From Plantactinospora mayteni (lineage in GTDB: Bacteria; Actinomycetota; Actinomycetes; Mycobacteriales; Micromonosporaceae): 64,000 nucleotides of DNA. A program made the position numbers and the translations under genes. Shown in pieces: positions 1 to 64,000 of the stretch; position 1 is the stretch's first letter, and each line of letters begins with the position of its first letter. Below the pieces are notes generated by a model. It was given only the letters and a program-made list of their open reading frames with translations, was not told where the DNA came from and did not search any database. The DNA lies in assembly GCF_016862935.1 (NCBI RefSeq), contig NZ_BONX01000018.1, forward strand, positions 310,001 through 374,000. The letters run 5' to 3'.

Positions 1-814
1 GCAGGATGTCCGAGGCCGGGGTGATCGGGTACGCCCCGAGGAAGACCGGCAGCCCGGACCGGACACCGGCGGCGACCAGGCCCAGCGATAGGGCGGCGTT
101 GCCGGTGATGTTCCGGTATGTTCCCGGGTCCATCTTCGCCGGCTTGACCTCGTAGCGGACCCCGAAGTCCTCGGTGGTCTCGCCGAAGTTCCAGCCGGCC
201 TTGAAGGCGGCGGTGTTCGCCGCGACCAGCTCCGGACGGGCCGCGAACTTGCGCTCCAGGAACCGGATGGTCGACTCGTACGGCCGGGAGTACATCCAGG
301 AGAGCAGGCCGAGCGCGAACATGTTCTTGGCCCGCTCGGCGTCCTTCTTCGAGACGTCGTGCTCGGCCAGTGCGCCGACGGTCATCGAGGTCAGCGCCAC
401 CGGGTGCAGCACGTAGCCGTCCAGCGAGCCGTCGTCGAGCGGACTGACCTGGTAGCCCACCTTGGCCAGGTTGCGCCGGGTGAACTCGTCGGTGTTGACG
501 ATGATGTCGGCCCCGCGCGGCAGGTCGGCCAGGTTGGCCTTCAGCGCGGCGGGGTTCATCGCGACCAGGACGTTGGGGGCGTCGCCCGGGGTCAGGATGT
601 CGTAGTCCGCGAAGTGCACCTGGAAGCTCGACACTCCGGGCAGGGTGCCGGCGGGGGCGCGGATCTCCGCGGGGAAGTTCGGCAGCGTCGAGATGTCGTT
701 GCCCAGTTGAGCGGTTTCCGAGGTGAATCGGTCGCCGGTGAGCTGCATGCCGTCGCCGGAGTCACCGGCGAACCGGATGACCACCCGATCCAGTTGTTGG
801 ACCTGCTTGCTCAC
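1..814 (-). CDS. korA: 2-oxoacid:ferredoxin oxidoreductase alpha subunit (KorA), 3' end cut by window edge
   Basis: This is the first 271 or so codons of the alpha subunit of a 2-oxoacid:acceptor oxidoreductase. It is probably the 2-oxoglutarate enzyme, which makes succinyl-CoA and reduced ferredoxin in the cytoplasm. The start is GTG at 814, giving SKQVQQLDRV. The visible part has the N-terminal gamma-type domain of fused alpha subunits (IRFAGDSGDGMQ near residue 13, then TLPNFPAEIRAP) and reaches the start of the pyrimidine domain (GAYPITPASD). The C-terminus lies left of base 1, and a beta subunit gene is expected beyond it in the same direction. It is divergent from nuoA. Substrate (2-oxoglutarate versus pyruvate) is inferred from the family. 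Confidence 0.9.
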   Translation of the reverse strand, partial: MSKQVQQLDRVVIRFAGDSGDGMQLTGDRFTSETAQLGNDISTLPNFPAEIRAPAGTLPGVSSFQVHFADYDILTPGDAPNVLVAMNPAALKANLADLPRGADIIVNTDEFTRRNLAKVGYQVSPLDDGSLDGYVLHPVALTSMTVGALAEHDVSKKDAERAKNMFALGLLSWMYSRPYESTIRFLERKFAARPELVAANTAAFKAGWNFGETTEDFGVRYEVKPAKMDPGTYRNITGNAALSLGLVAAGVRSGLPVFLGAYPITPASDIL

Positions 815-1132
815 TGCTGCACCTCGCTTCGCTCGGCCCGGTCGGACGGGCTGAGCTCAGGGGTGACCTCGCCTTGCTCGGCCACATGTCCTCCTTGAGC
901 GCCGGTGGCGGGATGGCGGTGGTAAGGGCCGGCCCGCTCCAGTCCTTCATTGCAGAGCCTACGTCGATGGTTAGGTGGTCCTTGCCCAAGGTCCGTCACA
1001 TGGGACGCTGTAATGGCAGCATTGGCGTGCTTTCGCCCCACCCCGAAAGCACAGTCGTTATCCAGATCACCGAACTCCGCAGGTCGAATTCCGCGGGGCA
1101 GAAACCCGACACCGGGCGGTAGGCTGCCGCAC
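815..1132. promoter_or_regulatory. Divergent korA/nuoA intergenic region
   Basis: This 318-base region separates korA from nuoA and holds no convincing gene; open frames here lack ribosome sites and family features. A TAGGCT hexamer at 1120-1125 lies 7 bases before the nuoA ATG and fits a leaderless -10 box. No promoter for korA could be chosen by eye. Confidence 0.45.
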
Positions 1133-1510
1133 ATGACCGGATACCTGGGGTCGTACGCGACGCTGGGGCTGCTGCTGCTCGCCAGCGTACTGGTCTTCGT
1201 CGGCGCGTTCGCGGCCAACCGGGTGCTCCGGCCGGCCCGCCCCGCCGACCCGCCCGGCAAGCGGACCAGTTACGAATGCGGGCTGGATCCGGTCGGCAGC
1301 GACTGGGCGCAGATGCAGATCCGCTACTACGTCTACGCCTACCTCTACGTGCTCTTCGCCGTCGAGGCGGTCTTCCTCTTTCCCTGGGCGGTGGTCTTCG
1401 ACCGGCCCGGGTTCGGTCTCGTCACGGTGGTCGAGATGGCGATCTTCGTCGCCGTGCTCGCCCTCGGCATCCTCTACGCCTGGCGGAAGAACATCCTCCG
1501 CTGGACCTAG
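1133..1510 (+). CDS. nuoA: NADH-quinone oxidoreductase subunit A
   Basis: Subunit A of respiratory complex I, a small part of the membrane arm beside the quinone site. The product is 125 residues, normal for the family, with three membrane segments: a hydrophobic N-terminus after MTGYLGSYAT, a second around YVYAYLYVLFAVEAVFLFPW, and a third before the YAWRKNILRW end. The conserved loop cysteine is present in SYECGLDP. The ATG at 1133 is preferred over upstream starts because the family begins here and a TAGGCT box sits 7 bases upstream. No nuoB or other nuo gene follows; an IS110 element begins about 100 bases later. In Streptomyces coelicolor a second, partial nuo set lies near korAB (from memory), so this may be a leftover of such a set. 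Confidence 0.92.
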   Translation: MTGYLGSYATLGLLLLASVLVFVGAFAANRVLRPARPADPPGKRTSYECGLDPVGSDWAQMQIRYYVYAYLYVLFAVEAVFLFPWAVVFDRPGFGLVTVVEMAIFVAVLALGILYAWRKNILRWT

Positions 1511-1619
1511 TGACGCCCTGACCCGCCCAGATCCGGCCCCGCCGGCTCAGGCCGGTCCGACCCCGGCTGGCTCAGGCCAGCTCGCGGCTGCGGCCCGGCA
1601 GGGACGCTCCTATGCCGCG

Positions 1620-2669
1620 TCAAGTGGTTGGGGTGGGGTTTTCCAGGCGTCGGTAGATCTCGCGGGCGGCGTAGCGTTTGAGGCAGCGTTTGATCTCTCG
1701 GTCGGTTTTGCCTTGGGCGCGGCGGCGGTCGGCGTAGGCGCGGGTGCGTTCGTCGCGTTGGAGGCGGGTCAGGACGATGGTGTGTAGGGCGCGGTTGAGT
1801 TGGCGGTCGCCTGAGCGGTTGAGGCGGTAGCGGACGGTTTTGCCGGATGAGGCAGGGATCGGCGCGGTGCCGGCGAGCATGGCGAACGCGGCGTCGTTGC
1901 GGCAGCGGCCTGGGTGGGACCAAGCGGTGAGGACGGTGGCGGCGACGATCGGTCCGACGCCGGTGAGGTCGAGCAGGTCCGGTCGCCATGATCGGACGAT
2001 CGTCCGGATCGCTTTCTCATGCTCGGCGGCTTCGGTCTCGAGGAAGCGGACACGGCGGGCAAGGTCCCGTAACACGGTCAGGCTCGTGAACACCTCAACG
2101 TCGGCGCTGCTGGTAGGGCGTAGTCGGGTGGCGGTGGTGAGCATGAGACGGGTGCTCTGGCCGCGGAACCGGGCCCGCACCACCTCGGGGGCGGTGATCA
2201 CCATCGCGTGCAGTTGCCGCTGAGCGTCGGCGCTGGCTGCCACGGCGGCGCGGCGGGCGGTCAGGCGCATCTGTAGCGCGGCCCGTTCGGGGCCGGTCTT
2301 GGGCTGCGCCAGCCGGGTCCGGGCCAGGGCGTCGCGGGCGGCGCGTTCGGCGTCGATGGGGTCGGACTTCGCCCCGGCGCGGCGGGCCGGTCGCAACGGC
2401 CGGTCCAGCTCGACGACCAGTTCACCGACATCGGCCAGATGCCGGGCCAGGCCGGCGCCGTAGCCGCCGGACCCTTCCAGGGCCCAGGCCCGCAACCCCG
2501 AATGCTGTTCGGCCAGGGCCACCAGCTCGGTATAGCCGTCCGGGTCGGCGCTCACCGTGGTTCTGGCCAGGACCCCGCCGGTGCGGGTGTCGAGCAGCGC
2601 GGCGGTGTGGGTGTCTTTGTGTGTGTCGACGCCGATGACGACCTCGACCAGTTCTGTCAGCATGGACAT
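1620..2669 (-). CDS. IS110-family DEDD transposase
   Basis: Recombinase of an IS110 element. The N-terminal RuvC-like domain shows the acidic residues expected of a DEDD enzyme: GVDTHKDTH (Asp15), ALEGSGGYG, and KSDPIDAERAA. The C-terminal transposase_20 domain has a helix-hairpin-helix-like VGPIVAATVLT followed by the serine-containing stretch GTAPIPASSGK. Length is 349 residues, usual for the family, and the frame is intact, so the element may still be active. The ATG at 2669 has a GGAGAG ribosome site; an upstream in-frame start at 2750 would add 27 unrelated residues. IS110 enzymes move DNA through a circular intermediate and are guided by a bridge RNA from the non-coding end. Confidence 0.93.
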   Translation of the reverse strand: MSMLTELVEVVIGVDTHKDTHTAALLDTRTGGVLARTTVSADPDGYTELVALAEQHSGLRAWALEGSGGYGAGLARHLADVGELVVELDRPLRPARRAGAKSDPIDAERAARDALARTRLAQPKTGPERAALQMRLTARRAAVAASADAQRQLHAMVITAPEVVRARFRGQSTRLMLTTATRLRPTSSADVEVFTSLTVLRDLARRVRFLETEAAEHEKAIRTIVRSWRPDLLDLTGVGPIVAATVLTAWSHPGRCRNDAAFAMLAGTAPIPASSGKTVRYRLNRSGDRQLNRALHTIVLTRLQRDERTRAYADRRRAQGKTDREIKRCLKRYAAREIYRRLENPTPTT

Positions 2670-2895
2670 GCGTTCTCTCCTCACCCGTGGGGACGTGACG
2701 GTCCGGTCCGGTGCGGAGATGGCAGGACTGTGACGGGACACGCCAGCCACTAACTGGCGGTCAAGCTCCTGATCAGGCCAAATATCTCCCGCCGGGCCGG
2801 CGCCGGAAGCAGCGGACGGACAAGTCCTGTCAAAGGCACGAAGCCAGTCAGGGCATGAGTCACGCCCGCCACTACCGGCTATCAGCTCACCACTG
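2670..2895 (-). ncRNA. Possible IS110 bridge RNA region
   Basis: About 225 bases upstream of the transposase hold no gene. In IS110-group elements this non-coding end encodes the bridge RNA that pairs with target and donor DNA. The stretch contains a perfect 6-bp hairpin (2741-2746 with 2754-2759). Assignment rests on position and family knowledge; the guide loops were not identified. Confidence 0.35.
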
Positions 2896-2921
2896 ATGAA
2901 CCGACCCCGCCATGCTCACAG

Positions 2922-3012
2922 TCAGGCCAGCCCGCGCCTGCGGTTCAGCAGGCTCGCGCCAGCTCAGGCCAGCCCGCGCCTCCGACTTGGCAGGGTCAGG
3001 CCAGCCCGCGCC
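2922..3012. repeat. Three copies of a 17-bp repeat at the folP 3' end
   Basis: TCAGGCCAGCCCGCGCC occurs exactly at 2922-2938, 2964-2980 and 2996-3012. The last copy is the end of the folP coding region, including its stop codon; the other two lie just downstream. A related phrase, GGCTCAGGCC, is also seen near 1545-1580. Confidence 0.85.
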
Positions 3013-3865
3013 GGGAGACTGCCGGCGGGCGGTCGCCCCGGATCGAGGCGACCATGTCCAGCAGCCGCCGGGTCGGGCGTACCTGGTGGGCCCGGAAGAC
3101 CCGGGCACCGAGCCAGGCCGAGATCGCGGTGGCCGCGAGGGTGCCCTCCAGACGCTGGCCCACCGGCAGGTCGAGGGTCTCCCCGACGAAGTCCTTGTTG
3201 GAGAGGGCCACCAGCACCGGCCATCCGGTGCCGGTCAACTCGCCGAGCCGCCGGGTGACCTCCAGCGAGTGCCGGGTGTTCTTGCCGAAGTCGTGCGCCG
3301 GGTCGATCAGGATGCCGTCGGGGCGTACCCCGAGCCGGACCGCCCGGTCGGCGAGCCCGGTGACCGTGTCGCGCACGTCGGCCAGCAGGTCGGGGAAGGC
3401 CGCCCGATGCAGCCGGGTACGCGGCGTCAACCCGCCCGCGTGCGAGCAGACCAGTCCCACCCCGGTCGCGGCGGCCACCTCGGCGAGCGCCGGATCGGCA
3501 CCGGACCAGGTGTCGTTGAGCAGGTCCGCCCCGGCCGCGACCGCCTCGACGGCCACCTCGGCCCGCCAGGTGTCGATCGAGATCACCACGTCCGGGAACT
3601 CGGCCCGGACGGCGGCGATGGTACCGACGGTACGGCGGATCTCCTCGGCGACGTCCACCTCGGCACCGGGCCCGGCCTTCACCCCGCCGATGTCGACGAT
3701 CTCCGCGCCCTCGGCCACCGCCCGCTGCACGGCCCGCAGCGCACTGTCGGCCGCGAAGGTCGCGCCCCGGTCGAAGAACGAGTCCGGAGTACGGTTCACG
3801 ATCGCCATCACGGCGAGGTCTCCGGCCGCGAACGTGCGCCGCCCCAGTCGAAGCGCGTCCGCCAT
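2996..3865 (-). CDS. folP: Dihydropteroate synthase family protein, FolP2-like
   Basis: A TIM-barrel protein of the dihydropteroate synthase family, which joins 4-aminobenzoate to hydroxymethyl-dihydropterin diphosphate in folate synthesis. Visible motifs are AIVNRTPDSFFD near the N-terminus, DIGGVKAGPG, SIDTWRAEV, NDTW and a C-terminal FRAHQV. The loop reads GGVKAGPG rather than the classical GESTRPG, as in the mycobacterial FolP2 paralogue; that paralogue has been reported to lack normal synthase activity, so the role here is uncertain. ATG at 3865 has a GGAGGAG ribosome site; the in-frame ATG at 3880 overlaps that site. Mycobacterial folP2 is followed by gpgS, which is absent here. The 3' end lies in a repeat array. 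Confidence 0.85.
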   Translation of the reverse strand: MADALRLGRRTFAAGDLAVMAIVNRTPDSFFDRGATFAADSALRAVQRAVAEGAEIVDIGGVKAGPGAEVDVAEEIRRTVGTIAAVRAEFPDVVISIDTWRAEVAVEAVAAGADLLNDTWSGADPALAEVAAATGVGLVCSHAGGLTPRTRLHRAAFPDLLADVRDTVTGLADRAVRLGVRPDGILIDPAHDFGKNTRHSLEVTRRLGELTGTGWPVLVALSNKDFVGETLDLPVGQRLEGTLAATAISAWLGARVFRAHQVRPTRRLLDMVASIRGDRPPAVSRRGLA

Positions 3866-4068
3866 CCACTCCTCCTCCACCGGTCCCCGCGCTGATCACG
3901 CTAGTCGGCGCCGGACCGTCGTACCCGTGCGGGCGCCCGCGTCGGTCGGCCCTGAGCCGGGGTGCCGGGCCAGCGTCCGGGGTGCCGCTGGGCAGAGTTT
4001 CATGTCCGTCGAAGAATGACCGGGGTGGCGGGGTCGCCCGGCCCGGCTCGCCATGCCACCATCGGCGG

Positions 4069-5166
4069 ATGGGTCAGGTTCTGCTCCTCTTGGTCGTCGC
4101 GCTGACCGTCGCGGCGGTGGTCTTCGGGGTGACGGTGCTGGTGACCGGCTCCGATTCGGGGCTGGGCACCGCCGAGCCGGACGGTCGGGCGGTGCCGCTG
4201 CCCGGCAACCGGCCGCTGCTGGAGACCGACGTCGGGGAGGTCCGGTTCGACCTGGCGCTGCGGGGTTACCGGATGGCCCAGGTCGACCATGCGCTGCGCC
4301 GTACCGCGTACGACATCGGTTACAAGGACGAGTTGATCGGGGTGCTCCAGGCGGAGGTCACCGCGCTGCGGGAGGGACGGCTGGACGACGCCGAGGTGCT
4401 CCGCCGGGCCCGGGAGGCGGCTCTCGTACCGGTCGGGTCGGCCGGCGCCGCGCCGGACGCGGCGGTCGACGGCTCCTCGGCCCGTACGTTGGCCGCCGCG
4501 GCGACGACCGGCGGGATCGGGGTCCACTCGTCGCCGGTACCGTCGGTCAGCGGCTCGGCCGATGTCGCCGATGGTGGCCCGAGCGGCTCCCAGGGCGGAT
4601 CCGGCCTGGCCGAGCCCGCGCCGCTCGAGTTCCAGCAGGTCGACTTCGGGCCCGAGCCGTCCACCCGACCCGAGCCCGCTGCCGCCGCAGAGTCGGCCGC
4701 CCGGCCGCCCACCGCCGCCGAGAGCGCCGCGCCCTCGACGGACGACCGCGCGGACGACCGCGCGGACGATGCCGAGCCGGCCGCCCCGACCCGGTCGGTC
4801 CGGTCGGGCGGATCCGTGATCGAGGCCGAGGACGGCGACCTGGCCGAGCCCACCCCACCGATCCGGCCGGCCGTCGGCGCCGGATCGAGCGATCGGACCG
4901 GTGGCGACGAGCACGACCAGCCGACCGGGCCGACCCAGGCGGGCGCGTCGGCCGAACCGGGCGAACCGGCGACCGGGAACGTCGAGTCGGGCGAACCGGC
5001 GACCGGGCGCCCGGCCGGGTCGGTGGGGCGGCCGGGGCCGGCGGATGCCGCCGACGAGTCCGACGAATCGGCCGGCGAGGCGCCGACCACACGGGTCCGG
5101 CCGCCGACGAAGGCGGACGGTGCGGGCGGGCCGAGCGGACCGGCGGAGCAGCCGGAGCGGGCGTGA
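4069..5166 (+). CDS. DivIVA-domain membrane protein with long acidic, low-complexity tail
   Basis: A 365-residue protein with one N-terminal membrane segment (residues 1-28) followed by a short DivIVA-like module, FDLALRGYRMAQVDHALRR, and a coiled-coil stretch to about residue 120. The rest is low-complexity, rich in Ala, Pro, Glu and Asp, with repeated GEPATG units. Short relatives consisting of the first third occur between folP2 and tagA in mycobacteria (Rv1209, from memory), so position supports homology. Its role is unknown; DivIVA modules usually bind curved membrane or polar growth sites. The next gene starts with GTG overlapping this stop codon, suggesting translational coupling. Confidence 0.8.
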   Translation: MGQVLLLLVVALTVAAVVFGVTVLVTGSDSGLGTAEPDGRAVPLPGNRPLLETDVGEVRFDLALRGYRMAQVDHALRRTAYDIGYKDELIGVLQAEVTALREGRLDDAEVLRRAREAALVPVGSAGAAPDAAVDGSSARTLAAAATTGGIGVHSSPVPSVSGSADVADGGPSGSQGGSGLAEPAPLEFQQVDFGPEPSTRPEPAAAAESAARPPTAAESAAPSTDDRADDRADDAEPAAPTRSVRSGGSVIEAEDGDLAEPTPPIRPAVGAGSSDRTGGDEHDQPTGPTQAGASAEPGEPATGNVESGEPATGRPAGSVGRPGPADAADESDESAGEAPTTRVRPPTKADGAGGPSGPAEQPERA

Positions 5167-5681
5167 GCGCCGCCGACCCGGGCGGTGCGGATCCGGACGG
5201 CGCCGAGCGACTCCGGGCGGCGGCCCAGCCCGGCGCCGGAGAGGTCACCGCGACGGTCATCGTCGCGGCCCCCGCGTCCCGGGTCTTCGCCGCGCTGACC
5301 GCCTGGGAACGGCAGGGCGACTGGATCCCGTTCACCCGGGTCCGGCTGGTCGAGGGGGACGGCGGCGAGGGCAGCCTGGTGGAGGCGGTCACCGCGGTCG
5401 GGCCGGCCGTACTCCGCGACGAGATGCGGGTGGTCCGGATGGACCCGCCGTACGAGGTGCGGGTGGTGCACTGCGGGGGCCTGCTGCGCGGTCCCGGGGT
5501 GCTCCGCTGTACCCAGATGGCCGAGGACCGGACCCAGGTCGTCTGGCACGAGTGGTTCCACCTGCCCGGTGGCTCGGCCGGCCGGGTCGCCTGGCCGGTG
5601 CTCTGGCCCGGCTCCAAGTTCAGCCTCACCCAGGCGCTGAAGCGGTTCGCCCGGCTGGTGGAGCGCGGCCAACTGCCCTGA
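5163..5681 (+). CDS. SRPBCC-family protein
   Basis: A 172-residue protein with the SRPBCC (polyketide cyclase/START-like) fold: an N-terminal strand after VTATVIVAAPASRVFAAL, a central part with DWIPFTRVRL, and a C-terminal helix KFSLTQALKRFARLVE. Such proteins bind hydrophobic ligands in a deep pocket; no specific ligand can be named. GTG at 5163 overlaps the preceding stop as GTGA, so the two genes are likely co-translated. The first 25 residues are Ala/Asp-rich and probably disordered. No catalytic residues are diagnostic. Confidence 0.82.
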   Translation: MSAADPGGADPDGAERLRAAAQPGAGEVTATVIVAAPASRVFAALTAWERQGDWIPFTRVRLVEGDGGEGSLVEAVTAVGPAVLRDEMRVVRMDPPYEVRVVHCGGLLRGPGVLRCTQMAEDRTQVVWHEWFHLPGGSAGRVAWPVLWPGSKFSLTQALKRFARLVERGQLP

Positions 5682-5764
5682 GCACCGGCAACGGCGCCGC
5701 CCGGGCCGGGGTGGTGGTGGCGCTCACCGGCAGGTTGTCGGGCGGTTGGCCTACCGTTGACGCC

Positions 5765-6355
5765 GTGACTGATCTGGTGACCGGCGCCGACGGGCTGGCC
5801 CGCTGCCGCTGGGGCGGGAGCACCCCCGACTATGCCGTCTACCACGACGAGGAGTGGGGCCGGCCGCTGCACGGCGACGACGCGCTCTACGAGCGGCTCA
5901 CGCTGGAGGCGTTCCAGTCCGGGCTCTCCTGGCTGACCATCCTGCGGAAGCGGCCGGCGTTCCGGCTCGCCTTCGACGGCTTCCGCCTGGAGACCGTGGC
6001 CGGCTACGGCGACCCGGAGGTGGCCCGGCTGATGGCCGATGCCGGGATCGTCCGGAACCGGGCGAAGATCGATGCCGCGATCGCCAACGCGCGGGCCGCG
6101 CTCGACCTGCCGGACGGGCTGGCGGCACTGCTCTGGTCCTTCGCCCCGGCCGCCAGGGCAGCCCGGCCCCGGTCCTTCGCGGAGGTGCCCGCGATCACCC
6201 TGGAGTCGACCGCGATGGCCAAGGCGCTGCGCAAGCGGGGCTTCCGGTTCGTCGGCCCCACCACGGCGTACGCGTTGATGCAGGCGACCGGCATGGTCGA
6301 CGACCATCTCGACGGCTGCCATGTGAAGCCGCCGGCCGCCGCCGTGATGGGATAG
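5765..6355 (+). CDS. tag: DNA-3-methyladenine glycosylase I
   Basis: Base-excision repair enzyme that removes 3-methyladenine from DNA. The 196-residue product matches the Tag family end to end: CRWGGSTPDYAVYHDEEWGRP near the N-terminus, the helical core LEAFQSGLSWLTILRKRPAFR, and the zinc-ligand region near DDHLDGCHV. The Glu and Trp of YHDEEWG and the final His/Cys ligands are present. GTG at 5765 is the first start that gives the family N-terminus. In mycobacteria tagA also follows a DivIVA-like gene and precedes a DUF3117 gene; here 5 kb of other genes intervene before DUF3117. Confidence 0.95.
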   Translation: MTDLVTGADGLARCRWGGSTPDYAVYHDEEWGRPLHGDDALYERLTLEAFQSGLSWLTILRKRPAFRLAFDGFRLETVAGYGDPEVARLMADAGIVRNRAKIDAAIANARAALDLPDGLAALLWSFAPAARAARPRSFAEVPAITLESTAMAKALRKRGFRFVGPTTAYALMQATGMVDDHLDGCHVKPPAAAVMG

Positions 6356-6442
6356 CGGGATGAGCGAGCGCAGCGAGCGAATCATCAAGCTCAGCGCCGC
6401 GGTGCCTCATGACGGCACGGAGCGAAGCGGAGTGCCGTCATG
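6356..6442. repeat. Micromonosporaceae-type dispersed repeat with perfect hairpin at a start codon
   Basis: AGCGAGCGCAGCGAGCGA at about 6362-6379 is followed by a perfect 11-bp inverted repeat: CATGACGGCAC at 6408-6418 and GTGCCGTCATG at 6432-6442, with a 13-base loop. The right arm contains the ATG of the next gene and the GGAG ribosome site lies in the loop and at its edge. I recall this repeat from intergenic DNA of Micromonospora-related genomes. Confidence 0.7.
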
Positions 6443-7039
6443 AGCGCAGCGGGTCCGGCCAGGACGTGGGCAGTCGTCATCCCGGGCGAGCGCTACGAGG
6501 CCGAGCGGCTCTTCCACCACGACACCCTGGAGCTGACCGGGCGCAACGGCGGGCCCCGCCCCGGCCCCGGTGACCCGGTCCTGGTGGTCCGCGACGAGCA
6601 GCCGCCGCTGGTGGTGGCGCTCGGCCGGGTGATCGCCGCCGACGGTGTCGAGGAGCGGGATCCGGACGATCCGCAGTCCGGGCCGGGCGAGACCGGCGCG
6701 CTCGCGGTGACGTACACCCGGCAGGTCTTCGACGCGCCGGTGCCGGCCGACCGGCTCGCCCTCGACGGCCCGGTCACCCCGGTCGACCCGGCGGTCTACC
6801 AGGAGCTGGCCGGGCGGGTCGGCCCGGCGCCGGAGCGCCGGAACTACCTGGTCAGCCTGGACCTGCCGATCGAGGCGGGGTCACCGGCCGAGGCGGTTCG
6901 GCTGTTCTGGGCGTACGTCCAGGAGCTGGGCCCCCGCGAGCTGCCGGCGTTCGTCGCGCCGTCGAACGACGAGCTGGCGATGCAGGCGTTCGTGCTCGGC
7001 GTCGAGGCCAACCAGGATCCGGAGGAGGACGACGACTGA
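6440..7039 (+). CDS. Conserved hypothetical protein, 199 residues
   Basis: No family recognised with certainty. The first half resembles a small beta-barrel (GDPVLVVRDEQPPLVVALGRV), possibly PUA/EVE-like; the second half is helical, with LPIEAGSPAEAVRLFWAYV and a very acidic end (DPEEDDD). No signal peptide or membrane segment is seen, so it is probably cytoplasmic. Its ATG is the right arm of a perfect hairpin, so translation may be restrained by RNA structure. It is co-directional with tag but separated by the repeat. Confidence concerns coding status, not function. Confidence 0.7.
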   Translation: MSAAGPARTWAVVIPGERYEAERLFHHDTLELTGRNGGPRPGPGDPVLVVRDEQPPLVVALGRVIAADGVEERDPDDPQSGPGETGALAVTYTRQVFDAPVPADRLALDGPVTPVDPAVYQELAGRVGPAPERRNYLVSLDLPIEAGSPAEAVRLFWAYVQELGPRELPAFVAPSNDELAMQAFVLGVEANQDPEEDDD

Positions 7040-7085
7040 GCTGTCCCGGCCCTCGGGACACGGGCCGACCCGGCCAGCCTCACAG

Positions 7086-8333
7086 TCAGGTCAGCACCCC
7101 GGAGAGCCGGCCCCGCCAGCCGGCCAGCACCTGCTCCGGGTCGGTGTCGAGGACCCGTTCCAGCAGGCTGGCGTAGACGTCCCGGAAGTCGGTGGTGAAC
7201 CGCAGGTCGCCGTCGTCGAGCCGGGTCAGGTCGGGCGGTTCGCCGTGCAGGCCGCCGTTCACCCCGGCGCCGAGCAGGAAGACGTCCGACGCGGTGCCGT
7301 GGTCGGTGCCGTCCGAGGCGTTGGCCCGGACCCGCCGGCCGAACTCGGAGTACACCGCCACCACCACCTTGCGGCCGGGCTCGGTGCCGGCCATCCGATC
7401 CACGAAGCCGGTCAGTGCCTTGTCGACCTGGCCGAGCAGCACCGCCTGGAGTTGCTTCTCGTCGGCGTGCGTGTCGAAGCCGCCCAGCGAGGCCGAGAAG
7501 ACCCGGCTCGACACCCCGGCCTCGACGCACTGCGCCACCAGGTCGAGCTGGGCGGCGAGCGAACCGCGCGCCCCGCCGGTCGCGGTCGCCGCCGGCTGGT
7601 CGTCACCACCCTCGTCGGCCTCCTCGGCCGCGGCGGCGTCGCGTACCTCGGTGATCATCGTGTCGACGGCGCGCAGGTCGGCGAAGCAGGCGGCGGCCCG
7701 GGCCTGACCGGCCGGTTCGCCCGGCTCCGGCACCGCGAGCCTGGCCAGCGTCTGGTCGCCGACCGGGCGGCGGGCCTTCCGTTCGGTGACGGGTACGGCG
7801 GCACCCGCGCTGTGGGCACCGGCGAGCAGCGGCGGCAGGGTCGGCTCGAACGAGACCGCGAGCCGGGGATCGCCACCCACCCCGTCCAGCCAGCGGCCCA
7901 GCCAGCCGGTCTGCTCGGGGCGATCGGGGCGGGCGGTCTGCCAGATGTCCATCGAGCGGAAGTGACTGCGGTCGGGTGTCGGATATCCGACACCACGTAC
8001 GATGGCGAGCCGGCCGTCGCCGTACAGCCGGTGCAGCCCGGTCAACGCCGGGTTCAGCCCGATCTGGTCGTCCAGCCGCCGCACCTCGTCGGCCGAGTAC
8101 GCCAGCTCGGGGCGGGCGTCCTGGTAGGCCGGGTCGGAGTACGGGACGACGGTGTTCAGGCCGTCGTTGCCGCCGTACAGGGTGACCAGCACCAGGGTAC
8201 GGGCCTGCGGGTCGCGGTCACCGGCCGTGTCGAAGAGGTCGGCCAGGCCGTACGCGCTGGCGCCGGCCGCGAGCGCGCCCGCCCCGGCCACACCACTGGC
8301 GAGCAGGAACCTGCGTCGGGTGAGGATGTCCAT
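7086..8333 (-). CDS. DUF1501 protein exported by the Tat system
   Basis: A 415-residue DUF1501 protein. These belong to the alkaline-phosphatase/sulfatase-like superfamily, but substrates are mostly unknown. The N-terminus has a Tat signal, TRRRFLLASG, then a hydrophobic Ala/Gly stretch. Family features include LVTLYGGNDGLNTVVPY, SHFRSMDIWQ, and the late GTDHGTASDVFLLG. It is therefore likely folded in the cytoplasm and exported. It lies 18 bases behind the DUF1800 gene with a GAGGAGGAG ribosome site, and the two families are commonly adjacent in many phyla. Low-complexity Ala/Glu residues sit near 235-255. Confidence 0.9.
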   Translation of the reverse strand: MDILTRRRFLLASGVAGAGALAAGASAYGLADLFDTAGDRDPQARTLVLVTLYGGNDGLNTVVPYSDPAYQDARPELAYSADEVRRLDDQIGLNPALTGLHRLYGDGRLAIVRGVGYPTPDRSHFRSMDIWQTARPDRPEQTGWLGRWLDGVGGDPRLAVSFEPTLPPLLAGAHSAGAAVPVTERKARRPVGDQTLARLAVPEPGEPAGQARAAACFADLRAVDTMITEVRDAAAAEEADEGGDDQPAATATGGARGSLAAQLDLVAQCVEAGVSSRVFSASLGGFDTHADEKQLQAVLLGQVDKALTGFVDRMAGTEPGRKVVVAVYSEFGRRVRANASDGTDHGTASDVFLLGAGVNGGLHGEPPDLTRLDDGDLRFTTDFRDVYASLLERVLDTDPEQVLAGWRGRLSGVLT

Positions 8334-8351
8334 CCGCTCGTCTCCTCCTCG

Positions 8352-9656
8352 TCAACTGACGGTGTACTCGGGGCTGACCAGCCCGGCGACCAGCAGCCGG
8401 CGCGGGTCGTCGGCCAGCGGGGCCAGGGCGGCCCGGGTGCGTGGCGTCCACCGGTCCACCACCAGCAGCCGGGCCAGCGCGTCCGGCCGGTCGCCCGGGG
8501 CCGTGCCGGCGAGCCGCCGGGTCACCTCCGGAGCCGCCGCCCCGGCCAGCAGCGCGGCCAGCCGCATCCGGGCCTGCAACGACGAGGTGGTCAGCCAGGC
8601 CGGGCCGGCCGGCCAGCCGCCGACGCTCGGCGGTCGCAGCGGCACCTGGTCCATCCCGGCCAACCGGTTGACCAGCTCCCGGCGTTGCTGCTCGGGGAGC
8701 TTGCCGGGCCGGATGCCGAGCTGGCGCATCGCCCCGACCGCCCACTCCACCGGCTGCTTCACCAGCCCGCCCCGGGCCTGCCCGAACGCCGCCTGGGTGA
8801 GGAGCGCCCGGAGCAGCTCGGTGGTGGTGCCGGCGGCTCCGCCCAGCGCCGCCGGCAGCGGCACGTCGGCGCCGGCGAACCGGGCCCAGAGCCGGGCCGC
8901 GACGAACGCGCCGGCCTCGGGGCGGGCGGCCAGCAGCCGGGCGTACGAGTCGGCGTCGAACGCCGCCGTCCGGCCCAGGATCGTCTTCTCGGCCGGGTCG
9001 TGCCGGCGCCGGACGAACCGGGCCTGGCCGGTACGCCGGTCGACCTGCCAGCCGGTCAACGCCCGCGCCCCGGCCTTGACGTCCGCCTCGGTGTAGTGCC
9101 CGATGCCGAGGGTGAACAACTCCATCAGCTCCCGGGCCAGGTTCTCGTTCGGGGCGGTGCGGGTGTTCCGCTGCCCGTCCAGCCAGAGGATCAGCGCCGG
9201 ATCCCGCACCATCGCCCGGACCAGGTCCTCGAACGGCCCCCGGCCGTACGCCCGGAAGGTGTCGAGCTGCCCGAGCATGAGCTGGGCGGACCTGACCTTG
9301 CGTACGCTGGTCGCCCAGTGCCCGTGCCAGAAGAAGACCAGTTTCTCGGTGAGCTGGTGCTCGGCGACGACCATCCGGTCGAGCCACCAGTCGACCAGTC
9401 CACGCGCCTGTTCCGCCCGCTTCTTCTGGGCCTGCTGCCGCTGCTCCCGGCTGGACTCCTTGCTGATCCCGGCGTACGGGTCGGCGCCGAGGTCGGGTGC
9501 GGGGGTGGCCGCCGCGCCGGGGTCGGCGCCGACCGGGCTGAGCAACCGGTCCAGGGTCGCCGCCAGCCCGGCGCGTCCGGCCGCCTCCACCTCGGCGGCC
9601 GTCGGCCCGAAGGTGGCACGGCGCAGCAGATGTACGACGGCGTCCTGATCGACCAT
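8352..9656 (-). CDS. DUF1800 family protein
   Basis: A 434-residue DUF1800 protein, the usual partner of DUF1501. Features include the N-terminal HLLRRATFGPT, the central FFWHGHWATSV, the ENLARELMELFTLGIGHY block, and ALTGWQV. No signal peptide is evident, so it may be exported together with the Tat-dependent DUF1501 product or act inside; this is inference. The ATG at 9656 gives the family N-terminus; frames extending further upstream are on the antisense of the neighbouring hydratase. Function is unknown. Confidence 0.9.
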   Translation of the reverse strand: MVDQDAVVHLLRRATFGPTAAEVEAAGRAGLAATLDRLLSPVGADPGAAATPAPDLGADPYAGISKESSREQRQQAQKKRAEQARGLVDWWLDRMVVAEHQLTEKLVFFWHGHWATSVRKVRSAQLMLGQLDTFRAYGRGPFEDLVRAMVRDPALILWLDGQRNTRTAPNENLARELMELFTLGIGHYTEADVKAGARALTGWQVDRRTGQARFVRRRHDPAEKTILGRTAAFDADSYARLLAARPEAGAFVAARLWARFAGADVPLPAALGGAAGTTTELLRALLTQAAFGQARGGLVKQPVEWAVGAMRQLGIRPGKLPEQQRRELVNRLAGMDQVPLRPPSVGGWPAGPAWLTTSSLQARMRLAALLAGAAAPEVTRRLAGTAPGDRPDALARLLVVDRWTPRTRAALAPLADDPRRLLVAGLVSPEYTVS

Positions 9657-9751
9657 GCCACCGACCCTAGGCCCGCTGTCCAGCAGCCCAGGGAGGCCGG
9701 CGATCGAACCCGGTCCGCGCTGTCGGCGGCCCGGCCACCTGCCCGGACGGG

Positions 9752-9833
9752 GACGGTCAGCGGCCGTCGAACGTCGGCCGGCGCTTCTCCACGATCGCGG
9801 TGGGGCGCCCGGTGGTCGACGGTGGCGCCGCTG
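9752..9833 (-). pseudogene. Duplicated 3' fragment of the adjacent enoyl-CoA hydratase gene
   Basis: Bases 9752-9833 repeat, with a few substitutions and a 2-base length difference, the last roughly 84 bases of the hydratase gene at 9834-9917, including its stop codon. The copy lies directly downstream of the functional end, so it is a head-to-tail tandem duplication. It has no start and cannot encode an enzyme. Confidence 0.85.
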
Positions 9834-9838
9834 GACGG

Positions 9839-10627
9839 TCAGCGGCCGTCGAACGTCGGGCGGCGCTTCTCGACGAAGGCGGTGGTGGCGGCCCGGTGGT
9901 CGGCGGTGGCGCCGCAGATCGCCTGCGCCTGGGCCTCGGCGGCCAGCGCCTCGGAGAGGGTACCGGCGTCGCCGACCGAGAGCTGCCGCTTGATCGCCCC
10001 GTACGCCACCGTCGGTCCGGCGGCCAGCCGAACGGCCAGCTCCTGCGCGGTCGCCAGTACCTGCTCGTCGTCGACCAGCCGGTTCAGCAGCCCGAGCCGG
10101 TACGCCTCGTCGGCCGGCACCGGCTCGGCGAGCATCAGCAGCTCGACCGCCTTGGCGTGCCCGACGAGCCGGGGCAGTGACCAGGAGGCACCGGTGTCGC
10201 CGGCCAGCCCGACCTTGGCGAAGGCGAGCAGGAAGGTCGTACCGGGGCCGCCGATCCGGAAGTCGGCGAGGAAGGCGAGCGAGGCTCCGGCGCCGGCCGC
10301 CGTGCCGCGTACCGCCGCGATCACCGGCTTGGGCAGGCTGGCCAGCCGGGAGGCGATCGGGTTGTAGTGGGTCCGGACGGTACCGAGCGGATCGGTGCCG
10401 CCCCCGGCCAGCGTGGCGGCGTGTTCCCGCAGGTCCTGGCCGGCGCAGAAGGCCGAGCCGGCACCGGTGAGCACCACCGCGCGGCAGGAGCGGTCGTGCT
10501 CCAACTCGGCCAGGGTGTCCCGCAGCGCCTCCTTCAGCGCCACGTCCAGCGCGTTCATCGCGGTCGGCCGGTTCAGGGTCAGCGTGACCACGGAGTCGGA
10601 GCGGTCGATGAGCAACGGCTCGGTCAC
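9839..10627 (-). CDS. Enoyl-CoA hydratase/isomerase family protein
   Basis: A 262-residue crotonase-fold enzyme, probably hydrating or isomerising an unsaturated acyl-CoA. Motifs include TLNRPTAMNALD, the oxyanion-hole segment GAGSAFCAGQDL, AAVRGTAAGAGASLAFLADFRI and the C-terminal EKRRPTFDGR. The residue after GDTG in GLAGDTGASW is Ala where many hydratases have the second catalytic Glu; the pattern recalls PaaG-type isomerases. GTG at 10627 overlaps the paaX stop as GTGA, so the two genes are co-translated, supporting a role in aromatic or phenylacetyl-CoA-type catabolism. The 3' end is duplicated downstream. Confidence 0.9.
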   Translation of the reverse strand: MTEPLLIDRSDSVVTLTLNRPTAMNALDVALKEALRDTLAELEHDRSCRAVVLTGAGSAFCAGQDLREHAATLAGGGTDPLGTVRTHYNPIASRLASLPKPVIAAVRGTAAGAGASLAFLADFRIGGPGTTFLLAFAKVGLAGDTGASWSLPRLVGHAKAVELLMLAEPVPADEAYRLGLLNRLVDDEQVLATAQELAVRLAAGPTVAYGAIKRQLSVGDAGTLSEALAAEAQAQAICGATADHRAATTAFVEKRRPTFDGR

Positions 10628-11466
10628 GGGTGTTGGCCCTTCTGTCGGGTGATCCGGTGGGAACCGTCGAGGCACTGCTCGACGAAGCGGTCGGCGGCCG
10701 GGCGCAGCCGTGCGGCGTGCCGGTCGAAGAAGGCCGCCGCGCTGGTCCCCGGCCACCGTTCGGGCAGTAGCGCGGGAGGCAGCTGCGGGTCCCGGAAGAG
10801 GAAGGTACGCCATGCGTGCACGAGCCGGAACCGGGCGGCGTACGCGTCCTCGTCACAACTCCGTACGGTCACCGTGGCGAGCAGCGGCCGTTGCGCGGAG
10901 ACGAACTCCTGGTACGCGTTGGCGATCTCGTCGAGGTCCCAGGCCCGCCGGACCACCCCCATCGCCCCCGGGGTGCCGGCGGCGTGCGCGGCGGTGAACC
11001 GCTCGTAGCGCACCCCGGCCTCGGCCAGCAGGCCGTCCACGTCCTCGCCGGGCCGGGTGGCGACCCAGTTCTGCTCGTCGAGCATGCCGTAGCCCAGATA
11101 GCTCAGGTTGGCGGCGAGACGCTGCCGGTCCCGCCGGTTCGTGCCCGCTTCAAGCACGATCAGGTCGAATCGGCCGTCCCATCCGATCTTGCCGGTTCGG
11201 TAGATCCGGGCCGCCGCCTCGTCGAGTCGTCGGGCCGCTCTGGGGGTGAGCAGATAGCCCGGTCCGGCGGCCAGTCGGAGCGGGTGCAGCCAGCCCTGCC
11301 GGACCATCCGGGAGACCGCGGTACGGACCGCGGGTGCGGCGATGCCAAGCGGGGATAGTAGTTTGACCAGCGCGGACACTGGTGCGCGTCCACCCCGGGA
11401 GCGGAGGTAGTCGCCATACAGGTCGAAGAGTGCCGACCGTGCCTGCATGACCGCACATTGTGACAC
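10624..11466 (-). CDS. PaaX-family transcriptional regulator
   Basis: A regulator of the PaaX family, whose founding member represses phenylacetate genes until phenylacetyl-CoA binds. The N-terminal winged helix reads SALFDLYGDYLRSRGGRAPVSALVKLL..AVRTAVSRMVRQGWL, and the C-terminal PaaX domain includes WDGRFDLIVLEAG and LPPALLPERWPGTSAAAFFDRHA. It is coupled by a 4-base overlap to an enoyl-CoA hydratase. The start is uncertain: GTG at 11466, or ATG at 11448, which fits the family better but has no clear ribosome site. A small pseudo-palindrome, CACATTGTG (11453-11461), overlaps the start region and could be an operator. Confidence 0.88.
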   Translation of the reverse strand: MSQCAVMQARSALFDLYGDYLRSRGGRAPVSALVKLLSPLGIAAPAVRTAVSRMVRQGWLHPLRLAAGPGYLLTPRAARRLDEAAARIYRTGKIGWDGRFDLIVLEAGTNRRDRQRLAANLSYLGYGMLDEQNWVATRPGEDVDGLLAEAGVRYERFTAAHAAGTPGAMGVVRRAWDLDEIANAYQEFVSAQRPLLATVTVRSCDEDAYAARFRLVHAWRTFLFRDPQLPPALLPERWPGTSAAAFFDRHAARLRPAADRFVEQCLDGSHRITRQKGQHP

Positions 11467-11635
11467 CCCTTCTCAAGATATGCTAGATGCTGTTACATCA
11501 ACGCTGGTTCGGTTTGGGTCCGGCGGTGTTCATCAGGGAAAATCGTTGGTCGGCACCGCGGCCTTGGGCGGTGATGCTGACCAAATGGATGTGGGGTAAC
11601 CCACCGACCCTGATGAAGGTCTGAGGGGAGACAAC

Positions 11636-11803
11636 ATGGCGGCGATGAAGCCGCGGACGGGCGACGGTCCGCTGGAAGTCACCAAGGAGGGCCGGGGCAT
11701 CGTCATGCGGGTTCCGCTGGAGGGTGGTGGCCGGCTCGTCGTCGAGATGACTCCCGACGAGGCCAACGCGCTCGGTGACGCGCTGAAGGCCGCCGCCGGC
11801 TAA
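11636..11803 (+). CDS. DUF3117 small protein
   Basis: A 55-residue protein matching DUF3117 over its whole length: MAAMKPRTGDGPLEVTKEGR, then RVPLEGGGRLVVEMTPDEA. It is highly conserved across actinobacteria; the function is unknown. The ATG at 11636 has a GGGGAG ribosome site 5 bases upstream. It stands alone, followed by a strong palindrome that probably ends transcription. In mycobacteria the corresponding gene (Rv1211, from memory) lies next to tagA. Confidence 0.93.
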   Translation: MAAMKPRTGDGPLEVTKEGRGIVMRVPLEGGGRLVVEMTPDEANALGDALKAAAG

Positions 11804-11853
11804 GTGAACGCCGACTCCTCCGGGCGACACGTCTCGTCCGGCGGGGTTTCTCA

Positions 11854-11889
11854 CCCTGGGCCACCGGCGGCGCCGCCGGTGGCCCAGGG
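11854..11889. terminator. Perfect 36-bp palindrome after DUF3117
   Basis: Two perfect 18-base arms, beginning CCCTGGGCCACC and meeting at GGCGCC, form an uninterrupted palindrome 50 bases after the DUF3117 stop. There is no T-run, which is usual for actinobacterial terminators. Being symmetrical, it could act on either strand. Confidence 0.75.
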
Positions 11890-11952
11890 TCGTGATGCCG
11901 GGCGGGATATCTTCCTCCCGCCCACCCAAGATCGTCTGGAGGTAACGTCGGC

Positions 11953-13530
11953 GTGCTGTCGATCCGTCTGGTAGTCGACCCGACCGGGTTCGAGACCCTG
12001 GCCCTGCCGGTCGCGCCCGTGGCGGCGCCGGGCCAGCCCGCCGGGCCGGACCAGGCCGATCCGGACCCGGCCGACCAGCCCGATCCGGACCCGGCCGACC
12101 AGCCCGGATCGGGTACGCAGGACGGCGCCGAGCCGAGCGGTCGACTGCTGCCCACCTTCCTCGCCCTCCCCGGTGAGCTGGGTGTCGAGGCGAGCGCGCT
12201 GCTGCCGTACCTCGACCAGCCCGGAGGCGCGGGCGCGCTGCACCGGTCGATCCGGCCGCAGGGCAACCCGACCCGGCTGCTGCTGGCCGGGGTGGGTACC
12301 GGCGACGAGGCCGGCTGGCGATCCGCCGGGGCGGCGGTGGTCCGGGCGGCCACCCGTGAGAGTTCGATCACTATAGCGATTCCGGTCGATGCTGACCCGG
12401 GTGCCGTACGTGGGCTGGCCGAGGGGATCTGGCTGGCGTCGTACCGGTTCCGGATGCCGGACGCCGACGGATCCGCCGGCGACCCGCCCACGCTGACCGA
12501 GGTGCTGCTCGCGGTCGCCGACCCCGAGCCCTACCGGGCGCCGCTCGACACCGCCCGGGTGGTCGCCGAGGCGACCCGGTTCGCCCGGGACCTGACCAAC
12601 ACCCCCTCCTCGCTGAAGACCCCGGCCTGGTTCGCCGACCGGGTGGTCGAGGCGACCGCCGGGCGGCCCGGGCTGACCGTCGAGGTACGCGAGCCGGACC
12701 GGCTCGCCGCCGAGGGGTTCGGCGGCATCCTCGCGGTCGGCGGGGGATCGGCGCAGGGGCCCCGGCTGGTCGAGCTGAGCTGGCGGCCCGAGGGCGCGGA
12801 CCGGCACGTGGTACTCGTCGGCAAGGGCATCACCTTCGACACCGGCGGCGTCTCGATCAAGCCCCGGGACGGCATGAAGCTGATGCGCAAGGACATGGGC
12901 GGTGCCGCGGCCGTGATCGCCGCCACCGTCGGTGCCGCCGCGCTCGGCCTGCCGGTCCGGGTAACCGCGCTCGCCCCGCTCGCCGAGAACATGGTCAGCG
13001 GCTCGGCGTACCGGCCGGGCGACATCGTGCGGCACTACAACGGGCTGACCAGCGAGAGCACCAACACCGACGCCGAGGGCCGGCTGGTGCTGGCCGACGC
13101 GCTCGGCTACGCCGTGGCACGGCTCGCGCCGGACCTGCTGGTCGACCTCGCCACGCTGACCGGGGCGAACGCGGTCGCGCTCGGCAAGCGGACCGCCGCC
13201 CTCTACAGCGACACCGACGAACTGGCCGAGGCGGTACTGGCGGCTGCCGAGGCGGCCGGCGAGCGGGCCTGGCGGATGCCGCTTCCCGCCGACTACGCCG
13301 AATACCTCGGCAGCGACCTCGCCGACCTCTACAGCGCCCCGAACCACGGCGCCGGATCGGTCACCGCCGCGCTCTACCTCCGCGAGTTCGCCGGTGACCT
13401 GCGGGACCGCTGGCTGCATGTGGACATGTCGGCGCCGTCCTGGTCCGACGGCAACGACGGCGAACTGGTCAAGGGCGCCACCGGCTGGGGCGTACGCACC
13501 CTGCTGCGCTGGCTGTCCACCCAGCCGTAG
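11953..13530 (+). CDS. pepA: Leucyl aminopeptidase (M17)
   Basis: Cytosolic di-zinc aminopeptidase releasing N-terminal residues from peptides. The 525-residue product has the variable N-terminal macrodomain-like part and the C-terminal catalytic domain with VGKGITFDTGGVSIKP, the lysine/aspartate metal-site region MRKDMGGAAAV, and the NTDAEGRLVLADAL signature. GTG at 11953 has a GGAGGT site. Near residues 30-55 an Asp/Pro-rich insert is encoded by two exact copies of a 24-bp unit (12058-12105), which lengthens the protein relative to typical homologues. The gene is convergent with the methyltransferase gene. Confidence 0.95.
   Translation: MLSIRLVVDPTGFETLALPVAPVAAPGQPAGPDQADPDPADQPDPDPADQPGSGTQDGAEPSGRLLPTFLALPGELGVEASALLPYLDQPGGAGALHRSIRPQGNPTRLLLAGVGTGDEAGWRSAGAAVVRAATRESSITIAIPVDADPGAVRGLAEGIWLASYRFRMPDADGSAGDPPTLTEVLLAVADPEPYRAPLDTARVVAEATRFARDLTNTPSSLKTPAWFADRVVEATAGRPGLTVEVREPDRLAAEGFGGILAVGGGSAQGPRLVELSWRPEGADRHVVLVGKGITFDTGGVSIKPRDGMKLMRKDMGGAAAVIAATVGAAALGLPVRVTALAPLAENMVSGSAYRPGDIVRHYNGLTSESTNTDAEGRLVLADALGYAVARLAPDLLVDLATLTGANAVALGKRTAALYSDTDELAEAVLAAAEAAGERAWRMPLPADYAEYLGSDLADLYSAPNHGAGSVTAALYLREFAGDLRDRWLHVDMSAPSWSDGNDGELVKGATGWGVRTLLRWLSTQP
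12058..12105 (+). repeat. 24-bp in-frame tandem repeat in pepA
   Basis: Two exact 24-bp copies starting GATCCGGACCCGG encode the peptide DPDPADQP twice in the N-terminal domain of the aminopeptidase. The period is a multiple of three, so copy number could change without breaking the frame. Confidence 0.9.
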
Positions 13531-13576
13531 CCGTAGTCGGTGCGGGGGTGGTCCGGCCGGGGTTCGACCGGGTCGG

Positions 13577-14230
13577 TCAGCGCTTGACCGCGACGAGTAG
13601 TCCCTCGCCGGTGGGCAGCAGCGCCGGGGTCCACTCCTCCGACTCGCGTACCGCCTTGACCACCTCCCGGACGGTCACCGTCTCCACGTCCCGGGCGGCC
13701 GGGTCGCCGATCCGGCCGGCGGCCAGCGCACCGTGCAGCGCGAGTACCCCGCCGGGGCGGAGCAGTCGCAGCGCCGCCTCGACACAGGCGCTGTATTCCG
13801 CGACCTCCGAGTCGACGAAGATCAGATCGTAGACCCCGTCGGCGAGCCGGGGCAGCACGTCCAGCGCCCGGCCGGTGATGATCCGGGTACGCCCGGAGGC
13901 GAAGCCCGCCTCCTGGAAGATCCGTCGGGCGATCCGCTGGTGTTCCGTCTCCACGTCGATCGTGGTCAGGATGCCGTCGGGGCGCATGCCGCGGAGCAGC
14001 CAGAGCCCGCTGACCCCGGTACCGGTGCCGATCTCCACGACGGCCCGCGCACTGCCGGCCGCGGCCAACAGCCGGAGCGTCGCACCGGTACCCGGCGTGA
14101 CGGCGTCGAGCCCGACCTCCCTGGCCAGGCTACGGGCGGTACGCAGGACCAGGTCCTCGGCGACGTACGCTTCGGCGAACTGGAGTGCTTGGGCGGTCGT
14201 CGTACTGACTGACCGGGCGACCGTGGCGAT
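13577..14230 (-). CDS. Class I O-methyltransferase with apparent ATC start
   Basis: SAM-dependent O-methyltransferase (methyltransf_3 type). The SAM-binding motif is VVEIGTGTGVSGLWLL, followed by TTIDVE, the metal/substrate region IFVDSEVAEYSACVEAAL, and LHGALAAGR. The conserved N-terminal helices (TTAQALQFAEAYVAEDLVL) are encoded upstream of the first canonical in-frame start (TTG at 14068). The only position with a good ribosome site is ATC at 14228-14230, preceded by GGAGGTG at 14235-14241. With that start the protein is 217 residues (IATVARSVSTTTAQ), the usual size. In mycobacteria the homologue Rv1220c lies beside sigE; here the next gene, divergent, is htrA. Confidence 0.85.
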   Translation of the reverse strand: MATVARSVSTTTAQALQFAEAYVAEDLVLRTARSLAREVGLDAVTPGTGATLRLLAAAGSARAVVEIGTGTGVSGLWLLRGMRPDGILTTIDVETEHQRIARRIFQEAGFASGRTRIITGRALDVLPRLADGVYDLIFVDSEVAEYSACVEAALRLLRPGGVLALHGALAAGRIGDPAARDVETVTVREVVKAVRESEEWTPALLPTGEGLLVAVKR

Positions 14231-14602
14231 GGGGCACCTCCGGGCGGCGAGGGACTCGGCTGGCGGGATGGAACTCGGGGATGGAACTCGATCGGCGGTA
14301 CGTCTCGGGGTGTGCGTGGATTTCCGCTGGGCGGAGCTTGCGGACGGCGGGTTCGCGGGGCGACGGTGGAACGGCGGCGGCGGGGTCGGCGGACCGGGGC
14401 GGGGTTGCGGGTATGAGCCTAAGGGTGGCGGTACGTGATCGGCATGCGCGTACCTCGGACGGCGAGCTGCCTCGGCCCAACCGATGACCGGTATTCGGCC
14501 ATCCGTGCGATCCTGGATACGGAACCCGGACGCCGCGGCCGGAACCGGTCGCCCCGGCCCGCGCGGCGCCCGGCTTCAGGGACGGACTGGGAGGCAGCGA
14601 AC
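14231..14602. promoter_or_regulatory. Divergent methyltransferase/htrA intergenic region
   Basis: 372 bases with no credible gene. The space is too short for an ECF sigma gene, which the mycobacterial order (methyltransferase, sigE, rseA, htrA) would predict. GGAAC occurs several times (for example 14270-14274 and 14284-14288) but no confident -35/-10 pair was assigned. A short open frame at 14281-14487 has no recognisable features. Confidence 0.5.
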
Positions 14603-15934
14603 GTGACGGACGGCTGGAACTGGCGCCAGCCCGATGGGACAGCGACGCCGGGGAATCCCCCGCCGCCGACGCCCTCGACGCTCGGTGGGCCGGCGGTGGC
14701 CGGGTCGGCCGCCGCCGGCCCGGGATCGTCCCCGTGGTGGTCCGATGCGCTGCACGACCCGTGGCGCAATCCGGGGACTCCGGCGGCCGTGGTGGTGCAG
14801 GCGGCGCCGACCTCGGGCACGGGCGCCGAACCCGAGCCGGTGACCGACCCGGACGCCGCCCGGCGGCGGGGACTGGCCCCGGTCTTCCTGGTCTCGCTGA
14901 TCACCGCGCTGCTGGCCGGCGCGTTGGGCGGGTCGCTCGGGTACGCCTTCGCGGTGCGCGGTGGTGCCGCCGGTACGACCACGCTCGGCTCGACCGCCGC
15001 GGAGCCGCCCGCCACGGCCCGCCGTCCGCCCGACTCGCTGGCCGGGGTCGCGGAGCGGCTGCTGCCCAGCGTCGTCACGGTACGGGTCAGCGGCAACGGC
15101 GGCATCGGGCTCGGTTCCGGGTTCGTGGTCACCCAGGACGGTTACGTGATCACCAACGACCACGTGGTCGGGGTCGGCACCGACACCGCGACGGTGGTGT
15201 TCAACGACGGCTCCACCGCACCGGCCGAGGTGGTCGGCAAGGATCCCGAGGCGGACATCGCCGTGATCAAGGTCTCCCGGACCGGCCTCAAGCCGGTGGA
15301 GTTCGGCGACTCCGAAGGCGTGGCGGTCGGCGACCCGGTACTCGCCTTCGGTACGCCGCTGTCGCTGGCCAACACCGTCACCGCTGGCATCGTCAGCGCG
15401 CTTGACCGGACGTTCCGGCAGGGTGAGGCGGGTGGGCAGGTGCGCTACTACGCCGCCATCCAGACCGACGCCGCCGTGAACCGCGGCAACTCCGGCGGAC
15501 CGCTGGTCGACGGCGGCGGGCGGGTGATCGGGGTGAACTCGGTGATCCAGACGCCGGCCGCCGACGAGGAGACCGCCGGCAACGTCGGGCTGGCCTTCGC
15601 GATCCCGATCAACCAGGCCAAACGGTTGGCCCAGGAGATCATCGACACCGGCAGGGCGCGCCGGACCGTGATCGGCGCGACGGTCGGCGGCACCCGCTCC
15701 GGCGGGTCGGCCGGGGTACGGATCTCCGCCATCGAGCCGTCCGGGCCGGCCGCCGCCGCCGGGCTGCGCGCCGGTGACGTGGTACTCAAGCTCGACGGCA
15801 AACCGCTGGAGGACCCGAGCGACCTGATCGCGCTGGTCCGCAAGTACGCACCCGGCTCGGTGGTGAACGTCGAGTACCGGCGCGGGTCGGAGCGGCAGTC
15901 CGCCTCGGTGACCCTGGTCGCCGACGCGAAGTGA
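14603..15934 (+). CDS. htrA: Membrane-anchored trypsin-like serine protease with PDZ domain (HtrA)
   Basis: HtrA/DegP-type envelope protease of 443 residues. Residues 1-88 are cytoplasmic and Pro-rich, residues 91-117 form a membrane anchor, and the protease domain outside carries His187 (ITNDHVVG), Asp218 (EADIAVIKV) and Ser297 (GNSGGPLVDG). A PDZ domain follows (RISAIEPSGPAAAAGLRAGDVVLKLDG). The role is degradation of misfolded exported proteins or regulated proteolysis. GTG at 14603 has a GGGAGG site. In mycobacteria htrA is preceded by sigE and rseA, which are missing here; tatB follows, as in mycobacteria. Confidence 0.95.
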   Translation: MTDGWNWRQPDGTATPGNPPPPTPSTLGGPAVAGSAAAGPGSSPWWSDALHDPWRNPGTPAAVVVQAAPTSGTGAEPEPVTDPDAARRRGLAPVFLVSLITALLAGALGGSLGYAFAVRGGAAGTTTLGSTAAEPPATARRPPDSLAGVAERLLPSVVTVRVSGNGGIGLGSGFVVTQDGYVITNDHVVGVGTDTATVVFNDGSTAPAEVVGKDPEADIAVIKVSRTGLKPVEFGDSEGVAVGDPVLAFGTPLSLANTVTAGIVSALDRTFRQGEAGGQVRYYAAIQTDAAVNRGNSGGPLVDGGGRVIGVNSVIQTPAADEETAGNVGLAFAIPINQAKRLAQEIIDTGRARRTVIGATVGGTRSGGSAGVRISAIEPSGPAAAAGLRAGDVVLKLDGKPLEDPSDLIALVRKYAPGSVVNVEYRRGSERQSASVTLVADAK

Positions 15935-16095
15935 CGCGGCTCTGACCAGGAGGTGACCCGGCCCTGAACGTTGAACCGACCCGGTCGGGCGGGGAAGAGA
16001 CGGTGGCGGCGGGCCGGAAGTAGCCGCCCGCTCCCCCTCCCACCGCCCGCCATGACGTGCGTACTCTTGCCAGAGGCGGGGACGAGGAGGCAGGC

Positions 16096-16539
16096 GTGTT
16101 CGAGAACCTGAACTGGTGGGAGATCGGTGCGCTGCTGCTGGTGGCGCTGCTGATCTTCGGTGACCGGCTGCCGGCCGTGATCAGCGACGGCCTGCGGATG
16201 CTGCGCAACCTGCGCAACATGGCCCGCAACGCCACCGGCGACCTGAGCCGCGAGTTGGGCACCGACATCCAGCTCGAAGACCTGCACCCCAAAGCGTTCA
16301 TCCGCAAGCACCTGCTGAGCGAGGAAGACGAGCAGGCGATCCGGAAGCCGCTGGAGGGGACGCTCGAGAAGCTCCGCTCGGACCTGACCGACGTACGCCG
16401 CGAGGTCGACGACGTGGCGGCCTCGGTCGACATCCGCTCGTCGAAAGGCTCGACGGGCGGCGCCACCGCCGCCAGTTCGGGTGCCGGCACCGAGGTGACA
16501 CCGGCCCAGCGCCGCGTCTTCGACGTCGACGCCACCTGA
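16096..16539 (+). CDS. tatB: Sec-independent translocase subunit TatB
   Basis: TatB of the twin-arginine export system, which binds signal peptides with TatC. The 147-residue product starts VFENLNWWEIGALLLVALLIFGDRLP: a short amphipathic start, a membrane helix, the hinge Gly-Asp-Arg-Leu-Pro of TatA/B proteins, and then a long amphipathic helix with charged coiled-coil (LRMLRNLRNMARN). GTG at 16096 has a GAGGAGG site. The C-terminal 40 residues are Ser/Gly/Ala-rich and variable. Lying after htrA and before mrp agrees with other actinobacteria. At least one Tat substrate, the DUF1501 protein at 7086, is in this window. Confidence 0.95.
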   Translation: MFENLNWWEIGALLLVALLIFGDRLPAVISDGLRMLRNLRNMARNATGDLSRELGTDIQLEDLHPKAFIRKHLLSEEDEQAIRKPLEGTLEKLRSDLTDVRREVDDVAASVDIRSSKGSTGGATAASSGAGTEVTPAQRRVFDVDAT

Positions 16540-16615
16540 CCCGACCCGCCGCCCCCATCCTTGACCCGGCGTCAGCGTCGGCGCCGAGCGGATGGCCGCA
16601 GTTGACCGCCCCGGA

Positions 16616-17827
16616 TCAGCGACCGGCGGGGCGTAGCCCGAGGGGCTTGCCGAGCAGCGACTCGCGGCGTACGGCGAGCCGGTCCGCGACCGCGTTCAGC
16701 GCCTTGGCCGCCGGCGCCTCCGGCTCGGCGAGTACGACCGGGTCACCGGCGTCGCCGGCCTCGCGTACCCGGGTGTCCAGCGGGATCTGGCCCAGCAGCG
16801 GCACCTGGGCGCCGATCACCCTGGTCAGCGACTCGGCGACCATCGCGCCGCCGCCGGAGCCGAAGACCTCCATCCGGGAGCCGTCCGGCAGGTCCAGCCA
16901 CGACATGTTCTCCACCACCCCGACCAGCCGCTGGTGGGTCTGTAGGGCGATCCCGCCGGCCCGCTCGGCCACCTCGGCCGCCGCCGTCTGCGGGGTGGTC
17001 ACCACCAGGATCTCGGCGTTGGGCAGCAACTGGGCCAGCGAGATGGCCACGTCGCCGGTGCCCGGCGGGAGGTCCAGCAGCAGGACGTCGAGGTCGCCCC
17101 AGTAGACGTCGGCGAGGAACTGCTGCAACGCGCGGTGCAGCATCGGGCCCCGCCAGACCACCGCCGCGTTGCCGTCGGTGAACATGCCGATCGAGATCAC
17201 CTTCACCCCGTGCGCCTGGGGCGGCATGATCATGTCTTCGACCCGGGTCGGCCGGCCGTCCACGCCGAGCATCCGGGGTACGGAGTGGCCGTAGATGTCC
17301 GCGTCGACGACGCCCACCGCGAGCCCTCTCGCGGCGAGCGCGGCGGCCAGGTTGACCGTGACACTCGACTTGCCGACCCCGCCCTTGCCGCTGGCCACCG
17401 CGTAGACCCGCGTCCGGGAGCCGGGCTGGGCGAACGGGATCACCGGCTCCTGGCTCTGCCCGCCGCCGCGCAGCCGGGTCTGGAGCGCCTGCCGCTGCTC
17501 CGGGCTCATCACGCCGAAGTCGATGGTGACTCCGGTCACGCCGGGCACCGCGCCGACCGCCGCGGTGATGTCGGTACGCAGCTTGTCCCGCAGCGGGCAG
17601 CCGGCGACGGTGAGCAGCAGTTCCACCCGTACCGTGCCGTCGTCGGCGACCACGGCGGAGCGCACCATGCCGAGTTCGGTGATCGGCCGGCGGATCTCCG
17701 GGTCGTCGACGGTGGCGAGCGCGGCGTGCACCGCCTCCTCGACGGCGTTCGTGGGCCCGACGGCGGAGCCGGTGCCGGAGGCGGCGGCCTCGTGGCCGGG
17801 AACGGCTGGAGCAGACATGTTCGCCAT
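16616..17827 (-). CDS. mrp: Mrp/NBP35-family iron-sulfur carrier ATPase (ApbC)
   Basis: P-loop ATPase that carries and transfers iron-sulfur clusters. An N-terminal MIP18/DUF59 domain (DDPEIRRPITELGMV through GVTGVTIDFGVM) precedes the ATPase domain with the deviant Walker A motif SGKGGVGKSSVTVNLA, DADIYGHSVPRMLG, and the LLDLPPGTGDVA Walker B region. The CxxC motif usual near the C-terminus (often CPHCG) is replaced: the corresponding stretch reads FGSGGGAM, as in many actinobacterial Mrp proteins. The start may be ATG at 17827 or 17818; neither has a strong ribosome site. Convergent with tatB. Confidence 0.93.
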   Translation of the reverse strand: MANMSAPAVPGHEAAASGTGSAVGPTNAVEEAVHAALATVDDPEIRRPITELGMVRSAVVADDGTVRVELLLTVAGCPLRDKLRTDITAAVGAVPGVTGVTIDFGVMSPEQRQALQTRLRGGGQSQEPVIPFAQPGSRTRVYAVASGKGGVGKSSVTVNLAAALAARGLAVGVVDADIYGHSVPRMLGVDGRPTRVEDMIMPPQAHGVKVISIGMFTDGNAAVVWRGPMLHRALQQFLADVYWGDLDVLLLDLPPGTGDVAISLAQLLPNAEILVVTTPQTAAAEVAERAGGIALQTHQRLVGVVENMSWLDLPDGSRMEVFGSGGGAMVAESLTRVIGAQVPLLGQIPLDTRVREAGDAGDPVVLAEPEAPAAKALNAVADRLAVRRESLLGKPLGLRPAGR

Positions 17828-18012
17828 GCTACGTCGCCGGCCGGTCCGACTGGCCGGCCGCACCGGGACAGCGGGGACCGAAGCAGCACCTCGACCGACG
17901 AGAGTGAATCGGTACGCCGTGGGCGGCAAGTCGGTCGTTCAGCTATGGGTGGGGAAATTGGCGATTTGACGGTAGACGCCGTACCCGTCGGGGTGCGACG
18001 ATCGTTGAAGTC

Positions 18013-18052
18013 CGCCGCGCGCCTAGCCCCTTGAGGCGCGCGGCGCTTTCTT
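18013..18052 (+). terminator. Intrinsic terminator without an upstream gene
   Basis: CGCCGCGCGCC at 18013-18023 pairs perfectly with GGCGCGCGGCG at 18035-18045 across an 11-base loop and is followed by CTTTCTT. The T-rich tail fixes the + strand. The nearest + strand gene upstream, tatB, ends 1.5 kb away with mrp in between on the other strand. Confidence 0.75.
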
Positions 18053-18099
18053 GCGCCGTCAAGCCGATCCGCGCCGCCTTACCCGGCCCGGCGGATCTG

Positions 18100-18235
18100 C
18101 TTCAGCCGGACCCGCTCAGGCAGCCCGCTTCGGCCGGACCCGCTCAGCCAGCCCGCTTCAGCCGGACCCGGTCAACCAGCCCGGTCAACCAGGCCCGCCC
18201 AGCCAGGCCCGGTCAGCGAGCCCGCTCAGCCAGGC
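18100..18235. repeat. 28-bp tandem array near a gene 3' end
   Basis: Units starting CTTCAGCCGGACCCGCTCAG begin at 18100, 18128 and 18156 (period 28, a few substitutions), then decay into a period near 15 (AACCAGGCCCGCCCAGCC...). The array stops at the 3' end of the gene at 18240. Confidence 0.8.
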
Positions 18236-18239
18236 CGGA

Positions 18240-18752
18240 TCAGCGGCGTCGGACGCGGTGCAGTCGGAACGGCCGGCGGGTCTGTCGGACCGCGGTGGCC
18301 TCGCGGGGCGGGGCGGCGAGTGAGTCGTCCGGCAGGGTCTGCCCGGCGGCCAGCGGCGGCCCGGCCGGGGCCAGCCGGCTCAGCACAGCGCTGGCCCGCC
18401 ACCGCTCGGCCAGGTCCGCCGGGCTGCCCGAGGCGTTGAGCCGCTTGGCCGCCACCTGGGGGGCCACCGTCGCCCACCGCTCGTCGTCCGGCGCGATCCG
18501 GGTCACCTCGGCCGGCCAGGTGACGATCCGTCCGCCGTGGTCGCCGCGCAGCGTCACGCTCGCGGTCTCCGTCTCGGCCAGCCCCGGCGCGGACTGCTCG
18601 CCGGGGCCGCTCACCACGTACAGTCCGCCGTCCAGCGGAACGCACCAGAGCGCGACCGGCGGTCGCTCGCCGACCGCCACCCACGCCACGGCGGCCTTCT
18701 TCATCGCCTCCGCCACCAGCGGCGAGACCGGGGCCTGCTGCTCGTCCGTCAC
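18240..18752 (-). CDS. Pyridoxamine 5'-phosphate oxidase-like protein
   Basis: A 170-residue protein with a split-barrel look: an N-terminal helix (SPLVAEAMKKAAVAWVAV), strands LWCVPLDGGLYVVSGPGEQ and TASVTLRGDHGGRIVTWPAEVTRI, then a helical region and an Arg-rich tail. This resembles actinobacterial flavin-binding split-barrel proteins, but cofactor residues cannot be assigned and the substrate is unknown. GTG at 18752 overlaps the stop of the upstream HAD gene as GTGA, so the pair is co-translated. Confidence 0.75.
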   Translation of the reverse strand: MTDEQQAPVSPLVAEAMKKAAVAWVAVGERPPVALWCVPLDGGLYVVSGPGEQSAPGLAETETASVTLRGDHGGRIVTWPAEVTRIAPDDERWATVAPQVAAKRLNASGSPADLAERWRASAVLSRLAPAGPPLAAGQTLPDDSLAAPPREATAVRQTRRPFRLHRVRRR

Positions 18753-19663
18753 ACCCCGAATCCTGCCCCACCCCGGACCGGCACGGAACCCGCCGGCTCC
18801 GATCCGGGCCGGCTTGGCGCGGGTACGTCGAGCAGCCCGGGTACCTCGGTCAGCGAGGTGAGTGCCGGACCGGTCCAGCCACGGTCCGGGTTGAAGACGA
18901 GGTGACCGTCGAGGTCGGCTGCGGCCAGCCGGATGGCGGTCATCCCGGCCCGGGCGGCGCCGGTGAGTTCCTGACTGCCGCCGTCGCCGACGTAGAGGCA
19001 GTCTGCCGGGGCGACGCCCAGCCGGTGGCAGGCGGCGAGATAGATCGCCGGATCGGGCTTGCAGCGACCCACCTGCACCGAGAAGACCCGTGCGTCGAGC
19101 AGGGGCGCGACCGGCAGGTGCGGCAGGAAGGCGGGAAGTTCGTGGGTACAGTCGCTGACCAGTGCGGTACGCGCGCCACGACGCCGTACGGCCCGCAGCA
19201 CCGTCACCGCCTCGGGGCGGAGTCGGGTGTCGGCGCGTACCGCCTCGACTCGGGCCTCGACGGCGGCGCGCAGGTCGGCGGCGGACGGTCGGGCGCCAGC
19301 CTGCGCGCAGATCCACCGCATGGTGTCGGTGGCATCCCCGAGCGCTCCGCTGGCGCGCAGGTAGAAGGACCGGTCGAGTATCTCGACCAGCGCCTCCACC
19401 GCACAGCCGAGCAGTGCGGCGACCACCGCGTGCTGCTGGCCCCGCCGGCTGGCGCAGGTGAGGGTGCCGAAGAAGTCGAAGATCACCGCCCGGTACGCGG
19501 GTGACCGCCGCCCGGCCCGCTCCGACCACTCGGCATCGGGGCGATACGCCGACCACTCGGCATCGGGACGGTACGCCGACCGCGCGGGGCCGGTCGGGTG
19601 TGCTGGCTGGTCGTCGGGGGTGGGACAGCGGTCGGTCGGGGAGGGGAACCGGTATGTGGGCAT
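18749..19663 (-). CDS. HAD-superfamily hydrolase
   Basis: A haloacid dehalogenase-type hydrolase, probably a phosphatase. Motif I is FDFFGTLT (nucleophile Asp, with Phe where phosphatases usually have the second Asp), motif II LVSDCTHEL, motif III RCKPDPAIY and motif IV YVGDGGSQE. The second position of motif I being Phe recalls the DxFGT variants of some HAD enzymes. The N-terminal 55 residues are not conserved and contain a duplicated SAYRPDAEW unit, so the true start may be later than the ATG at 19663. Four-base overlap with the following gene indicates coupling. Confidence 0.85.
   Translation of the reverse strand: MPTYRFPSPTDRCPTPDDQPAHPTGPARSAYRPDAEWSAYRPDAEWSERAGRRSPAYRAVIFDFFGTLTCASRRGQQHAVVAALLGCAVEALVEILDRSFYLRASGALGDATDTMRWICAQAGARPSAADLRAAVEARVEAVRADTRLRPEAVTVLRAVRRRGARTALVSDCTHELPAFLPHLPVAPLLDARVFSVQVGRCKPDPAIYLAACHRLGVAPADCLYVGDGGSQELTGAARAGMTAIRLAAADLDGHLVFNPDRGWTGPALTSLTEVPGLLDVPAPSRPGSEPAGSVPVRGGAGFGV
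19524..19577 (-). repeat. 27-bp in-frame tandem duplication in the HAD gene
   Basis: GACCACTCGGCATCGGGGCG-type units at 19524-19550 and 19551-19577 differ at two bases and encode SAYRPDAEW twice near the N-terminus. The period keeps the frame. Confidence 0.85.
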
Positions 19664-19766
19664 GGGGGAGCAGGCCTCCAGAACCGGATGGAGCCAGGAG
19701 CGATCGGACGATCGTAACGGCTAGTCGATCAGATGGTGGCCCGCAGTGACATGTGAGGATTTTTCC

Positions 19767-20780
19767 GTGCCTGCCGCCGTACCACCGTCCCGGACCTCGA
19801 TCGACCCGCTGAGCGTCGGCGCGGTCGCGGTCGCCATCGCGGCGGTGTCGTCGTCGGCGCCGCTGATCGCGTTCGCCGCCGCGCCCGCGCTGGCCATCGC
19901 CTTCTGGCGCAACTTCCTCGCGGTCGGCGTGCTCGGGCCGGTCGCGCTGTTCCGGCGCCGGGCCGAGTTCCGGGCGCTGACCAGGGGCGCCGGCCGCCGG
20001 GACGCGGGCTACTGCGTACTCGCCGGTCTCGCCCTCGCGGTGCACTTCGCCACCTGGATGCCGAGCGCCCAGTTGACCTCGGTGGCCGCCGCCACCGCGC
20101 TGGTGGTCACCCAGCCGGTCTGGCAGGGACTGATCGCGCTCGGCCAGGGCCGACGGCTCTCCCCGCTCGCCTGGGTCGGCATCGGGCTGGCGGTGGTCGG
20201 CGCGATCTGGGCGGTCGGCGCAGACTTCGGGGTCTCCGGCCGAGCCGTCGTCGGTGACCTGCTCGCGGTCGCCGGTGGGATGGCGGCGGCGGTCTACACC
20301 GCCCTGGGTGAACGGGTCCGGAGCACGATCAGCACCGTCGGCTACACCACCATCTGCTACGGGGTCTGCGCGGCGGCGCTACTGGTGGTCTGCCTGGCCG
20401 GTGGCGTACGCCTCGGCGGCTACGACACCGCCACCTGGCTGGCCGTACTGGGGCTGGTGGTGGGGGCCCAACTGCTCGGGCACTCGATGTTCAACTACGC
20501 GCTGCGCCGGATCTCGGCGACCACGATCAGCGTGCTCTTCCTGCTCGAAGCGCCCGGCGCCGCGCTGCTCGCCTGGGTCTGGCTGGGCCAGGTACCCCGG
20601 ACGGCCGCGCTGCCCGGACTGGTCCTGCTGCTGGCCGGCGTCGCCGTCGTGCTGCACGGCGAGGCGCGGGCCGCCCGGCGCCCCGGCACCACCCCAGCAC
20701 ATCCGGATCCGCCACCCGCCCCGCCGGAGGCGGGCCCGGACGGCGACCCGCGTTCCGGAGCGGCCCACCGAACCGGCTGA
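19767..20780 (+). CDS. EamA-family drug/metabolite transporter
   Basis: A DMT-superfamily membrane transporter with about ten membrane segments in two EamA repeats: the first ending around TALVVTQPVWQGLIAL, the second containing LLGHSMFNYALRRISATTISVLFLLEAPGAALLAW. Such proteins export metabolites or amino acids; the substrate cannot be read. GTG at 19767 has a GAGGA site. The C-terminal 40 residues are Pro-rich and cytoplasmic. Divergent from the HAD gene; intergenic distance about 100 bases. Confidence 0.9.
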   Translation: MPAAVPPSRTSIDPLSVGAVAVAIAAVSSSAPLIAFAAAPALAIAFWRNFLAVGVLGPVALFRRRAEFRALTRGAGRRDAGYCVLAGLALAVHFATWMPSAQLTSVAAATALVVTQPVWQGLIALGQGRRLSPLAWVGIGLAVVGAIWAVGADFGVSGRAVVGDLLAVAGGMAAAVYTALGERVRSTISTVGYTTICYGVCAAALLVVCLAGGVRLGGYDTATWLAVLGLVVGAQLLGHSMFNYALRRISATTISVLFLLEAPGAALLAWVWLGQVPRTAALPGLVLLLAGVAVVLHGEARAARRPGTTPAHPDPPPAPPEAGPDGDPRSGAAHRTG

Positions 20781-20803
20781 CCACACGCCCCGCCGCTCGG
20801 CAG

Positions 20804-20899
20804 CGTTGGCCCGCCGGTCGGGAGGGTTGGCCCGCCGGTCGGGAGGGTCGGTCGGCCGGTCGGGAGGGTCGGTCGGCAGGGTCGGCCCGCTGGTCGGGA
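20804..20899. repeat. 21-bp tandem array between transporter and DUF4190 genes
   Basis: Units of the form GGTTGGCCCGCCGGTCGGGAG are found at 20804-20824, 20825-20845 and 20846-20866, followed by truncated copies. The array fills most of the gap between two convergent genes. Confidence 0.85.
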
Positions 20900-21334
20900 T
20901 CAGCCCGAGGTGCTCGACGTGGTGGCGAAGAGCACGCCGATGAAGCCCAGGTAGGCGAGGAAGAAGAGCAGGCCGAGGGCGACCATCCCGAGGGAGACCC
21001 AGCCGAGCACGAGGCCGGCGGTGGCGAAGCCGCTGCCCTCCTCGCCGCTCGCCTGGATCTCGGTACGTGCCTTCTTCGCCAGGTAGACCGCGACCGCGCC
21101 GACCAACTGGCAGCTGAACAGGGCGACGATCCCGGTGACCATGGCCGCGATCGCCATCCCGTTCGTCGGGCGGCGCACCACGTACGGGTAGCCGGGGTAG
21201 CCCGGTGTCCAGCCCGGCTGTGGCGCTTCGCCGGCCGGTCCCGGGTACTGCCCCGCGTCGAGGGGCGGCGGCGCGACGGCACCCGGGTCGCTGGTGGGCT
21301 CGGACGGGTTACCGGTGCTGCTGCCTGGGTTCAC
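20900..21334 (-). CDS. DUF4190 membrane protein
   Basis: A 144-residue protein with a Pro/Gly-rich cytoplasmic N-terminus (to about residue 55) and two membrane segments (MAIAAMVTGIVALFSCQLVGAVAVYLAKKA and ATAGLVLGWVSLGMVALGLLFFLAYLGFI) joined by a short loop with EIQASGEEGSG. This is the DUF4190 pattern; function unknown. It is the first of three paralogues within 3 kb, and follows another copy by 24 bases in the same direction, so they are probably co-transcribed. Confidence 0.85.
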   Translation of the reverse strand: MNPGSSTGNPSEPTSDPGAVAPPPLDAGQYPGPAGEAPQPGWTPGYPGYPYVVRRPTNGMAIAAMVTGIVALFSCQLVGAVAVYLAKKARTEIQASGEEGSGFATAGLVLGWVSLGMVALGLLFFLAYLGFIGVLFATTSSTSG

Positions 21335-21358
21335 GGCGCCTCCTGCTGGTCCGGATGC

Positions 21359-21937
21359 TCAGTAGCCGGTGTCGTACGTCGACGGCTGGTTGGCCAACCA
21401 GACGAAGAAGATGACGATGGCGATGGTGGACAGGACCGCGATGGCGGTGGATATCCAGCCGACGATGATGCCGGCCTTGGCGAATCCCGAGCCGCCCTCG
21501 CCGCGCTCGCGGATCTGCTTGCTGGCGACGTGTCCCATGATCGCCCCGACGGCGCCGAGGTAGCCGCCCAGCCCGTACCCGCAGAGCCCGAGCGCGCCCA
21601 CGATGGCGACCACCATGGCCGCGATCGACAGACCGTTGGTCGACGGACCCGGGGTGACCACCGGGTAGCCCGCTGGCGGGTAGCCGGCCGGCGGATAGCC
21701 CGGAGCCATCACCGGCTGGCCGCTGATCGGATCTGTGCCGGCCGGGTATGCCTGGGTCGGATAGCCGGGGTCGGCCGGATATCCCGGCTGGTAGGGCTGG
21801 GCGGGGGCGGCGGCCTGCACCGTCGGATCCTGGTACATGGGCTGGTAGCCCGGATCCTGGTAGCCACCGGGTTGGGCCGGTGGCTGCGCCTGCCAGGACG
21901 GATCGCCGGAGTAGCCGCTCTGCTGGGGGTCGGTCAT
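21359..21937 (-). CDS. DUF4190 membrane protein
   Basis: A 192-residue protein with a long Pro/Gly/Tyr/Gln-rich N-terminus ([14 protein letters not shown], repeated GYPPA) and two C-terminal membrane helices around [21 protein letters not shown] and [20 protein letters not shown], with the loop [14 protein letters not shown] also found in the neighbouring paralogue. ATG at 21937. DUF4190 function is unknown; the Tyr/Gln-rich tail could mediate weak multivalent contacts, which is inference. Confidence 0.88.
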
Positions 21938-22316
21938 TCGAGGTCTCTCACTTCGTCCGTTCGGATGCGTCGCCAGGGTAGTCGGCGTTCGCCATCTCGG
22001 TGTCCCCATATCCGGCCGACCGGGCGTCGGCCGACGAGCGGGGCCGGTCCCGGTCGACCTGCCGGGCCGGTCCCGGTCGACGTGCGGTCGGCGGTGCCCC
22101 GGCGGTGCGGCGTTGCCCGTATCGCCTGGACCGGGCAGGATCGCGGGCATGGTATTCGACGCGCGCGCCGGGGACAGATCCGGTAATCGGCCTCGTCGGG
22201 ACGCCACGCGCCCCGCGCTGGCCCGCCGGCCCCGTAACGGCTCGCAGGGCACCGTCTCGCAGAGCATCGACCCCGGCCGGCCGGGAGCGCCGGCCGGCGA
22301 CGCCGAGCCGGTGACA
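21938..22316. other. Intergenic region with 23-bp tandem repeat
   Basis: 379 bases between divergent DUF4190 and SDR genes. A 23-bp unit starting GGGCCGGTCCCGGTCGAC is repeated at 22041-22063 and 22064-22086 (last bases differ). An open frame continues upstream of the SDR start to 22149 but has no family match, so it is treated as non-coding. Confidence 0.5.
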
Positions 22317-23072
22317 ATGCGGCTGGACGGGCGGGTGGCGCTGGTCACCGGTGCCGGCAGTCCGGACGGGATCGGGTACGCGACCGCCCGCCGGCTCTGC
22401 GCGCTCGGTGCCCGGGTGGCGATCGTCTCGACCACCCGCCGCATCCACGAGCGGGCCACCGAGCTGGGCGCGACGGGTTTCGTCGCCGACCTCACCGACG
22501 AGGCCGAGGTCGGCGCGCTGGCGGACGCCATCGTCGAGCAGTTCGGCGAGGTGGAGGTACTCGTCAACAACGCCGGACTGGCGAGCCGGGCGAGTCCCGA
22601 GGTGCTCCGGCCGGTCGCCCAGTTGAGTTATGACGAGTGGCACCGGGAGATCGAGCGCAACCTGAGTACGGCGTTCCTGTGCAGCCGGGCGTTCAGCGGC
22701 GGCATGGCCGAACGTGGTTGGGGGCGGATCGTCAACCTCGCTGCCACCGCCGGCCCGGTCAACGCCCTGCCCACCGAGGCGGCGTACGCGGCGGCGAAGG
22801 CCGGTGTCGTCGGGCTGACCAGGGCACTCGCGATGGAGATGATCGCCGACGGGGTGACCGTCAACGCGGTGGCGCCGGGGACCATCTACACCGCAGCCTC
22901 CACCATGGCCGAACTGAAGCAGGGTCTCGGTACCCCTGTCGGCCGCCCCGGCACCCCGGACGAGGTCGCCGCCGCGATCGCCTTCCTCTGCTCGCCGGCC
23001 GCCTCGTACATCACCGGTCAGATGCTGGTGGTGGACGGCGGCAACAGTGTGCGGGAGGCGGAGTACCGCTGA
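22317..23072 (+). CDS. Short-chain dehydrogenase/reductase
   Basis: A 251-residue classical SDR enzyme. The dinucleotide motif is [14 protein letters not shown], followed by [12 protein letters not shown], the catalytic YAAAK (in [18 protein letters not shown]), and a C-terminal [11 protein letters not shown] typical of FabG-like proteins. The usual catalytic Ser region reads [10 protein letters not shown], with Ala where Ser is expected, so activity may be altered. ATG at 22317 gives the family start; GTG at 22311 is possible. It is convergent with the third DUF4190 gene. Substrate unknown. Confidence 0.88.
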
Positions 23073-23090
23073 CCCGGAAGCCGTTCGCTA

Positions 23091-23150
23091 CCGGTCGGGC
23101 GGGCGGTTCCGGCGGGCCCGACGAGCCGCCGCGACACCCCGCCCGACCGG
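23091..23150. terminator. Bidirectional terminator candidate between SDR and DUF4190 genes
   Basis: CCGGTCGGGCGGG at 23091-23103 is the exact reverse complement of CCCGCCCGACCGG at 23138-23150, with a 34-base GC-rich interior. It sits between two convergent genes and could end both transcripts. Confidence 0.6.
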
Positions 23151-23151
23151 A

Positions 23152-23721
23152 TCAGTAGGAGCCGCCGTCGCCCTCCGAGCCGGCCCAGCCCACCAGGGCC
23201 AGCCAGCCGCAGCAGCCGATCAGGTAGAGCGCGGTGAAGACGTAGCTGAGCACCAGCCCCCAGGTGGCCAACTGGCCGCCCTGTTCGCCGGTACGGCGGA
23301 TCTGGCGTCGGGCCAGGTGCCCGAGCACGATGCCGGCCGGCGCGAAGACGAAGGCGAAGACCAGGGAGAGGATCGCCAGCAGGTTGAACCCGGACTGCCG
23401 GCCGGGCTGACCGTAGTAGCCGGGCTCGCCCTGCGCACCGGGCTGTCCCGGCTGCCCGTAGTAGCCGGGCTGGTCCTGGTAGCCGTACTGGCCGGGCTGG
23501 TCCTGGTAGCCGGGCTGGCCGTAGTAGCCGGGCTGCTCGGGTTGGCCGGGGTAGCCGTACTGGCCGGGTTGGCCGTACTGCCCGGGCTGGTCGGAGTAGC
23601 CGGGCTGGCCCGGGTGGCCGCCGTACTGGCCGGGCTGGTCGGGGCGTCCGCCGGAGCCGGGTGGGGGCTGCGCCGGAGATCCCTGCGGATCCTGCGGCTC
23701 ACCCGGCCCTGGGTAGCTCAT
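23152..23721 (-). CDS. DUF4190 membrane protein with [10 protein letters not shown] repeats
   Basis: A 189-residue third DUF4190 paralogue. Residues 20-110 are repeats such as [13 protein letters not shown] and YQDQPG; two membrane segments follow ([30 protein letters not shown] and [26 protein letters not shown]), separated by [10 protein letters not shown]. The repeat region is encoded by imperfect tandem DNA. Function unknown; the same two-helix core with a disordered Tyr/Gln tail occurs in the copies at 20900 and 21359. Confidence 0.88.
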
Positions 23722-23832
23722 AGCCTCGCCTCCTCACCCGGAAACGCTACCCGTCACCGCCGACTTTCACGGCAAATGTCCGGGATGACACGCCCTGTGG
23801 TGGAGGAGAGTTCGCCGAGTTCGGTGGGCCGG

Positions 23833-24240
23833 TCAGTTCCGCCGGGACAGGCCGGCGGTGGCGCGTTCCACCGCGAGGCAGCGGTCCTCGACGCAGTCGA
23901 TGCCGGCCTCCTCGGCGATCCGCCTGGCCTCGGCCGAGACGATGCCGAGTTGCAGCCAGACCGCCGGGGCGCCGATCGCGACCGCCTCGCGGACCACCTG
24001 CACGGCGTCCTCGGCCGGCCGGAACACGTCGACCAGGTCGACCGGATGCGGGATCTCGGCGAGGGAGCGGTAGACCCGCTCCCCGAAGAGTTCGTCCGCC
24101 ACCGGGTTGACCGGGATGATCCGCCAGCCGTACCGCTGCATCAGCGCGGGGACGCTGTGGGCCGGCTTGTCCGGGTCGCGGGACGCCCCGACCACGGCGA
24201 TCACCCCGGCCTCGGCCAGGATTTGCTGAGGGCTACGCAC
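23833..24240 (-). CDS. CoA-binding domain protein (YccU-like)
   Basis: A 135-residue single-domain CoA_binding_2 protein with a Rossmann fold: AVVGASRDPDKPAHSVPALMQRYGWRIIPVNP near the start and WLQLGIVSAEARRIAEEAGIDCVEDRCLAVE near the end. The His after GLQ/WLQ found in related proteins is not obvious. Members bind CoA but have no assigned pathway. GTG start at 24240. The product is probably soluble. Confidence 0.9.
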   Translation of the reverse strand: MRSPQQILAEAGVIAVVGASRDPDKPAHSVPALMQRYGWRIIPVNPVADELFGERVYRSLAEIPHPVDLVDVFRPAEDAVQVVREAVAIGAPAVWLQLGIVSAEARRIAEEAGIDCVEDRCLAVERATAGLSRRN

Positions 24241-24270
24241 CCCGCGACTGTAGCCCGGGTTCCGGCACTG

Positions 24271-24903
24271 TCAGCCCCGCTCGACTCCGAGCTGGATCCG
24301 GTACGCCGTCGGCCGGTCGATCTCGTCGAGCAGCGCGATGGCGAAGTCGGCGTACGAGATCCGGCTGCCCGCCTCGGCCGATGCCGTACGGTACCGGCCG
24401 GTCCGTGCCCCGCCGTGGTCGAAGTCGCCGGCCGGGCTGAGTACCACCCAGTCCAGCCCGCTCTCGGCCCGCAGCACCGCCATCCCGGCGGCGTGCCCGA
24501 GGGAGAAGGAGCGGTACTCCTGCGGGTAGCCGGCGGTGTCCATCAGCGGTGTCCCGTCGGCGGTCTCCAGTACCGAGGCGAGCCCGACCACCACCAGCCT
24601 CGGTACGCCGGCCCGGGGCAGCCCGGCCAGCAGCGCCCGGGCGGCGGCGGTGAAGAAGACGTCCGGTGCCGTCCCGGGGTCGTAGACGCTGCTGATCGCG
24701 GCCTGGTGGCCGGCGGCGATCCGGGCGACGTCGGCGGCCTCGGTCACGTCCCCGGCGACCAGCCGCACCCCGTCCGAGCCGAGGTCCGGGTGGCGGTCCG
24801 GATCCCGGACGACGGCGGTGACCTGGTGTCCCCGTCGGCGCGCCTCGTCGACGGCGGCCCGGCCACCCCGGCCACCCGCACCGAAGACCACGATCCTGCT
24901 CAT
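24271..24903 (-). CDS. NAD(P)H-binding oxidoreductase
   Basis: A 210-residue Rossmann-fold protein of the NAD(P)H-binding (NmrA/SDR-a5-like) group. The glycine motif is VFGAGGRGGRAAVDEA; LVAGDVTEA and LVVVGLASVLE follow, and SYADFAIALLDEID lies near the end. It probably reduces a small electrophile such as a quinone, judging from its divergent HxlR-family neighbour; such pairs are common and the regulator often responds to electrophiles. ATG at 24903. Confidence 0.87.
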   Translation of the reverse strand: MSRIVVFGAGGRGGRAAVDEARRRGHQVTAVVRDPDRHPDLGSDGVRLVAGDVTEAADVARIAAGHQAAISSVYDPGTAPDVFFTAAARALLAGLPRAGVPRLVVVGLASVLETADGTPLMDTAGYPQEYRSFSLGHAAGMAVLRAESGLDWVVLSPAGDFDHGGARTGRYRTASAEAGSRISYADFAIALLDEIDRPTAYRIQLGVERG

Positions 24904-24956
24904 CCTGTTCGCCTCCCGAATCCCGGCCGGAACCCGGTTGCCCGGCCGGTCCGGAC

Positions 24957-24989
24957 GGTATCCAGCCGGCTGGTTACCGCCGGGATACC
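24957..24989. promoter_or_regulatory. Possible HxlR operator
   Basis: GGTATCC at 24957-24963 is inverted as GGATACC at 24983-24989, and GGTTACC lies between them at 24972-24978. The site is in the 101-base gap between the divergent reductase and HxlR genes, where an autoregulated operator is expected. Confidence 0.45.
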
Positions 24990-25004
24990 AACTACCGTGG
25001 AGGC

Positions 25005-25400
25005 ATGGCCGCGCCTCTCGACCCGGACATGTTCGACCCGGTATGCCCCACCGACCTGATGCCGATCCGCACCGGGGACAAATGGGCAGGCATGATCATC
25101 CGCTGCCTCGAAGGCGGCCCGCGCCGCTTCTCCGAACTCCGGGTGCCGTTGCGCGGCATCACCGCCAAGGTGCTCACCCAGTCGCTGCGGGCGCTGGAGC
25201 GCGACGGCTACGTCACGCGTACCGCCCAGACCCACCCGGTACGCCGCACCGAGTACGCGCTGACCCCGCTCGGCGCCAGCCTGCTCGGACCGCTGGCCGC
25301 GCTCTGCGCCTGGGCGGAGGAGCACTGGGACGAACTGCTCGACGCCCGGGAGGCCGGTACGGCAGCGCTGGCCGGTGGGAAGCCGTTCAGCGCAGGGTGA
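25005..25400 (+). CDS. HxlR-family transcriptional regulator
   Basis: A 131-residue winged-helix protein of the HxlR family. The signature is CPTDLMPIRTGDKWAGMIIRCLEGGPRRFSELR, then ITAKVLTQSLRALERDGYV and RRTEYALTPLG. The cysteine near the N-terminus (PVCPTDL) matches the position of redox-sensing cysteines in relatives such as HypR and YodB. ATG at 25005 has a GTGGAGG site. Divergent from an NAD(P)H-binding oxidoreductase that it probably controls. Confidence 0.92.
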   Translation: MAAPLDPDMFDPVCPTDLMPIRTGDKWAGMIIRCLEGGPRRFSELRVPLRGITAKVLTQSLRALERDGYVTRTAQTHPVRRTEYALTPLGASLLGPLAALCAWAEEHWDELLDAREAGTAALAGGKPFSAG

Positions 25401-25462
25401 GCTGCTCGACTGTCAGAAGGGTGAGCTGCTCGACTGTCAGAGCAGGGTGAGCTGTTCGACGG
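25391..25462. repeat. Three copies of the radical SAM gene's 3' end
   Basis: GGGTGAGCTGCTCGAC occurs at about 25395-25410, 25419-25434 and, with one change, 25445-25460. The last encodes the native C-terminus VEQLTL; the other two lie downstream of the stop at 25437 and would encode VEQLTL again in another frame. Spacing is 24-26 bases. Confidence 0.85.
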
Positions 25463-26984
25463 CGGGTGCCGGGGCGGGTGCCGGCACCTGGCGAGCCTCG
25501 CCCGGCTCGGGGCGGTGCAGGCCGTGCCGGCGGGCCGCCATCCGGACCCGGGCGGTCAGCTCGCGCTGGTATGCCTGCGGCAGGTAGGAGCCCCGGCCGA
25601 AGAGGGTCCGGTAGCGCGGCACCAGGTGCGGGAACTCCCGGGCCAGCCAGCTCGCATACCACTCCCGGGCACCGGGACGCAGGTGCAGCGGCAGCGGGGT
25701 GACGCTCACCGCGCCGGCCGCCGCGATCGCGGCCACCGTCTCCTCGATCGACTCGTCGCCGTCGGTCAGCCCGGGCAGGATCGGGGCCATCAGCACCCCG
25801 ACCGGAAAGCCGGCGTCGGTCAGCCGGCGTACCGCGTCGAGCCGGCGCGCCGGGCTGGGCGTACCCGACTCGACGGACCGCCACATCCGCTCGTCGACGA
25901 AGCCGATCGACATCGAGACGCCGACCCGGGTGACCGTGGCCGCCTCCTGGAGCAGTGGCAGGTCGCGCAGGATCAGGGTGCCCTTGGTCAGGATCGAGAA
26001 CGGGTTGGCGAAGTCGCGCAGCGCCGTCAGGATCGGCGGCATCAGCCGGTAGCGCCCCTCGGCCCGCTGGTAGCAGTCGACGTTGCTGCCCATCGCGATG
26101 TGTTCGCCGGACCACTTCGGCGCCGCCAGCTCGCGGCGGACCAGCTCGCCCGCGTTGACCTTGACGACCACCTTGCTGTCGAAGTCGCGGCCCGCGTCGA
26201 GGTCGAGATAGGTGTGCGTGCCCCGGGCGAAGCAGTTGTGGCTGACCACCCCGTTGGCGACGAAGTCGCCGGTGCCGGTGGTGATGTCGTAGAGCTGGAG
26301 CTGCTGGTCGAGCGGCTCGATCCGGCGGATCCGCAGCGCCGCCCGGCCGCCGAGGATCGTCCCGTCGAGGCCGCCGGCGGGCAGGTCCGCGGGACCGGGC
26401 ATGGCCCGACCGGTGCCGACCAGGCTGTCGGTGATCGCCAGGTAGGGCCGGGGCGGCTCGCCGGGCAGCGCGCCGACGACGTGCTTCCAGCCGCGCGGGG
26501 TGAGGAACCTGTGGTCGCCGCTGGCGGTCAGCTCGGTGCCGTCCGCCAGGACGATCCGGTATGCCGGCTTCACCGTCGACCAGTGCGCCAGCACCTCGGT
26601 CCGGACGTAGCGCCGGTGGTTGCCCTGCGCGACGGTGCCGTAGATCTGGTCGCCGATCCGCAGCTCGGCCAGCGGTCGGGTGCGCCCGTCGGCGAGCAGG
26701 ATCGCCGTGTCGCCGGCCAGGCAGTAGGCGCAGGCGTGGCTGCACCCCCGGTAGGGGTTGATCGTCCACTGGAACGGCACCCGCGAGGCGCCCGGCACCC
26801 GGTTGATGATCGACTTGGCCCGTACCTCGTAGAACGTCATGCCGGCGAAGCCGGGGGTGTCGAAGGTGCGGACGGTCGCGCCGGGCAGCGCCAGCGGCAG
26901 GGGTGGAGCCGCTGGCGCTGCCCCCAAAGGGGTCCCGGTGTCGGGGGGAGCCGACGTCAGGTTTTCCCAGCGCATGGCCATCAT
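25437..26984 (-). CDS. Rv2578c-family radical SAM protein interrupted by a mini-intein
   Basis: A 515-residue precursor. The host protein is a radical SAM enzyme related to spore photoproduct lyase-like Rv2578c proteins. Its cluster motif CxxxCxxC reads C81-SHA-C85-AY, then an in-frame intein of 163 residues (88-250), then C251-FARGTH. The intein begins CLAGDTAILLADG, has GDHRFLTPRGW (block B) and YDITTGTG, and ends VVSHN before Cys251. No homing endonuclease domain is present. Splicing must occur before the 4Fe-4S cluster can form. ATG at 26984 abuts a perfect LexA box, so the gene should be DNA-damage induced. The enzyme's substrate is unknown. After splicing the product is 352 residues. 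Confidence 0.93.
   Translation of the reverse strand: MMAMRWENLTSAPPDTGTPLGAAPAAPPLPLALPGATVRTFDTPGFAGMTFYEVRAKSIINRVPGASRVPFQWTINPYRGCSHACAYCLAGDTAILLADGRTRPLAELRIGDQIYGTVAQGNHRRYVRTEVLAHWSTVKPAYRIVLADGTELTASGDHRFLTPRGWKHVVGALPGEPPRPYLAITDSLVGTGRAMPGPADLPAGGLDGTILGGRAALRIRRIEPLDQQLQLYDITTGTGDFVANGVVSHNCFARGTHTYLDLDAGRDFDSKVVVKVNAGELVRRELAAPKWSGEHIAMGSNVDCYQRAEGRYRLMPPILTALRDFANPFSILTKGTLILRDLPLLQEAATVTRVGVSMSIGFVDERMWRSVESGTPSPARRLDAVRRLTDAGFPVGVLMAPILPGLTDGDESIEETVAAIAAAGAVSVTPLPLHLRPGAREWYASWLAREFPHLVPRYRTLFGRGSYLPQAYQRELTARVRMAARRHGLHRPEPGEARQVPAPAPAPAVEQLTLL
26235..26723 (-). other. Mini-intein coding segment
   Basis: The intein covers 163 codons, from Cys (26721-26723) to Asn (26235-26237). 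Splice residues are all present: N-terminal Cys, block B Thr/His pattern (ASGDHRFLT), penultimate His and final Asn (SHN), and Cys as the first downstream extein residue. It is inserted exactly before the third cysteine of the radical SAM cluster motif. Length is typical for an intein without an endonuclease. Confidence 0.93.
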
Positions 26985-27000
26985 TCGAACATACGTTCGA
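26985..27000 (-). promoter_or_regulatory. LexA (SOS) box
   Basis: TCGAACATACGTTCGA is a perfect match to the Gram-positive/actinobacterial SOS consensus (TCGAAC, four bases, GTTCGA). It directly abuts the ATG at 26984, so the transcript is probably leaderless and LexA would block the start site. In M. tuberculosis, Rv2578c is among the LexA-controlled genes as I remember it. Confidence 0.92.
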
Positions 27001-27074
27001 GGCGCCGCGCAACCCGCCACCCCAGGGCGCGCCGAAAGGGCGGCGATGGTGGGATCGCGGCTACCGGCCGCCAA

Positions 27075-27116
27075 CTAGCGGGCGTCGGCTAGCGGGCGTC
27101 GGCTAGCGGGCGTCGG
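27075..27116. repeat. 14-bp tandem repeat at the lacI-type gene 3' end
   Basis: CTAGCGGGCGTCGG occurs exactly three times in tandem (27075-27088, 27089-27102, 27103-27116). The last copy is the end of the regulator gene including its TAG stop; the other two are downstream. Confidence 0.95.
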
Positions 27117-28131
27117 AGGGTGGGCCGCTGCTCTCCCGGCGGACCAACTCCGCGGCGACGTGTTCGATCTGCGGGGTGTTCAGCGGTTCGGGAGGTTGCA
27201 GCGCGAGGGTCATCGCCCGGGCTCCCATGTCGGCCAGGGGCAGCCGGATCGTGGTGAGCGCGGGTGTCACGTCCTGGGCGATCGGCATGTCGTCGAAGCC
27301 GACCACACTGATCTGGCCCGGTACGTCGATGCCCCGGGAGCGCAGCAGCGCGAGGGCGCCGATCGCCATCGAGTCGTTCAGCGCGGCGATGGCGGTGACC
27401 CCGGGATGGGTGTCCAGCAGCGTGGCGGTGGCGGTGGCGCCGCCCGAGCGGTCGAAGTCGGCGTAGACGATCTGCCGGGGGGTGAGTTTGTGGCCGTGTT
27501 CCCGGGCGGCCCGACGCAGCCCGGCGAGCCGATCGGTGGTGGTGGTCAGGTGTCGCGGCCCGGCGACGACCCCGATCCGGGTGTGCCCGAGGCCGTAGAG
27601 TTCGGCGCCGACCAGATGCCCACCCGCCTCGTTGGCCGGGATGACCGCGTGCCCGCTGTGCTCGTGCCGGCCGATCACCGCCACGTGCCCGCCGGTGGAC
27701 TGGTAGACCCGCAACTTGGCGTCGAGGGTGTTGGTGAACTGCTCGTCGTGGTAGCCGGAGCCGGCCAGGATGATCGCGGCGGCCTGGTTGGCCCGGAGCA
27801 GCTCGACGTACTCCAGCTCCTTGTCCGGGTCGCGGTAGGTGTTGCAGATGATGACCAGTCGGCCGTGCTCGGTGGCCACCCGTTGCAGTCCCCGGGTGAT
27901 CTCCGCGAAGTACGGGTCGGAGACGTCGTGCACGATCACCCCGACCGCGCTGCGGTGGTTGCGGGCGAGCTGCTGGGCGTGCGCGTTCGGGACGTACTGC
28001 AACTCCTCGACCGCCGCCAGCACCCGTTCGCGGAGCGCGTCGGTCACCGGTTTCGGGCTGCCGTTGATGATCCGCGACGCGGTGGCGGGTGACACGCCGG
28101 CCCGCCGCGCGACATCCGCCAGAGTGGCCAT
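27103..28131 (-). CDS. LacI-family transcriptional regulator
   Basis: A 342-residue LacI/GalR repressor: N-terminal helix-turn-helix (ATLADVARRAGVSPATASRIINGS) and hinge (VPNAHAQQLARN), then a periplasmic-binding-protein-like sensor domain with GVIVHDVSDPYFAEI, GLGHTRIGVVAG, and ALNDSMAIGAL..VVGFDD. The start ATG at 28131 has an AAGGA site; an upstream frame start at 28200 adds 23 unrelated residues. It is divergent from an oxidoreductase/isomerase operon, with a LacI-type operator between them, so it most likely represses that operon and perhaps itself. The effector is probably a sugar or cyclitol derivative (inference). The 3' end is triplicated. Confidence 0.94.
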   Translation of the reverse strand: MATLADVARRAGVSPATASRIINGSPKPVTDALRERVLAAVEELQYVPNAHAQQLARNHRSAVGVIVHDVSDPYFAEITRGLQRVATEHGRLVIICNTYRDPDKELEYVELLRANQAAAIILAGSGYHDEQFTNTLDAKLRVYQSTGGHVAVIGRHEHSGHAVIPANEAGGHLVGAELYGLGHTRIGVVAGPRHLTTTTDRLAGLRRAAREHGHKLTPRQIVYADFDRSGGATATATLLDTHPGVTAIAALNDSMAIGALALLRSRGIDVPGQISVVGFDDMPIAQDVTPALTTIRLPLADMGARAMTLALQPPEPLNTPQIEHVAAELVRRESSGPPSDAR

Positions 28132-28430
28132 CGACCCGTCCTTCCCCGGCCGCCCGGTGGCCGGTTGCAGGTGAGGATATCGCGGGGCGGTCCGGGGCAT
28201 TCATGGCCGTCGCGGGCCGGGTGGCCCGGGCAACTGGAGATCACCGGGGTGCCGGCAGGCTCTTGCCCGAATCGGAACGGAGTCGGTAGCGTAATCGGGA
28301 AAGCGCTTACCGACGTACGGCGTGCTCCACCGCGACCATCGCGCGCCAGGACGAATCCCACCGCTCCACGTACCCCCGCGCGCTCGACGAGTGGCACCCG
28401 CGGATCAGCCAGCCTGAGGAGGCGACGTAC
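28132..28430. promoter_or_regulatory. Divergent regulator/operon control region
   Basis: 299 bases between lacI-type and Gfo/Idh/MocA genes, with no gene. It contains the operator described at 28297-28311; exact -10 and -35 boxes were not assigned with confidence. The downstream gene has a strong GAGGAGG ribosome site. Confidence 0.6.
28297..28311. promoter_or_regulatory. LacI-type operator
   Basis: GGGAAAGCGCTTACC has the central AAGCGCTT palindrome (28301-28308) with near-symmetric flanks, the classical GalR/LacI-CcpA operator form. It lies between the regulator gene and the operon it faces. Confidence 0.75.
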
Positions 28431-29609
28431 ATGGGCCGTACCACGATCGGCATCGTGCTCAACGGCGTGACCGGCCGGATGGGCTACCGGCAGCACCTGG
28501 TCCGGTCACTGCTCGCGATCCGGGAGCAGGGCGGGCTGGCGCTGCCCGACGGCCGCCGACTCTGGCCCGAACCGATCCTGGTCGGCCGCAGCGAAGCCAA
28601 ACTCCGGGAGATCGCCGAGCGGCACGGGCTGACCGAGTGGACCACCGACCTGCGCGCCGCGCTGGCCCGCCCGGACGTGCAGATCTACTTCGACTCGCAG
28701 GTCACCGCCCAGCGGGAGAAGGCGCTGAAGCTGGCGATCGAGGCCGGCAAGCACATCTACACCGAGAAGCCGACCGCCGAGGACCTCTCCGGCGCGATCG
28801 AGCTGGCCCGGCTCGCCGACGAGGCCGGCATCAAGCACGGCGCGGTGCAGGACAAGCTCTTCCTGCCCGGCCTGCGCAAGCTCGACCGGCTGGTCAAGGC
28901 CGGCTTCTTCGGCCGCATCCTCTCGGTACGCGGCGAGTTCGGCTACTGGGTCTTCGAGGGTGACTGGCAGGCGGCGCAGCGGCCGTCCTGGAACTACCGG
29001 GCCGCCGACGGCGGCGGCATCACCGTCGACATGTTCCCGCACTGGCACTACGTGCTGGAGCAGATCTTCGGCCGGGTGGCGGCGGTGACCGCGCACGTCA
29101 CCACGCATATCCCGCAGCGGTGGGACGAGGCCGGCGAGCGCTACGACGCCACCGCCGACGACGCCGCGTACGGCATCTTCGAGATCGAGCGGCCGGGCCA
29201 GTCGGGCCGGATCGTGGCCCAGATCAACTCCTCCTGGTCGGTTCGGGTCTACCGGGACGAGCTGGTCGAGTTCCAGGTCGACGGCACCGAGGGCAGTGCG
29301 GTGGCCGGGCTGCGCAACTGCCGGATCCAGCACCGCGCCGCCACCCCCAAGCCGGTGTGGAACCCGGACCTGCCGGCGACCGAGGACTTCCGGTCACAGT
29401 GGCAGGTCGTACCGGACAACGAGGAGTTCGACAACGCCTTCAAGGCGCAGTGGGAGCTGTTCCTCCGGCACGTGGTCGCCGACGAGCCGTACAGCTGGGA
29501 CCTGTGGTCGGGTGCCCGGGGCGTACAGCTTGCCGAGCTTGGCCTCGCCTCCGCCCGGGACGGCCGGCGCATCGAGATCCCCGCCCTCGACGGCGAGCCG
29601 GCCCGGTGA
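28431..29609 (+). CDS. Gfo/Idh/MocA-family oxidoreductase
   Basis: A 392-residue NAD(P)-dependent sugar or cyclitol dehydrogenase. The N-terminal Rossmann domain has GIVLNGVTGRMGYRQHLVRSLL, and the EKP motif is in HIYTEKPTAEDL. The C-terminal domain has GGGITVDMFPHWHYVLEQIFG with the usual Asp and His of the active site. ATG at 28431 has a GAGGAGG site. It overlaps the next gene, a xylose isomerase-like protein, by 4 bases (GTGA). This two-gene set with a LacI regulator fits oxidation then isomerisation of a sugar or inositol; the substrate is not deducible. Confidence 0.9.
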   Translation: MGRTTIGIVLNGVTGRMGYRQHLVRSLLAIREQGGLALPDGRRLWPEPILVGRSEAKLREIAERHGLTEWTTDLRAALARPDVQIYFDSQVTAQREKALKLAIEAGKHIYTEKPTAEDLSGAIELARLADEAGIKHGAVQDKLFLPGLRKLDRLVKAGFFGRILSVRGEFGYWVFEGDWQAAQRPSWNYRAADGGGITVDMFPHWHYVLEQIFGRVAAVTAHVTTHIPQRWDEAGERYDATADDAAYGIFEIERPGQSGRIVAQINSSWSVRVYRDELVEFQVDGTEGSAVAGLRNCRIQHRAATPKPVWNPDLPATEDFRSQWQVVPDNEEFDNAFKAQWELFLRHVVADEPYSWDLWSGARGVQLAELGLASARDGRRIEIPALDGEPAR

Positions 29610-30421
29610 GTGCCGTCCGGGAGCGGTTCTCGTTCAACCAGGCCACCGCCAAGTACTGGCCGATTCCCGACCTGGTCACCGGCTGCCTGGCGGCCGGGGT
29701 GACCCAGGTCGGACTCTGGCGGGAGGAGACCCTCGCGCACGGCCTGGACAAGACCGCCACGCTGATCCGCGAGTCCGGGCTCGCGGTCACCTCACTGTGC
29801 CGGGGTGGTTTCTTCCAGACCCCCGACTGGTACGACGAGAACCGCCGGGCGATCGACGAGGCCGCCACCCTCGGGGCGCCGGTGCTGGTGCTGGTCTCCG
29901 GCGGGTTGCCGGACGGCAGCCGGGACGTGGACGCGGCCCGAGCGCACGTCGGCGAGGCGATCGGCGAGCTGGTGCCGCACGCCCGGGCCGCCGGGGTACG
30001 GCTGGCGATCGAGCCCCTGCACCCGATGTACTGCTCCGACCGCTGCGTCGTCTCCAGCCTCGGCCAGGCGCTGGACCTGGCCGCGCCGCATCCCGCCGAG
30101 ACGGTCGGGGTGGTGGTGGACACCTACCACATCTGGTGGGACGACCAGGTCTGGGCGCAGATCGCCCGGGCCGGCCGGGAGGACCGGATCGCCTGCTTCC
30201 AGGTCGCCGACTGGGCCACCCCGTTGCCCGAGGGGGTGCTGCTCGGCCGCGCCCTGCCCGGCGACGGCTGCGTGGAACTGCGCCGGTTCCGGGCGGCGGT
30301 GGACGCCGCCGGCTACCAGGGGCCGATCGAGGTCGAGGTCTTCAACGCCGACGTGTGGGCCAGGCCCGGACCGGAGATCCTGGACCGTACCCTCTCGGGT
30401 TATCTCGCCCACGTGGATTAG
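29606..30421 (+). CDS. Xylose isomerase-like sugar phosphate isomerase/epimerase
   Basis: A 271-residue TIM-barrel protein of the AP_endonuc_2 / sugar phosphate isomerase group. Metal-site features appear in order: LAIEPLHPMYCSDRC (Glu), VVVDTYHIWWD (Asp, His), FQVADW, and IEVEVFNADVWA (Glu). These enzymes isomerise or epimerise sugars and inositols. Start GTG at 29606 overlaps the preceding stop. A second residue pattern, SLCRGGFFQTPDWYDENR, is typical of a subgroup clustered with Gfo/Idh/MocA enzymes. Confidence 0.88.
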   Translation: MSAVRERFSFNQATAKYWPIPDLVTGCLAAGVTQVGLWREETLAHGLDKTATLIRESGLAVTSLCRGGFFQTPDWYDENRRAIDEAATLGAPVLVLVSGGLPDGSRDVDAARAHVGEAIGELVPHARAAGVRLAIEPLHPMYCSDRCVVSSLGQALDLAAPHPAETVGVVVDTYHIWWDDQVWAQIARAGREDRIACFQVADWATPLPEGVLLGRALPGDGCVELRRFRAAVDAAGYQGPIEVEVFNADVWARPGPEILDRTLSGYLAHVD

Positions 30422-30448
30422 CCGGCACCGTCGCCCGGGGGGAAACTG

Positions 30449-30862
30449 GTGACCATGGACCAGCCCACCTTCGTGTACGACGGCGACTGTGCCTTCTGCA
30501 CCACCTGCGCCGAGTTCATCGGCCGGCGGATCCCGACCGGGGCCAGCGTGCTGCCCTGGCAGTTCGCCGACCTCGACGCGCTCGGGCTGACCGTCGCGCA
30601 GTGCGAGGAGGCGGTCTGGTGGGTCGGCACCGACGGTGTACGCGTCGCCGGCCCGGACGCGATCGCCCGGTTGCTCGGCGCGAGCCGCCCCGGCTGGCGG
30701 CTGCTCGGCGCCGGCCTCCGCCTGCCCCCGGTACGCCTGCTCGCCTGGCCGGCGTACCGCTGGGTGGCCCGCAACCGACACCGCCTGCCGGGCGGTACGG
30801 CCGCCTGCTCGCTGCCACAGGCGACCCGGGACCGGCTCTACGGCACAGCCGGCGACGGCTGA
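30449..30862 (+). CDS. DCC-family thiol-disulfide oxidoreductase-like protein (DUF393)
   Basis: A 137-residue thioredoxin-like protein of the DCC family. The defining YDGDCAFCTTC motif is at residues 9-19, where Cys residues resemble a CxxC site. A helical tail rich in Leu/Arg/Pro (LLAWPAYRWVARNRHRLPGG) follows. GTG at 30449 follows a GGGGGGA site; ATG at 30455 is possible. The gene is convergent with and overlaps by 25 bases the HTTM gene. DCC and HTTM genes are often neighbours, suggesting redox help for a membrane enzyme (inference). Confidence 0.9.
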   Translation: MTMDQPTFVYDGDCAFCTTCAEFIGRRIPTGASVLPWQFADLDALGLTVAQCEEAVWWVGTDGVRVAGPDAIARLLGASRPGWRLLGAGLRLPPVRLLAWPAYRWVARNRHRLPGGTAACSLPQATRDRLYGTAGDG

Positions 30863-31839
30863 GTCGGAGGCGGCTCCGTCGACTGCCCGACGGCCGGCTC
30901 TGTCGTCCTCGTCTGCCCGACGGGCGGCTCGGTCGTCCGGACCGGTTCGGCGTCCGGCCCGCCACGTTCGGCGTCCGGCCCGTCGCGCCGGCCGGTCAGC
31001 CGGCGCAGCCGCTCGACCGGGCGGAGTCGCTCCAGCGCCAGGAAGCTGGTCATCGCCACCAGGTGCGGGGCGAACGAGATGGTGATGGTGGCGATGGTGA
31101 CCAGGTGGAACGAGTAGAAGAACGCCACCACGGCCTGCCGCCAGCGCGGTGACACCACGAACACCAGCGGGCTGAGCAGCTCGAACGCGACGATGCCGAA
31201 CTGTGCCGCGATCAGCAGGTACGGCACCTGGGCGATCAGGTCGGCCAGCTCCGTACCACGCCGGATGATCGCCCGGGCCAGCACGGAGCCGGTCATCCAC
31301 CCCAGCCCGCCGAACCGGAGTTTGGCCCAGGCGGCCAGGAAGTAGGTGCAGACCACGGCGATCTGGGTGACCCGCAGCGCCCAGCCGGCCGCCTCGCTCC
31401 CGGTGCGGTCGCCGTGCCGGGCCCGCCCCACCGTCGGCAGCACGGCCAGCGCCACCAGGAAGGCGAACCGGTCGTGGTCCACCTTCCCGTAGCTCATCGC
31501 GATGACCATCCACTCGAAATAGAGCACGAAGACGGCCCAGCCGAGCGCCCGGGGCGCCCGCCCGGTCGCGGCGGCGAGCGCGAGCAGCAGCAGCGCCCAG
31601 AAGAGGACGTTGACCAGCACCGGGTTCGGGGTCGGCAGCGGCAGCAGCCGGCCGACGAAGAGCGGCTGGTACAGCTCGCCGGGGATGCTGGCCTTGTCGC
31701 GTACCCAGGGCGTGAAGACCAGCAGGTCCGCCGCGACGAAGAGGTAGACCAGGGTACGGAAGGCGGCCACCCGGGCCCGGGGCACCGGCTCGGTCAGCCA
31801 GCCCGACACGGCGGTACCGATCCGTCTCGACGCGGTCAC
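30838..31839 (-). CDS. HTTM-domain membrane protein (vitamin K-dependent carboxylase-like)
   Basis: A 333-residue membrane protein with about eight segments and the HTTM (horizontally transferred transmembrane) domain, found in gamma-carboxylase homologues. Features include AAFRTLVYLFVAADLLVF, DHDRFAFLVALAVLPT and TYFLAAWAKLRFGGLGWMTG. The C-terminal 55 residues are Pro/Thr-rich repeats (TTEPPVGQ, TTEPAVGQ) that run into the neighbouring convergent gene. GTG at 31839 overlaps the upstream stop as GTGA. A vitamin K carboxylase role is not established; a lipid-linked function is equally possible. Confidence 0.85.
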   Translation of the reverse strand: MTASRRIGTAVSGWLTEPVPRARVAAFRTLVYLFVAADLLVFTPWVRDKASIPGELYQPLFVGRLLPLPTPNPVLVNVLFWALLLLALAAATGRAPRALGWAVFVLYFEWMVIAMSYGKVDHDRFAFLVALAVLPTVGRARHGDRTGSEAAGWALRVTQIAVVCTYFLAAWAKLRFGGLGWMTGSVLARAIIRRGTELADLIAQVPYLLIAAQFGIVAFELLSPLVFVVSPRWRQAVVAFFYSFHLVTIATITISFAPHLVAMTSFLALERLRPVERLRRLTGRRDGPDAERGGPDAEPVRTTEPPVGQTRTTEPAVGQSTEPPPTQPSPAVP

Positions 31840-32273
31840 GGGGCCTCCCACCGGACCACCGTCTCGTCGACCGCGTTGCCGGTCGGTCGGCCATCCGTGA
31901 TGCCGTACCAGCGGATCACGATGCGTACCTCGACGATCGGCGGTGCGCCGGGGTGCCGTTCGGCGTACGCGTCGGCGACCTGGCGCAGCAGGGTCGGGTC
32001 GGCCTCGTACCGGCTCTGCTGGCCCTCGATCTCGGCCCGCCGGATGCCGGTGCTCTCCTCGCCGAGCCCGACCACCGTCCCGGTGGCGTCGACTCCCTCG
32101 ATCCGGGTGTCCGGGGCGGGGTCGTCCGGCGGGTTGGAGCCGGCGTACATCCGGAACGGGCCGAACGGGAAGTGGTCGTCCTGGCCCCAGAGGGTGCCGG
32201 CGAGTAACACCGCGCCGGCCAGCAGGGTGAGGCCCACCCGGAGATTCCGGCCCCGCCTCGGCAACGCGTCCAT
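31836..32273 (-). CDS. Membrane-anchored protein of the HTTM locus
   Basis: A 145-residue protein with an N-terminal anchor (LRVGLTLLAGAVLLAGTLWG), then a conserved HFPFGPFRMYAG motif and a C-terminal domain ending RIVIRWYGITDGRP. Proteins of this kind precede HTTM genes in actinobacteria, but I know no function. It is translationally coupled to the HTTM gene by a 4-base overlap, so the two probably work together. The main domain is likely outside the cell. Confidence 0.8.
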   Translation of the reverse strand: MDALPRRGRNLRVGLTLLAGAVLLAGTLWGQDDHFPFGPFRMYAGSNPPDDPAPDTRIEGVDATGTVVGLGEESTGIRRAEIEGQQSRYEADPTLLRQVADAYAERHPGAPPIVEVRIVIRWYGITDGRPTGNAVDETVVRWEAP

Positions 32274-32346
32274 CGGTTCGAGACCTTACGCGGTACCCGC
32301 AAGTCCCGGGCGCCGTCGGTCCGGTGCCGCCGACCCGGCGGAGACG

Positions 32347-32383
32347 GCTCCGGCCGGACACCGATGTGGTGTCCGGCCGGAGC
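32347..32383. terminator. Terminator hairpin downstream of trxA
   Basis: GCTCCGGCCGGACACC (32347-32362) pairs perfectly with GGTGTCCGGCCGGAGC (32368-32383) across a 5-base loop. It lies between the end of thioredoxin and the start of the HTTM operon, both on the minus strand, and so probably ends the trxA transcript. Confidence 0.8.
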
Positions 32384-32408
32384 GCGGTCGTTACGAGGTG
32401 GAAGAGGT

Positions 32409-32771
32409 TCAGTGGCTGTGCTCGGCGAGCTGCTTGCGTACGTCGTCCATGTCGAGCGCCTGCACCTGCTCGATCAGCGATTCCAGCGCCGACTCCGGCA
32501 GGGCGCCCGGCTGGGCGAAGACGATCACACCGTCCCGGATCGCCATGATCGTGGGGATGGACCGGATGTCGAACTTCGCGGCGATCTCCTGCTGCGCCTC
32601 GGTGTCGACCTTGCCGTAGACGATCTCCTGGTGCTTCTCCGAGGACCGCTCGTACACCGGCGCGAACCGCTTGCACGGGCCACACCAGTCCGCCCAGAAG
32701 TCCACCAGCACGATGCCCGGTTGCTCGGTCACCTCATCGAAGTTGGCTGTGGTCAGCTCAACGGTCGCCAT
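32409..32771 (-). CDS. trxA: Thioredoxin
   Basis: A 120-residue thioredoxin with the active-site motif WCGPCKR (DFWADWCGPC) near residue 30, the cis-proline segment IRSIPTIMAI, and an acidic C-terminus. It reduces disulfides in cytosolic proteins. A SigR-type promoter (GGGAAT, 18 bases, GTT) lies 40-66 bases upstream of the ATG, so disulfide stress should induce it. A perfect hairpin follows. Full length for the family; no anomalies. Confidence 0.96.
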   Translation of the reverse strand: MATVELTTANFDEVTEQPGIVLVDFWADWCGPCKRFAPVYERSSEKHQEIVYGKVDTEAQQEIAAKFDIRSIPTIMAIRDGVIVFAQPGALPESALESLIEQVQALDMDDVRKQLAEHSH

Positions 32772-32810
32772 TGATCACTCCGATCACCGCAATTGGCCTT
32801 ACGACAGGGG

Positions 32811-32837
32811 AACCCACCCGGCCTCCTCGGAATTCCC
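32811..32837 (-). promoter_or_regulatory. SigR-type promoter of trxA
   Basis: Read on the minus strand, GGGAAT (32837-32832) is separated by exactly 18 bases from GTT (32813-32811). This matches the SigR consensus GGAAT-N18-GTT known from Streptomyces thiol-stress genes, including trxA-type genes. The predicted start of transcription is about 30 bases upstream of the ATG at 32771. Confidence 0.85.
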
Positions 32838-33402
32838 CGGCACCACGGGTTGAAACGGTCATCGTGTGCCGGCTCACGTTCCGGCCCGGCATCGATGCGG
32901 GTTGGTGATCCAGCCGGCCTGGAAGTGAAACACCGGTGACATAGTTCGGTGACCGGTAGTTATGGGAGCGTTTCCACGCTTCTCGCTGGCCAGCCCCGGT
33001 CTGATCGGGAAACTTGCCGGTTGGCAAGCGGAAACAGGTGACATAACGGATGCCTGGGTGCGTACAGCCGTTCACATTCAGTAACATTACAAAAAGGTAA
33101 CTGTGACCCCGATCTCGTGGCGGACTCTTCTGTCGACCGGGTCGGGTCGGGCAGAATCTTTCCCATCAGAGCGTGGGCGGCGGGTGCCGGGGAGGGCCCC
33201 GCCGCTCATTGCGTCCGGGGTCGGTTTCCTCCGCCCGGCACACCTCTTTAATCAGCGCTGAGGGCTCCGCGTGTCGGGTCGGTGACGACGGCACGTGGGT
33301 CGCGCCCGCCGGGGTCGAGCGATGGCGACACCAGCACTACCGCTTTTCGGGCGGAAACGGGCCTTCCGCCTATCGGCGGCTTATGCTGAGCCGGGAGGCG
33401 CC
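32838..33402. other. A/T-richer intergenic region
   Basis: About 560 bases with no convincing gene. The section around 32920-33110 is visibly richer in A and T than its surroundings. It holds a 16-base palindrome, CTTGCCGGTTGGCAAG (33013-33028), two GGTGACATA repeats (near 32935 and 33036), and TTACAAAAAGGTAA. These are possible protein-binding sites for the divergent trxA and downstream gene. Confidence 0.45.
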
Positions 33403-33942
33403 ATGAGTCACACCGGATCTCCGGACTCGCCCGGTGCCACGCACGGTGCCTGGCGGGCCACCACCACCGGCTATCCGCCCGACGACTGGTTACTGCTCGT
33501 CCGGCTGCCGGGTCGGGTGATCGTCGCGGCCTCGTCGGCTCGGCCGGACAACCCGGTCCGGGCGGTCACCGAAGGACTGGCCGGCCTGGACGGCATCGCC
33601 GCCGGGCGGTCGTTCGACAGCGAACTCGTCCGGGCGGTGGTCGCCGCCATCTACGCGGAGTCCGACGACGGGCACTACGGACCCGTCCGCACCGGACGCG
33701 CCGACGGCGGACTCGCCGAACTGCTCCGGTCCTGCCGGGCCGCGGTCGAGACGCTGGCCCGGCACGCCGATCCGGCCGACTCGGCCGCCTACCGGCAGTG
33801 GGTGCAGTCAGTGGCGGCCCGGGTCTGCCGGGCGGCCGGCTCCGACGGCCGGCCCCGCCCGTTCGGCGATCCGGTGGATCCGGACCAGCGCCGGGTGCTG
33901 GACCAACTCGGCGAGGCGCTGGGACTGCGCTCCGCCGGCTGA
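33403..33942 (+). CDS. Hypothetical protein, 179 residues
   Basis: Not recognised. The product is acidic to neutral and probably soluble. A beta-rich start (WLLLVRLPGRVIVAASSA) is followed by helices with VRAVTEGLAGLDGIAAG and ELLRSCRAAVETLARHADPADSAAYRQWVQSVAARVCRAA. The ATG at 33403 has a GGGAGG site. The C-terminal end (DPDQRRVLDQLGEALGL) is conserved-looking but belongs to no family I can name. The next gene begins 27 bases downstream and may be co-transcribed. Confidence 0.65.
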   Translation: MSHTGSPDSPGATHGAWRATTTGYPPDDWLLLVRLPGRVIVAASSARPDNPVRAVTEGLAGLDGIAAGRSFDSELVRAVVAAIYAESDDGHYGPVRTGRADGGLAELLRSCRAAVETLARHADPADSAAYRQWVQSVAARVCRAAGSDGRPRPFGDPVDPDQRRVLDQLGEALGLRSAG

Positions 33943-33968
33943 CCGCCGGGTGCGTACCCTCGGCAACC

Positions 33969-34607
33969 GTGGACGGTGCCGAGGTCGAGTTGCAGGTCGG
34001 GGTAGGGCCGTGGCCGGGTGAGCCGCCGACAGATCCCCGGTACGACCCGGAGCTGATCGGCCAGGGCGACCGGCGAAACGTCGTCGACCGGTACCGCTAC
34101 TGGCGGCGGGAGGCGATCGTCGCCGACCTGGACCTGCGCCGGCACGACTTCCACGTGGCGATCGAGAACTGGCAGCACGACTTCAACATCGGCACCGTGG
34201 TCCGGAACGCCAACGCCTTCCTGGCGGCCGAGGTGCACGTGGTGGGGCGGCGGCGGTGGAACCGGCGGGGCGCGATGGTGACCGACCGCTACCAGCACGT
34301 CCGGCACCACGAGACGATCGAGGCGTTCCTGGACTGGTGCCGCGCCGCCGACCTGCCGGTGATCGGCATCGACAACCTGCCCGGATCGCGACCGCTGGAG
34401 AGCGCGGTGCTGCCGCGCCGCTGCGTACTGCTGTTCGGGCAGGAGGGGCCGGGGCTGTCCGAGCCGGCCCGGCTCGCCTGCTCGGCGGTCTTCTCCATCG
34501 CCCAGTACGGCTCGACCCGGTCGATCAACGCCGGGGTGGCCAGCGGCATCGCCATGCACGCCTGGATCCGCACGTACGGTGAGCAGCCGCCCGCCGACGC
34601 GGACTGA
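33969..34607 (+). CDS. TrmH-family RNA 2'-O-methyltransferase
   Basis: A 212-residue SpoU/TrmH methyltransferase with the trefoil-knot motifs: motif 1 FNIGTVVRNANAF, motif 2 LLFGQEGPGLSE, motif 3 YGSTRSINAGVASGIAMHAW. The Arg and Asn of motif 1 used in catalysis are present. It modifies a ribose in tRNA or rRNA; the site is unknown. GTG at 33969 is the likely start; open frame extends upstream without family features. The first 35 residues (EVELQVGVGPWPGEPPTDPRY) are typical of actinobacterial members. Confidence 0.92.
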   Translation: MDGAEVELQVGVGPWPGEPPTDPRYDPELIGQGDRRNVVDRYRYWRREAIVADLDLRRHDFHVAIENWQHDFNIGTVVRNANAFLAAEVHVVGRRRWNRRGAMVTDRYQHVRHHETIEAFLDWCRAADLPVIGIDNLPGSRPLESAVLPRRCVLLFGQEGPGLSEPARLACSAVFSIAQYGSTRSINAGVASGIAMHAWIRTYGEQPPADAD

Positions 34608-34724
34608 CCCGGCCCCGCCCACGACCGGTTCACCTGGCCCAGGGCGTCCCGACCGTACGCAGAACGACCCGAAAAGGCCGGTTCGCCTTGACTTGGAGGC
34701 ACTGGTGCGGGGACTGTAGTTGTC

Positions 34725-35453
34725 GTGGGTGTCGCGGTGAGTTGTCCCCGCTGCGGCGGTCCGGTCAGAGCGCCGGACCTGATGCACACTGCCTGGCGGT
34801 GCCCGGACTGCGGCCCGATCTCTCCGCTGCACGTCGCGGAGCGCATCGGGCCGGAGATCGTGGCCAGCACCGTCGACCGGATCGTCGAGCAGCGCGACCC
34901 CGCCGACCAGCGGACCGGCGTCCCGGGAGCGCCGGCCGGCCCGCCGTTGCCGCTCTGGTGCCTCTGGCCGCTTCCGCTGGGCTGGACGATCACCGGGGTC
35001 GGCTGGGCCGGTGACGATCGTGGCGGCGTACGCGCGACCGCCGTGGCCTGCACCGGGCCGGACCCGCTCGGCGGCGGACCCGCCGACCTGGTGCTGGTCG
35101 CCGAGGAGCCCGGCGTCGGCCTGGGCACCCGGCTGGCCGGTACCACCGGGGTCGACCCCGGGCCGCAGCTCGCGGAGGCACTGACCGATCCCGGCCCCGG
35201 TTCCGCCGAGCGGATCGCGCATGCCAAGGTCAGGGCCGCTGGCCATCCGACTCCACTGTGGTCAGTCAAATCTCCGACAGACCGCAGCGCCTACGCCGGT
35301 GAAGCTCGGGGGATCTGGCTCTATGCGATAGCCTGGCCGGCGAGTGCGGGTTACCTCCTCGCGGAAGACGTCGAACTCCACGACCTGACCGAGTGGACAC
35401 CGCCCGAACTCGTGTACGGTGCTCCGTCCCCCTACCTGCACGGGAGGGTCTGA
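34725..35453 (+). CDS. DUF6758 zinc-ribbon-containing protein
   Basis: A 242-residue conserved actinobacterial protein. A zinc ribbon is formed by SCPRCGGPV and WRCPDCGPI; the body has WPLPLGWTITGVGWAGDDRGGVRATAVACTGPDPLGG, VLVAEEPGVGLGTRLAG and HAKVRAAGHPTPLW, as in DUF6758 proteins from Streptomyces. Function is unknown; no membrane segment is present. The GTG start could be 34725 or a few codons later (34737). It precedes the small membrane protein and PH-domain gene. Confidence 0.85.
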   Translation: MGVAVSCPRCGGPVRAPDLMHTAWRCPDCGPISPLHVAERIGPEIVASTVDRIVEQRDPADQRTGVPGAPAGPPLPLWCLWPLPLGWTITGVGWAGDDRGGVRATAVACTGPDPLGGGPADLVLVAEEPGVGLGTRLAGTTGVDPGPQLAEALTDPGPGSAERIAHAKVRAAGHPTPLWSVKSPTDRSAYAGEARGIWLYAIAWPASAGYLLAEDVELHDLTEWTPPELVYGAPSPYLHGRV

Positions 35454-35572
35454 TATGGCCAGCCAGGCTGGGGCGGAGGGCGTATGCGGATTATTTCCCG
35501 CAGGACAGCCGACTGATACTCTGAGTTTTGCCGCGGTTCGCAGCCCGGTACCGCACGGAGGGATGGCCCGCC

Positions 35573-35731
35573 ATGGTTAAAAAGGTCCTCACCTGGGGCG
35601 GTATCGCCTTCCTGGTTTTCTTCATCGCCTACCAGCCCTCCTCCGCCGCCGACGTCTTCAAGTCGCTGGGCGGTAGCCTCCTAGACGTGGCCCAGGGCTT
35701 CGGCGACTTCTTCACCGACCTCGTCGCCTAA
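35573..35731 (+). CDS. Small conserved membrane protein, 52 residues
   Basis: A short protein, MVKKVLTWGG then a hydrophobic stretch (IAFLVFFIAYQ) and a C-terminal amphipathic part (DVFKSLGGSLLDVAQGFGDFFTDLV). ATG at 35573 has a GGAGGGA site upstream. It ends 6 bases before the PH-domain gene, so the two are surely co-transcribed. Small proteins of this type are found in front of PH-domain genes in related actinobacteria; function unknown. Confidence 0.8.
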   Translation: MVKKVLTWGGIAFLVFFIAYQPSSAADVFKSLGGSLLDVAQGFGDFFTDLVA

Positions 35732-35737
35732 TCGTCG

Positions 35738-36616
35738 ATGGGCAATCCGTCGGGTGAACCCCCTGAGCCCGAGGACGACGACGAACGTCGACGGCGCGAG
35801 CGGGACACCGAGCCGATCCCCCGGGTCCGACCCGACGACGGGCCGGAGTTCGGCACCGGTCCGGACTACTCCGACGGGCCATCCTATTCGGACGGCCCCG
35901 CCTACTCCGACGGCATCGGCTACGGCGGCGAGCGCCGGGCCGGCACCCGTGGCTGGGTCCGGGATCCGGACCAGGGCCCGGAGATCTCCGAGGAGGAACT
36001 CGCCGGGCTCCGGGTCGACGCCTCGGGGATGCCGCTGGGCCCGCGCCGGGTCCTGCCGCTGGAGGACGAGCCGACCCCGCTGGTGGCCCGCTACCTCTTC
36101 CCGACCGAGCGCTACCGGGGCGAGTGGAAGCGGCACAAGATCTACCTGGCCACCCCGCTGCTGATCGGCCTGCTCGCCACCTTCGTGCTCGGCTACCTCT
36201 CCGGCTTCCTCGCCGGCCAGGAGGTCGGTGCGCTGACCACCGTCGCGGTGCTGATCTGGCTCGGCATCATGGGCTGGGTCGCCTGGAAGGTGGCGGACTG
36301 GTATTTCGACCGGTTCATCCTGACCAACAAGCGGGTGATGGTGGTGAACGGCATCATCACCCGGCAGGTCGCGATGATGCCGCTGCTGCGGGTCACCGAC
36401 ATGAAATACGAGCAGACCCCGCTCGGCCGCGCCCTCAACTACGGCACCTTCGTGCTGGAGTCGGCCGGCCAGGAGCAGGCACTTCGCGAGGTCAAATATC
36501 TCCCCAACCCCAACGAGCTCTACCTGCGCGTGGTCGAGGAGATGTACGAGCCGCAGGCGGTCGAGGCCCGGCTGGGCAAGGAGGCCGAGGAGGCCAAGGC
36601 CGACGACGGCGCCTGA
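35738..36616 (+). CDS. Membrane protein with bacterial PH domain (bPH2)
   Basis: A 292-residue protein. Residues 1-115 are acidic and low-complexity (YSDGPSYSDGPAYSDG). Two membrane segments follow (IYLATPLLIGLLATFVLGYLSGF and TTVAVLIWLGIMGWVAWKV), then the bPH2 domain: FDRFILTNKRVMVVNGIITRQVAMMPLLRVTDMKYEQTPLGRALNYGTFVLESAGQEQALREV. Function in the envelope is unknown. It follows the 52-residue membrane protein by 6 bases. Confidence 0.9.
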   Translation: MGNPSGEPPEPEDDDERRRRERDTEPIPRVRPDDGPEFGTGPDYSDGPSYSDGPAYSDGIGYGGERRAGTRGWVRDPDQGPEISEEELAGLRVDASGMPLGPRRVLPLEDEPTPLVARYLFPTERYRGEWKRHKIYLATPLLIGLLATFVLGYLSGFLAGQEVGALTTVAVLIWLGIMGWVAWKVADWYFDRFILTNKRVMVVNGIITRQVAMMPLLRVTDMKYEQTPLGRALNYGTFVLESAGQEQALREVKYLPNPNELYLRVVEEMYEPQAVEARLGKEAEEAKADDGA

Positions 36617-36924
36617 CGACCGGCCCGGCAGAGGTGGGACGCACGGCCCCCGCCCGGGGGTCCGCAGGGCAACCCCGGGCGGGTGCGATGCCGGCGAACC
36701 CGAGGGCGTACCAGTGCCGGAGACGACGCCCAACTGCCCGAACATCGAGCTGAATCGCGCCTTTCCGCCATAGACCGGCGGGTCGGGCCTGTGGCAGCCT
36801 TTCCGATGAACCTTTCTCGACCTCCCCCTGGCGGTCCGGCAGACCCCAGGGCCGGACGCGGTGCGTGAGCGCCACCCGGTTCAGGTTGGAAAAGGTTCAA
36901 TTGGCACGGGCGGGGGAGGCGGGA
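36617..36924. other. Intergenic region before the sigma-factor gene
   Basis: 308 bases without a gene. It starts with the hairpin at 36649-36683 and ends in GGTTGGAAAAGGTTCAATTGG, which could belong to the sigma-gene promoter, though no hexamer pair was assigned with confidence. Confidence 0.5.
36649..36683. terminator. Terminator hairpin after the PH-domain gene
   Basis: CCCGCCCGGGG (36649-36659) is the reverse complement of CCCCGGGCGGG (36673-36683), with a 13-base loop, 33 bases after the PH gene stop. No T-run follows. Confidence 0.7.
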
Positions 36925-37635
36925 GTGGCGCCGAAGCACTCGGTGGACGAGGAGTTCCGCGAGTTCGTCGCGGCCCGCTCGGCAGCCCTGCTGCGTACGG
37001 CGTATTTGCTGGCGGGGGACTGGGCGACCGCCGAGGACCTGTTGCAGACGGCGCTGACCAAGACGTACCTGGCCTGGAAGCGGCTCGGCGAGATCGAGGC
37101 GGTCGAGCCGTACGCCCGGCGGGTGCTGATCAACACCGCGACCAGTTGGTGGCGGCGGCGCTGGCACGGCGAGCGCCCCACCGAGGTACTGCCCGAGCGG
37201 CCCGCCCCGGACCAGATCGAGGAGCAGCTCGAACGCGACCGGCTGTGGCGGCACGTCCGCACCCTGCCGGTCCGGCAGCGGGCCGTACTGGTGCTCCGGT
37301 TCTACGAGGATCTCTCCGAGGCGCAGACGGCCGCGCTGCTCGACATCTCACCGGGCACGGTGAAGAGCCAGACCTCCCGGGCACTATCCACGCTCCGCCG
37401 TCGGCTCGGCGCCGAGGCCGACAGCAGGGTGCCGCAGGGGGAGGAGCGGCTGACCCCCGTACCCGTCGGAGAGGCCGACGGCGACGGCGGCCGGTTCGGG
37501 CCCGCGCAGCAGGCGTTCGGCCAACGCCCGGTCACCCCGCCGGAGTTGCCCAGACCGCGCCAGGTCGGGACCCGCCGGCCGGCCGCCCTGGCGGTGCCGG
37601 CCCCGCCCGTGCCGGCGGTCGGAGCGGAAGCGTGA
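36925..37635 (+). CDS. SigE-family ECF RNA polymerase sigma factor
   Basis: A 236-residue ECF sigma factor of the actinobacterial SigE family. Region 2 is LLRTAYLLAGDWATAEDLLQTALTKTYLAWKRL and region 4 is LPVRQRAVLVLRFYEDLSEAQTAALLDISPGTVKSQTSRALSTLRRRL. A Pro/Gly-rich tail of about 60 residues follows and is probably disordered. GTG at 36925 follows GGGGGAGG and gives the usual N-terminus; a GTG at 36865 would add 20 residues. The next gene starts within the stop codon (GTGA), so its product is likely the regulatory partner. Confidence 0.9.
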   Translation: MAPKHSVDEEFREFVAARSAALLRTAYLLAGDWATAEDLLQTALTKTYLAWKRLGEIEAVEPYARRVLINTATSWWRRRWHGERPTEVLPERPAPDQIEEQLERDRLWRHVRTLPVRQRAVLVLRFYEDLSEAQTAALLDISPGTVKSQTSRALSTLRRRLGAEADSRVPQGEERLTPVPVGEADGDGGRFGPAQQAFGQRPVTPPELPRPRQVGTRRPAALAVPAPPVPAVGAEA

Positions 37636-38807
37636 CGATCATGCTGGAAGATTCGCTGCGCGACATGTTCGCCGCCCAGGTAGACACACCGCCGGTGGCC
37701 GACGATCCGGCCGGCACCGTGATCCGGCGCGGCCGGGTCACCCGCCGACGCCGGGCCGTCGGCTCGCTGGTGGCGGTGGCGGCAGCGCTGGTACTCGTCA
37801 CCGCCGGCGCCGCCTCGCTCGGCGGCGGATGGCCGCCCGAGCGGCGGTCGGCCGGGCCCGCCGCCGGCTTCGACGTGGACTCGCTGGCCGAGGTCACGGC
37901 CGGGCCGGTGGAGCCGCCGACTCCCGGCCCGGACACCGGGATAGGGCTCGACCTCCGCAGCGGTGACCAGCTCTGGACCACCGACGGTCGGCGGCTGAGC
38001 CTGGCCGGCGTCGGCGAGGTGACCCGGGTCTACCGGGTGCCGGACGGCTGGGTGTACGCCGGGGCCAAGCAGGTCAGGTTCCTCCGCCCCGACGGCACCT
38101 CGGTCGCGCTCAGCGGCGAGGACGACCGGTGGGCGCTGAGCACCGACGGCGACCGGTTGGCCTTCCAGCTCGACACCACCCTCTACCTCGCCCGGATCGG
38201 CGCGAACGGGCTGGCCCTGATCGACAACGTCGAGGTGCCCGCCGGCACCTGGCCGGTGGCGGTCACCGCCGATCGGGTGGTGGTCTCGGACGGATCCCGT
38301 GGCTACGGCTTCGTCGACCTGGCCGACCGGGACCGGCAGCCGACCCGCAACGCCGACGTGACCGCGATCTACGGGGTGGGCGGCGACGGCCTGGTCGGGC
38401 TGGTCCGGGAAGTGGGCGGGACCCGGCGCTGCCTGGCCAGTCTCGCCCCGACCAGCGGAAAACTGCGCCCGGTGCGCAGCGGCGGGTGCGGGCTGGGCCT
38501 GCGCGCCGAGGCCACCGACGGCGGGCTCACCCCGGACGGCCACTGGCTCGCCGAGCGGCGCGGTGCCGAGGTCGTGCTGATCGACGTCGACCGGGTGCTG
38601 GCCGGCCGGAACGGGGTGGTCTCCTGCCCGGCCGCCGGTGACGTGCCGCCGGTCTGGGCCGACGACCGGACGGTGGTGACCGGGGACGACAAGCAGGTCG
38701 TACGCTGCCGCACCGACGGCACCGAGCAGACCGTTTCACTGCCCGACGGCGTGTCGGAGGACTGGCAGCTCGTGCCGAGGCTGACCGCACCGGCCGACGG
38801 GCGGTGA
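37632..38807 (+). CDS. Sigma-factor partner: single-pass protein with beta-propeller-like exterior
   Basis: A 391-residue protein coupled to the sigma gene. The first 45 residues are cytoplasmic (MLEDSLRDMFAAQVDTPPVADDPAGTVIRRGRVTRRRR), a membrane helix follows (AVGSLVAVAAALVLVTAGA), and the rest has repeated strands of the TolB/WD-like kind (DRWALSTDGDRLAFQLDTTLYLARI). This arrangement, common behind SigE-family genes, suggests an anti-sigma or sensor role, but no zinc-finger motif is present, so the mechanism is inferred. Coding status is firm. Confidence 0.8.
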   Translation: MTIMLEDSLRDMFAAQVDTPPVADDPAGTVIRRGRVTRRRRAVGSLVAVAAALVLVTAGAASLGGGWPPERRSAGPAAGFDVDSLAEVTAGPVEPPTPGPDTGIGLDLRSGDQLWTTDGRRLSLAGVGEVTRVYRVPDGWVYAGAKQVRFLRPDGTSVALSGEDDRWALSTDGDRLAFQLDTTLYLARIGANGLALIDNVEVPAGTWPVAVTADRVVVSDGSRGYGFVDLADRDRQPTRNADVTAIYGVGGDGLVGLVREVGGTRRCLASLAPTSGKLRPVRSGGCGLGLRAEATDGGLTPDGHWLAERRGAEVVLIDVDRVLAGRNGVVSCPAAGDVPPVWADDRTVVTGDDKQVVRCRTDGTEQTVSLPDGVSEDWQLVPRLTAPADGR

Positions 38808-38860
38808 ACTCCCAGCGCTTCCCGGCCGGCGCGTGGACGGCGGCCGGTAGCCTCGGCCCG

Positions 38861-39760
38861 GTGACGTCCCGCCAGAGTGAGCCGCCGGACACCGGAAGCC
38901 GGATCCGGATCGACCTGCACACCCACTCGACCGCCAGCGACGGCACCCTCACCCCCGAGGAACTCGTCCGGGCCGCCCGGGCGACCGGACTCGACGTACT
39001 GGCCATCACCGACCACGACACCACCGCGGGCTGGGAGCGGGCCGCCGCCGCCCGGCCGCCGGGACTCACCCTGGTCCGGGGCGCCGAACTCTCCTGCCGG
39101 TGGTACGGCGTCGAGCCGTCGATCCCACTGCACCTGCTCGGCTACCTCTTCGACCCGGAGTCGCCGGAGTTGGTCGCCGAGCTGACCCGGGTACGCGCCG
39201 CCCGGGAGGTACGGGGCGAACGCATCGTCGAGCTGCTCCGGGCCGACGGCATCGACGTCGACTGGACGGAGATCCGGGCCGCTGCCAGCGGTGGCACCGT
39301 CGGCCGGCCGCACATCGCGCAGGCACTGATCCGGGCCGGGGCGGTGGCGACGACCGCCGAGGCATTCACCCCGAACTGGCTCGGTGAGCGCTACCGGCTG
39401 CCCAAGGACGACATCGACGTGTTCCGGGCGGTCCGGCTACTCCGGCAGGCCGGCGGGGTGCCGGTGATGGCCCATCCCCGAGCCACCAAGCGGGGGCGGA
39501 TCGTGCCCGACTCGTTGATCGTCGAGTTGGCCGCGGCCGGGCTGGCCGGACTGGAGGCGGAGCACGAGGACCACTCCCCGGCCGAACGGGATGCCGTACG
39601 GGCCCTTGCCGCCGAGCTGGGGCTGCTGGTCACCGGCTCCTCGGACTTCCACGGCGCGCACAAGACCGTCCGGCTCGGCGCGTACACCACCGGGGTCGAG
39701 GCGTACGAGCGGATCCTCGCGGCGGGCAGCGGGGTCGGCGTACTCACCGACCCGGGCTGA
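38861..39760 (+). CDS. PHP-domain phosphoesterase
   Basis: A metal-dependent PHP-family protein of about 299 residues. Metal motifs are DLHTHSTASDG, ITDHDTTAGW, GAELSC, VMAHPRATK and GSSDFHGAHK. Members are 3',5'-nucleotide bisphosphate or oligoribonucleotide phosphatases (YciV/RNase AM type), which is the best guess. GTG at 38861 follows a TAGCCT box by 7 bases and is likely leaderless; an alternative GTG at 38804 overlaps the upstream stop and would add 19 residues. Confidence 0.9.
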   Translation: MTSRQSEPPDTGSRIRIDLHTHSTASDGTLTPEELVRAARATGLDVLAITDHDTTAGWERAAAARPPGLTLVRGAELSCRWYGVEPSIPLHLLGYLFDPESPELVAELTRVRAAREVRGERIVELLRADGIDVDWTEIRAAASGGTVGRPHIAQALIRAGAVATTAEAFTPNWLGERYRLPKDDIDVFRAVRLLRQAGGVPVMAHPRATKRGRIVPDSLIVELAAAGLAGLEAEHEDHSPAERDAVRALAAELGLLVTGSSDFHGAHKTVRLGAYTTGVEAYERILAAGSGVGVLTDPG

Positions 39761-39801
39761 CCCGGCCGACGCCGTCCCGGCGGCCGGTTTAACGTGATCA
39801 C

Positions 39802-40416
39802 GTGAACCTGAAGCTGCTCGGCGAGGTCCTGGTGACCCTGCTGGTGATCACCGACCCGCCGGGCATGGTGCCGATCTTCCTCGCCCTGACCGGCCAGATG
39901 CCGGCCCGGGACCGGGTACGCGCCGCGTGGCAGGCGGTGGCGCTGGCCCTCGGCGTGATCGTCGTGTTCGCGGTCGCCGGGCAGACCCTGCTGGACTACC
40001 TGCACATCGACCTGCCGGCGTTGCAGGGCGCCGGTGGCCTGCTGCTGATCCTGGTCGCGCTGGAACTGCTCACCGGCAAGGCCGACGACCCCGGCCAGCA
40101 GAACACCTCCAACATCGCGCTGGTGCCCCTCGGTACGCCCCTGCTGGCCGGTCCGGGTGCGATCGTCGCCACCATGCTCTTCGTACAGCGGGCCGAGGGT
40201 ACGGCGGACTACCTGGCGATCGCGGTCGGCATCGTCGCGGTGATGGCTGCGGTCTGGCTGATCCTGCGCTTCTCCGGGATCGTGGTCAGGGTGCTCCGGC
40301 CGGCCGGGATCGAGGTGCTGACCCGGATCGCCGGGCTGCTGCTCGCCGCGATCGCGGTGCAGCTGATCGCAGACTCGGTCGCCGCCTTCGTCACCGCACA
40401 CCTCGACGCCTCCTGA
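39802..40416 (+). CDS. MarC-family membrane protein
   Basis: A 204-residue membrane protein with six predicted segments. The MarC/UPF0056 signature is TLLVITDPPGMVPIFLALTG near the N-terminus, with LVPLGTPLLAGPGAIVATMLF in the middle. Function is unknown despite the name. GTG at 39802 has a TAACGT box 6 bases upstream and no ribosome site, a leaderless pattern. Confidence 0.92.
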   Translation: MNLKLLGEVLVTLLVITDPPGMVPIFLALTGQMPARDRVRAAWQAVALALGVIVVFAVAGQTLLDYLHIDLPALQGAGGLLLILVALELLTGKADDPGQQNTSNIALVPLGTPLLAGPGAIVATMLFVQRAEGTADYLAIAVGIVAVMAAVWLILRFSGIVVRVLRPAGIEVLTRIAGLLLAAIAVQLIADSVAAFVTAHLDAS

Positions 40417-40606
40417 CCGTGGTCTCTGCCGCCCCTTGTGGTCGGTGACCTGGGGGCTGGTCCCGACCAGACGTCCCGTTGGAAGGGCATCCGGACAGTG
40501 TCGCTCCGTGCCCCCGATCCGGCGCGGGCCTGCCCGCCGTCGTCGTCCCCCGCGACAGGGTGGCGGATCGACGGGGGTGTCGGACCGGCATGGCAGGATC
40601 GGGGAC

Positions 40607-41548
40607 GTGCGAAGGCCATCGTCCGGCGGCAACCGGACCCCTCGACCACGTGCCGCCCAGCCCGAGCAGTTGGGGTTCGAGGGGATGCCCGAGCGCCTCT
40701 TCGTCTGCACGCCGAGCAAGCTCGGGGCGTACACGGACTGCCCGCGCCGATACCGCTACTCCTATATCGACCGGCCCGCGCCGCCCAAGGGGCCACCCTG
40801 GGCACACAACTCGCTCGGCGCGAGCGTGCACACCACACTCCGCAACTGGTATGCGTTGCCGCTCGACCGCCGCCGCCCGGAGGCGCTGCCGACCCTGCTC
40901 AAGGGCACCTGGGTCCGGGAGGGCTACCGCGACGAGGAGCAGGAGCGGGCGGTGTTCCGCCGGGCGCTGGAGTGGCTGGAGTCCTACGTGGAGACGCTCG
41001 ACCCCGCTGACGAGCCGCTCGGGGTGGAGCGGGTGGTGGCGGTCAAGACCGCCGTGTTGGCGTTCAACGGTCGCGCCGACCGGATCGACTCGCGGCCCGG
41101 CCCGGACGGCCCGGAGCTGGTGATCGTCGACTACAAGACCGGGCGTACCGGGCTGGACTCCGACGACGCCCGTGGCTCACAGGCGCTCGCGCTCTACGCC
41201 TACGCCGCCGAGCGGGTCTTCCGGAAGCCCTGCCGGCGGGTGGAGCTGCACCACCTGCCCAGCCGGACGGTGGCCGGGCACGACCACACCGTGGAGTCGC
41301 TCGCCCGGCAACTCGCCCGAGCTGAGGACACCGCCCGGGACATCGTCGCCGCCGAGCGGGCGGTCGCCGACGGTACCGACCCGGACGAGGCGTTTCCGGT
41401 CTCGCCCGGCATCCGGTGCGGCTGGTGCGACTACCGCCGCAGTTGTCCGGCCGGCGCGGACGCCACCGACCGGGAGCCCTGGTCAGCCGTGGAGCGGGCA
41501 CTCGCACCCGCCGACCCAGGCGACGGCGGTCCCGCCCCGACGGCGTGA
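40607..41548 (+). CDS. RecB-family PD-(D/E)XK nuclease with iron-sulfur cluster motif
   Basis: A 313-residue nuclease-like protein. The catalytic core is FNGRADRID followed by ELVIVDYKTGR, which supplies the Asp, Asp/Glu and Lys of PD-(D/E)XK enzymes. Four cysteines bracket it: one in YTDCPRRYRY at the start and three in CGWCDYRRSC at the end, the iron-staple arrangement of AddB, Cas4 and Exo5. It probably degrades single-stranded DNA ends in repair. GTG at 40607 is chosen because a CAGGAT box precedes it; the frame is open further upstream. Confidence 0.9.
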   Translation: MRRPSSGGNRTPRPRAAQPEQLGFEGMPERLFVCTPSKLGAYTDCPRRYRYSYIDRPAPPKGPPWAHNSLGASVHTTLRNWYALPLDRRRPEALPTLLKGTWVREGYRDEEQERAVFRRALEWLESYVETLDPADEPLGVERVVAVKTAVLAFNGRADRIDSRPGPDGPELVIVDYKTGRTGLDSDDARGSQALALYAYAAERVFRKPCRRVELHHLPSRTVAGHDHTVESLARQLARAEDTARDIVAAERAVADGTDPDEAFPVSPGIRCGWCDYRRSCPAGADATDREPWSAVERALAPADPGDGGPAPTA

Positions 41549-41572
41549 CGCGGCAGACGGCCTGGGGCAGGG

Positions 41573-41998
41573 TCAGTCGTCGGTGGCTCGGCGTACCTGG
41601 CAGCTCGGGCAGAGGCCCCAGTAGGTGACCTCGGCCTCGTCGACCTCGAAGCCGTACGCGGCCACCGGGTCGAGGCAGGGTGCGGAGCCGACCGCACAGT
41701 CCACGTCGGCGATCTCGCCGCAGCCCCGGCAGACGACATGATGGTGGTTGTCGCCGACCCGCGCCTCGTAGCGGGCGGGTGACCCGGCCGGCTCGATCCG
41801 GCGGGAGAGCCCGGCCCGGGAGAGCGCACCGAGCACGTCGTAGATCGCCTGGGTGGAGACCGAGTCGAGGCGTTCCCGGACCCGCTGGGTGATCTCCTCC
41901 ACCTCCAGGTGCCCACCGGCGGCCAACACCTCGAGGACGGCGAGGCGCGGCCGGGTGACCCGAAGGCCCCTCGACCGGAGCAGTTCCTCGCCAGTCAT
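41573..41998 (-). CDS. Fur-family metal or peroxide regulator
   Basis: A 141-residue Fur-family repressor. The N-terminal winged helix is EELLRSRGLRVTRPRLAVLEVLAAGGHLEVEEI..VSTQAIYDVLGALSRAGLSRRIEP; the metal-site region reads NHHHVVCRGCGEIADVDCAV, and the structural zinc pairs are CRGC and CPSC. Actinobacterial FurA/CatR proteins of this form sense peroxide and often sit beside katG; no catalase gene is visible here. ATG at 41998. Confidence 0.9.
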   Translation of the reverse strand: MTGEELLRSRGLRVTRPRLAVLEVLAAGGHLEVEEITQRVRERLDSVSTQAIYDVLGALSRAGLSRRIEPAGSPARYEARVGDNHHHVVCRGCGEIADVDCAVGSAPCLDPVAAYGFEVDEAEVTYWGLCPSCQVRRATDD

Positions 41999-42214
41999 CT
42001 CACTATCACAGCACGTCGATGGGACCCCAACAAGGCGGATGCCGGCCGATCGTGGTGCCCGCCACAGGCGTACCCGGGCAGTTCGCGCCAGAGGTGGAAC
42101 CTGGGTGAACCGGGTCGGCCCGATCCTCGTGTACCGGTATAGGTCGCGGACGACGTGATCGAATCTTCGTACCGTCAGGGTCTCCCGTCCGGGAGCGGTA
42201 GCAAGGAGGCGTCG

Positions 42215-42706
42215 GTGTTCAGGGAAGTCATGGGTCTCCCCGCACACGCGTTGCTGGTGCACGCGGCCGTCGTCTTCGTGCCGCTGCTCGCGTTGGTCTC
42301 CACCGGGTACGCCGTACTGGCCCGGACCCGGTTCCGCGGCCGGCTCGACTGGGCGGCGGCGGTACTGGCCGTGGTGGCGCCGATCTCCGCCTTCTTCGCC
42401 GTGGAGTCCGGCGAGGAACTCCAGGAGGTGCTGATCGCCAAGAACTACGGTCCGGAGATTCTCCAGAAGGTGGTGGAGCACCAGGGCTACGGCGAACTGA
42501 CCTTCCGGTGGAGCCTCGCCCTCGGCGTGGTGACGCTCGTGCTGCTCGTCGTGACCAGCCGCCGCGCCACCCGGGCCCGGTCGGTGCCCGGGTGGCTCGG
42601 TCTGCTGCTCGGCGCGGTCGTGGTGGTGCTCGCCGCGCTCAACGTCTGGTACGTCTACCTCACCGGCGACACCGGCGCCGAGGCGGTCTGGCAGGGGGTC
42701 ATCTGA
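42215..42706 (+). CDS. DUF2231 membrane protein
   Basis: A 163-residue protein with four membrane segments and the DUF2231 pattern: GLPAHALLVHAAVVFVPLLAL, RLDWAAAVLAVVAPISAFFAVESGE, RWSLALGVVTLVLLVV and LGAVVVVLAALNVWYVYLTGDTGAEAVW. Members often contain His pairs near the first helix and may be redox- or heme-associated, but this is unproven. GTG at 42215 has a strong AAGGAGG site; a start at 42155 would add 20 polar residues. Confidence 0.88.
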   Translation: MFREVMGLPAHALLVHAAVVFVPLLALVSTGYAVLARTRFRGRLDWAAAVLAVVAPISAFFAVESGEELQEVLIAKNYGPEILQKVVEHQGYGELTFRWSLALGVVTLVLLVVTSRRATRARSVPGWLGLLLGAVVVVLAALNVWYVYLTGDTGAEAVWQGVI

Positions 42707-42794
42707 GCCCCGCCCCGCCCGACCTGCGTTCGCCGACTACCCGATGGCCCCCCGGCCGGCGTCCACCGAGCGTCTGGCCGATCGGAGCGTTCGT

Positions 42795-43136
42795 TCAGAA
42801 GAGGGCTCGGGAGCAGAGCAGGCACATCAGCACCAGTACCACCGCGCCGCCTACCAGCCCGATGCCATAGGTCAGCGTCCGTGCGCTCCCCTCCTCGGCA
42901 TCCAGCGCGGCGTGGTCCTGGGCCGGCAGGGGCCGGGGCGGTGCCGGCTGTACGTGGAGCGGTGGACGCCAGCCCGGCGGTGGAGTGGTATTCGGCGGCG
43001 GGCCGGGGTAGTGGACCTCGGGTCGTACCGGTGGCGGCGCCGGGGACCCGGCCGTGGACTCCGGGGTGTCGGCGGGTGGCCCGGTGGGTCGACGCCAGAA
43101 GGCATCGTCGGCGGAGTTCCCGCTCTGCGTCGTCAC
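42795..43136 (-). CDS. Hypothetical proline-rich protein with one C-terminal membrane helix
   Basis: A 113-residue protein: a polar, Pro-rich N-terminus (RPTGPPADTPE, PPPVRPEVHYPGPPPNTTPPPGW) and one C-terminal membrane segment (TYGIGLVGGAVVLVLMCLLCSRALF). Likely tail-anchored. No family recognised. GTG at 43136 lies 8 bases after TAGCGT (minus strand), a leaderless arrangement. It is divergent from a small gene at 43229. Confidence 0.65.
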   Translation of the reverse strand: MTTQSGNSADDAFWRRPTGPPADTPESTAGSPAPPPVRPEVHYPGPPPNTTPPPGWRPPLHVQPAPPRPLPAQDHAALDAEEGSARTLTYGIGLVGGAVVLVLMCLLCSRALF

Positions 43137-43228
43137 GCTGTCCGACGCTACCAACCGGAGCCGCCCCCGGCCTCTCGCCCGCGGTCACCGACACGCCTGT
43201 CGACCGCTGCCCCGGGTACGCTTGCCCG

Positions 43229-43414
43229 GTGTCCGGTACGGAGAAGCAGCACAGTACGACTGTCGGGCGGGACGACGACCGGCCGGTCAAGCTGGCCGGT
43301 GACCACCGGGTGCTGCCGGAGCAGTCGGTGGACGACACCGACCGGGGCTGGGGCGAGCGCCCGGACTCCAACGACGAACGCCTGCTGGCCGAGCGCCCAC
43401 CGCACTGGGACTGA
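43229..43414 (+). CDS. Small hypothetical protein, 61 residues
   Basis: An acidic, polar protein (STTVGRDDDRPVKLAGDHRVLPEQSVDDTDRGWGERPDSNDERLLAERPPHWD) ending in Trp-Asp. Similar small proteins with a WGERPDSNDERLL-like end occur in other actinobacteria as I recall; the function is unknown. GTG at 43229 is preceded by TACGCT (43217-43222) with 6 bases between, suggesting a leaderless mRNA. Confidence 0.7.
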   Translation: MSGTEKQHSTTVGRDDDRPVKLAGDHRVLPEQSVDDTDRGWGERPDSNDERLLAERPPHWD

Positions 43415-43508
43415 TCACCTGCGCGCACCTGAAAGACCGCGCCGTGCTTGTGGCTGACCACCCATCTGCCTGCGCGCCTGCTGAGATCGGGCCGGGGTGC
43501 GGCGGTGG

Positions 43509-44168
43509 CTAGGAACGAACGATGATCGCGAAGCGGGTGGATTCCGGCATCCCTACCGCGCGGTGGGCCTGCTCGGGGCGGAGCGCCAGGTAGATGGCGC
43601 TGGCCGCGCCGTCGGTCTGGCCCGGACCCAGTACGTCGAGCACCAGCACCCGGGTCGCCAGGACCGTCGGCTTCGGTGCCCGGCCCGCCGGGTCACCGCC
43701 GGGTGCGGCGAGGAGGTCCACCCGGGCTCCCGGCCGGGCCACGGTCAGCGCGGCCGGTTCGGCGAGCCGGATCGGCACCCCCACGGTCCCCGCCGGCACC
43801 GGCACCCCCGAGCCGCCCGGGGTTGCCGAGCCGGTCGGCCCACTCGGCGACCCGCCGGGGCGCGCCGCCGGTCCGCTCCCCGTCGACGGACTCGCGCCAT
43901 CCGGGCCGGGGGATGCCGTGCCGCCGACCGATCCGGCCGACCGGGCGGGACCGGCCACCTCCGGGGTGGTACCGGCTTTGTCTCCGGTGGAACCGGCCGA
44001 CGGTGTGCGGCAGGACGATGTCGGCTCGCGCAGGTAGAGCGCACCGAGCGCGAGCGCCAACAGGGCGGCGACCAGCACCCAGCGGAGTATCGCGCCGGCG
44101 CCGGGGCGTGACCAGCGGCTCGGACTCAGCGTGGCATCGCGGCGGGTGGGCGTACGGTCGAGCGCCAC
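43509..44168 (-). CDS. SAF-domain protein, RcpC/CpaB-like
   Basis: A 219-residue protein with a cytoplasmic N-terminus, one membrane segment (AILRWVLVAALLALALGALYL), a long Gly/Ser/Pro linker and a C-terminal SAF-like domain (GTVGVPIRLAEPAALTVARPGARVDLLAAP, then TRVLVLDVLG). This is the RcpC/CpaB layout of Flp pilus assembly proteins, but no pilus genes are near, so a pilus role is unproven. GTG at 44168 has a strong AAGGAGG site. Confidence 0.8.
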   Translation of the reverse strand: MALDRTPTRRDATLSPSRWSRPGAGAILRWVLVAALLALALGALYLREPTSSCRTPSAGSTGDKAGTTPEVAGPARSAGSVGGTASPGPDGASPSTGSGPAARPGGSPSGPTGSATPGGSGVPVPAGTVGVPIRLAEPAALTVARPGARVDLLAAPGGDPAGRAPKPTVLATRVLVLDVLGPGQTDGAASAIYLALRPEQAHRAVGMPESTRFAIIVRS

Positions 44169-44271
44169 GGCGAACCTCCTTCGGCCCGGCGGCGCCAGCG
44201 GGGTCGGCATCGTCCGGTGCGCAGCAGGCTAGGCGAGGGCGATCCAGCCAGGCAGCGGAAGATTCACAGCC

Positions 44272-44299
44272 TGTGGATAACTCGGAGGGCTGTGGATAA
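44272..44299 (-). promoter_or_regulatory. Two perfect DnaA boxes
   Basis: TTATCCACA (read on the minus strand) occurs at 44280-44272 and 44299-44291, with 19 bases between starts. Each matches the E. coli DnaA box R1 consensus. They lie between the SAF and FmdB genes, within a 197-base gap; no replication origin genes are visible. Confidence 0.75.
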
Positions 44300-44365
44300 C
44301 TCCTTCGACCCCGGCAGGCGCGTCGGTCCAGGCCACCCCACCGGGAGCCGGCCCGGACGGCGCCG

Positions 44366-44758
44366 TCAGGTCGTGCTGGTCGAGGAGGAGGTCGCCTTCG
44401 GCTTGCTGCCGGACCCGCCCGATGTGCCGTTGGTCGAGCTGGAGCCTCCGCTGCTGCTGGTCGAACTGGAGGTGCCGCCGCTGGTCGAGCCAGAATCGCC
44501 GCCGGAGCCGGTCTTCGCGGAGTCGCCCTTCGACGAGTCGGACTTGGCCGCCGTAGAGCTGGCACCGCCCTCCGAGCCGTTGCTCCGGGAGTCGGTCCGA
44601 TAGAAGCCGGAGCCCTTGAAGACGATGCCGACGGAGTTGAAGAGCTTGCGCAGGCGGCCCTCGCACGCCGGGCACTCGGTCAACGGCTCGTCGGTGAAGG
44701 ACTGCACCGCCTCGAGCTGGTGGCCGCACTCGGTGCAGGCGTACTGGTAGGTGGGCAC
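44366..44758 (-). CDS. FmdB-family zinc-ribbon protein
   Basis: A 130-residue protein with a FmdB-type zinc ribbon (VPTYQYACTECGH, CPACEGRLRKLF) over the first 55 residues and a Ser/Gly/Thr-rich tail of about 75 residues. FmdB proteins are small regulators of unclear role. GTG at 44758 has a GGAGGGG site. The gene lies next to 5-FCL in the same direction, an order I recall for other actinobacteria. Confidence 0.9.
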   Translation of the reverse strand: MPTYQYACTECGHQLEAVQSFTDEPLTECPACEGRLRKLFNSVGIVFKGSGFYRTDSRSNGSEGGASSTAAKSDSSKGDSAKTGSGGDSGSTSGGTSSSTSSSGGSSSTNGTSGGSGSKPKATSSSTSTT

Positions 44759-44887
44759 GTTCCCCTCCGGATCTTGCAAGCCTGTTGGCACTCGACGTAT
44801 CCGAGTGCCAATGGTGCGGCATCGTACCCGTTTTCGTCCAGCCGAAGTGTCCGGGCCGACGTCGGGCGGGACTCCGACCGGTGACCG

Positions 44888-45502
44888 TCAACCGGACCCC
44901 ACGTGCTGGAGTCCACCGGCAGGGGTGATCACGGCCCGTACCGGACAGTCATGATCCATCGTCGGGACCGAGTCGATCAACTCGCCGTCGTGCAACAGTG
45001 CCACCGTGAGGGCGCGGGGAGCGGCCCGGGCCAGCGCGCGGTCGTACGAGCCGCCGCCGCGACCGAGCCGGACGCCGCGCCGGTCGACCGCCACCGCCGG
45101 TACGACGACCAGCTCGGCGGAGCCGATCGCGCCCCGACCGAGCCGCTCGGTGGCGGGCTCCCGCAGCCCTCGACCGGCCGCGACCAGTGAGCCCGGCCCG
45201 GCGTACGGGGCCCAGTCCAGGTCGAGGTCCGGGCGGAGTACCGGCAGCAGGAGTTGCCCGGTCGGTTCCAGCGCCCCGGCCAGCTCGTCCGGCAACTCCG
45301 CTCCACCCGGCTCGGTGCCGACCGGCACGTAGCCGGTGATCCGGTGTGGTCGTACCCGCTGGACCAGGGCGCGGAGTTCGGCCCGGAGGCGCTCGGCGGC
45401 GGCCAGCCGGGCCGGAGCCGACAGCGCCCTGCGCCGGGCCAGCATGGTGGTCCGGAGCGCGGTCTTGCGCGGGCCGACATCCTCATCCGAAAAATCCGGC
45501 AC
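44888..45502 (-). CDS. 5-formyltetrahydrofolate cyclo-ligase
   Basis: A 204-residue enzyme converting 5-formyl-THF to 5,10-methenyl-THF with ATP. Family features: RKTALRTTMLARRRAL at the start, ITGYVPVGTEP in the middle, and the nucleotide-site sequence LGRGGGSYDRALA. GTG at 45502. The neighbouring order (FmdB, 5-FCL, galU, moeA, rimJ) matches M. tuberculosis Rv0992c-Rv0995 apart from an inserted diguanylate cyclase gene. Confidence 0.92.
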   Translation of the reverse strand: MPDFSDEDVGPRKTALRTTMLARRRALSAPARLAAAERLRAELRALVQRVRPHRITGYVPVGTEPGGAELPDELAGALEPTGQLLLPVLRPDLDLDWAPYAGPGSLVAAGRGLREPATERLGRGAIGSAELVVVPAVAVDRRGVRLGRGGGSYDRALARAAPRALTVALLHDGELIDSVPTMDHDCPVRAVITPAGGLQHVGSG

Positions 45503-45585
45503 GTAACACTCCCGGGGGCAGGCCGGTTAACCATTGCGGTTGGGTCAGCATCGCAGCATCGGGTGCCGAGCTTCCGGGGGGATGA

Positions 45586-48500
45586 GTGACGCTGCGCGGA
45601 CGGTTGACCACAGCTTTCCTCGCCGTCGTGCTCGGGCCGGTGCTGCTCGGCGCGCTCTCCGTCGCCGGTACGGCCGCCACGGCAAGCCGCCACCAGGCCG
45701 AACACCGGCTCAACCTCGCCGCCGACGCCGTCCGTACCTCGATCGGTGCGCTCTGCCAACAGTTGCACGCCACGGCCGGCGCGCTGGCCGTACTCGCCGA
45801 TCCGGCCGGCCGGACCGGCGCGGCGGCCGAGGCGGTGACGCGAGGGCTGGCGGACGCCGTGCTGATCACCGGCCCGGCCGGTGCGGTCGACTTCGCCACC
45901 CCGGCGGCGCCGGCCCGGCCCTGGGCGACCTGCTCCGGCCCGGCCGGCACCGGCCCGGCGCCACGTGCCCTGGCGGCCATGGTGGAACTCCGGGACCGCT
46001 CGGGGGCGGTGACCGGCGAGGTCTGGGCGGCACAGGCTCTCGACGCGGCGTTCGTCCGCCGGCTCGCCGCCGCCAGCGGAACCGCGGTGACCCTGCTCCG
46101 GGACGTGCCCGGACCGGTCGCGACGTCCCCGGATCGCCGCGTCCCCGATCGCGTGGAACCCGGGCCGCCGCCGTCGGGCCTCGTCCCCGCCCCCGGCTCC
46201 ACACCTCCGGATCCCGAGGCCGCCGGCAGCGGTCCGCCCGGCGCCGCCTCCCCGGGTGCCGGCTCGCCCGGCACCGCCTCCCCGGGCCTCGGTTCGTCCG
46301 CCGGCAGCGGCCCGCCCGGCGCTGGAGCCCCGGGCGCCGGTTCGTCGGCCAGCAGTGGCGCGCCCGGCACCGCCTCCCCGACCGCCGGTTCGTCCGACGG
46401 TTCGTCCGACGGTTCGTCCGACGGTTCGTCCGACGGTTCGTCCGTCGGTGGTGGTCCGGCCGGCGGCGGGACTCCGGACGCCGGGCCGCAGGGGGCCGAG
46501 TCGCCGAGTACCGAGTCGACCGGCTCCCGGGCGGCCGTGCTCGCCGCCGCCCGGCGGATCTCCGGAGACAAGATCGTCCAGGCGAACGGGGGCCGGTACG
46601 TCCGCCGGGTCGGTCCGGCCACCGGTCAGCCGCTGCCGCTGGTGCTGTCGGTGCCCCGCGACGCGCCGCTGGCCCGGTACGGATCCCTCGGGCTCGTCGT
46701 ACTGCTCGCCGGGGTGTTCGCGGTACTGGCCGCCGGCCGGCTGGCCCGGTCCACCACCCGGCCCCTGGCCGAGCTGGCCCGAGCCGCCGACCGGGTCGCC
46801 GACGGTGACCTGGCGACCCGGGTACCGGTCCGGTCCCCGGACGAGGTGGGCCGGCTCGCCGACAGTTTCAACCGGATGACCCGGGAGGCGGAGTCCTACC
46901 TCCGGGCGCTGGTGATCAGCCGGCACCAGTTGCGTGAACAGCTCGCCGTGCTCGGCGACACCCTGGCCAGCTCGCACGACCTGCACCGGATCTTCCAGTT
47001 GCTGCTCCGGGCCGCGATGGCGGCGACCGGGGCCCGGGCCGGCGTGGTGCTGCTGCTCGACCCGAGGACCGGAGTCCTGGTCAGCCAGTGCGCCGAGGGT
47101 CTCGACCGGCGCGGCATCGGACTCGGCCGACCGGCGTCGACGCGGAGACCGGTCGCAGCCGCCACGTCCGACAACGGCGAGGTGGCGGACGGTGGAACCA
47201 CCGGGTCGGCGGATGCGGGAACCACCGGGTCGGCGGACGACGGGAGCACCGGCCCGGCGGGCGGTGGATCCACCGGCCCGGCGGATGGCCGAGGGAGCGG
47301 GCCGGTGGGCGGGGTTCGGGATCGCCCGGCCGACGGCCGGCAGCGGCACGGCGATCCGCCGGCGTTGCGGGTACCGCTCGGCAAGGGGCTGCTCGGCACG
47401 GTCGTGGCCAGCGGTGAGCCGCGCCGGGGTCGGCTGGACCGGGACGGGCCGCGCCTCTACGGCCGCGAGCCGCGCTGCCGGACGTACGTCGCCGTACCGC
47501 TCCCGTCCATCGGCACGACCGGCCAGGTGCCGTACCCGGGGGCGGAGCCGGGGACCGGTGCCCCGCCGCTGCGCCCGGCGACCGCCAGCGGCTGGCCGGG
47601 TACCGCCGCCGGGTCGGGTGGTGGGCGTCCGGGGTTGACGTTCGGGCTGGGGCGGATGGCGGTCGGCGGGCGTACGGCGGTCGGCGTACTGGCCCTCTAC
47701 GACCGGCTCGGGTCGGACGAGTTCGACGACGTCGACCTGGTCACGCTGGGCACCTTCGCCGACCAGGCGGCGGTGGCGCTGGAAAACGTCCGGACGCACG
47801 AGGAGGCGCAGCGGTTGTCGTTGACCGACCCGCTGACCGGGCTCTGGAACTACCGCTATCTCAAGGAGTCGATTCGGCGCGAGATCGAACGGGCCAGCCG
47901 GTTCGGCCGGATGCTCAGTGTGCTCGCCCTCGACCTCGACCGGTTCAAGGAGGTCAACGACACGTACGGGCACGCGGCCGGGGACGCGGTGCTGGCCGAG
48001 TTCGCCCAGCGGATCCGGGGCGCGATGCGGGAGGTGGATCTCGCCTTCCGACAGGGCGGTGAGGAGTTCGTGGTACTCCTGCCGGAGACGGATGCCCGGG
48101 GCGCGGCGACGGTGGCGGAGCGGCTGGGCGCGGCCGTCCGGGAGACCCCGATGGCGATCCGGCCCCGGCCCGGCGCGATCACCCCGGTCGGGGCACTGGT
48201 CTCGGTCACCGTCTCGATCGGTGTCGCCGTCTATCCCGACCACGCCGCCACCGGCCAGCAGTTGCTGGTGGCGGCCGACGAGGCGCTCTACGCGGCGAAG
48301 GCGGCGGGCCGGGACACGTACCAGTTGGCCACCCCAGGCGGCCGGCCGACCGTCGAGGAGATCCCGGTCCGGGCCGGCGCGGCGACGCCGGACGACGGGC
48401 TGCCCTGGGCGGGTGGCCGACCGACGCTCGGCGCGGGCGGCGGCTGGCCGCCCCGGGCCGGGCGGCCGGGCGCGGATGGACCGCCCCGGACGGGGCGGCC

Positions 48501-48621
48501 GGGCGGAGACGGATCGATCCGGACGGGGCGGACGGGCCCGGACGGACCGGCCGCCGCGGACGGCGGCCCGGACGGCGCGTTATCCGGGCCACAACCGCCG
48601 CGCCAGGGCCGTGGCCGATAG
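45586..48621 (+). CDS. Membrane diguanylate cyclase with HAMP, GAF and GGDEF domains
   Basis: A 1011-residue sensor enzyme making cyclic di-GMP. An N-terminal membrane segment and extracytoplasmic domain (to about residue 350) contain a long Gly/Ser/Pro linker with SSDG repeats. A second membrane helix (SLGLVVLLAGVFAVLAAGRLA), a HAMP domain (TTRPLAELARAADRVADGDLATRV) and a GAF domain (split by a Gly/Asp/Thr-rich insert) follow. The GGDEF domain is intact: GGEEF at 824-828 and an inhibitory-site RxxD (REVD) at 815-818, five residues earlier. A Pro/Gly/Arg-rich tail ends the protein. GTG at 45586. It is inserted between 5-FCL and galU. Confidence 0.93.
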   Translation: MTLRGRLTTAFLAVVLGPVLLGALSVAGTAATASRHQAEHRLNLAADAVRTSIGALCQQLHATAGALAVLADPAGRTGAAAEAVTRGLADAVLITGPAGAVDFATPAAPARPWATCSGPAGTGPAPRALAAMVELRDRSGAVTGEVWAAQALDAAFVRRLAAASGTAVTLLRDVPGPVATSPDRRVPDRVEPGPPPSGLVPAPGSTPPDPEAAGSGPPGAASPGAGSPGTASPGLGSSAGSGPPGAGAPGAGSSASSGAPGTASPTAGSSDGSSDGSSDGSSDGSSVGGGPAGGGTPDAGPQGAESPSTESTGSRAAVLAAARRISGDKIVQANGGRYVRRVGPATGQPLPLVLSVPRDAPLARYGSLGLVVLLAGVFAVLAAGRLARSTTRPLAELARAADRVADGDLATRVPVRSPDEVGRLADSFNRMTREAESYLRALVISRHQLREQLAVLGDTLASSHDLHRIFQLLLRAAMAATGARAGVVLLLDPRTGVLVSQCAEGLDRRGIGLGRPASTRRPVAAATSDNGEVADGGTTGSADAGTTGSADDGSTGPAGGGSTGPADGRGSGPVGGVRDRPADGRQRHGDPPALRVPLGKGLLGTVVASGEPRRGRLDRDGPRLYGREPRCRTYVAVPLPSIGTTGQVPYPGAEPGTGAPPLRPATASGWPGTAAGSGGGRPGLTFGLGRMAVGGRTAVGVLALYDRLGSDEFDDVDLVTLGTFADQAAVALENVRTHEEAQRLSLTDPLTGLWNYRYLKESIRREIERASRFGRMLSVLALDLDRFKEVNDTYGHAAGDAVLAEFAQRIRGAMREVDLAFRQGGEEFVVLLPETDARGAATVAERLGAAVRETPMAIRPRPGAITPVGALVSVTVSIGVAVYPDHAATGQQLLVAADEALYAAKAAGRDTYQLATPGGRPTVEEIPVRAGAATPDDGLPWAGGRPTLGAGGGWPPRAGRPGADGPPRTGRPGGDGSIRTGRTGPDGPAAADGGPDGALSGPQPPRQGRGR
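46387..46446 (+). repeat. 12-bp coding tandem repeat in the diguanylate cyclase
   Basis: GGTTCGTCCGAC occurs four times exactly (46387-46434) and a fifth time with one change (46435-46446). It encodes repeated SSDG units in the extracytoplasmic linker; copy changes stay in frame. Confidence 0.95.
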
Positions 48622-48630
48622 TCTCGCGAC

Positions 48631-49581
48631 ATGCCGGAGAACGCAGCTACCCCAGCCAGCTCCTCGACGCCGACGGCCGGACGACGGGCGGTGAAGGCGG
48701 TCATTCCGGCCGCCGGCCTGGCGACCCGGTTCCTGCCCGCCACCAAGGTGGTACCGAAGGAACTACTGCCGGTCGTCGACCGTCCCGTGTTGCAGTACAT
48801 CGTCGAGGAGGCCGCCCAGGCCGGCATCGACGACGTTCTGCTGATCACCGGCCGGGGCAAGACCGCGATGGTCGACCACTTCGACCGCCGTCCGGACCTG
48901 GAAACCCGGCTGGCGGAGAAGCCGGAGCTGCTGGCCGCGGTCCGCCGCCCGGAACAACTCGCCCAGATCTACACCTGCCGGCAGCCGGAGCAACTCGGCC
49001 TGGGCCACGCTGTCGGGTACGCCGGGACGCACGTCGGTGACCAGCCGTTCGCGGTGATGCTCGGCGACGAGTTCGTGAGCCTCTCCGAGCCACTGCTGCC
49101 GGCCATGCTGGACCTCCAGGCCCGGACCGGCGGCATCGTGCTGGCCTTCGCCGAGGTGCCGCTGGAGGAGACCAAGCGGTACGGCATCGCCTCGGTGGCG
49201 CCGGCCGACCGGAGCCTGGCCGACCTCGGTGAGGTGGTCGAGGTGACCGGGCTGGTGGAGAAGCCGAAGCCGGAGGACGCGCCGAGCAACCTGGCGGTGC
49301 TCGGCCGGTACGTGCTGCCCAGCGCGATCTTCGAGGCGATCGGGCGTACCGGTAAGGGCAGTGGCGGGGAGATCCAGCTCACCGACGCGATGGGTCTGCT
49401 GCTGAAGGAGGGCATGCCGGTGCACGCGATCGTCTACCGTGGCACCCGCTACGACACCGGCATGCCGCTGGGTTACCTGCAAACTGTGGTGCAACTGGCC
49501 TGCGAGCGCGAGGATCTCGGTGCGGAGTTCCGGCAGTGGCTGGGCGAATTCGTCGCCTCCGACGCCGGCCGCCGCACATGA
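48631..49581 (+). CDS. galU: UTP-glucose-1-phosphate uridylyltransferase
   Basis: A 316-residue GalU that makes UDP-glucose from UTP and glucose-1-phosphate. Signature motifs are AVIPAAGLATRFLPATKVVPKELLPVVDRPVLQY, GLGHAVGYA, VMLGDEFV and VEKPKPEDAPSNLAVLGRYVL. The start ATG at 48631 follows TAGTCT (48619-48624) by 6 bases, where the -10 box overlaps the stop codon of the preceding gene, so the mRNA is probably leaderless. Position before moeA and rimJ agrees with M. tuberculosis. Confidence 0.95.
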   Translation: MPENAATPASSSTPTAGRRAVKAVIPAAGLATRFLPATKVVPKELLPVVDRPVLQYIVEEAAQAGIDDVLLITGRGKTAMVDHFDRRPDLETRLAEKPELLAAVRRPEQLAQIYTCRQPEQLGLGHAVGYAGTHVGDQPFAVMLGDEFVSLSEPLLPAMLDLQARTGGIVLAFAEVPLEETKRYGIASVAPADRSLADLGEVVEVTGLVEKPKPEDAPSNLAVLGRYVLPSAIFEAIGRTGKGSGGEIQLTDAMGLLLKEGMPVHAIVYRGTRYDTGMPLGYLQTVVQLACEREDLGAEFRQWLGEFVASDAGRRT

Positions 49582-49603
49582 CGCCCCCCTGCGAGGTGAC
49601 GGT

Positions 49604-50923
49604 GTGACAGCGACGGCCGATGCCGAGGCGGCCGCCAACGAGCTGACGCCGCTCGCCGACTACCTGGGCAGCGTGCTGCGCAGGTTGCGGGCGCTTCCCC
49701 CGCTCGACCTCGACCTCACCCAGGCGTACGGCAACGTGCTCGCCGAGGACGTCGTCGCGCCGCACGCCTATCCGGCCTTCGACCAGGCCGCCATCGACGG
49801 GTACGCCGCGCGCTGGGAGGACATCTCCGGCGCGGGGCGTACCGGTGGCGTGGCGGGTGGCTACGGCCCGAGCCGGCTCGGCGACCCCCGCCCGGTACGC
49901 CTCAACGTCGTCGGCGACCTCGGCGCGGCGAGTTGGCGGCCGGTGCGGCTGACCCCGGGCGCCTGTTTCTCGGTGGCGGCCGGCTCGCCGCTGCCGATCG
50001 CCGCCGACGTGGTGGTCCCGGTGGAGTGGACCGACCAGGGCATGGCGGCGGTGGAGATCTTCCGGACCCCGAAGCGCGGCTACGGGCTGCGCCGGGCCGG
50101 GGAGGAGTTGCCGGCCGGTACCCTGCTGGCCCGGTCCGGCTCCTACATCTCGCCGGCCCTGGTCGCGGTCTTCGCGGCGACCGGCATCGGGCACGTGGTG
50201 GTAAGGCCGAGCCCCCGGGTGGTGATCGTGGCGACCGGCGACGAACTGGTCGACGTCGGCCGGGCCAGCCAGCCGGGGCAGGTGGTCGACATCAACTCGC
50301 ACGCGTTGACGGCGGCGGCGGCCGAGGTGGGCGCGTTGGCGTACCGGGTGGGCATCTGCGACGACGACCCCGAGGGGCTGCGCGGGTTGCTGGAGGACCA
50401 GACGCTCCGGGCCGACCTGATCATCACGACGGGTGGTACCGGTGCCGGCCCGGGTGACATGATCCGTCGGGTACTGTCCCGCCGGGACGGTGGCCGGGCC
50501 AGCCCGGTGACCTTCATGGAGGTCGCCCTCTACCCCGGAAGCGCCCTCGGATTCGGTACGGTCGGAGCCGAGGAGGTGCCGGTGGTGTGTCTACCCGGTG
50601 AGCCCGGCGCGGCATTGATCGGCTTCGAGGTACTGGCGAGGCCGGCGATCCAACTGCTGGCCGGCGCCGAGCCGGTGTTCCGGCCCAGCGTCCGGGCGCA
50701 CCTGCTGGAGACGGTCTCCTCGCCGTCCGGGCTGCGGGAGTTCCGGCCGGCGCACGTGGCCGAGCGGCGCGGCGGGGGCTACACGGTGCAGCCGCTGCGC
50801 GGTGGGCCGTACACCCTCTCCGGACTGGCCGAGGCGAACGGTCTGATGGTGCTCGGCGAGCGGGTGACCAGCGCGGCGGCTGGCTCCACGGTGGACGTAC
50901 TGCTGCTGGATCGGCGCCGGTGA
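49604..50923 (+). CDS. moeA: Molybdopterin molybdotransferase MoeA
   Basis: A 439-residue MoeA that inserts molybdate into adenylylated molybdopterin. Domains: DYLGSVLRRLRALPPLDLDLTQAYGNVLAEDV, the FDQAAIDGYA active-site segment, VVIVATGDELVDVG and the TTGGTGAGPGDM nucleotide-binding motif, then MEVALYPGSALGFG and a C-terminal domain. GTG at 49604 has a GAGGTG site. It lies 22 bases after galU and is probably in the same operon. Confidence 0.94.
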   Translation: MTATADAEAAANELTPLADYLGSVLRRLRALPPLDLDLTQAYGNVLAEDVVAPHAYPAFDQAAIDGYAARWEDISGAGRTGGVAGGYGPSRLGDPRPVRLNVVGDLGAASWRPVRLTPGACFSVAAGSPLPIAADVVVPVEWTDQGMAAVEIFRTPKRGYGLRRAGEELPAGTLLARSGSYISPALVAVFAATGIGHVVVRPSPRVVIVATGDELVDVGRASQPGQVVDINSHALTAAAAEVGALAYRVGICDDDPEGLRGLLEDQTLRADLIITTGGTGAGPGDMIRRVLSRRDGGRASPVTFMEVALYPGSALGFGTVGAEEVPVVCLPGEPGAALIGFEVLARPAIQLLAGAEPVFRPSVRAHLLETVSSPSGLREFRPAHVAERRGGGYTVQPLRGGPYTLSGLAEANGLMVLGERVTSAAAGSTVDVLLLDRRR

Positions 50924-51031
50924 CCGGGCTGCCAGGGTGGCGGCTCGGCGCGGGCGCGGTGGCGGGGTCGCTGTCGGGGACGGCGTCGACGTGTTGACGA
51001 GGAGGCGTAGGTTGCCGACGGGACACCGGGC

Positions 51032-51673
51032 GTGAACCTTGGCGCGACTCCGGGCTGGCCGGTCGTACTCCGGGACGGGGCGGTGCTGTTGCGGCCGTAC
51101 CGGCGGTCGGACGCGACGGCCTGGTCCGAGGTGCGCTGCGCCAACCATGCCTGGCTGGCACCCTGGGAGTCGTCCCCGCCGGGTCGGTGGGACGAGATGA
51201 ATTCGCCGGCCGCGTTCCGCTGGGTCCACCGCGACCAGCGCAAACAGGCGCGTAGCGGCGAGAGCATGCCGTTCGCGGTCTGCCTGGTCGAGGCCGGTCG
51301 GGAGCGGCTGGTCGGGCACCTCAACCTGGGCAACATCGTGCGCCGGGCGTTCTGTTCGGCGTACGTCGGCTACTGGGTGGACGGCCGGGTGGCCGGGCGC
51401 GGCGTGATCCCGACCGCGATGGCGCTCGCCGTCGACCACGCGTTCGGGCCGGGCGGGCTGCACCGGATCGAGGTCAACATCCGCCCGGAGAACGGCCCGT
51501 CCCGGCGGGTGGTCGAGAAGCTGGGCTTCCGCGAGGAGGCGTACCACCCGCGCTACATGCACATCGACGGTGCCTGGCGCGACCACATCGGCTACGCCAT
51601 GACCAGCGAAGAGGTCATCCGGGAGGGCGGCCTGCTGGCCCGCTGGCACCGGCTGCGCGCCGCCGCCTCCTGA
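51032..51673 (+). CDS. rimJ: GNAT-family N-acetyltransferase (RimJ-like)
   Basis: A 213-residue GNAT acetyltransferase resembling ribosomal-protein N-acetyltransferases. The N-terminus is VVLRDGAVLLRPYRRSDATAW, and the acetyl-CoA region is VGYWVDGRVAGRGVIPTAMALAVDHAF, followed by GLHRIEVNIRPENGPSRRVVEKLGF. GTG at 51032 is the chosen start. Order after moeA matches M. tuberculosis rimJ (Rv0995). Confidence 0.9.
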   Translation: MNLGATPGWPVVLRDGAVLLRPYRRSDATAWSEVRCANHAWLAPWESSPPGRWDEMNSPAAFRWVHRDQRKQARSGESMPFAVCLVEAGRERLVGHLNLGNIVRRAFCSAYVGYWVDGRVAGRGVIPTAMALAVDHAFGPGGLHRIEVNIRPENGPSRRVVEKLGFREEAYHPRYMHIDGAWRDHIGYAMTSEEVIREGGLLARWHRLRAAAS

Positions 51674-51917
51674 TCCCCCGCCCGCCACCGTCTCCCGGCC
51701 CCCGCCCGCCGCCCAGTTGATCTTCTTCGTCGCTGGTCGGCCGGCGCGCCGCACGATTTTCCTGGTGTGTCCCCGTAACCTGAAGTAATCGGGACGTGCG
51801 GCAACGTCGGACGGACCCGCGTCGGCTCCGGGAGCTGGTCCGCGCCTGCCGTGGACAACCCCGGCGGTGCGGGAGGTGCTCGTCCGGTCGGTTGCCCCGA
51901 GGTGGGTGACGGGAGGG

Positions 51918-52748
51918 ATGAGGGTGCCGGCCTCGGTGCTCCTCGCCGTCCTCGCCGCAGCCGGTCTGCTCGCCCTCGCGCCGGCACTGGTCCGCCGGTA
52001 CGACGCCACGGAGCGGCTGGCCGCGGAGCGGGCGCAGTCGACGGCGCGGGTGCTCCAGCGCCGCCGGCGGCAGCGGAGTGTCCCGGGCCGGCAGCCGGTG
52101 AACCCACCCCGCACTCGAATTGTCACCCTGCGTGCTGGCGTTCCGCCCGCTGACGCCCTGACCGACGAGCCCGTCTCGCCGGCCGCCGGCCCCGGTACGC
52201 CGGTCTCCGGGCCGCCGGGTAACGGCCGGCGGAGCCGTCGACTGCGCTCGGTGCCCCGGAACCCGGGACCTGCCCGCCGACGGCCACCACCCGCCCGGCA
52301 CACCCCGGCCGTCTACCGGCGGCGTCGGGTCTTCGCCGCACTACTGCTGCTCAACCTCGTCGAGCTGGTCGGGGTGGTGCTGGTCAGCCCCGGCTTCTGG
52401 ATCGGGTTCGCGGCCACCGGGACGCTGCTGGGCGCGTACCTCGTACACCTGCGGAGCCGGGCCATCGCCGACCGTCGGCGGCGGCGCGTGCAGGCCCGGG
52501 AGGCGGCCTGGCTGGCCGCCCGACAGGCCGAGGTCCGGCGCGCCCAGGCCCGCCGGGCACAGGCCCGCCGGGAGGCGCAGCGCCGCCTGGCAGCCCAGCG
52601 AGAGGTGGTACGCCGGGCGGCGCTGGGGATGAACCGGATGGCCGACCTGCCACCGGCGGCCAGTGGGGGTGGCCGGGCGGCGGGTTCGGTCTCCTACCGG
52701 CGGTCCGGTGGGCTGCGCGGGCGGCCCTACGAGGCCGGTGGACGGTGA
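51918..52748 (+). CDS. Membrane protein of the moeA-rimJ locus (Rv0996-like)
   Basis: A protein of about 276 residues. An N-terminal anchor (VLLAVLAAAGLLALAPALV), a basic Pro/Arg-rich middle, two further membrane segments (VFAALLLLNLVELVGVVLVSPGFWIGFAATGTLLGAYLVHL), then a long basic coiled-coil helix (QAREAAWLAARQAEVRRAQARRAQARREAQ). Position after rimJ matches Rv0996. Function unknown; homologues have been linked to cell-envelope growth. ATG at 51918 or GTG at 51924; GGGAGGG upstream favours the latter. Confidence 0.8.
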   Translation: MRVPASVLLAVLAAAGLLALAPALVRRYDATERLAAERAQSTARVLQRRRRQRSVPGRQPVNPPRTRIVTLRAGVPPADALTDEPVSPAAGPGTPVSGPPGNGRRSRRLRSVPRNPGPARRRPPPARHTPAVYRRRRVFAALLLLNLVELVGVVLVSPGFWIGFAATGTLLGAYLVHLRSRAIADRRRRRVQAREAAWLAARQAEVRRAQARRAQARREAQRRLAAQREVVRRAALGMNRMADLPPAASGGGRAAGSVSYRRSGGLRGRPYEAGGR

Positions 52749-52844
52749 TCGGCGTCGGGTGACGGGTCGGCGGGGTTGGTTCGCGCTCGGGGTGGCCGAC
52801 CTGTTAGCCTTGGCGCCGGCCCGCCGTGCTGGCGGGTTGGTCAA

Positions 52845-52921
52845 GGGGCTGTGGCGCAGACCGGTAGCGCACCTCGTTCGCATCGAGGGGGTCAGGGGTT
52901 CAAATCCCCTCAGCTCCACCA
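52845..52921 (+). tRNA. tRNA-Ala(CGC)
   Basis: A complete tRNA with encoded CCA. The acceptor stem GGGGCTG pairs with CAGCTCC (one G-U pair), D-arm GCGC/GCGC, anticodon stem CCTCG/CGAGG with loop TTCGCAT, anticodon CGC, and T-arm AGGGG/CCCCT with TTCAAAT. The anticodon reads GCG (Ala). It marks the border between conserved and accessory-looking genes; no integrase gene is seen. Confidence 0.95.
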
Positions 52922-53201
52922 CAAACCAGCAGGTCAAGGGTGAGTTCTCGGGCGTTCGAGGACCGCCCTTGATTATTTCGACCGTCATTTGACCGGCGTA
53001 CGGTGCCCAGACCGTGGCACGGCGCCGACCTCATTGCCGCCGTGACCAGCGGCAACCTTGAACGCAGTGGCCCTGGGGCGCTCCTCCATTCCACAGGTGA
53101 CGTTGAGGAACGCCTGGTCGACCGGGCGACGCCTTGTAGCGGCTGTCGCACCAGTGGTCGCCGTAGTCGAGGGTGAGGTTGCCGCAGGGGTCGATCGAAC
53201 G
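52922..53201. other. Intergenic region, possible decayed gene
   Basis: 280 bases between the tRNA and marR. One minus-strand frame reads LTLDYGDHWCDSRYK and NGGAPQGHCVQGC, which looks protein-like but has no start, stop or family match, so it may be a gene remnant. Nothing else was found. Confidence 0.3.
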
Positions 53202-53684
53202 TCAGGACGATTCGTCCGGCGGGGGGACCCAGGAGGGCATGCTCTTGACGACCACGTCAAGCAGTACGCGTAGTCGCTGGTAGTCCTCGTCGCCCAGCGA
53301 ATCGCGGATGTGGTTGTCCAGGTGCAGCATGATCCGGTCGGCTCTGGCCGTCTCGCGGCGCCCGCTGTCGGTGAGCTGCAACTCCTGGATGTTGGCGTGG
53401 CGCGGGTGGGTCCGACGTTCGATCAGGCCGCGTTCGACGAGCTTCACGACCAGCGGCGTGATCGCCTGCGGTGTCACCCCGACCACCCGGGCCAGCTCGG
53501 CGCCGGTCAGGCCAGGCGTCACTTCCAGGTTGGCCAGGACGGCGTAGAGCGAGCCTGACACGCCGACCTTGCGCAGCGGCGGCTCCTTGGCGGCGAGCAC
53601 GGCGAGGTCGGCCCGGCGCAGTGTCGACGCGACGCGGCCGAGCATCTCCTCGTGATCAAAGGTCTCTGCCGTTTCGTCGGTCAC
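53202..53684 (-). CDS. MarR-family transcriptional regulator
   Basis: A winged-helix regulator of about 160 residues. The core reads LRRADLAVLAAKEPPLRKVGVSGSLYAVLANLEVTPGLTGAELARVVGVTPQAITPLVVKLVERGLIERR, the MarR DNA-binding domain with its wing in THPRHANIQELQLTDSG. The start is likely GTG at 53684 (TDETAETFDHEEM); GTG at 53720 would add 12 residues. It is divergent from the ABC/ALDH operon, and TATCAAAGTCTTGATA lies between them. It probably represses that operon until a ligand binds. Confidence 0.92.
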   Translation of the reverse strand: MTDETAETFDHEEMLGRVASTLRRADLAVLAAKEPPLRKVGVSGSLYAVLANLEVTPGLTGAELARVVGVTPQAITPLVVKLVERGLIERRTHPRHANIQELQLTDSGRRETARADRIMLHLDNHIRDSLGDEDYQRLRVLLDVVVKSMPSWVPPPDESS

Positions 53685-53731
53685 GGTCAAGGAGCTTACC
53701 GCACCTTGATTTAGATTCACGCCTTGTGCCG

Positions 53732-53747
53732 TATCAAAGTCTTGATA
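53732..53747. promoter_or_regulatory. MarR operator
   Basis: TATCAAAGTCTTGATA is a 16-base palindrome (TATCAA, four bases, TTGATA) between marR and the divergent ABC operon. Its size and A/T-rich arms suit MarR dimers. A weaker relative, CTTGATTTAGATTC, lies nearer the marR start (53704-53717). Confidence 0.75.
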
Positions 53748-53824
53748 CTCTCGTCATGCGGGTCGATGCCGTCGACCGCGCCGACGATCCATCCACTCAA
53801 GCGAGCTGAGCACGGAAGGGGATC

Positions 53825-54901
53825 ATGGTCATGCACTGGACGCAGGGGCCGGACCCAACACACCGGAGATCCCGCCGCACGCTGATCGCCACGAGCCTCG
53901 CCCTCGGCCTGCTCGCCCTCGCCGGTGCCTGCGGCACCGACGGCGAACCGGCCGAGACGACCGAATCGGGCCTGACCCGACTCGTCATCGATTTCAGTCC
54001 GACCGCCAACAACGCGCAGCTCTCGCTCGGCATCGACCAGGGAATCTTCGAACGGTACGGCTTCGAGATCGACCAGGTACCGGGCTCCGGAGCCAGCGCC
54101 AACAGTGTCGCGCTGCTCCTGAACGGACAGATCCAACTGGCCGTCAGCGAGATCACCGCAGTGCCGGCCGCCGTCGCCGCCGGCTTCCCGGTGGAGATCG
54201 TCACCTCGCTGGTCACCGACTACGAGTCGCCTGAGGGTGACGCGTTCTCCCTGGTCGTACCGGAACACAGCGACATCCGGTCGTTCGCGGACCTGACCGG
54301 CCGGACCGTCGCCGTCAACGGTCTGGCGAGCTTCTTCGACCTGACCGTCCTCGAAGCGGTGCGCCGGGCGGGCGGCGACCCGAGCGCGGTCCGGATCCTC
54401 GCCGTGCCGTTCGAGGACCAGGTCGCCGCGCTGCGGCAGGGCCGCGTCGACGCGATCAGCACCCTGGAGCCGTTCGCGGGTCAACTGCTCACGGGCGGCG
54501 GGTTCCGCTCCCTCGGCAACCCCGCCACCAGTGCGCTCGGCCCGCGCAGTGTGCCGAGCATCCTGATGGGCTCCCAGCGGTTCGTGGACCGGAATCCGGA
54601 CGTGATGCGACGCTTCCTCCAGGCGTGGGGCGAGGCGACCGCGTACGCCAACGACAACCCGGAAGCGGTCCGGGCGACGATCGTACGGACCACCGGCGCG
54701 CCTTCCGAGGCGGTGGCGGAGCTGCCGCTGCCCTGGTACGTCAGCGGGATCGACCGACGCTCGGCGGAACTCGTCGCTCGGCTGATGGTCGACTACGACC
54801 GGATCGACACGGCACCCGCGCTGGACGAGTTCACCTGGTCGGAGTCGCCGGACGCGCACGACCTCGGGACGCCCCCGCGCGGGCTCCGGGTCTCGGAGTA
54901 G
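53825..54901 (+). CDS. ABC transporter substrate-binding lipoprotein (NMT1/SsuA-like)
   Basis: A 358-residue binding protein of the NitT/TauT/SsuA class. A signal peptide with RRSRRTL and a hydrophobic core ends at a lipobox-like LAGAC (Cys36), so it is a lipoprotein. The NMT1 fold is seen in AQLSLGIDQGIFERYGFEI, NSVALLLNGQIQLAVSEI, TGRTVAVNGLASFFD and QGRVDAISTLEPF. ATG at 53825 has a GGAAGGGG site. It is the first gene of a six-gene operon; ligand unknown. The TVAVNGLASFFDLT segment suggests binding of an aromatic or pyrimidine-like molecule only weakly. Confidence 0.92.
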   Translation: MVMHWTQGPDPTHRRSRRTLIATSLALGLLALAGACGTDGEPAETTESGLTRLVIDFSPTANNAQLSLGIDQGIFERYGFEIDQVPGSGASANSVALLLNGQIQLAVSEITAVPAAVAAGFPVEIVTSLVTDYESPEGDAFSLVVPEHSDIRSFADLTGRTVAVNGLASFFDLTVLEAVRRAGGDPSAVRILAVPFEDQVAALRQGRVDAISTLEPFAGQLLTGGGFRSLGNPATSALGPRSVPSILMGSQRFVDRNPDVMRRFLQAWGEATAYANDNPEAVRATIVRTTGAPSEAVAELPLPWYVSGIDRRSAELVARLMVDYDRIDTAPALDEFTWSESPDAHDLGTPPRGLRVSE

Positions 54902-54904
54902 GCG

Positions 54905-55669
54905 ATGAGACCCACCCTGCTGCTACCCGTACTCACCACGGCGGCGCTGCTCGGGAGCTGGGAGGCGTTGTCCGGCACGGGCATTCTCCCGGCCGAGGTC
55001 CCGCCGGTCTCCGACATCGCCGCCTGGCTCTGGGCCAACATCGGCACCGCCGCTCTCTGGACGGCCGTGTCGCAGACGCTGGCGCACTGGGCCGTCGCGC
55101 TGGCCGTCGGTGCCACGATCGGCGCGCTCGTCGGCGCCGCCATGGCGAGCGTCCCCGTGGTCAACGAACTGCTGCTCGGCATGGTCGAGTTCTTCCGCCC
55201 GATCCCGGTCGTGGTCTATCTGCCCATCATGTTGCTGCTGCTCGGCGCCAGGCCGGTGGTGGTGGTCGTGCTGGCGGCGGTGGCGGCCCTGTGGCCGATG
55301 CTGCTCCAGACACTCTACGGCGTGCGGGACGTCGACCCGGTCACCACCGACACGGCACGGGTGTTCGGACTGACCACACCGCAGCGGCTGGTCTGGGTGA
55401 CGGCCCCGAGCATGCTGCCGTACTTCTTCACCGGCCTGCGGATCGCGTCGACGATCACGCTGCTGGTGGCGATCGCGATGGAACTCATCGGCGCCGTACC
55501 CGGGCTCGGCAACACCCTGGCCACGTACGCGGGCAACGGCCGGTACGACGCGACGTACGGCGTCATCGTCATCGCCGGCCTGCTCGGTGTCGGCCTCAAC
55601 GCCGTCTTCGAGCGGCTGGAACGGCGGGCGCTGCGCTGGCACTCCGCCTACCGGACGCAGCACACATGA
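54905..55669 (+). CDS. ABC transporter permease (SsuC-like)
   Basis: A 254-residue permease with six membrane segments of the BPD_transp_1 family. The EAA loop reads DTARVFGLTTPQRLVWVTAPSMLPYFFTGLRIA, the site contacted by the ATPase. ATG at 54905 starts 4 bases after the lipoprotein stop. The next gene encodes a second, different permease, so the channel is probably a heterodimer. Confidence 0.92.
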   Translation: MRPTLLLPVLTTAALLGSWEALSGTGILPAEVPPVSDIAAWLWANIGTAALWTAVSQTLAHWAVALAVGATIGALVGAAMASVPVVNELLLGMVEFFRPIPVVVYLPIMLLLLGARPVVVVVLAAVAALWPMLLQTLYGVRDVDPVTTDTARVFGLTTPQRLVWVTAPSMLPYFFTGLRIASTITLLVAIAMELIGAVPGLGNTLATYAGNGRYDATYGVIVIAGLLGVGLNAVFERLERRALRWHSAYRTQHT

Positions 55670-55680
55670 GGAGGTCAAGC

Positions 55681-56436
55681 ATGCTGAGAACCGGCCTTCG
55701 GCTGCTCGTACCCGGGCTGCTCGTTCTGCTCTGGTGGACGACCTCGGCGGGGAGCACGTCGCCCTTCTACCCGCCGCTGCGCGAGGTGCTGGCCGCCTTC
55801 CAGGAGTCCTGGCTGTTCGCTCGACTCGGCTCGGACCTGGTCCCGAGCGTCACCCGGCTGCTCGCCGGCCTGCTGATCGCGACGGTCGTCGGGATCGCCG
55901 TCGGCGCCGCGCTCGGCCGCAGCCGGCTGCTCGCGCGGGCGCTGAACCCGGCGGTGCAGTTCTGCCGTTCGGTGCCCGGCACCGCACTGATCCCGATCAG
56001 CGTCGTCCTCTTCGGCATCGGCGACGGCTCGAAGATCCTGGTCATCGCATTCGTGTGTGTGTTCCCGGTGCTGTTGAACACGGTCGACGCGGTACGCGGG
56101 GTAGACCCGCAACTGGAGGACGTGGCCCGCTCGTACCGGCTCACCCCGGTGCAGCGGCTGGCCTTCGTACTGCTGCCGGCGGCGGCACCGCAGATCTTCG
56201 CCGGCATCCGCACGGCGCTGGGGATCGCCTTCATCATGATGGTCGTCACCGAGCTGTACGCCGCGACCAACGGCGTCGGCTTCGTCACCCTCAGCGCCCG
56301 CAACTCCTTCGACGTACCGCAGATGTGGGCCGGCACCGTGCTGCTCGGCCTGCTCGGCGTGGCGCTGAGCGCCCTCTTCCTCGTCCTGCAACGACGCGTC
56401 CTGCGCTGGCACATCGGCATGACGGAAAGGAACTGA
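55681..56436 (+). CDS. Second ABC transporter permease
   Basis: A 251-residue permease with the EAA-type loop DVARSYRLTPVQRLAFVLLPAAAPQIFAGIRTALG. It is clearly related to, but only modestly similar to, the first permease. ATG at 55681 follows GAGGAGG; an ATG at 55666 overlaps the preceding stop but itself contains the ribosome site of 55681. Both permeases probably form the channel with the lipoprotein and one ATPase. Confidence 0.92.
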   Translation: MLRTGLRLLVPGLLVLLWWTTSAGSTSPFYPPLREVLAAFQESWLFARLGSDLVPSVTRLLAGLLIATVVGIAVGAALGRSRLLARALNPAVQFCRSVPGTALIPISVVLFGIGDGSKILVIAFVCVFPVLLNTVDAVRGVDPQLEDVARSYRLTPVQRLAFVLLPAAAPQIFAGIRTALGIAFIMMVVTELYAATNGVGFVTLSARNSFDVPQMWAGTVLLGLLGVALSALFLVLQRRVLRWHIGMTERN

Positions 56437-56437
56437 C

Positions 56438-57253
56438 ATGCTCTCGGTAACGAACCTGCGCAAGACGTACGGCTCCGGTGACCAGGCCGTCGAGGCGATC
56501 CGCGACATGACCCTGACGGTCGACAAGGGGGAGTTCGTCTGCATCGTCGGGCCGTCCGGCGCCGGCAAGACGACCATGCTGAGGTGCCTCTGCGGCCTGC
56601 TGAAGCCGTCGTCGGGCACGGTCACCCTCGACGGCGCCCCGGTCACCGGGCCGCCGAAGGAGATCGCCTCCGTTTTCCAGGACTACAGCCGTTCGCTGAT
56701 GCCCTGGTTCACCGTGCGACGCAACGTCGGCCTGCCGCTGCGCAACCGGTACCGGTCGACGGCCGACCGCGCCGAACGGGTCGGTACGGCGCTGGACGCG
56801 GTGGGTCTGAGCGGGTTCGGCGACCGCTACCCGTGGCAGCTCTCCGGCGGCATGCAGCAGCGCGTGGCGATCGCCCGGGGTCTCGCGTACGCGCCGGAGA
56901 TCCTGCTGTTGGACGAACCGTTCGCCTCGGTGGACGCCCAGACCCGCGCGGACCTTGAAGACCTGATCCTGCGGGTACGCGACGACACCGGCGTCACCAT
57001 GCTGCTCGTCACGCACGACATCGACGAGGCGGTCTACCTGGCGGATCGGGTGGTGGTGATGTCCGCGCGCCCGAGCGTCGTGCTTGAAACGGTGGAGGTC
57101 GACCTTCCCCGCCCGCGTGACCAGGTGACCACCAAGCGTCTGCCCCGATTCGCGGAGCTGCGCACACACGTACTGACGCTGATCCGGCGCACCGCCCTCG
57201 ACGGCTCGGCGCCGACGCCTGACCATCACTCGACGATCGGGGAACGACGATGA
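56438..57253 (+). CDS. ABC transporter ATP-binding protein
   Basis: A 271-residue ATPase of the SsuB/TauB group. Walker A is GPSGAGKTT, Q-loop FQDYSRSLMPW, signature LSGGMQQRVAIARGL, Walker B ILLLDEPF and H-loop VTHDIDEA. It energises import through the two permeases. Its ATG follows the preceding stop by one base and its stop overlaps the ALDH start (ATGA), so it is coupled to catabolic genes. Confidence 0.95.
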   Translation: MLSVTNLRKTYGSGDQAVEAIRDMTLTVDKGEFVCIVGPSGAGKTTMLRCLCGLLKPSSGTVTLDGAPVTGPPKEIASVFQDYSRSLMPWFTVRRNVGLPLRNRYRSTADRAERVGTALDAVGLSGFGDRYPWQLSGGMQQRVAIARGLAYAPEILLLDEPFASVDAQTRADLEDLILRVRDDTGVTMLLVTHDIDEAVYLADRVVVMSARPSVVLETVEVDLPRPRDQVTTKRLPRFAELRTHVLTLIRRTALDGSAPTPDHHSTIGERR

Positions 57254-58803
57254 GCACGCGAACCGTGAACAGCACCGCGACCCGGGACAGTGACCCGGGT
57301 GGCACCGGCGACGACGTGATCACCCTCGACCAGAGCACGGGCCGGGAACTGGCCCGCTACCGGGCGGCCGGTCCGGAGCAGGTGGGTGCGGCGGTCCAGG
57401 TCGCGCGGACGGCCGCCGGGCCGTGGTGGGACCTCGGCTTCGAAGGCCGGGCGGTACGACTGCGTGCCTGGCGGCGGGAGATCGCCCGGGGCGGGGAGGA
57501 CCTGGCGGCGCTGATCCACGCCGAGAACGGCAAGTCCCTGGAAGACGGCCGGGCAGAGGTGCTCTCCGTCCTCGGGCACCTGACCTTCGTGCTCGACAAC
57601 GTCGAACGGGTGCTCGGCCGCCGTGAGGTCCCCGCTCCGGCCGCGACGCCGAACCAGCGGGCGTGGGTGGAATACCTTCCATACGGCGTGGTCGGCGTGA
57701 TCGGGCCGTGGAACTTCCCGCTCGGCACCCCAGGAGCGATCGTCATCCACGCCCTGGCCGCCGGCAACTCCGTCATATTCAAGCCCAGCCCGATCACCCC
57801 CGGAGTCGGCGTGTGGCTGGCCCGGTCCTGGCGGCGGGCCGTACCTGACCTGCCCGCCGCCTTCCAGACCGTCGTCGGCTTCGCCGCCACCGGCCAGAAC
57901 CTCAGTACCGGCGTGGACAAGATCGCGTTCACCGGCAGCGTCCGCTCGGGCCGGGCCGTGGCCGCGGACTGCGCCCCGCGCCTGACCCCGATGTTGCTGG
58001 AGCTCGGCGGCAACGACGCCGTGGTGGTGGCCGAGGACGCCGACCTGGACGAGGCCGCTGCCCACATCACCTGGGGCGCGCTCCAGAACGCCGGCCTGGG
58101 CTGCATCAGCCTCGAAGTGGCCTACGTCGTGGACGCCGTGCACGACGCCCTGGTGGAGAAGATCGCCGCACACGCCGGGCGGGTGCACGCCGGCAGCGGC
58201 GACGACGACCTGATCGGCCCGGTCCCACTGCCCGGCCAGCTCCCGGTCATCCGCCACCACATTGCCGACGCCCTCCAGCGGGGCGCCACCGCCGTGGTCG
58301 GCCCACCGGCCGACGAGACCGCCGACGACCGGTACGTCCAACCCACGATCCTCGTCGACGTCCCGCCGGACGCCCTGGCCGCCACCGAGGAAACCTTCGG
58401 GCCGGTGCTGTCGATCGTCCGGGTCGGCGACACCGAGGAGGCGATCACCCGGATCAACGCCAGCCCGTACGGCCTGGGCAGCGCCGTGTTCAGCCGCGAC
58501 CGGGGCGAGGACATCGCCCGCCGCCTGCGCGTCGGCATGACCAGCGTCAACGACGCGCTCGCCTTCTCGCAGAACGCCGGTCTGCCGTTCGGCGGGCGCG
58601 GAAACAGCGGCCACGGCCGCAAGCACGGCGACGAAGGACTCCTCGAATTCGTCTACCCGCACGCCATCACCGTCAAGACCGGCCCCACCCCGGCACCCAC
58701 GACCACCTTCGCCCGTCCACCCGGCGCCATGGCCAGAGCCCTCGCCGCCGCGCGTGACCGCCTTGCCGAGGACGACCGTACGGGAGAGGACCTGACATCA
58801 TGA
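57250..58803 (+). CDS. NAD(P)-dependent aldehyde dehydrogenase
   Basis: A 517-residue aldehyde dehydrogenase. The coenzyme motif is GPWNFPLGTPGA, Glu251 lies in LELGGND, and the catalytic Cys285 in NAGLGCISLE, 34 residues later as in ALDH2. The residue before the Cys differs from the usual NAGQ: Leu-Gly replaces Gln-Thr, so substrate scope may differ. GFTGS and the C-terminal oligomerisation part are present; the last 40 residues are non-conserved. ATG at 57250 overlaps the ATPase stop. It probably oxidises an aldehyde derived from the imported compound (inference). Confidence 0.93.
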   Translation: MSTRTVNSTATRDSDPGGTGDDVITLDQSTGRELARYRAAGPEQVGAAVQVARTAAGPWWDLGFEGRAVRLRAWRREIARGGEDLAALIHAENGKSLEDGRAEVLSVLGHLTFVLDNVERVLGRREVPAPAATPNQRAWVEYLPYGVVGVIGPWNFPLGTPGAIVIHALAAGNSVIFKPSPITPGVGVWLARSWRRAVPDLPAAFQTVVGFAATGQNLSTGVDKIAFTGSVRSGRAVAADCAPRLTPMLLELGGNDAVVVAEDADLDEAAAHITWGALQNAGLGCISLEVAYVVDAVHDALVEKIAAHAGRVHAGSGDDDLIGPVPLPGQLPVIRHHIADALQRGATAVVGPPADETADDRYVQPTILVDVPPDALAATEETFGPVLSIVRVGDTEEAITRINASPYGLGSAVFSRDRGEDIARRLRVGMTSVNDALAFSQNAGLPFGGRGNSGHGRKHGDEGLLEFVYPHAITVKTGPTPAPTTTFARPPGAMARALAAARDRLAEDDRTGEDLTS

Positions 58804-59717
58804 GCGACCAGATGTCGCACCTGCTGGACCGGATCGCGGCCGGATTCAGCCACCCACCCCGCTCACCGGTGCTGCACTCGCCGAGCGAGGTCGGGCTCGA
58901 CTTCGAGGACGTCACCTTCCCGTCCCACGACGGGGTGCCGCTGGAAGGCTGGTTCCTGCCCGCGCCCGGCTCGGCCAGGCTGGTCATCGCGAACCACCCG
59001 ATGGGCTTCACCCGCGCCGGCCTGCCCACCCACCTGGAGCCCTGGCACTCGGCCTGGGCAGCCAGCGGCAACGGCTTCGAGGTCGACTTCGTTCCCGACT
59101 ACCAGATCCTGCACGATGCCGGCTACCACGTCCTCGCCTACGACCTGCGTAATCACGGACTCAGCGGCGCCGGCAACGGCGGCATCAGCTCAAGCGGCCT
59201 CTTCGAGGCCCGCGACGTCGTCGGCGCACTCACCTACGCCCGCCACCGCCCGGACACCCGCGACGCGGCCATCGGCCTGTTCAGCCGATGCCTCGGCGCC
59301 AGCTCCACCTTCGCCGCCATGACCCAGTTCCCCGAGGCGTTCGAGGGCGTACGCTGCCTCGTCGCGCCCCAGCCGGTGACCGCGCGCGTCATCATGGAAC
59401 GCCGACTGGCGATGCTCGACGCGGCGGGACGGCTCAACGACCTGGAACAGCTCATCGTCCGGCACACCGGCATCGGCTTCGCCCGCCGCAGCCCGCAGGA
59501 ATGGGCTCGCAACGTCCGCGTCCCCACCTTCCTGTACCAGGTGCGCGACGACATCCTCACCGACCCCGGCGACGTCCAGACGATGTACGACAACATCCCC
59601 AGCATCGAGAAGAAGCTGCACTGGATCGAAGGGACGACCGCGCGCTGGGACGGCTACCTGGAGTTCCAGCGCCGCCCCGAGCCCATGCTCGACTGGTTCG
59701 CAAAGTACCTGTCCTGA
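58800..59717 (+). CDS. Alpha/beta hydrolase with cysteine nucleophile
   Basis: A 305-residue alpha/beta-hydrolase fold protein. The nucleophile elbow reads GLFSRCLGASS: Cys164 occupies the place of the usual Ser, as in dienelactone hydrolase. A likely acidic residue is in RDDILTDPGD, and the histidine in LHWIEGTT or nearby. The N-terminus has LDFEDVTFPSHDGVPLEGWFLP and ANHPMG (oxyanion region). ATG overlaps the ALDH stop (ATGA), so both act in the same pathway, possibly on an ester or lactone. The fold is certain; the substrate is not. Confidence 0.88.
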   Translation: MSDQMSHLLDRIAAGFSHPPRSPVLHSPSEVGLDFEDVTFPSHDGVPLEGWFLPAPGSARLVIANHPMGFTRAGLPTHLEPWHSAWAASGNGFEVDFVPDYQILHDAGYHVLAYDLRNHGLSGAGNGGISSSGLFEARDVVGALTYARHRPDTRDAAIGLFSRCLGASSTFAAMTQFPEAFEGVRCLVAPQPVTARVIMERRLAMLDAAGRLNDLEQLIVRHTGIGFARRSPQEWARNVRVPTFLYQVRDDILTDPGDVQTMYDNIPSIEKKLHWIEGTTARWDGYLEFQRRPEPMLDWFAKYLS

Positions 59718-59792
59718 CCGAACCTTTGTCGACCTGAACCGCGCGGCGCTGGCGCCCCGCGGGGCCTCTGGTCGTGTGGGCAGTCGCCGAGG

Positions 59793-59820
59793 CTTGGCCA
59801 CCTTCTTCACCGTGGTCAAG
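59793..59820. terminator. Possible terminator between convergent operons
   Basis: CTTGGCCAC (59793-59801) and GTGGTCAAG (59812-59820) form a 9-bp stem with one G-U pair. It overlaps the 3' end of the flavoprotein gene and follows the hydrolase by 76 bases. Confidence 0.4.
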
Positions 59821-61645
59821 ACGACCGGCGCAGTTCGTCCAGGATCGCCCGGGCTGCCGCGTCGTTGTGCCGGAAGGTCGGGGCGTCGACCGCCGGTGGC
59901 GCGAACGCCATCGCGTGCCGGCCGTCGGTGTACGGACCGAGCGCGAACCGGCGCGGGTGGGTGGCCCCGGTTCGGTCGACGATCCGGGAGTCGGCCGGAT
60001 CGACCCGGAGCCGTCCGGTGGGCACCGGTACCCCGCCGCAGTCCACGACCGCCGGCACGATGTCACCGGCGTCCTGCAGGGCGTGCAGCAACGGATCGGC
60101 GAACCGGTCCGGCGCGGCCGTCGGCAGGCGTGCCTCCACCAGGGCACGCGCCTCGACGGTTTCCGGGGTCGTGGCACTGCCCGCCCGGTACGACCGCCGA
60201 CGGTCGTCCGGCGACACCCACATCCGCTCGCCGAGGAACGACACCACGCCGGCGTCGGCAGCCGCCCGGAGTTGCTCCAGCCGGTATGCGGGAGGTCCGG
60301 TGGCGAGGTGGCCGAGAAGGCCGGGCCACCAACCGTGCACCCCGGTCCGTACCGATTCGACGGAGAGCCGGCCGGCCGAGGCGAGGCGGTCCAGTTCACC
60401 CCAGACCGACATCGCGGCGAGCAGCGCGCCGAGGTCGCTGCTGCGGGCGGGGTCGCCGCGTCGGCGGGCGGACCGGTCCAACCAGCGGTGCAGGTACGGC
60501 TGGAGTTCGGTCAGCGATCGTGCGCGGACCCGGCGGAGTGGCCGGTCCAGCCGGGCCAGATCCAACACATCGCCCCGGTCCGGTACGGCCCGGCGGACCA
60601 GCTCGACGCGCTCGGCGGAGTACCAGTCCAGTGCCGCGTACCGGTCGGTGAACTCGGCGAACGGCAGGGCGGTGCGGTCCGGATGCGCGGTGAACAGCTC
60701 GTGGTAGTAGCCCCAGCCCAACTCCTTCGCCATCGCCGGCCACACCTCGGTCCGGAAGTCGAGCGGGCGCTCCGCGTCCGGCAGCGCCCCGGCCTCGAAG
60801 AACCGGGGCAACGTCGGCGGTTCGCCGGCCAACCGGTAGCCGAACTTCGCCAGGTGCGGTACGCCACGACGCGACCCGACCATCAGCCGCGGCTCCCGGC
60901 CGGACGGCCGGTACCGCAGCACGCCACCGTCGTCCCGGCGATACTCGCCACCCCGCCCTTCGGTGACCAGCACCATCAGGTCCACGAAGGTCAGGCCCAA
61001 CCCGCGGGTCAATACCGGTTCACCGGGTGCGAGCAGGGCGAGATCGGCGTCGGCCGGATTGCCCGGTGGCAGGTAGGTCAGGTCGTACCGGGCGGCGAAG
61101 TCGCGCAGCCGGACCTGCTCGGGATCGAGTTCCGCGTCGAGATGCCCGACGGCGAGCACCACGACGTCGGCGAGCAGCGGTTCGGTGCGGCCGTCCAGGT
61201 AGAGCCGCTGCCGCCCCCGGCGGTCGCCGGACAGCGCCCGGGCTCGCGTCGGGTGGACGCGGACCCGGGCGGCGGGGCCGAGCTGCGCCACCGCCCGCTC
61301 CCACACCCAGCTCAGGTAGCGGCCCTGCGTCGCCCGGGTGGCGAAATCCTCCGCCTCGATGCCGGCCCACCGGGCCAGCGTCGGACCCGACCGGACCGGG
61401 CCGGCGCAGGTCGCACTCTGGTCGGTGAACATCGTGACGTTGCCGGCCGCGGTGTTCGAGGTCAGCAGCGCCGACTGGTCGGTGCGCCACACCCGACCCG
61501 ATCCGACCGGATACGGGTCGACCAGGTGTACGTCGAGTGGCCGATCCCCCAGCAGTTCCGGCCGGCTCGCGCCGAGCCGCTCCACCAGGCCGACCGCCCG
61601 TGGCCCGGCACCGACCACCGCCACGGTCACCGGCGCCCCGGTCAC
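59816..61645 (-). CDS. Large FAD/NAD(P)-binding protein (NAD_binding_9 type)
   Basis: A 609-residue flavoprotein. The dinucleotide motif is VAVVGAGPRAVGLVERL at the N-terminus, with VVVLAVGH in the middle and HLVDPYPVGSGRVWRTDQS, which is typical of NAD_binding_9 proteins. The long C-terminal half has a mostly helical region of unknown role. GTG at 61645 overlaps the cupin stop as GTGA, so it is translated with the cupin genes. It may reduce or oxidise a substrate that the cupins hydroxylate (inference). Confidence 0.85.
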   Translation of the reverse strand: MTGAPVTVAVVGAGPRAVGLVERLGASRPELLGDRPLDVHLVDPYPVGSGRVWRTDQSALLTSNTAAGNVTMFTDQSATCAGPVRSGPTLARWAGIEAEDFATRATQGRYLSWVWERAVAQLGPAARVRVHPTRARALSGDRRGRQRLYLDGRTEPLLADVVVLAVGHLDAELDPEQVRLRDFAARYDLTYLPPGNPADADLALLAPGEPVLTRGLGLTFVDLMVLVTEGRGGEYRRDDGGVLRYRPSGREPRLMVGSRRGVPHLAKFGYRLAGEPPTLPRFFEAGALPDAERPLDFRTEVWPAMAKELGWGYYHELFTAHPDRTALPFAEFTDRYAALDWYSAERVELVRRAVPDRGDVLDLARLDRPLRRVRARSLTELQPYLHRWLDRSARRRGDPARSSDLGALLAAMSVWGELDRLASAGRLSVESVRTGVHGWWPGLLGHLATGPPAYRLEQLRAAADAGVVSFLGERMWVSPDDRRRSYRAGSATTPETVEARALVEARLPTAAPDRFADPLLHALQDAGDIVPAVVDCGGVPVPTGRLRVDPADSRIVDRTGATHPRRFALGPYTDGRHAMAFAPPAVDAPTFRHNDAAARAILDELRRSS

Positions 61646-63036
61646 CGGTCCTCCGGGGTACCGTCCGGTTTGGACGCCGCCCCGCGTCCCCCGTTCGGTA
61701 CGGACACCAGCCCCCGGCAGCCGACCAGCAGGGCCAGCAGCTCGCGTACGCCATCCCGGGTGGCCGGCAGCGGTGCGGTACGGTCCGAACCGGTGGCACC
61801 CGAACGGGCGGCTCCCGAGCCCGGGCCACCGACGACGGTGTCGAGGAGGGCACCGACCCGCACCACCCGACCGCCGGCCAGCGATGCCAGCAGTCGCCGC
61901 ACCCCGGCCGGCCGGACGGCAGTGCGTAGGACCTGCCCGTTCGCCGCGAGCATTGTCCCGGTCTCGGCCGCCGACCAGAGCAGCGGAGTCTGTGGCACGG
62001 TGCGCACCGGTGTGGCGTCGTCGAGCCGGCGTGCCGGGGCCGGCGGTGGCACCGGCCGGAATCCCCCGGCGGTCCAGAACCGCAGCGACAGTGCGGTCGT
62101 CCGATCCCGCAGTTCACCGTCGCGGGCGAAGCCGCGAAGCTGGACGGTCGCCTGCTGGAGACTGGCCGGCAACGCGTCCGGCAGCCGTCCGTCCGGATCC
62201 GGCCCCGGGGCGTACAGCGCGGCCGGCACCGGGTCGAGCTGGCCGAGGCCGGCGGTCGGGTCGCCGATCCGGACCGGATCGACGTCGGCGAAAAGCTCCG
62301 GCGCCGCCAGCACGCCCGACGCCTCCCGGGGAATTCCCACGTTGACGCTGGTCGCCGGCTCCGTACCGGCGCTCTCGCCGACGTGGTAATAGCTCGCCGG
62401 CCAGTACAGCAGGTCGCCGGGGCCGATCTCGACGGCGAAGGACTCCGAGCGGTAGGGGGCGTAGTCCAGCACCGTCGTCACCGGCTCGGACCACGGCCGG
62501 CCAGTCCAGAACCGCATCCGTTTGCGGCCCCGCAGGCCGAACATGAACGTCCCGTACCGGTCCCGGTGCACGCCTACGGGGCTGTGCTCGTACGTGCCGT
62601 GGAACATCGTGGTGATCGCGCTGACGTACGGCAGCCCGACCCGCTGCCAGAGCGGTGCGAAGAACAACCGCTGTCGGCTCCACAGCCCGTAGTCGAAGGC
62701 GTGGAAGCAGTTCATCACCAACGCGTACCGGCGTCCACCGAGCAGGTCGGCCAGCCGCTCCTGGTAGCCGTCGAACGACCCGTCGTCGCCCGCCGGCAAC
62801 TGGTCCCCCGCCTCGACCCGCTGGAACCGCTCGACGGTGAACTGCGCGTTCGGGGTGAGCGCCGGCCCGCCGCGGGACGGCTCGGCCGCCAGCACCGCGG
62901 TCCAGAAGGTCGCCGCCTCCTCGAACGGTGGGTTCGACACCGCCCGGTAGAGCACCGGCCGGCGATCCCAGTAGGACGCGACGAAGGTGTCCCAGTCCAG
63001 GTCGCCGTCGACCACCGCCAGATCGGGCATCCTCAC
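61642..63036 (-). CDS. JmjC/cupin-type oxygenase with intact metal ligands
   Basis: A protein of about 464 residues with the cupin_4/JmjC fold of ribosomal-protein hydroxylases (NO66, RoxA). The iron ligands are His155 and Asp157 in GVHRDRYG and His216 in SYYHVGES (numbered from the ATG at 63030). The C-terminal part has a winged-helix-like domain. It probably hydroxylates a protein or peptide with 2-oxoglutarate and Fe(II). GTG at 63036 overlaps the preceding stop by 4 bases; ATG at 63030 is an alternative. The following flavoprotein overlaps its stop. Confidence 0.87.
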   Translation of the reverse strand: MRMPDLAVVDGDLDWDTFVASYWDRRPVLYRAVSNPPFEEAATFWTAVLAAEPSRGGPALTPNAQFTVERFQRVEAGDQLPAGDDGSFDGYQERLADLLGGRRYALVMNCFHAFDYGLWSRQRLFFAPLWQRVGLPYVSAITTMFHGTYEHSPVGVHRDRYGTFMFGLRGRKRMRFWTGRPWSEPVTTVLDYAPYRSESFAVEIGPGDLLYWPASYYHVGESAGTEPATSVNVGIPREASGVLAAPELFADVDPVRIGDPTAGLGQLDPVPAALYAPGPDPDGRLPDALPASLQQATVQLRGFARDGELRDRTTALSLRFWTAGGFRPVPPPAPARRLDDATPVRTVPQTPLLWSAAETGTMLAANGQVLRTAVRPAGVRRLLASLAGGRVVRVGALLDTVVGGPGSGAARSGATGSDRTAPLPATRDGVRELLALLVGCRGLVSVPNGGRGAASKPDGTPEDR

Positions 63037-64000
63037 GACTTCTCTCCCGCCGGTCCGGCCAGCACCTCGATGGCCCGCAGCCGGTACAGGGTGGTCAGCA
63101 GGGCCAGCCCGCCCGGATCCGGCGCACTGTCCCCGGCCGAGCCACACACGTCGGCGACCCGGACCGGGGTGCCGAGCGGAAGTCGGCGCAGCAGCGCCCA
63201 GGCGGCGCCGCGTACCGCGAACGCGTGCCCGTGCACGGCCCAGATCCAGCCGGACCGGGCCGCACGGATCCGGACCACCTCGGCGACACGCCGTACCCGG
63301 GTTCCGGCGGAGAGCTGGACCGGCTCGCGCGGCGGCGGCACGGGCTCCAGGGCGCCCGCGCTGACCCGGGCCGCCCAGCGGACCCGCAACGTGCGGGTCA
63401 GGTCGGCGGCGGCGCTCAGCCCCGCTATCGCGGTGGCGGCCCGGGCCAGCGGGTCCGCCATCGGCACCGGGCCGGGTCCCTCCGACGGCGGCACCGGCAG
63501 GTACGGCACCACGTCGTCAGCGGCCGGACCGTCGCCGGCCAGCTCGACGGCGGTGTCGTGTACCGCTCCGACCGCCAGTCGGGAGTCGCTGGGCACCCGG
63601 AGCAGCAGGGCCAGGCAGTCGTCGGCGAAGGTTTCGGTGTAGCGGAGCCCGGCCGGCCAGTACGCCAGCTCGCCCGCCCCGGCCCGGCACCGCACCGCAC
63701 CGTCGACCCGGACCTCCAGCCGGCCGCGGAGTACCCAGGCCAGCACCGCGTGCCGGGAGTCCCGGGTCAGCCCGTCGATACGGGTCATCCCGGTCCCGAA
63801 GACCAACTCGGCCCCGACCGGTACGACCGGAAACCCCACCCGTCGCCAGAGTCGGTCGATGCTGTCCCGGACCCGAAGCCAGTCGGCGAAGTTCCCGAAC
63901 AGCGGCTGCTCCACGGCGAGCAGCCAACCCTGTCCGGCCAGTTCGGCGCCGACCCGCTCCCGGTAACTGTCCGGGTCCGGGTCGGCCGCACCGGGCAGCA
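63033..64000 (-). CDS. Degenerate cupin/JmjC paralogue, 5' end cut by window edge
   Basis: The visible 320 or so codons resemble the neighbour over the whole length: TRIDGLTRDSRHAVLAWVLRGRLEV corresponds to VGVHRDRYGTFMFGLRGRKRM, and YWPAGLRYTETF to YWPASYYHVGES. The first ligand His is Thr and the distal His is Arg, so two of the three iron ligands are missing and it is probably not an oxygenase. The downstream PVPPP and NG-type segments also align. It may be a partner of the active protein or a binding subunit. The start lies right of base 64000. Stop overlaps the next gene's start. Confidence 0.8.
   Translation of the reverse strand, partial: LPGAADPDPDSYRERVGAELAGQGWLLAVEQPLFGNFADWLRVRDSIDRLWRRVGFPVVPVGAELVFGTGMTRIDGLTRDSRHAVLAWVLRGRLEVRVDGAVRCRAGAGELAYWPAGLRYTETFADDCLALLLRVPSDSRLAVGAVHDTAVELAGDGPAADDVVPYLPVPPSEGPGPVPMADPLARAATAIAGLSAAADLTRTLRVRWAARVSAGALEPVPPPREPVQLSAGTRVRRVAEVVRIRAARSGWIWAVHGHAFAVRGAAWALLRRLPLGTPVRVADVCGSAGDSAPDPGGLALLTTLYRLRAIEVLAGPAGEKS

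Follow-up and report, generated by a model that had tools for sequence, protein, structure and literature searches.

A predicted SOS-controlled radical SAM protein of the Rv2578c family with a mini-intein in its cluster motif and a putative sliding-clamp-binding tail

A radical SAM gene of Plantactinospora mayteni starts next to a LexA box and carries an intein within its iron-sulfur cluster motif, which raises the question of whether the intein is a second control point, as the original prediction proposed, or a passenger in an SOS gene. We analysed this gene within a 64-kb stretch of DNA (64,000 nucleotides, hereafter the window), together with its relatives. The gene lies on the minus strand (25437..26975, stop included) and encodes a precursor of 512 aa, which matches the NCBIfam model NF038136, 'intein-containing Rv2578c family radical SAM protein', at 827.6 bits (cut-off 700), its parent family NF038135 at 519.7 bits, above cut-off, and PF04055 at 49.3 bits. 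NF038136 models the same whole arrangement, intein included; it has 574 positions, and the window protein, whose intein is a mini-intein of 163 aa, matches it in two stretches. Intein-bearing members of the family do exist in databases, as the original prediction said, and the intein-bearing Rv2578c family is already named by NCBI. The precursor reads MRWENL from ATG 26975, which is more likely to be the start codon than ATG 26984, since the resulting spacing between box and MRW is what relatives conserve. The family has a single match in the genome (9.84 Mb, 123 contigs), and the nearest named relatives of the C-extein, among the matches listed, are those of Plantactinospora endophytica (94%) and P. 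alkalitolerans (88%). NF038135 matched 7/7 genomes of the genus, 312/354 genomes of the taxonomic family (302 above cut-off) and 174/396 genomes of a phylum sample (45 above cut-off). In Streptomyces, a gene of the Rv2578c type is described in an excerpt of the literature as a prophage integration target and is labelled putative SplB.

Reading of the splice residues places the intein exactly within the cluster motif. On the minus strand, the N-extein (84 aa, 26724..26975) contains cluster cysteine 1 (26742-26744) and cysteine 2 (26730-26732), the latter at intein position -3; the intein extends from Cys1 to Asn163 (26235..26723); and the C-extein (25440..26234) begins with Cys+1 (26232-26234), which is cluster cysteine 3. 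The borders read GCSHACAY, then Cys1 (CLAGDTAIL), and VVSHN, then Cys+1 (CFAR). These residues and the scores of NF038136 and of TIGR01445 (intein_Nterm, 34.2 bits for a cut-off of 24.5) bear out the earlier reading of a 163-residue intein between cysteines 2 and 3 of CxxxCxxC. Splicing is predicted to join CSHACAY to C, giving the radical SAM CxxxCxxC, and the three cysteines (C78 and C82 in the N-extein, C248 as cysteine 3) are invariant columns in an alignment of 22 sequences. Class 1 inteins are marked by Cys1, TxxH, His-Asn and Cys+1. The window intein has Cys1, which is its sole cysteine, the penultimate His-Asn (SHN) and Cys+1; its block B is SGDH, with Ser where the pattern TxxH has Thr, a departure from the class 1 pattern. 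The block definitions used here come partly from an excerpt of PMC10663303. A Pfam scan found no LAGLIDADG domain in the window protein. Two more intein-like stretches occur in the genome (G000:C77:16503-16757 and G000:C35:60816-61706), with Pfam Intein_splicing scores of 32.8 and 31.4 bits, below the cut-off of 35.8.

The box next to the gene start, also part of the original prediction, is confirmed as sequence: the palindrome TCGAACGTATGTTCGA (26985..27000, minus strand) ends 9 nt before ATG 26975 and is the only perfect TCGAACN4GTTCGA within the window. There are six such palindromes in the 9.84-Mb genome, against none for the reversed pattern used as a control, and another of the six precedes lexA (TIGR00498, 244.6 bits, cut-off 110.95). 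Yet another (L006:1501-1516) precedes, by 83 nt, a gene for dCTP deaminase (201.2 bits with TIGR02274, cut-off 92.8). Upstream of the window gene and on the same strand, a -35-like TTGCGC (27007..27012) is separated by 18 nt from a -10-like TCGAAT (26983-26988) overlapping the LexA box. The consensus of 61 aligned upstream regions, TtGc.......TCGtACa.gTGTTCGAAT...gGcC followed by ATG, has the same layout, and we infer that it represents a -35 element, an operator, an overlapping -10 element and a leaderless start.

We then compared the box between loci with and without the intein. A first scan covered 97 loci, which were picked for many genes of intein-bearing size, so that their intein share is not a frequency; the box was found with at most one mismatch in 46/65 intein-bearing and 22/32 intein-less loci. 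We enlarged this set by the best 80 of 584 candidates, all of them named loci, and removed identical C-exteins, leaving 168 loci, of which 150 were scorable (MRW-type start) and 18 were left unscored; the box was sought up to 60 nt upstream. With at most two mismatches, it precedes 59/86 intein-less, 15/16 mini-intein and 44/48 full-intein unique loci, that is, 118/150 scorable loci for a shuffle expectation of 0.70, and 110 of the 118 boxes end 7-10 nt before the start. The remaining 32 of the 150 scorable loci, many of them from Streptomyces, have no box within two mismatches. Many Streptomyces copies (within L140-L183, mostly Streptomyces and Streptosporangiaceae-type genera) have a divergent box, GGGAAC-N4-GTTCTA, at roughly 30 nt or more before the start codon, with a purine-rich GAGGAGG-like stretch between box and start, unlike the 7-10 nt spacing elsewhere. 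LexA control of the gene, through an operator in its promoter, is a well supported prediction. This predicted SOS control is a trait of the family, because the box is common to intein-less and intein-bearing loci; the earlier claim of SOS control stands for the radical SAM gene and does not attach to the intein. Older lists of the LexA regulon reportedly include both Rv2578c and PA0069. In Streptomyces venezuelae, a radical SAM gene, vnz_31145, has a LexA ChIP-seq peak and is induced 20-fold by mitomycin (excerpt of PMC9380542). It can be named only as a possible relative, and we do not claim that it belongs to the same family, since its listed box does not occur within two mismatches in any of the 44 loci L140-L183 (best, three mismatches).

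In these counts box and intein appear linked by a plain Fisher test (p = 0.00027 with at most one mismatch, p = 0.0005 with at most two). Among 14 phylogenetically independent pairs there is no such link (median p = 1 with at most one mismatch; p = 0.25, in the opposite direction, with at most two), although this test is weak, since so few pairs differ. We put the Fisher signal down to phylogeny and dropped a coupling of box and intein, with the reservation that a real link could be missed by this comparison.

This result bears on the idea of two-layer control, according to which LexA sets transcription and a thiol-dependent intein sets maturation: a disulfide between Cys(-3) and Cys1 would stall the first splicing step under oxidation, and the oxygen-sensitive enzyme would be withheld until the cell is reducing. 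The two cysteines are close in sequence (CAYC), and an N-extein cysteine that could pair with Cys1, as in redox-gated inteins of the MoaA type, is present at -3. Precedents are available in excerpts of two papers. In the P. abyssi MoaA intein, an N-extein cysteine pairs with Cys1 as a redox trap (PMC10663303); MoaA, like the window protein, is a radical SAM protein with an intein, although it is another enzyme in another host. In M. smegmatis DnaBi1, oxidation of the catalytic cysteine blocks splicing (PMC6195587); DnaBi1 belongs to class 3 and has a second, internal cysteine, whereas the window intein has Cys1 only. The Cys(-3)/Cys1 CxxC pair was found in 65/65 intein-bearing loci of the first set, but the same extein cysteine is kept in 32/32 intein-less loci of that set. 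As a cluster ligand that is present without the intein too, it gives no evidence of selection for a switch. A later, larger count of these cysteines is uninformative, the loci having been picked by a pattern that demands them. Splicing that depends on redox state is thus possible, a reasonable idea with precedents, for which we found nothing specific in the window sequence. With an intein-SOS link that is not robust and an intein whose presence changes often, we regard two-layer control as improbable.

The same arrangement bears on the claim of the original prediction that a functional cluster has to await splicing. This is plausible as far as function is concerned, but it is not established for the cluster itself: the precursor keeps the spacing C-SHA-C-AY-C, with the intein Cys1 completing CxxxCxxC in place of cysteine 3. 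With Cys1 in that position, binding of a metal or cluster by the unspliced protein is conceivable in principle. Carried further, the precursor might bind iron or a cluster via C-x3-C-x2-C1 and so mask the splicing nucleophile, with iron-sulfur status setting the rate of maturation. The third position of the precursor's CSHACAYC is Cys1 in all 65 intein-bearing loci of the first set, as this would require, but the spacing is inevitable for any Cys1/Cys+1 intein at this site and so is no evidence of selection; moreover, the residues that follow cysteine 3 are displaced in the precursor, and the structure model of the precursor (pLDDT 58.0) is too poor to judge. Gating of splicing by the cluster is, to our mind, highly improbable.

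The distribution of the intein fits a different history. The insertion site is identical in 65/65 inteins of the first locus set, and the inteins fall into two size classes, of 143-171 and 273-379 aa; among 177 loci, duplicates included, 91 have no intein, 65 a long one and 21 a short one. A LAGLIDADG_3 domain is present in one long-intein relative (L047, 33.8 bits, cut-off 22.5), while in another (L060) no LAGLIDADG domain was found at E 0.001. The C-extein tree, built from 176 loci, requires a minimum of 27 changes between intein and no intein, and of 8 between mini-intein and other states. Within the genus, all seven genomes carry a mini-intein (163, 163, 171, 166, 163, 166 and 163 aa), and dN/dS over 15 pairs from six genus loci is 0.144-0.473 in the intein, compared with 0.187-0.581 in the N-extein and 0.114-0.286 in the C-extein, which indicates that the intein is under purifying selection. 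Both the constant presence in the genus and this selection would suit two-layer control; purifying selection shows no benefit of the intein, however, since it is expected anyway if the enzyme is needed and must be spliced, and it speaks for splicing activity only indirectly. Carriage of the intein by phages was considered and rejected: a tblastn search of 50,697 phage records gave 14 records, every one below 60% identity and annotated as helicase, terminase, hypothetical protein or gp2, so that no copy close to the window intein was found among those phage records. The single site, the minimum of 27 changes and the LAGLIDADG-bearing relative are more readily explained by a homing element than by a control point that evolved as such, and the intein looks like an old mobile passenger with repeated loss of the endonuclease, kept by the need to splice.

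We next considered the other end of the protein. The C-extein ends in QLTLL (25440..25454, minus strand), a predicted binding motif for the sliding clamp DnaN. Comparison of the tails of 165 unique proteins revealed Pro/Ala-rich linkers that vary in sequence up to a conserved end: the entropy per column falls from 2.48-3.64 bits in the 20 residues before it to 0.96-1.98 bits in the final five, and QL.LL or QL.LF occurs in 120/165 tails (last 30 residues) against a shuffle mean of 0.275. The review PMC11139829, in excerpt, defines the clamp motif as Qphix[L/M][F/L] or Qphix[L/M]x[F/L], with the consensus QL(S/D)LF. By this definition 132/165 tails fit, 23 are near and 10 have no motif, while only 7/2372 internal windows fit. 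In the model of an intein-less homologue described below, the block of last residues has a pLDDT of 47-56, in agreement with the disordered-segment criterion of clamp-binding proteins. We infer from these tails that the end peptide would bind DnaN. The QLxLL end might instead be a tag for protein turnover or serve some other contact, the enzyme not being at the clamp; a C-terminal degron would likewise be placed right at the chain end, where 117 of the 120 strict motifs are found. Against this, nine tails with an internal motif still fit the clamp pattern (for example QLDLF, QLSLF, QLTLF, QMSLDL and QLSLDL), and proteobacterial relatives end in QLSLF, QLTLF and QLRLF, among others, near the consensus QL(S/D)LF of the excerpted review (PMC11139829). 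We consider a turnover tag or other contact rather unlikely and retain clamp binding as the preferred reading of the tail. At the gene end itself (window positions 25396-25455), EQLTLL and the stop are followed by two more near-copies of the same sequence of about 23 nt, so that the motif is encoded again past the stop, in another frame.

Pol IV and Pol V are SOS-induced. Both have a short clamp-binding peptide (excerpt of PMC11139829), as predicted for the window protein, with the difference that they are polymerases and the window protein is a radical SAM enzyme; SOS induction of clamp-binding polymerases is partly covered in the excerpt of PMC3765255. Among the matches listed from the openly licensed literature, none connects a radical SAM or SPL protein with clamp binding, and the conserved motif in the Rv2578c family, with its predicted binding, is new here.

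We assessed the fold of the enzyme from an AlphaFold2 model of L112, the intein-less homologue of Phytohabitans maris (pLDDT 71.6, pTM 0.71). The top Foldseek match is spore photoproduct lyase (SPL; 4fhg, E 2.5e-6, TM 0.50, 16% identity); SPL entries make up four of the top six rows, with lipoyl synthase and PFL-activating enzyme near. A profile search of PDB sequences gave no match at E 0.01. The model supports a radical SAM barrel, and it is compatible with a repair reaction like that of SPL without proving it, the fold match being moderate. SPL, the nearest solved fold, is characterised by that fold together with a conserved hydrogen-donor cysteine. In the window family the Cys of NxDCYQxxE, not necessarily its counterpart, is not invariant: among 159 proteins that match NxDXYQxxE, 113 have C before YQ, 29 have P, 11 have V and 6 have some other residue, so this Cys is not an invariant catalytic residue. 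SplB-like radical SAM photolyases have already been linked with the SOS response (excerpt of PMC3765255), and they are only possible members of the window family.

Finally, we examined relatives outside the Actinomycetota, in the PA0069 family (NF033668). The homology of the two families is visible in both directions: for L184, one of these relatives, NF038135 gives 240.7 bits, short of the 430 that it requires, and NF033668 gives 480.8 bits (cut-off 360), while the window protein scores 220.7 bits with NF033668, below that cut-off. Fifteen non-actinobacterial records were taken from a plasmid/chromid collection, and Gemmatirosa, which has no motif, was left out; the 14 remaining records are few, and consist of 13 alphaproteobacterial ones, from seven genera and not independent, and one from Aeromonas. 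GTTC-N7-GTTC was found within 450 nt before the cluster motif in 11/13 alphaproteobacterial records, and was absent from Pseudorhodobacter turbinis and Methylobacterium bullatum in the same search; the single Aeromonas record carries CTGTATATATAAACAG. Shuffle expectations over the 14 records are 0.11 and 0.035, respectively. We take GTTC-N7-GTTC to be the alphaproteobacterial and CTGTATATATAAACAG the gammaproteobacterial LexA operator. All 14 tails end in Qxx[L/M][F/L]; 12 fit the clamp definition and the other two are QGELF and QYSLF. The PA0069 family thus resembles the window family in its homologous core, its clamp-like tail and its upstream LexA-type box, and differs from it in having no intein in the 14 records and boxes of the alpha- and gammaproteobacterial kinds. 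In one Sphingomonas record (L187:2742-3765), dnaE, encoding DNA polymerase III alpha, is found some 420 nt past the PA0069-type gene and on the opposite strand. Different LexA operators together with a retained clamp motif are the strongest indication that the enzyme takes part in repairing or tolerating DNA damage at the replication fork.

With moderate confidence, then, we read the window gene as encoding a member of the Rv2578c/PA0069 group, a radical SAM enzyme that is induced in the SOS response, tethered to the clamp and active on DNA at or near replication forks, with an intein that is the remnant of a mobile element. In such a scheme, LexA bound to the promoter-overlapping operator just upstream of the start would repress the gene, and DNA damage would release LexA. 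The class 1 mini-intein would splice itself out and join cysteine 3, as Cys+1, to cysteines 1 and 2, so that the native cluster loop would exist only in the spliced protein. The mature enzyme would consist of a radical SAM core, with spore photoproduct lyase as its nearest solved fold, and of a disordered tail whose end peptide would hold the enzyme on DnaN, the sliding clamp. The intein would be retained because the host must splice it; oxidation of Cys(-3) and Cys1 may delay splicing, and nothing indicates that this was selected as a control. The combination of intein and SOS box is most simply that of a mobile element which landed in the conserved motif of an SOS gene, and reading it as an evolved double switch would first call for a splicing test.

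For the group as a whole, we give about an even chance to a wider proposal: that the Rv2578c/PA0069 proteins are a core SOS enzyme, a radical SAM domain tethered to the sliding clamp for DNA repair or lesion tolerance at the replisome, whose LexA control has been kept in Actinomycetota, Alphaproteobacteria and Gammaproteobacteria despite different operators, and whose cluster motif has received a homing intein in many Actinomycetota. What merits a test is the proposed SOS radical SAM enzyme tethered to the clamp. More useful than the intein is an uncharacterised enzyme family, present in two phyla, with apparent SOS control through different operators and a predicted clamp-binding tail. If confirmed, radical SAM chemistry would join the damage toolkit of the replisome, with concrete partners and substrates to be tested.
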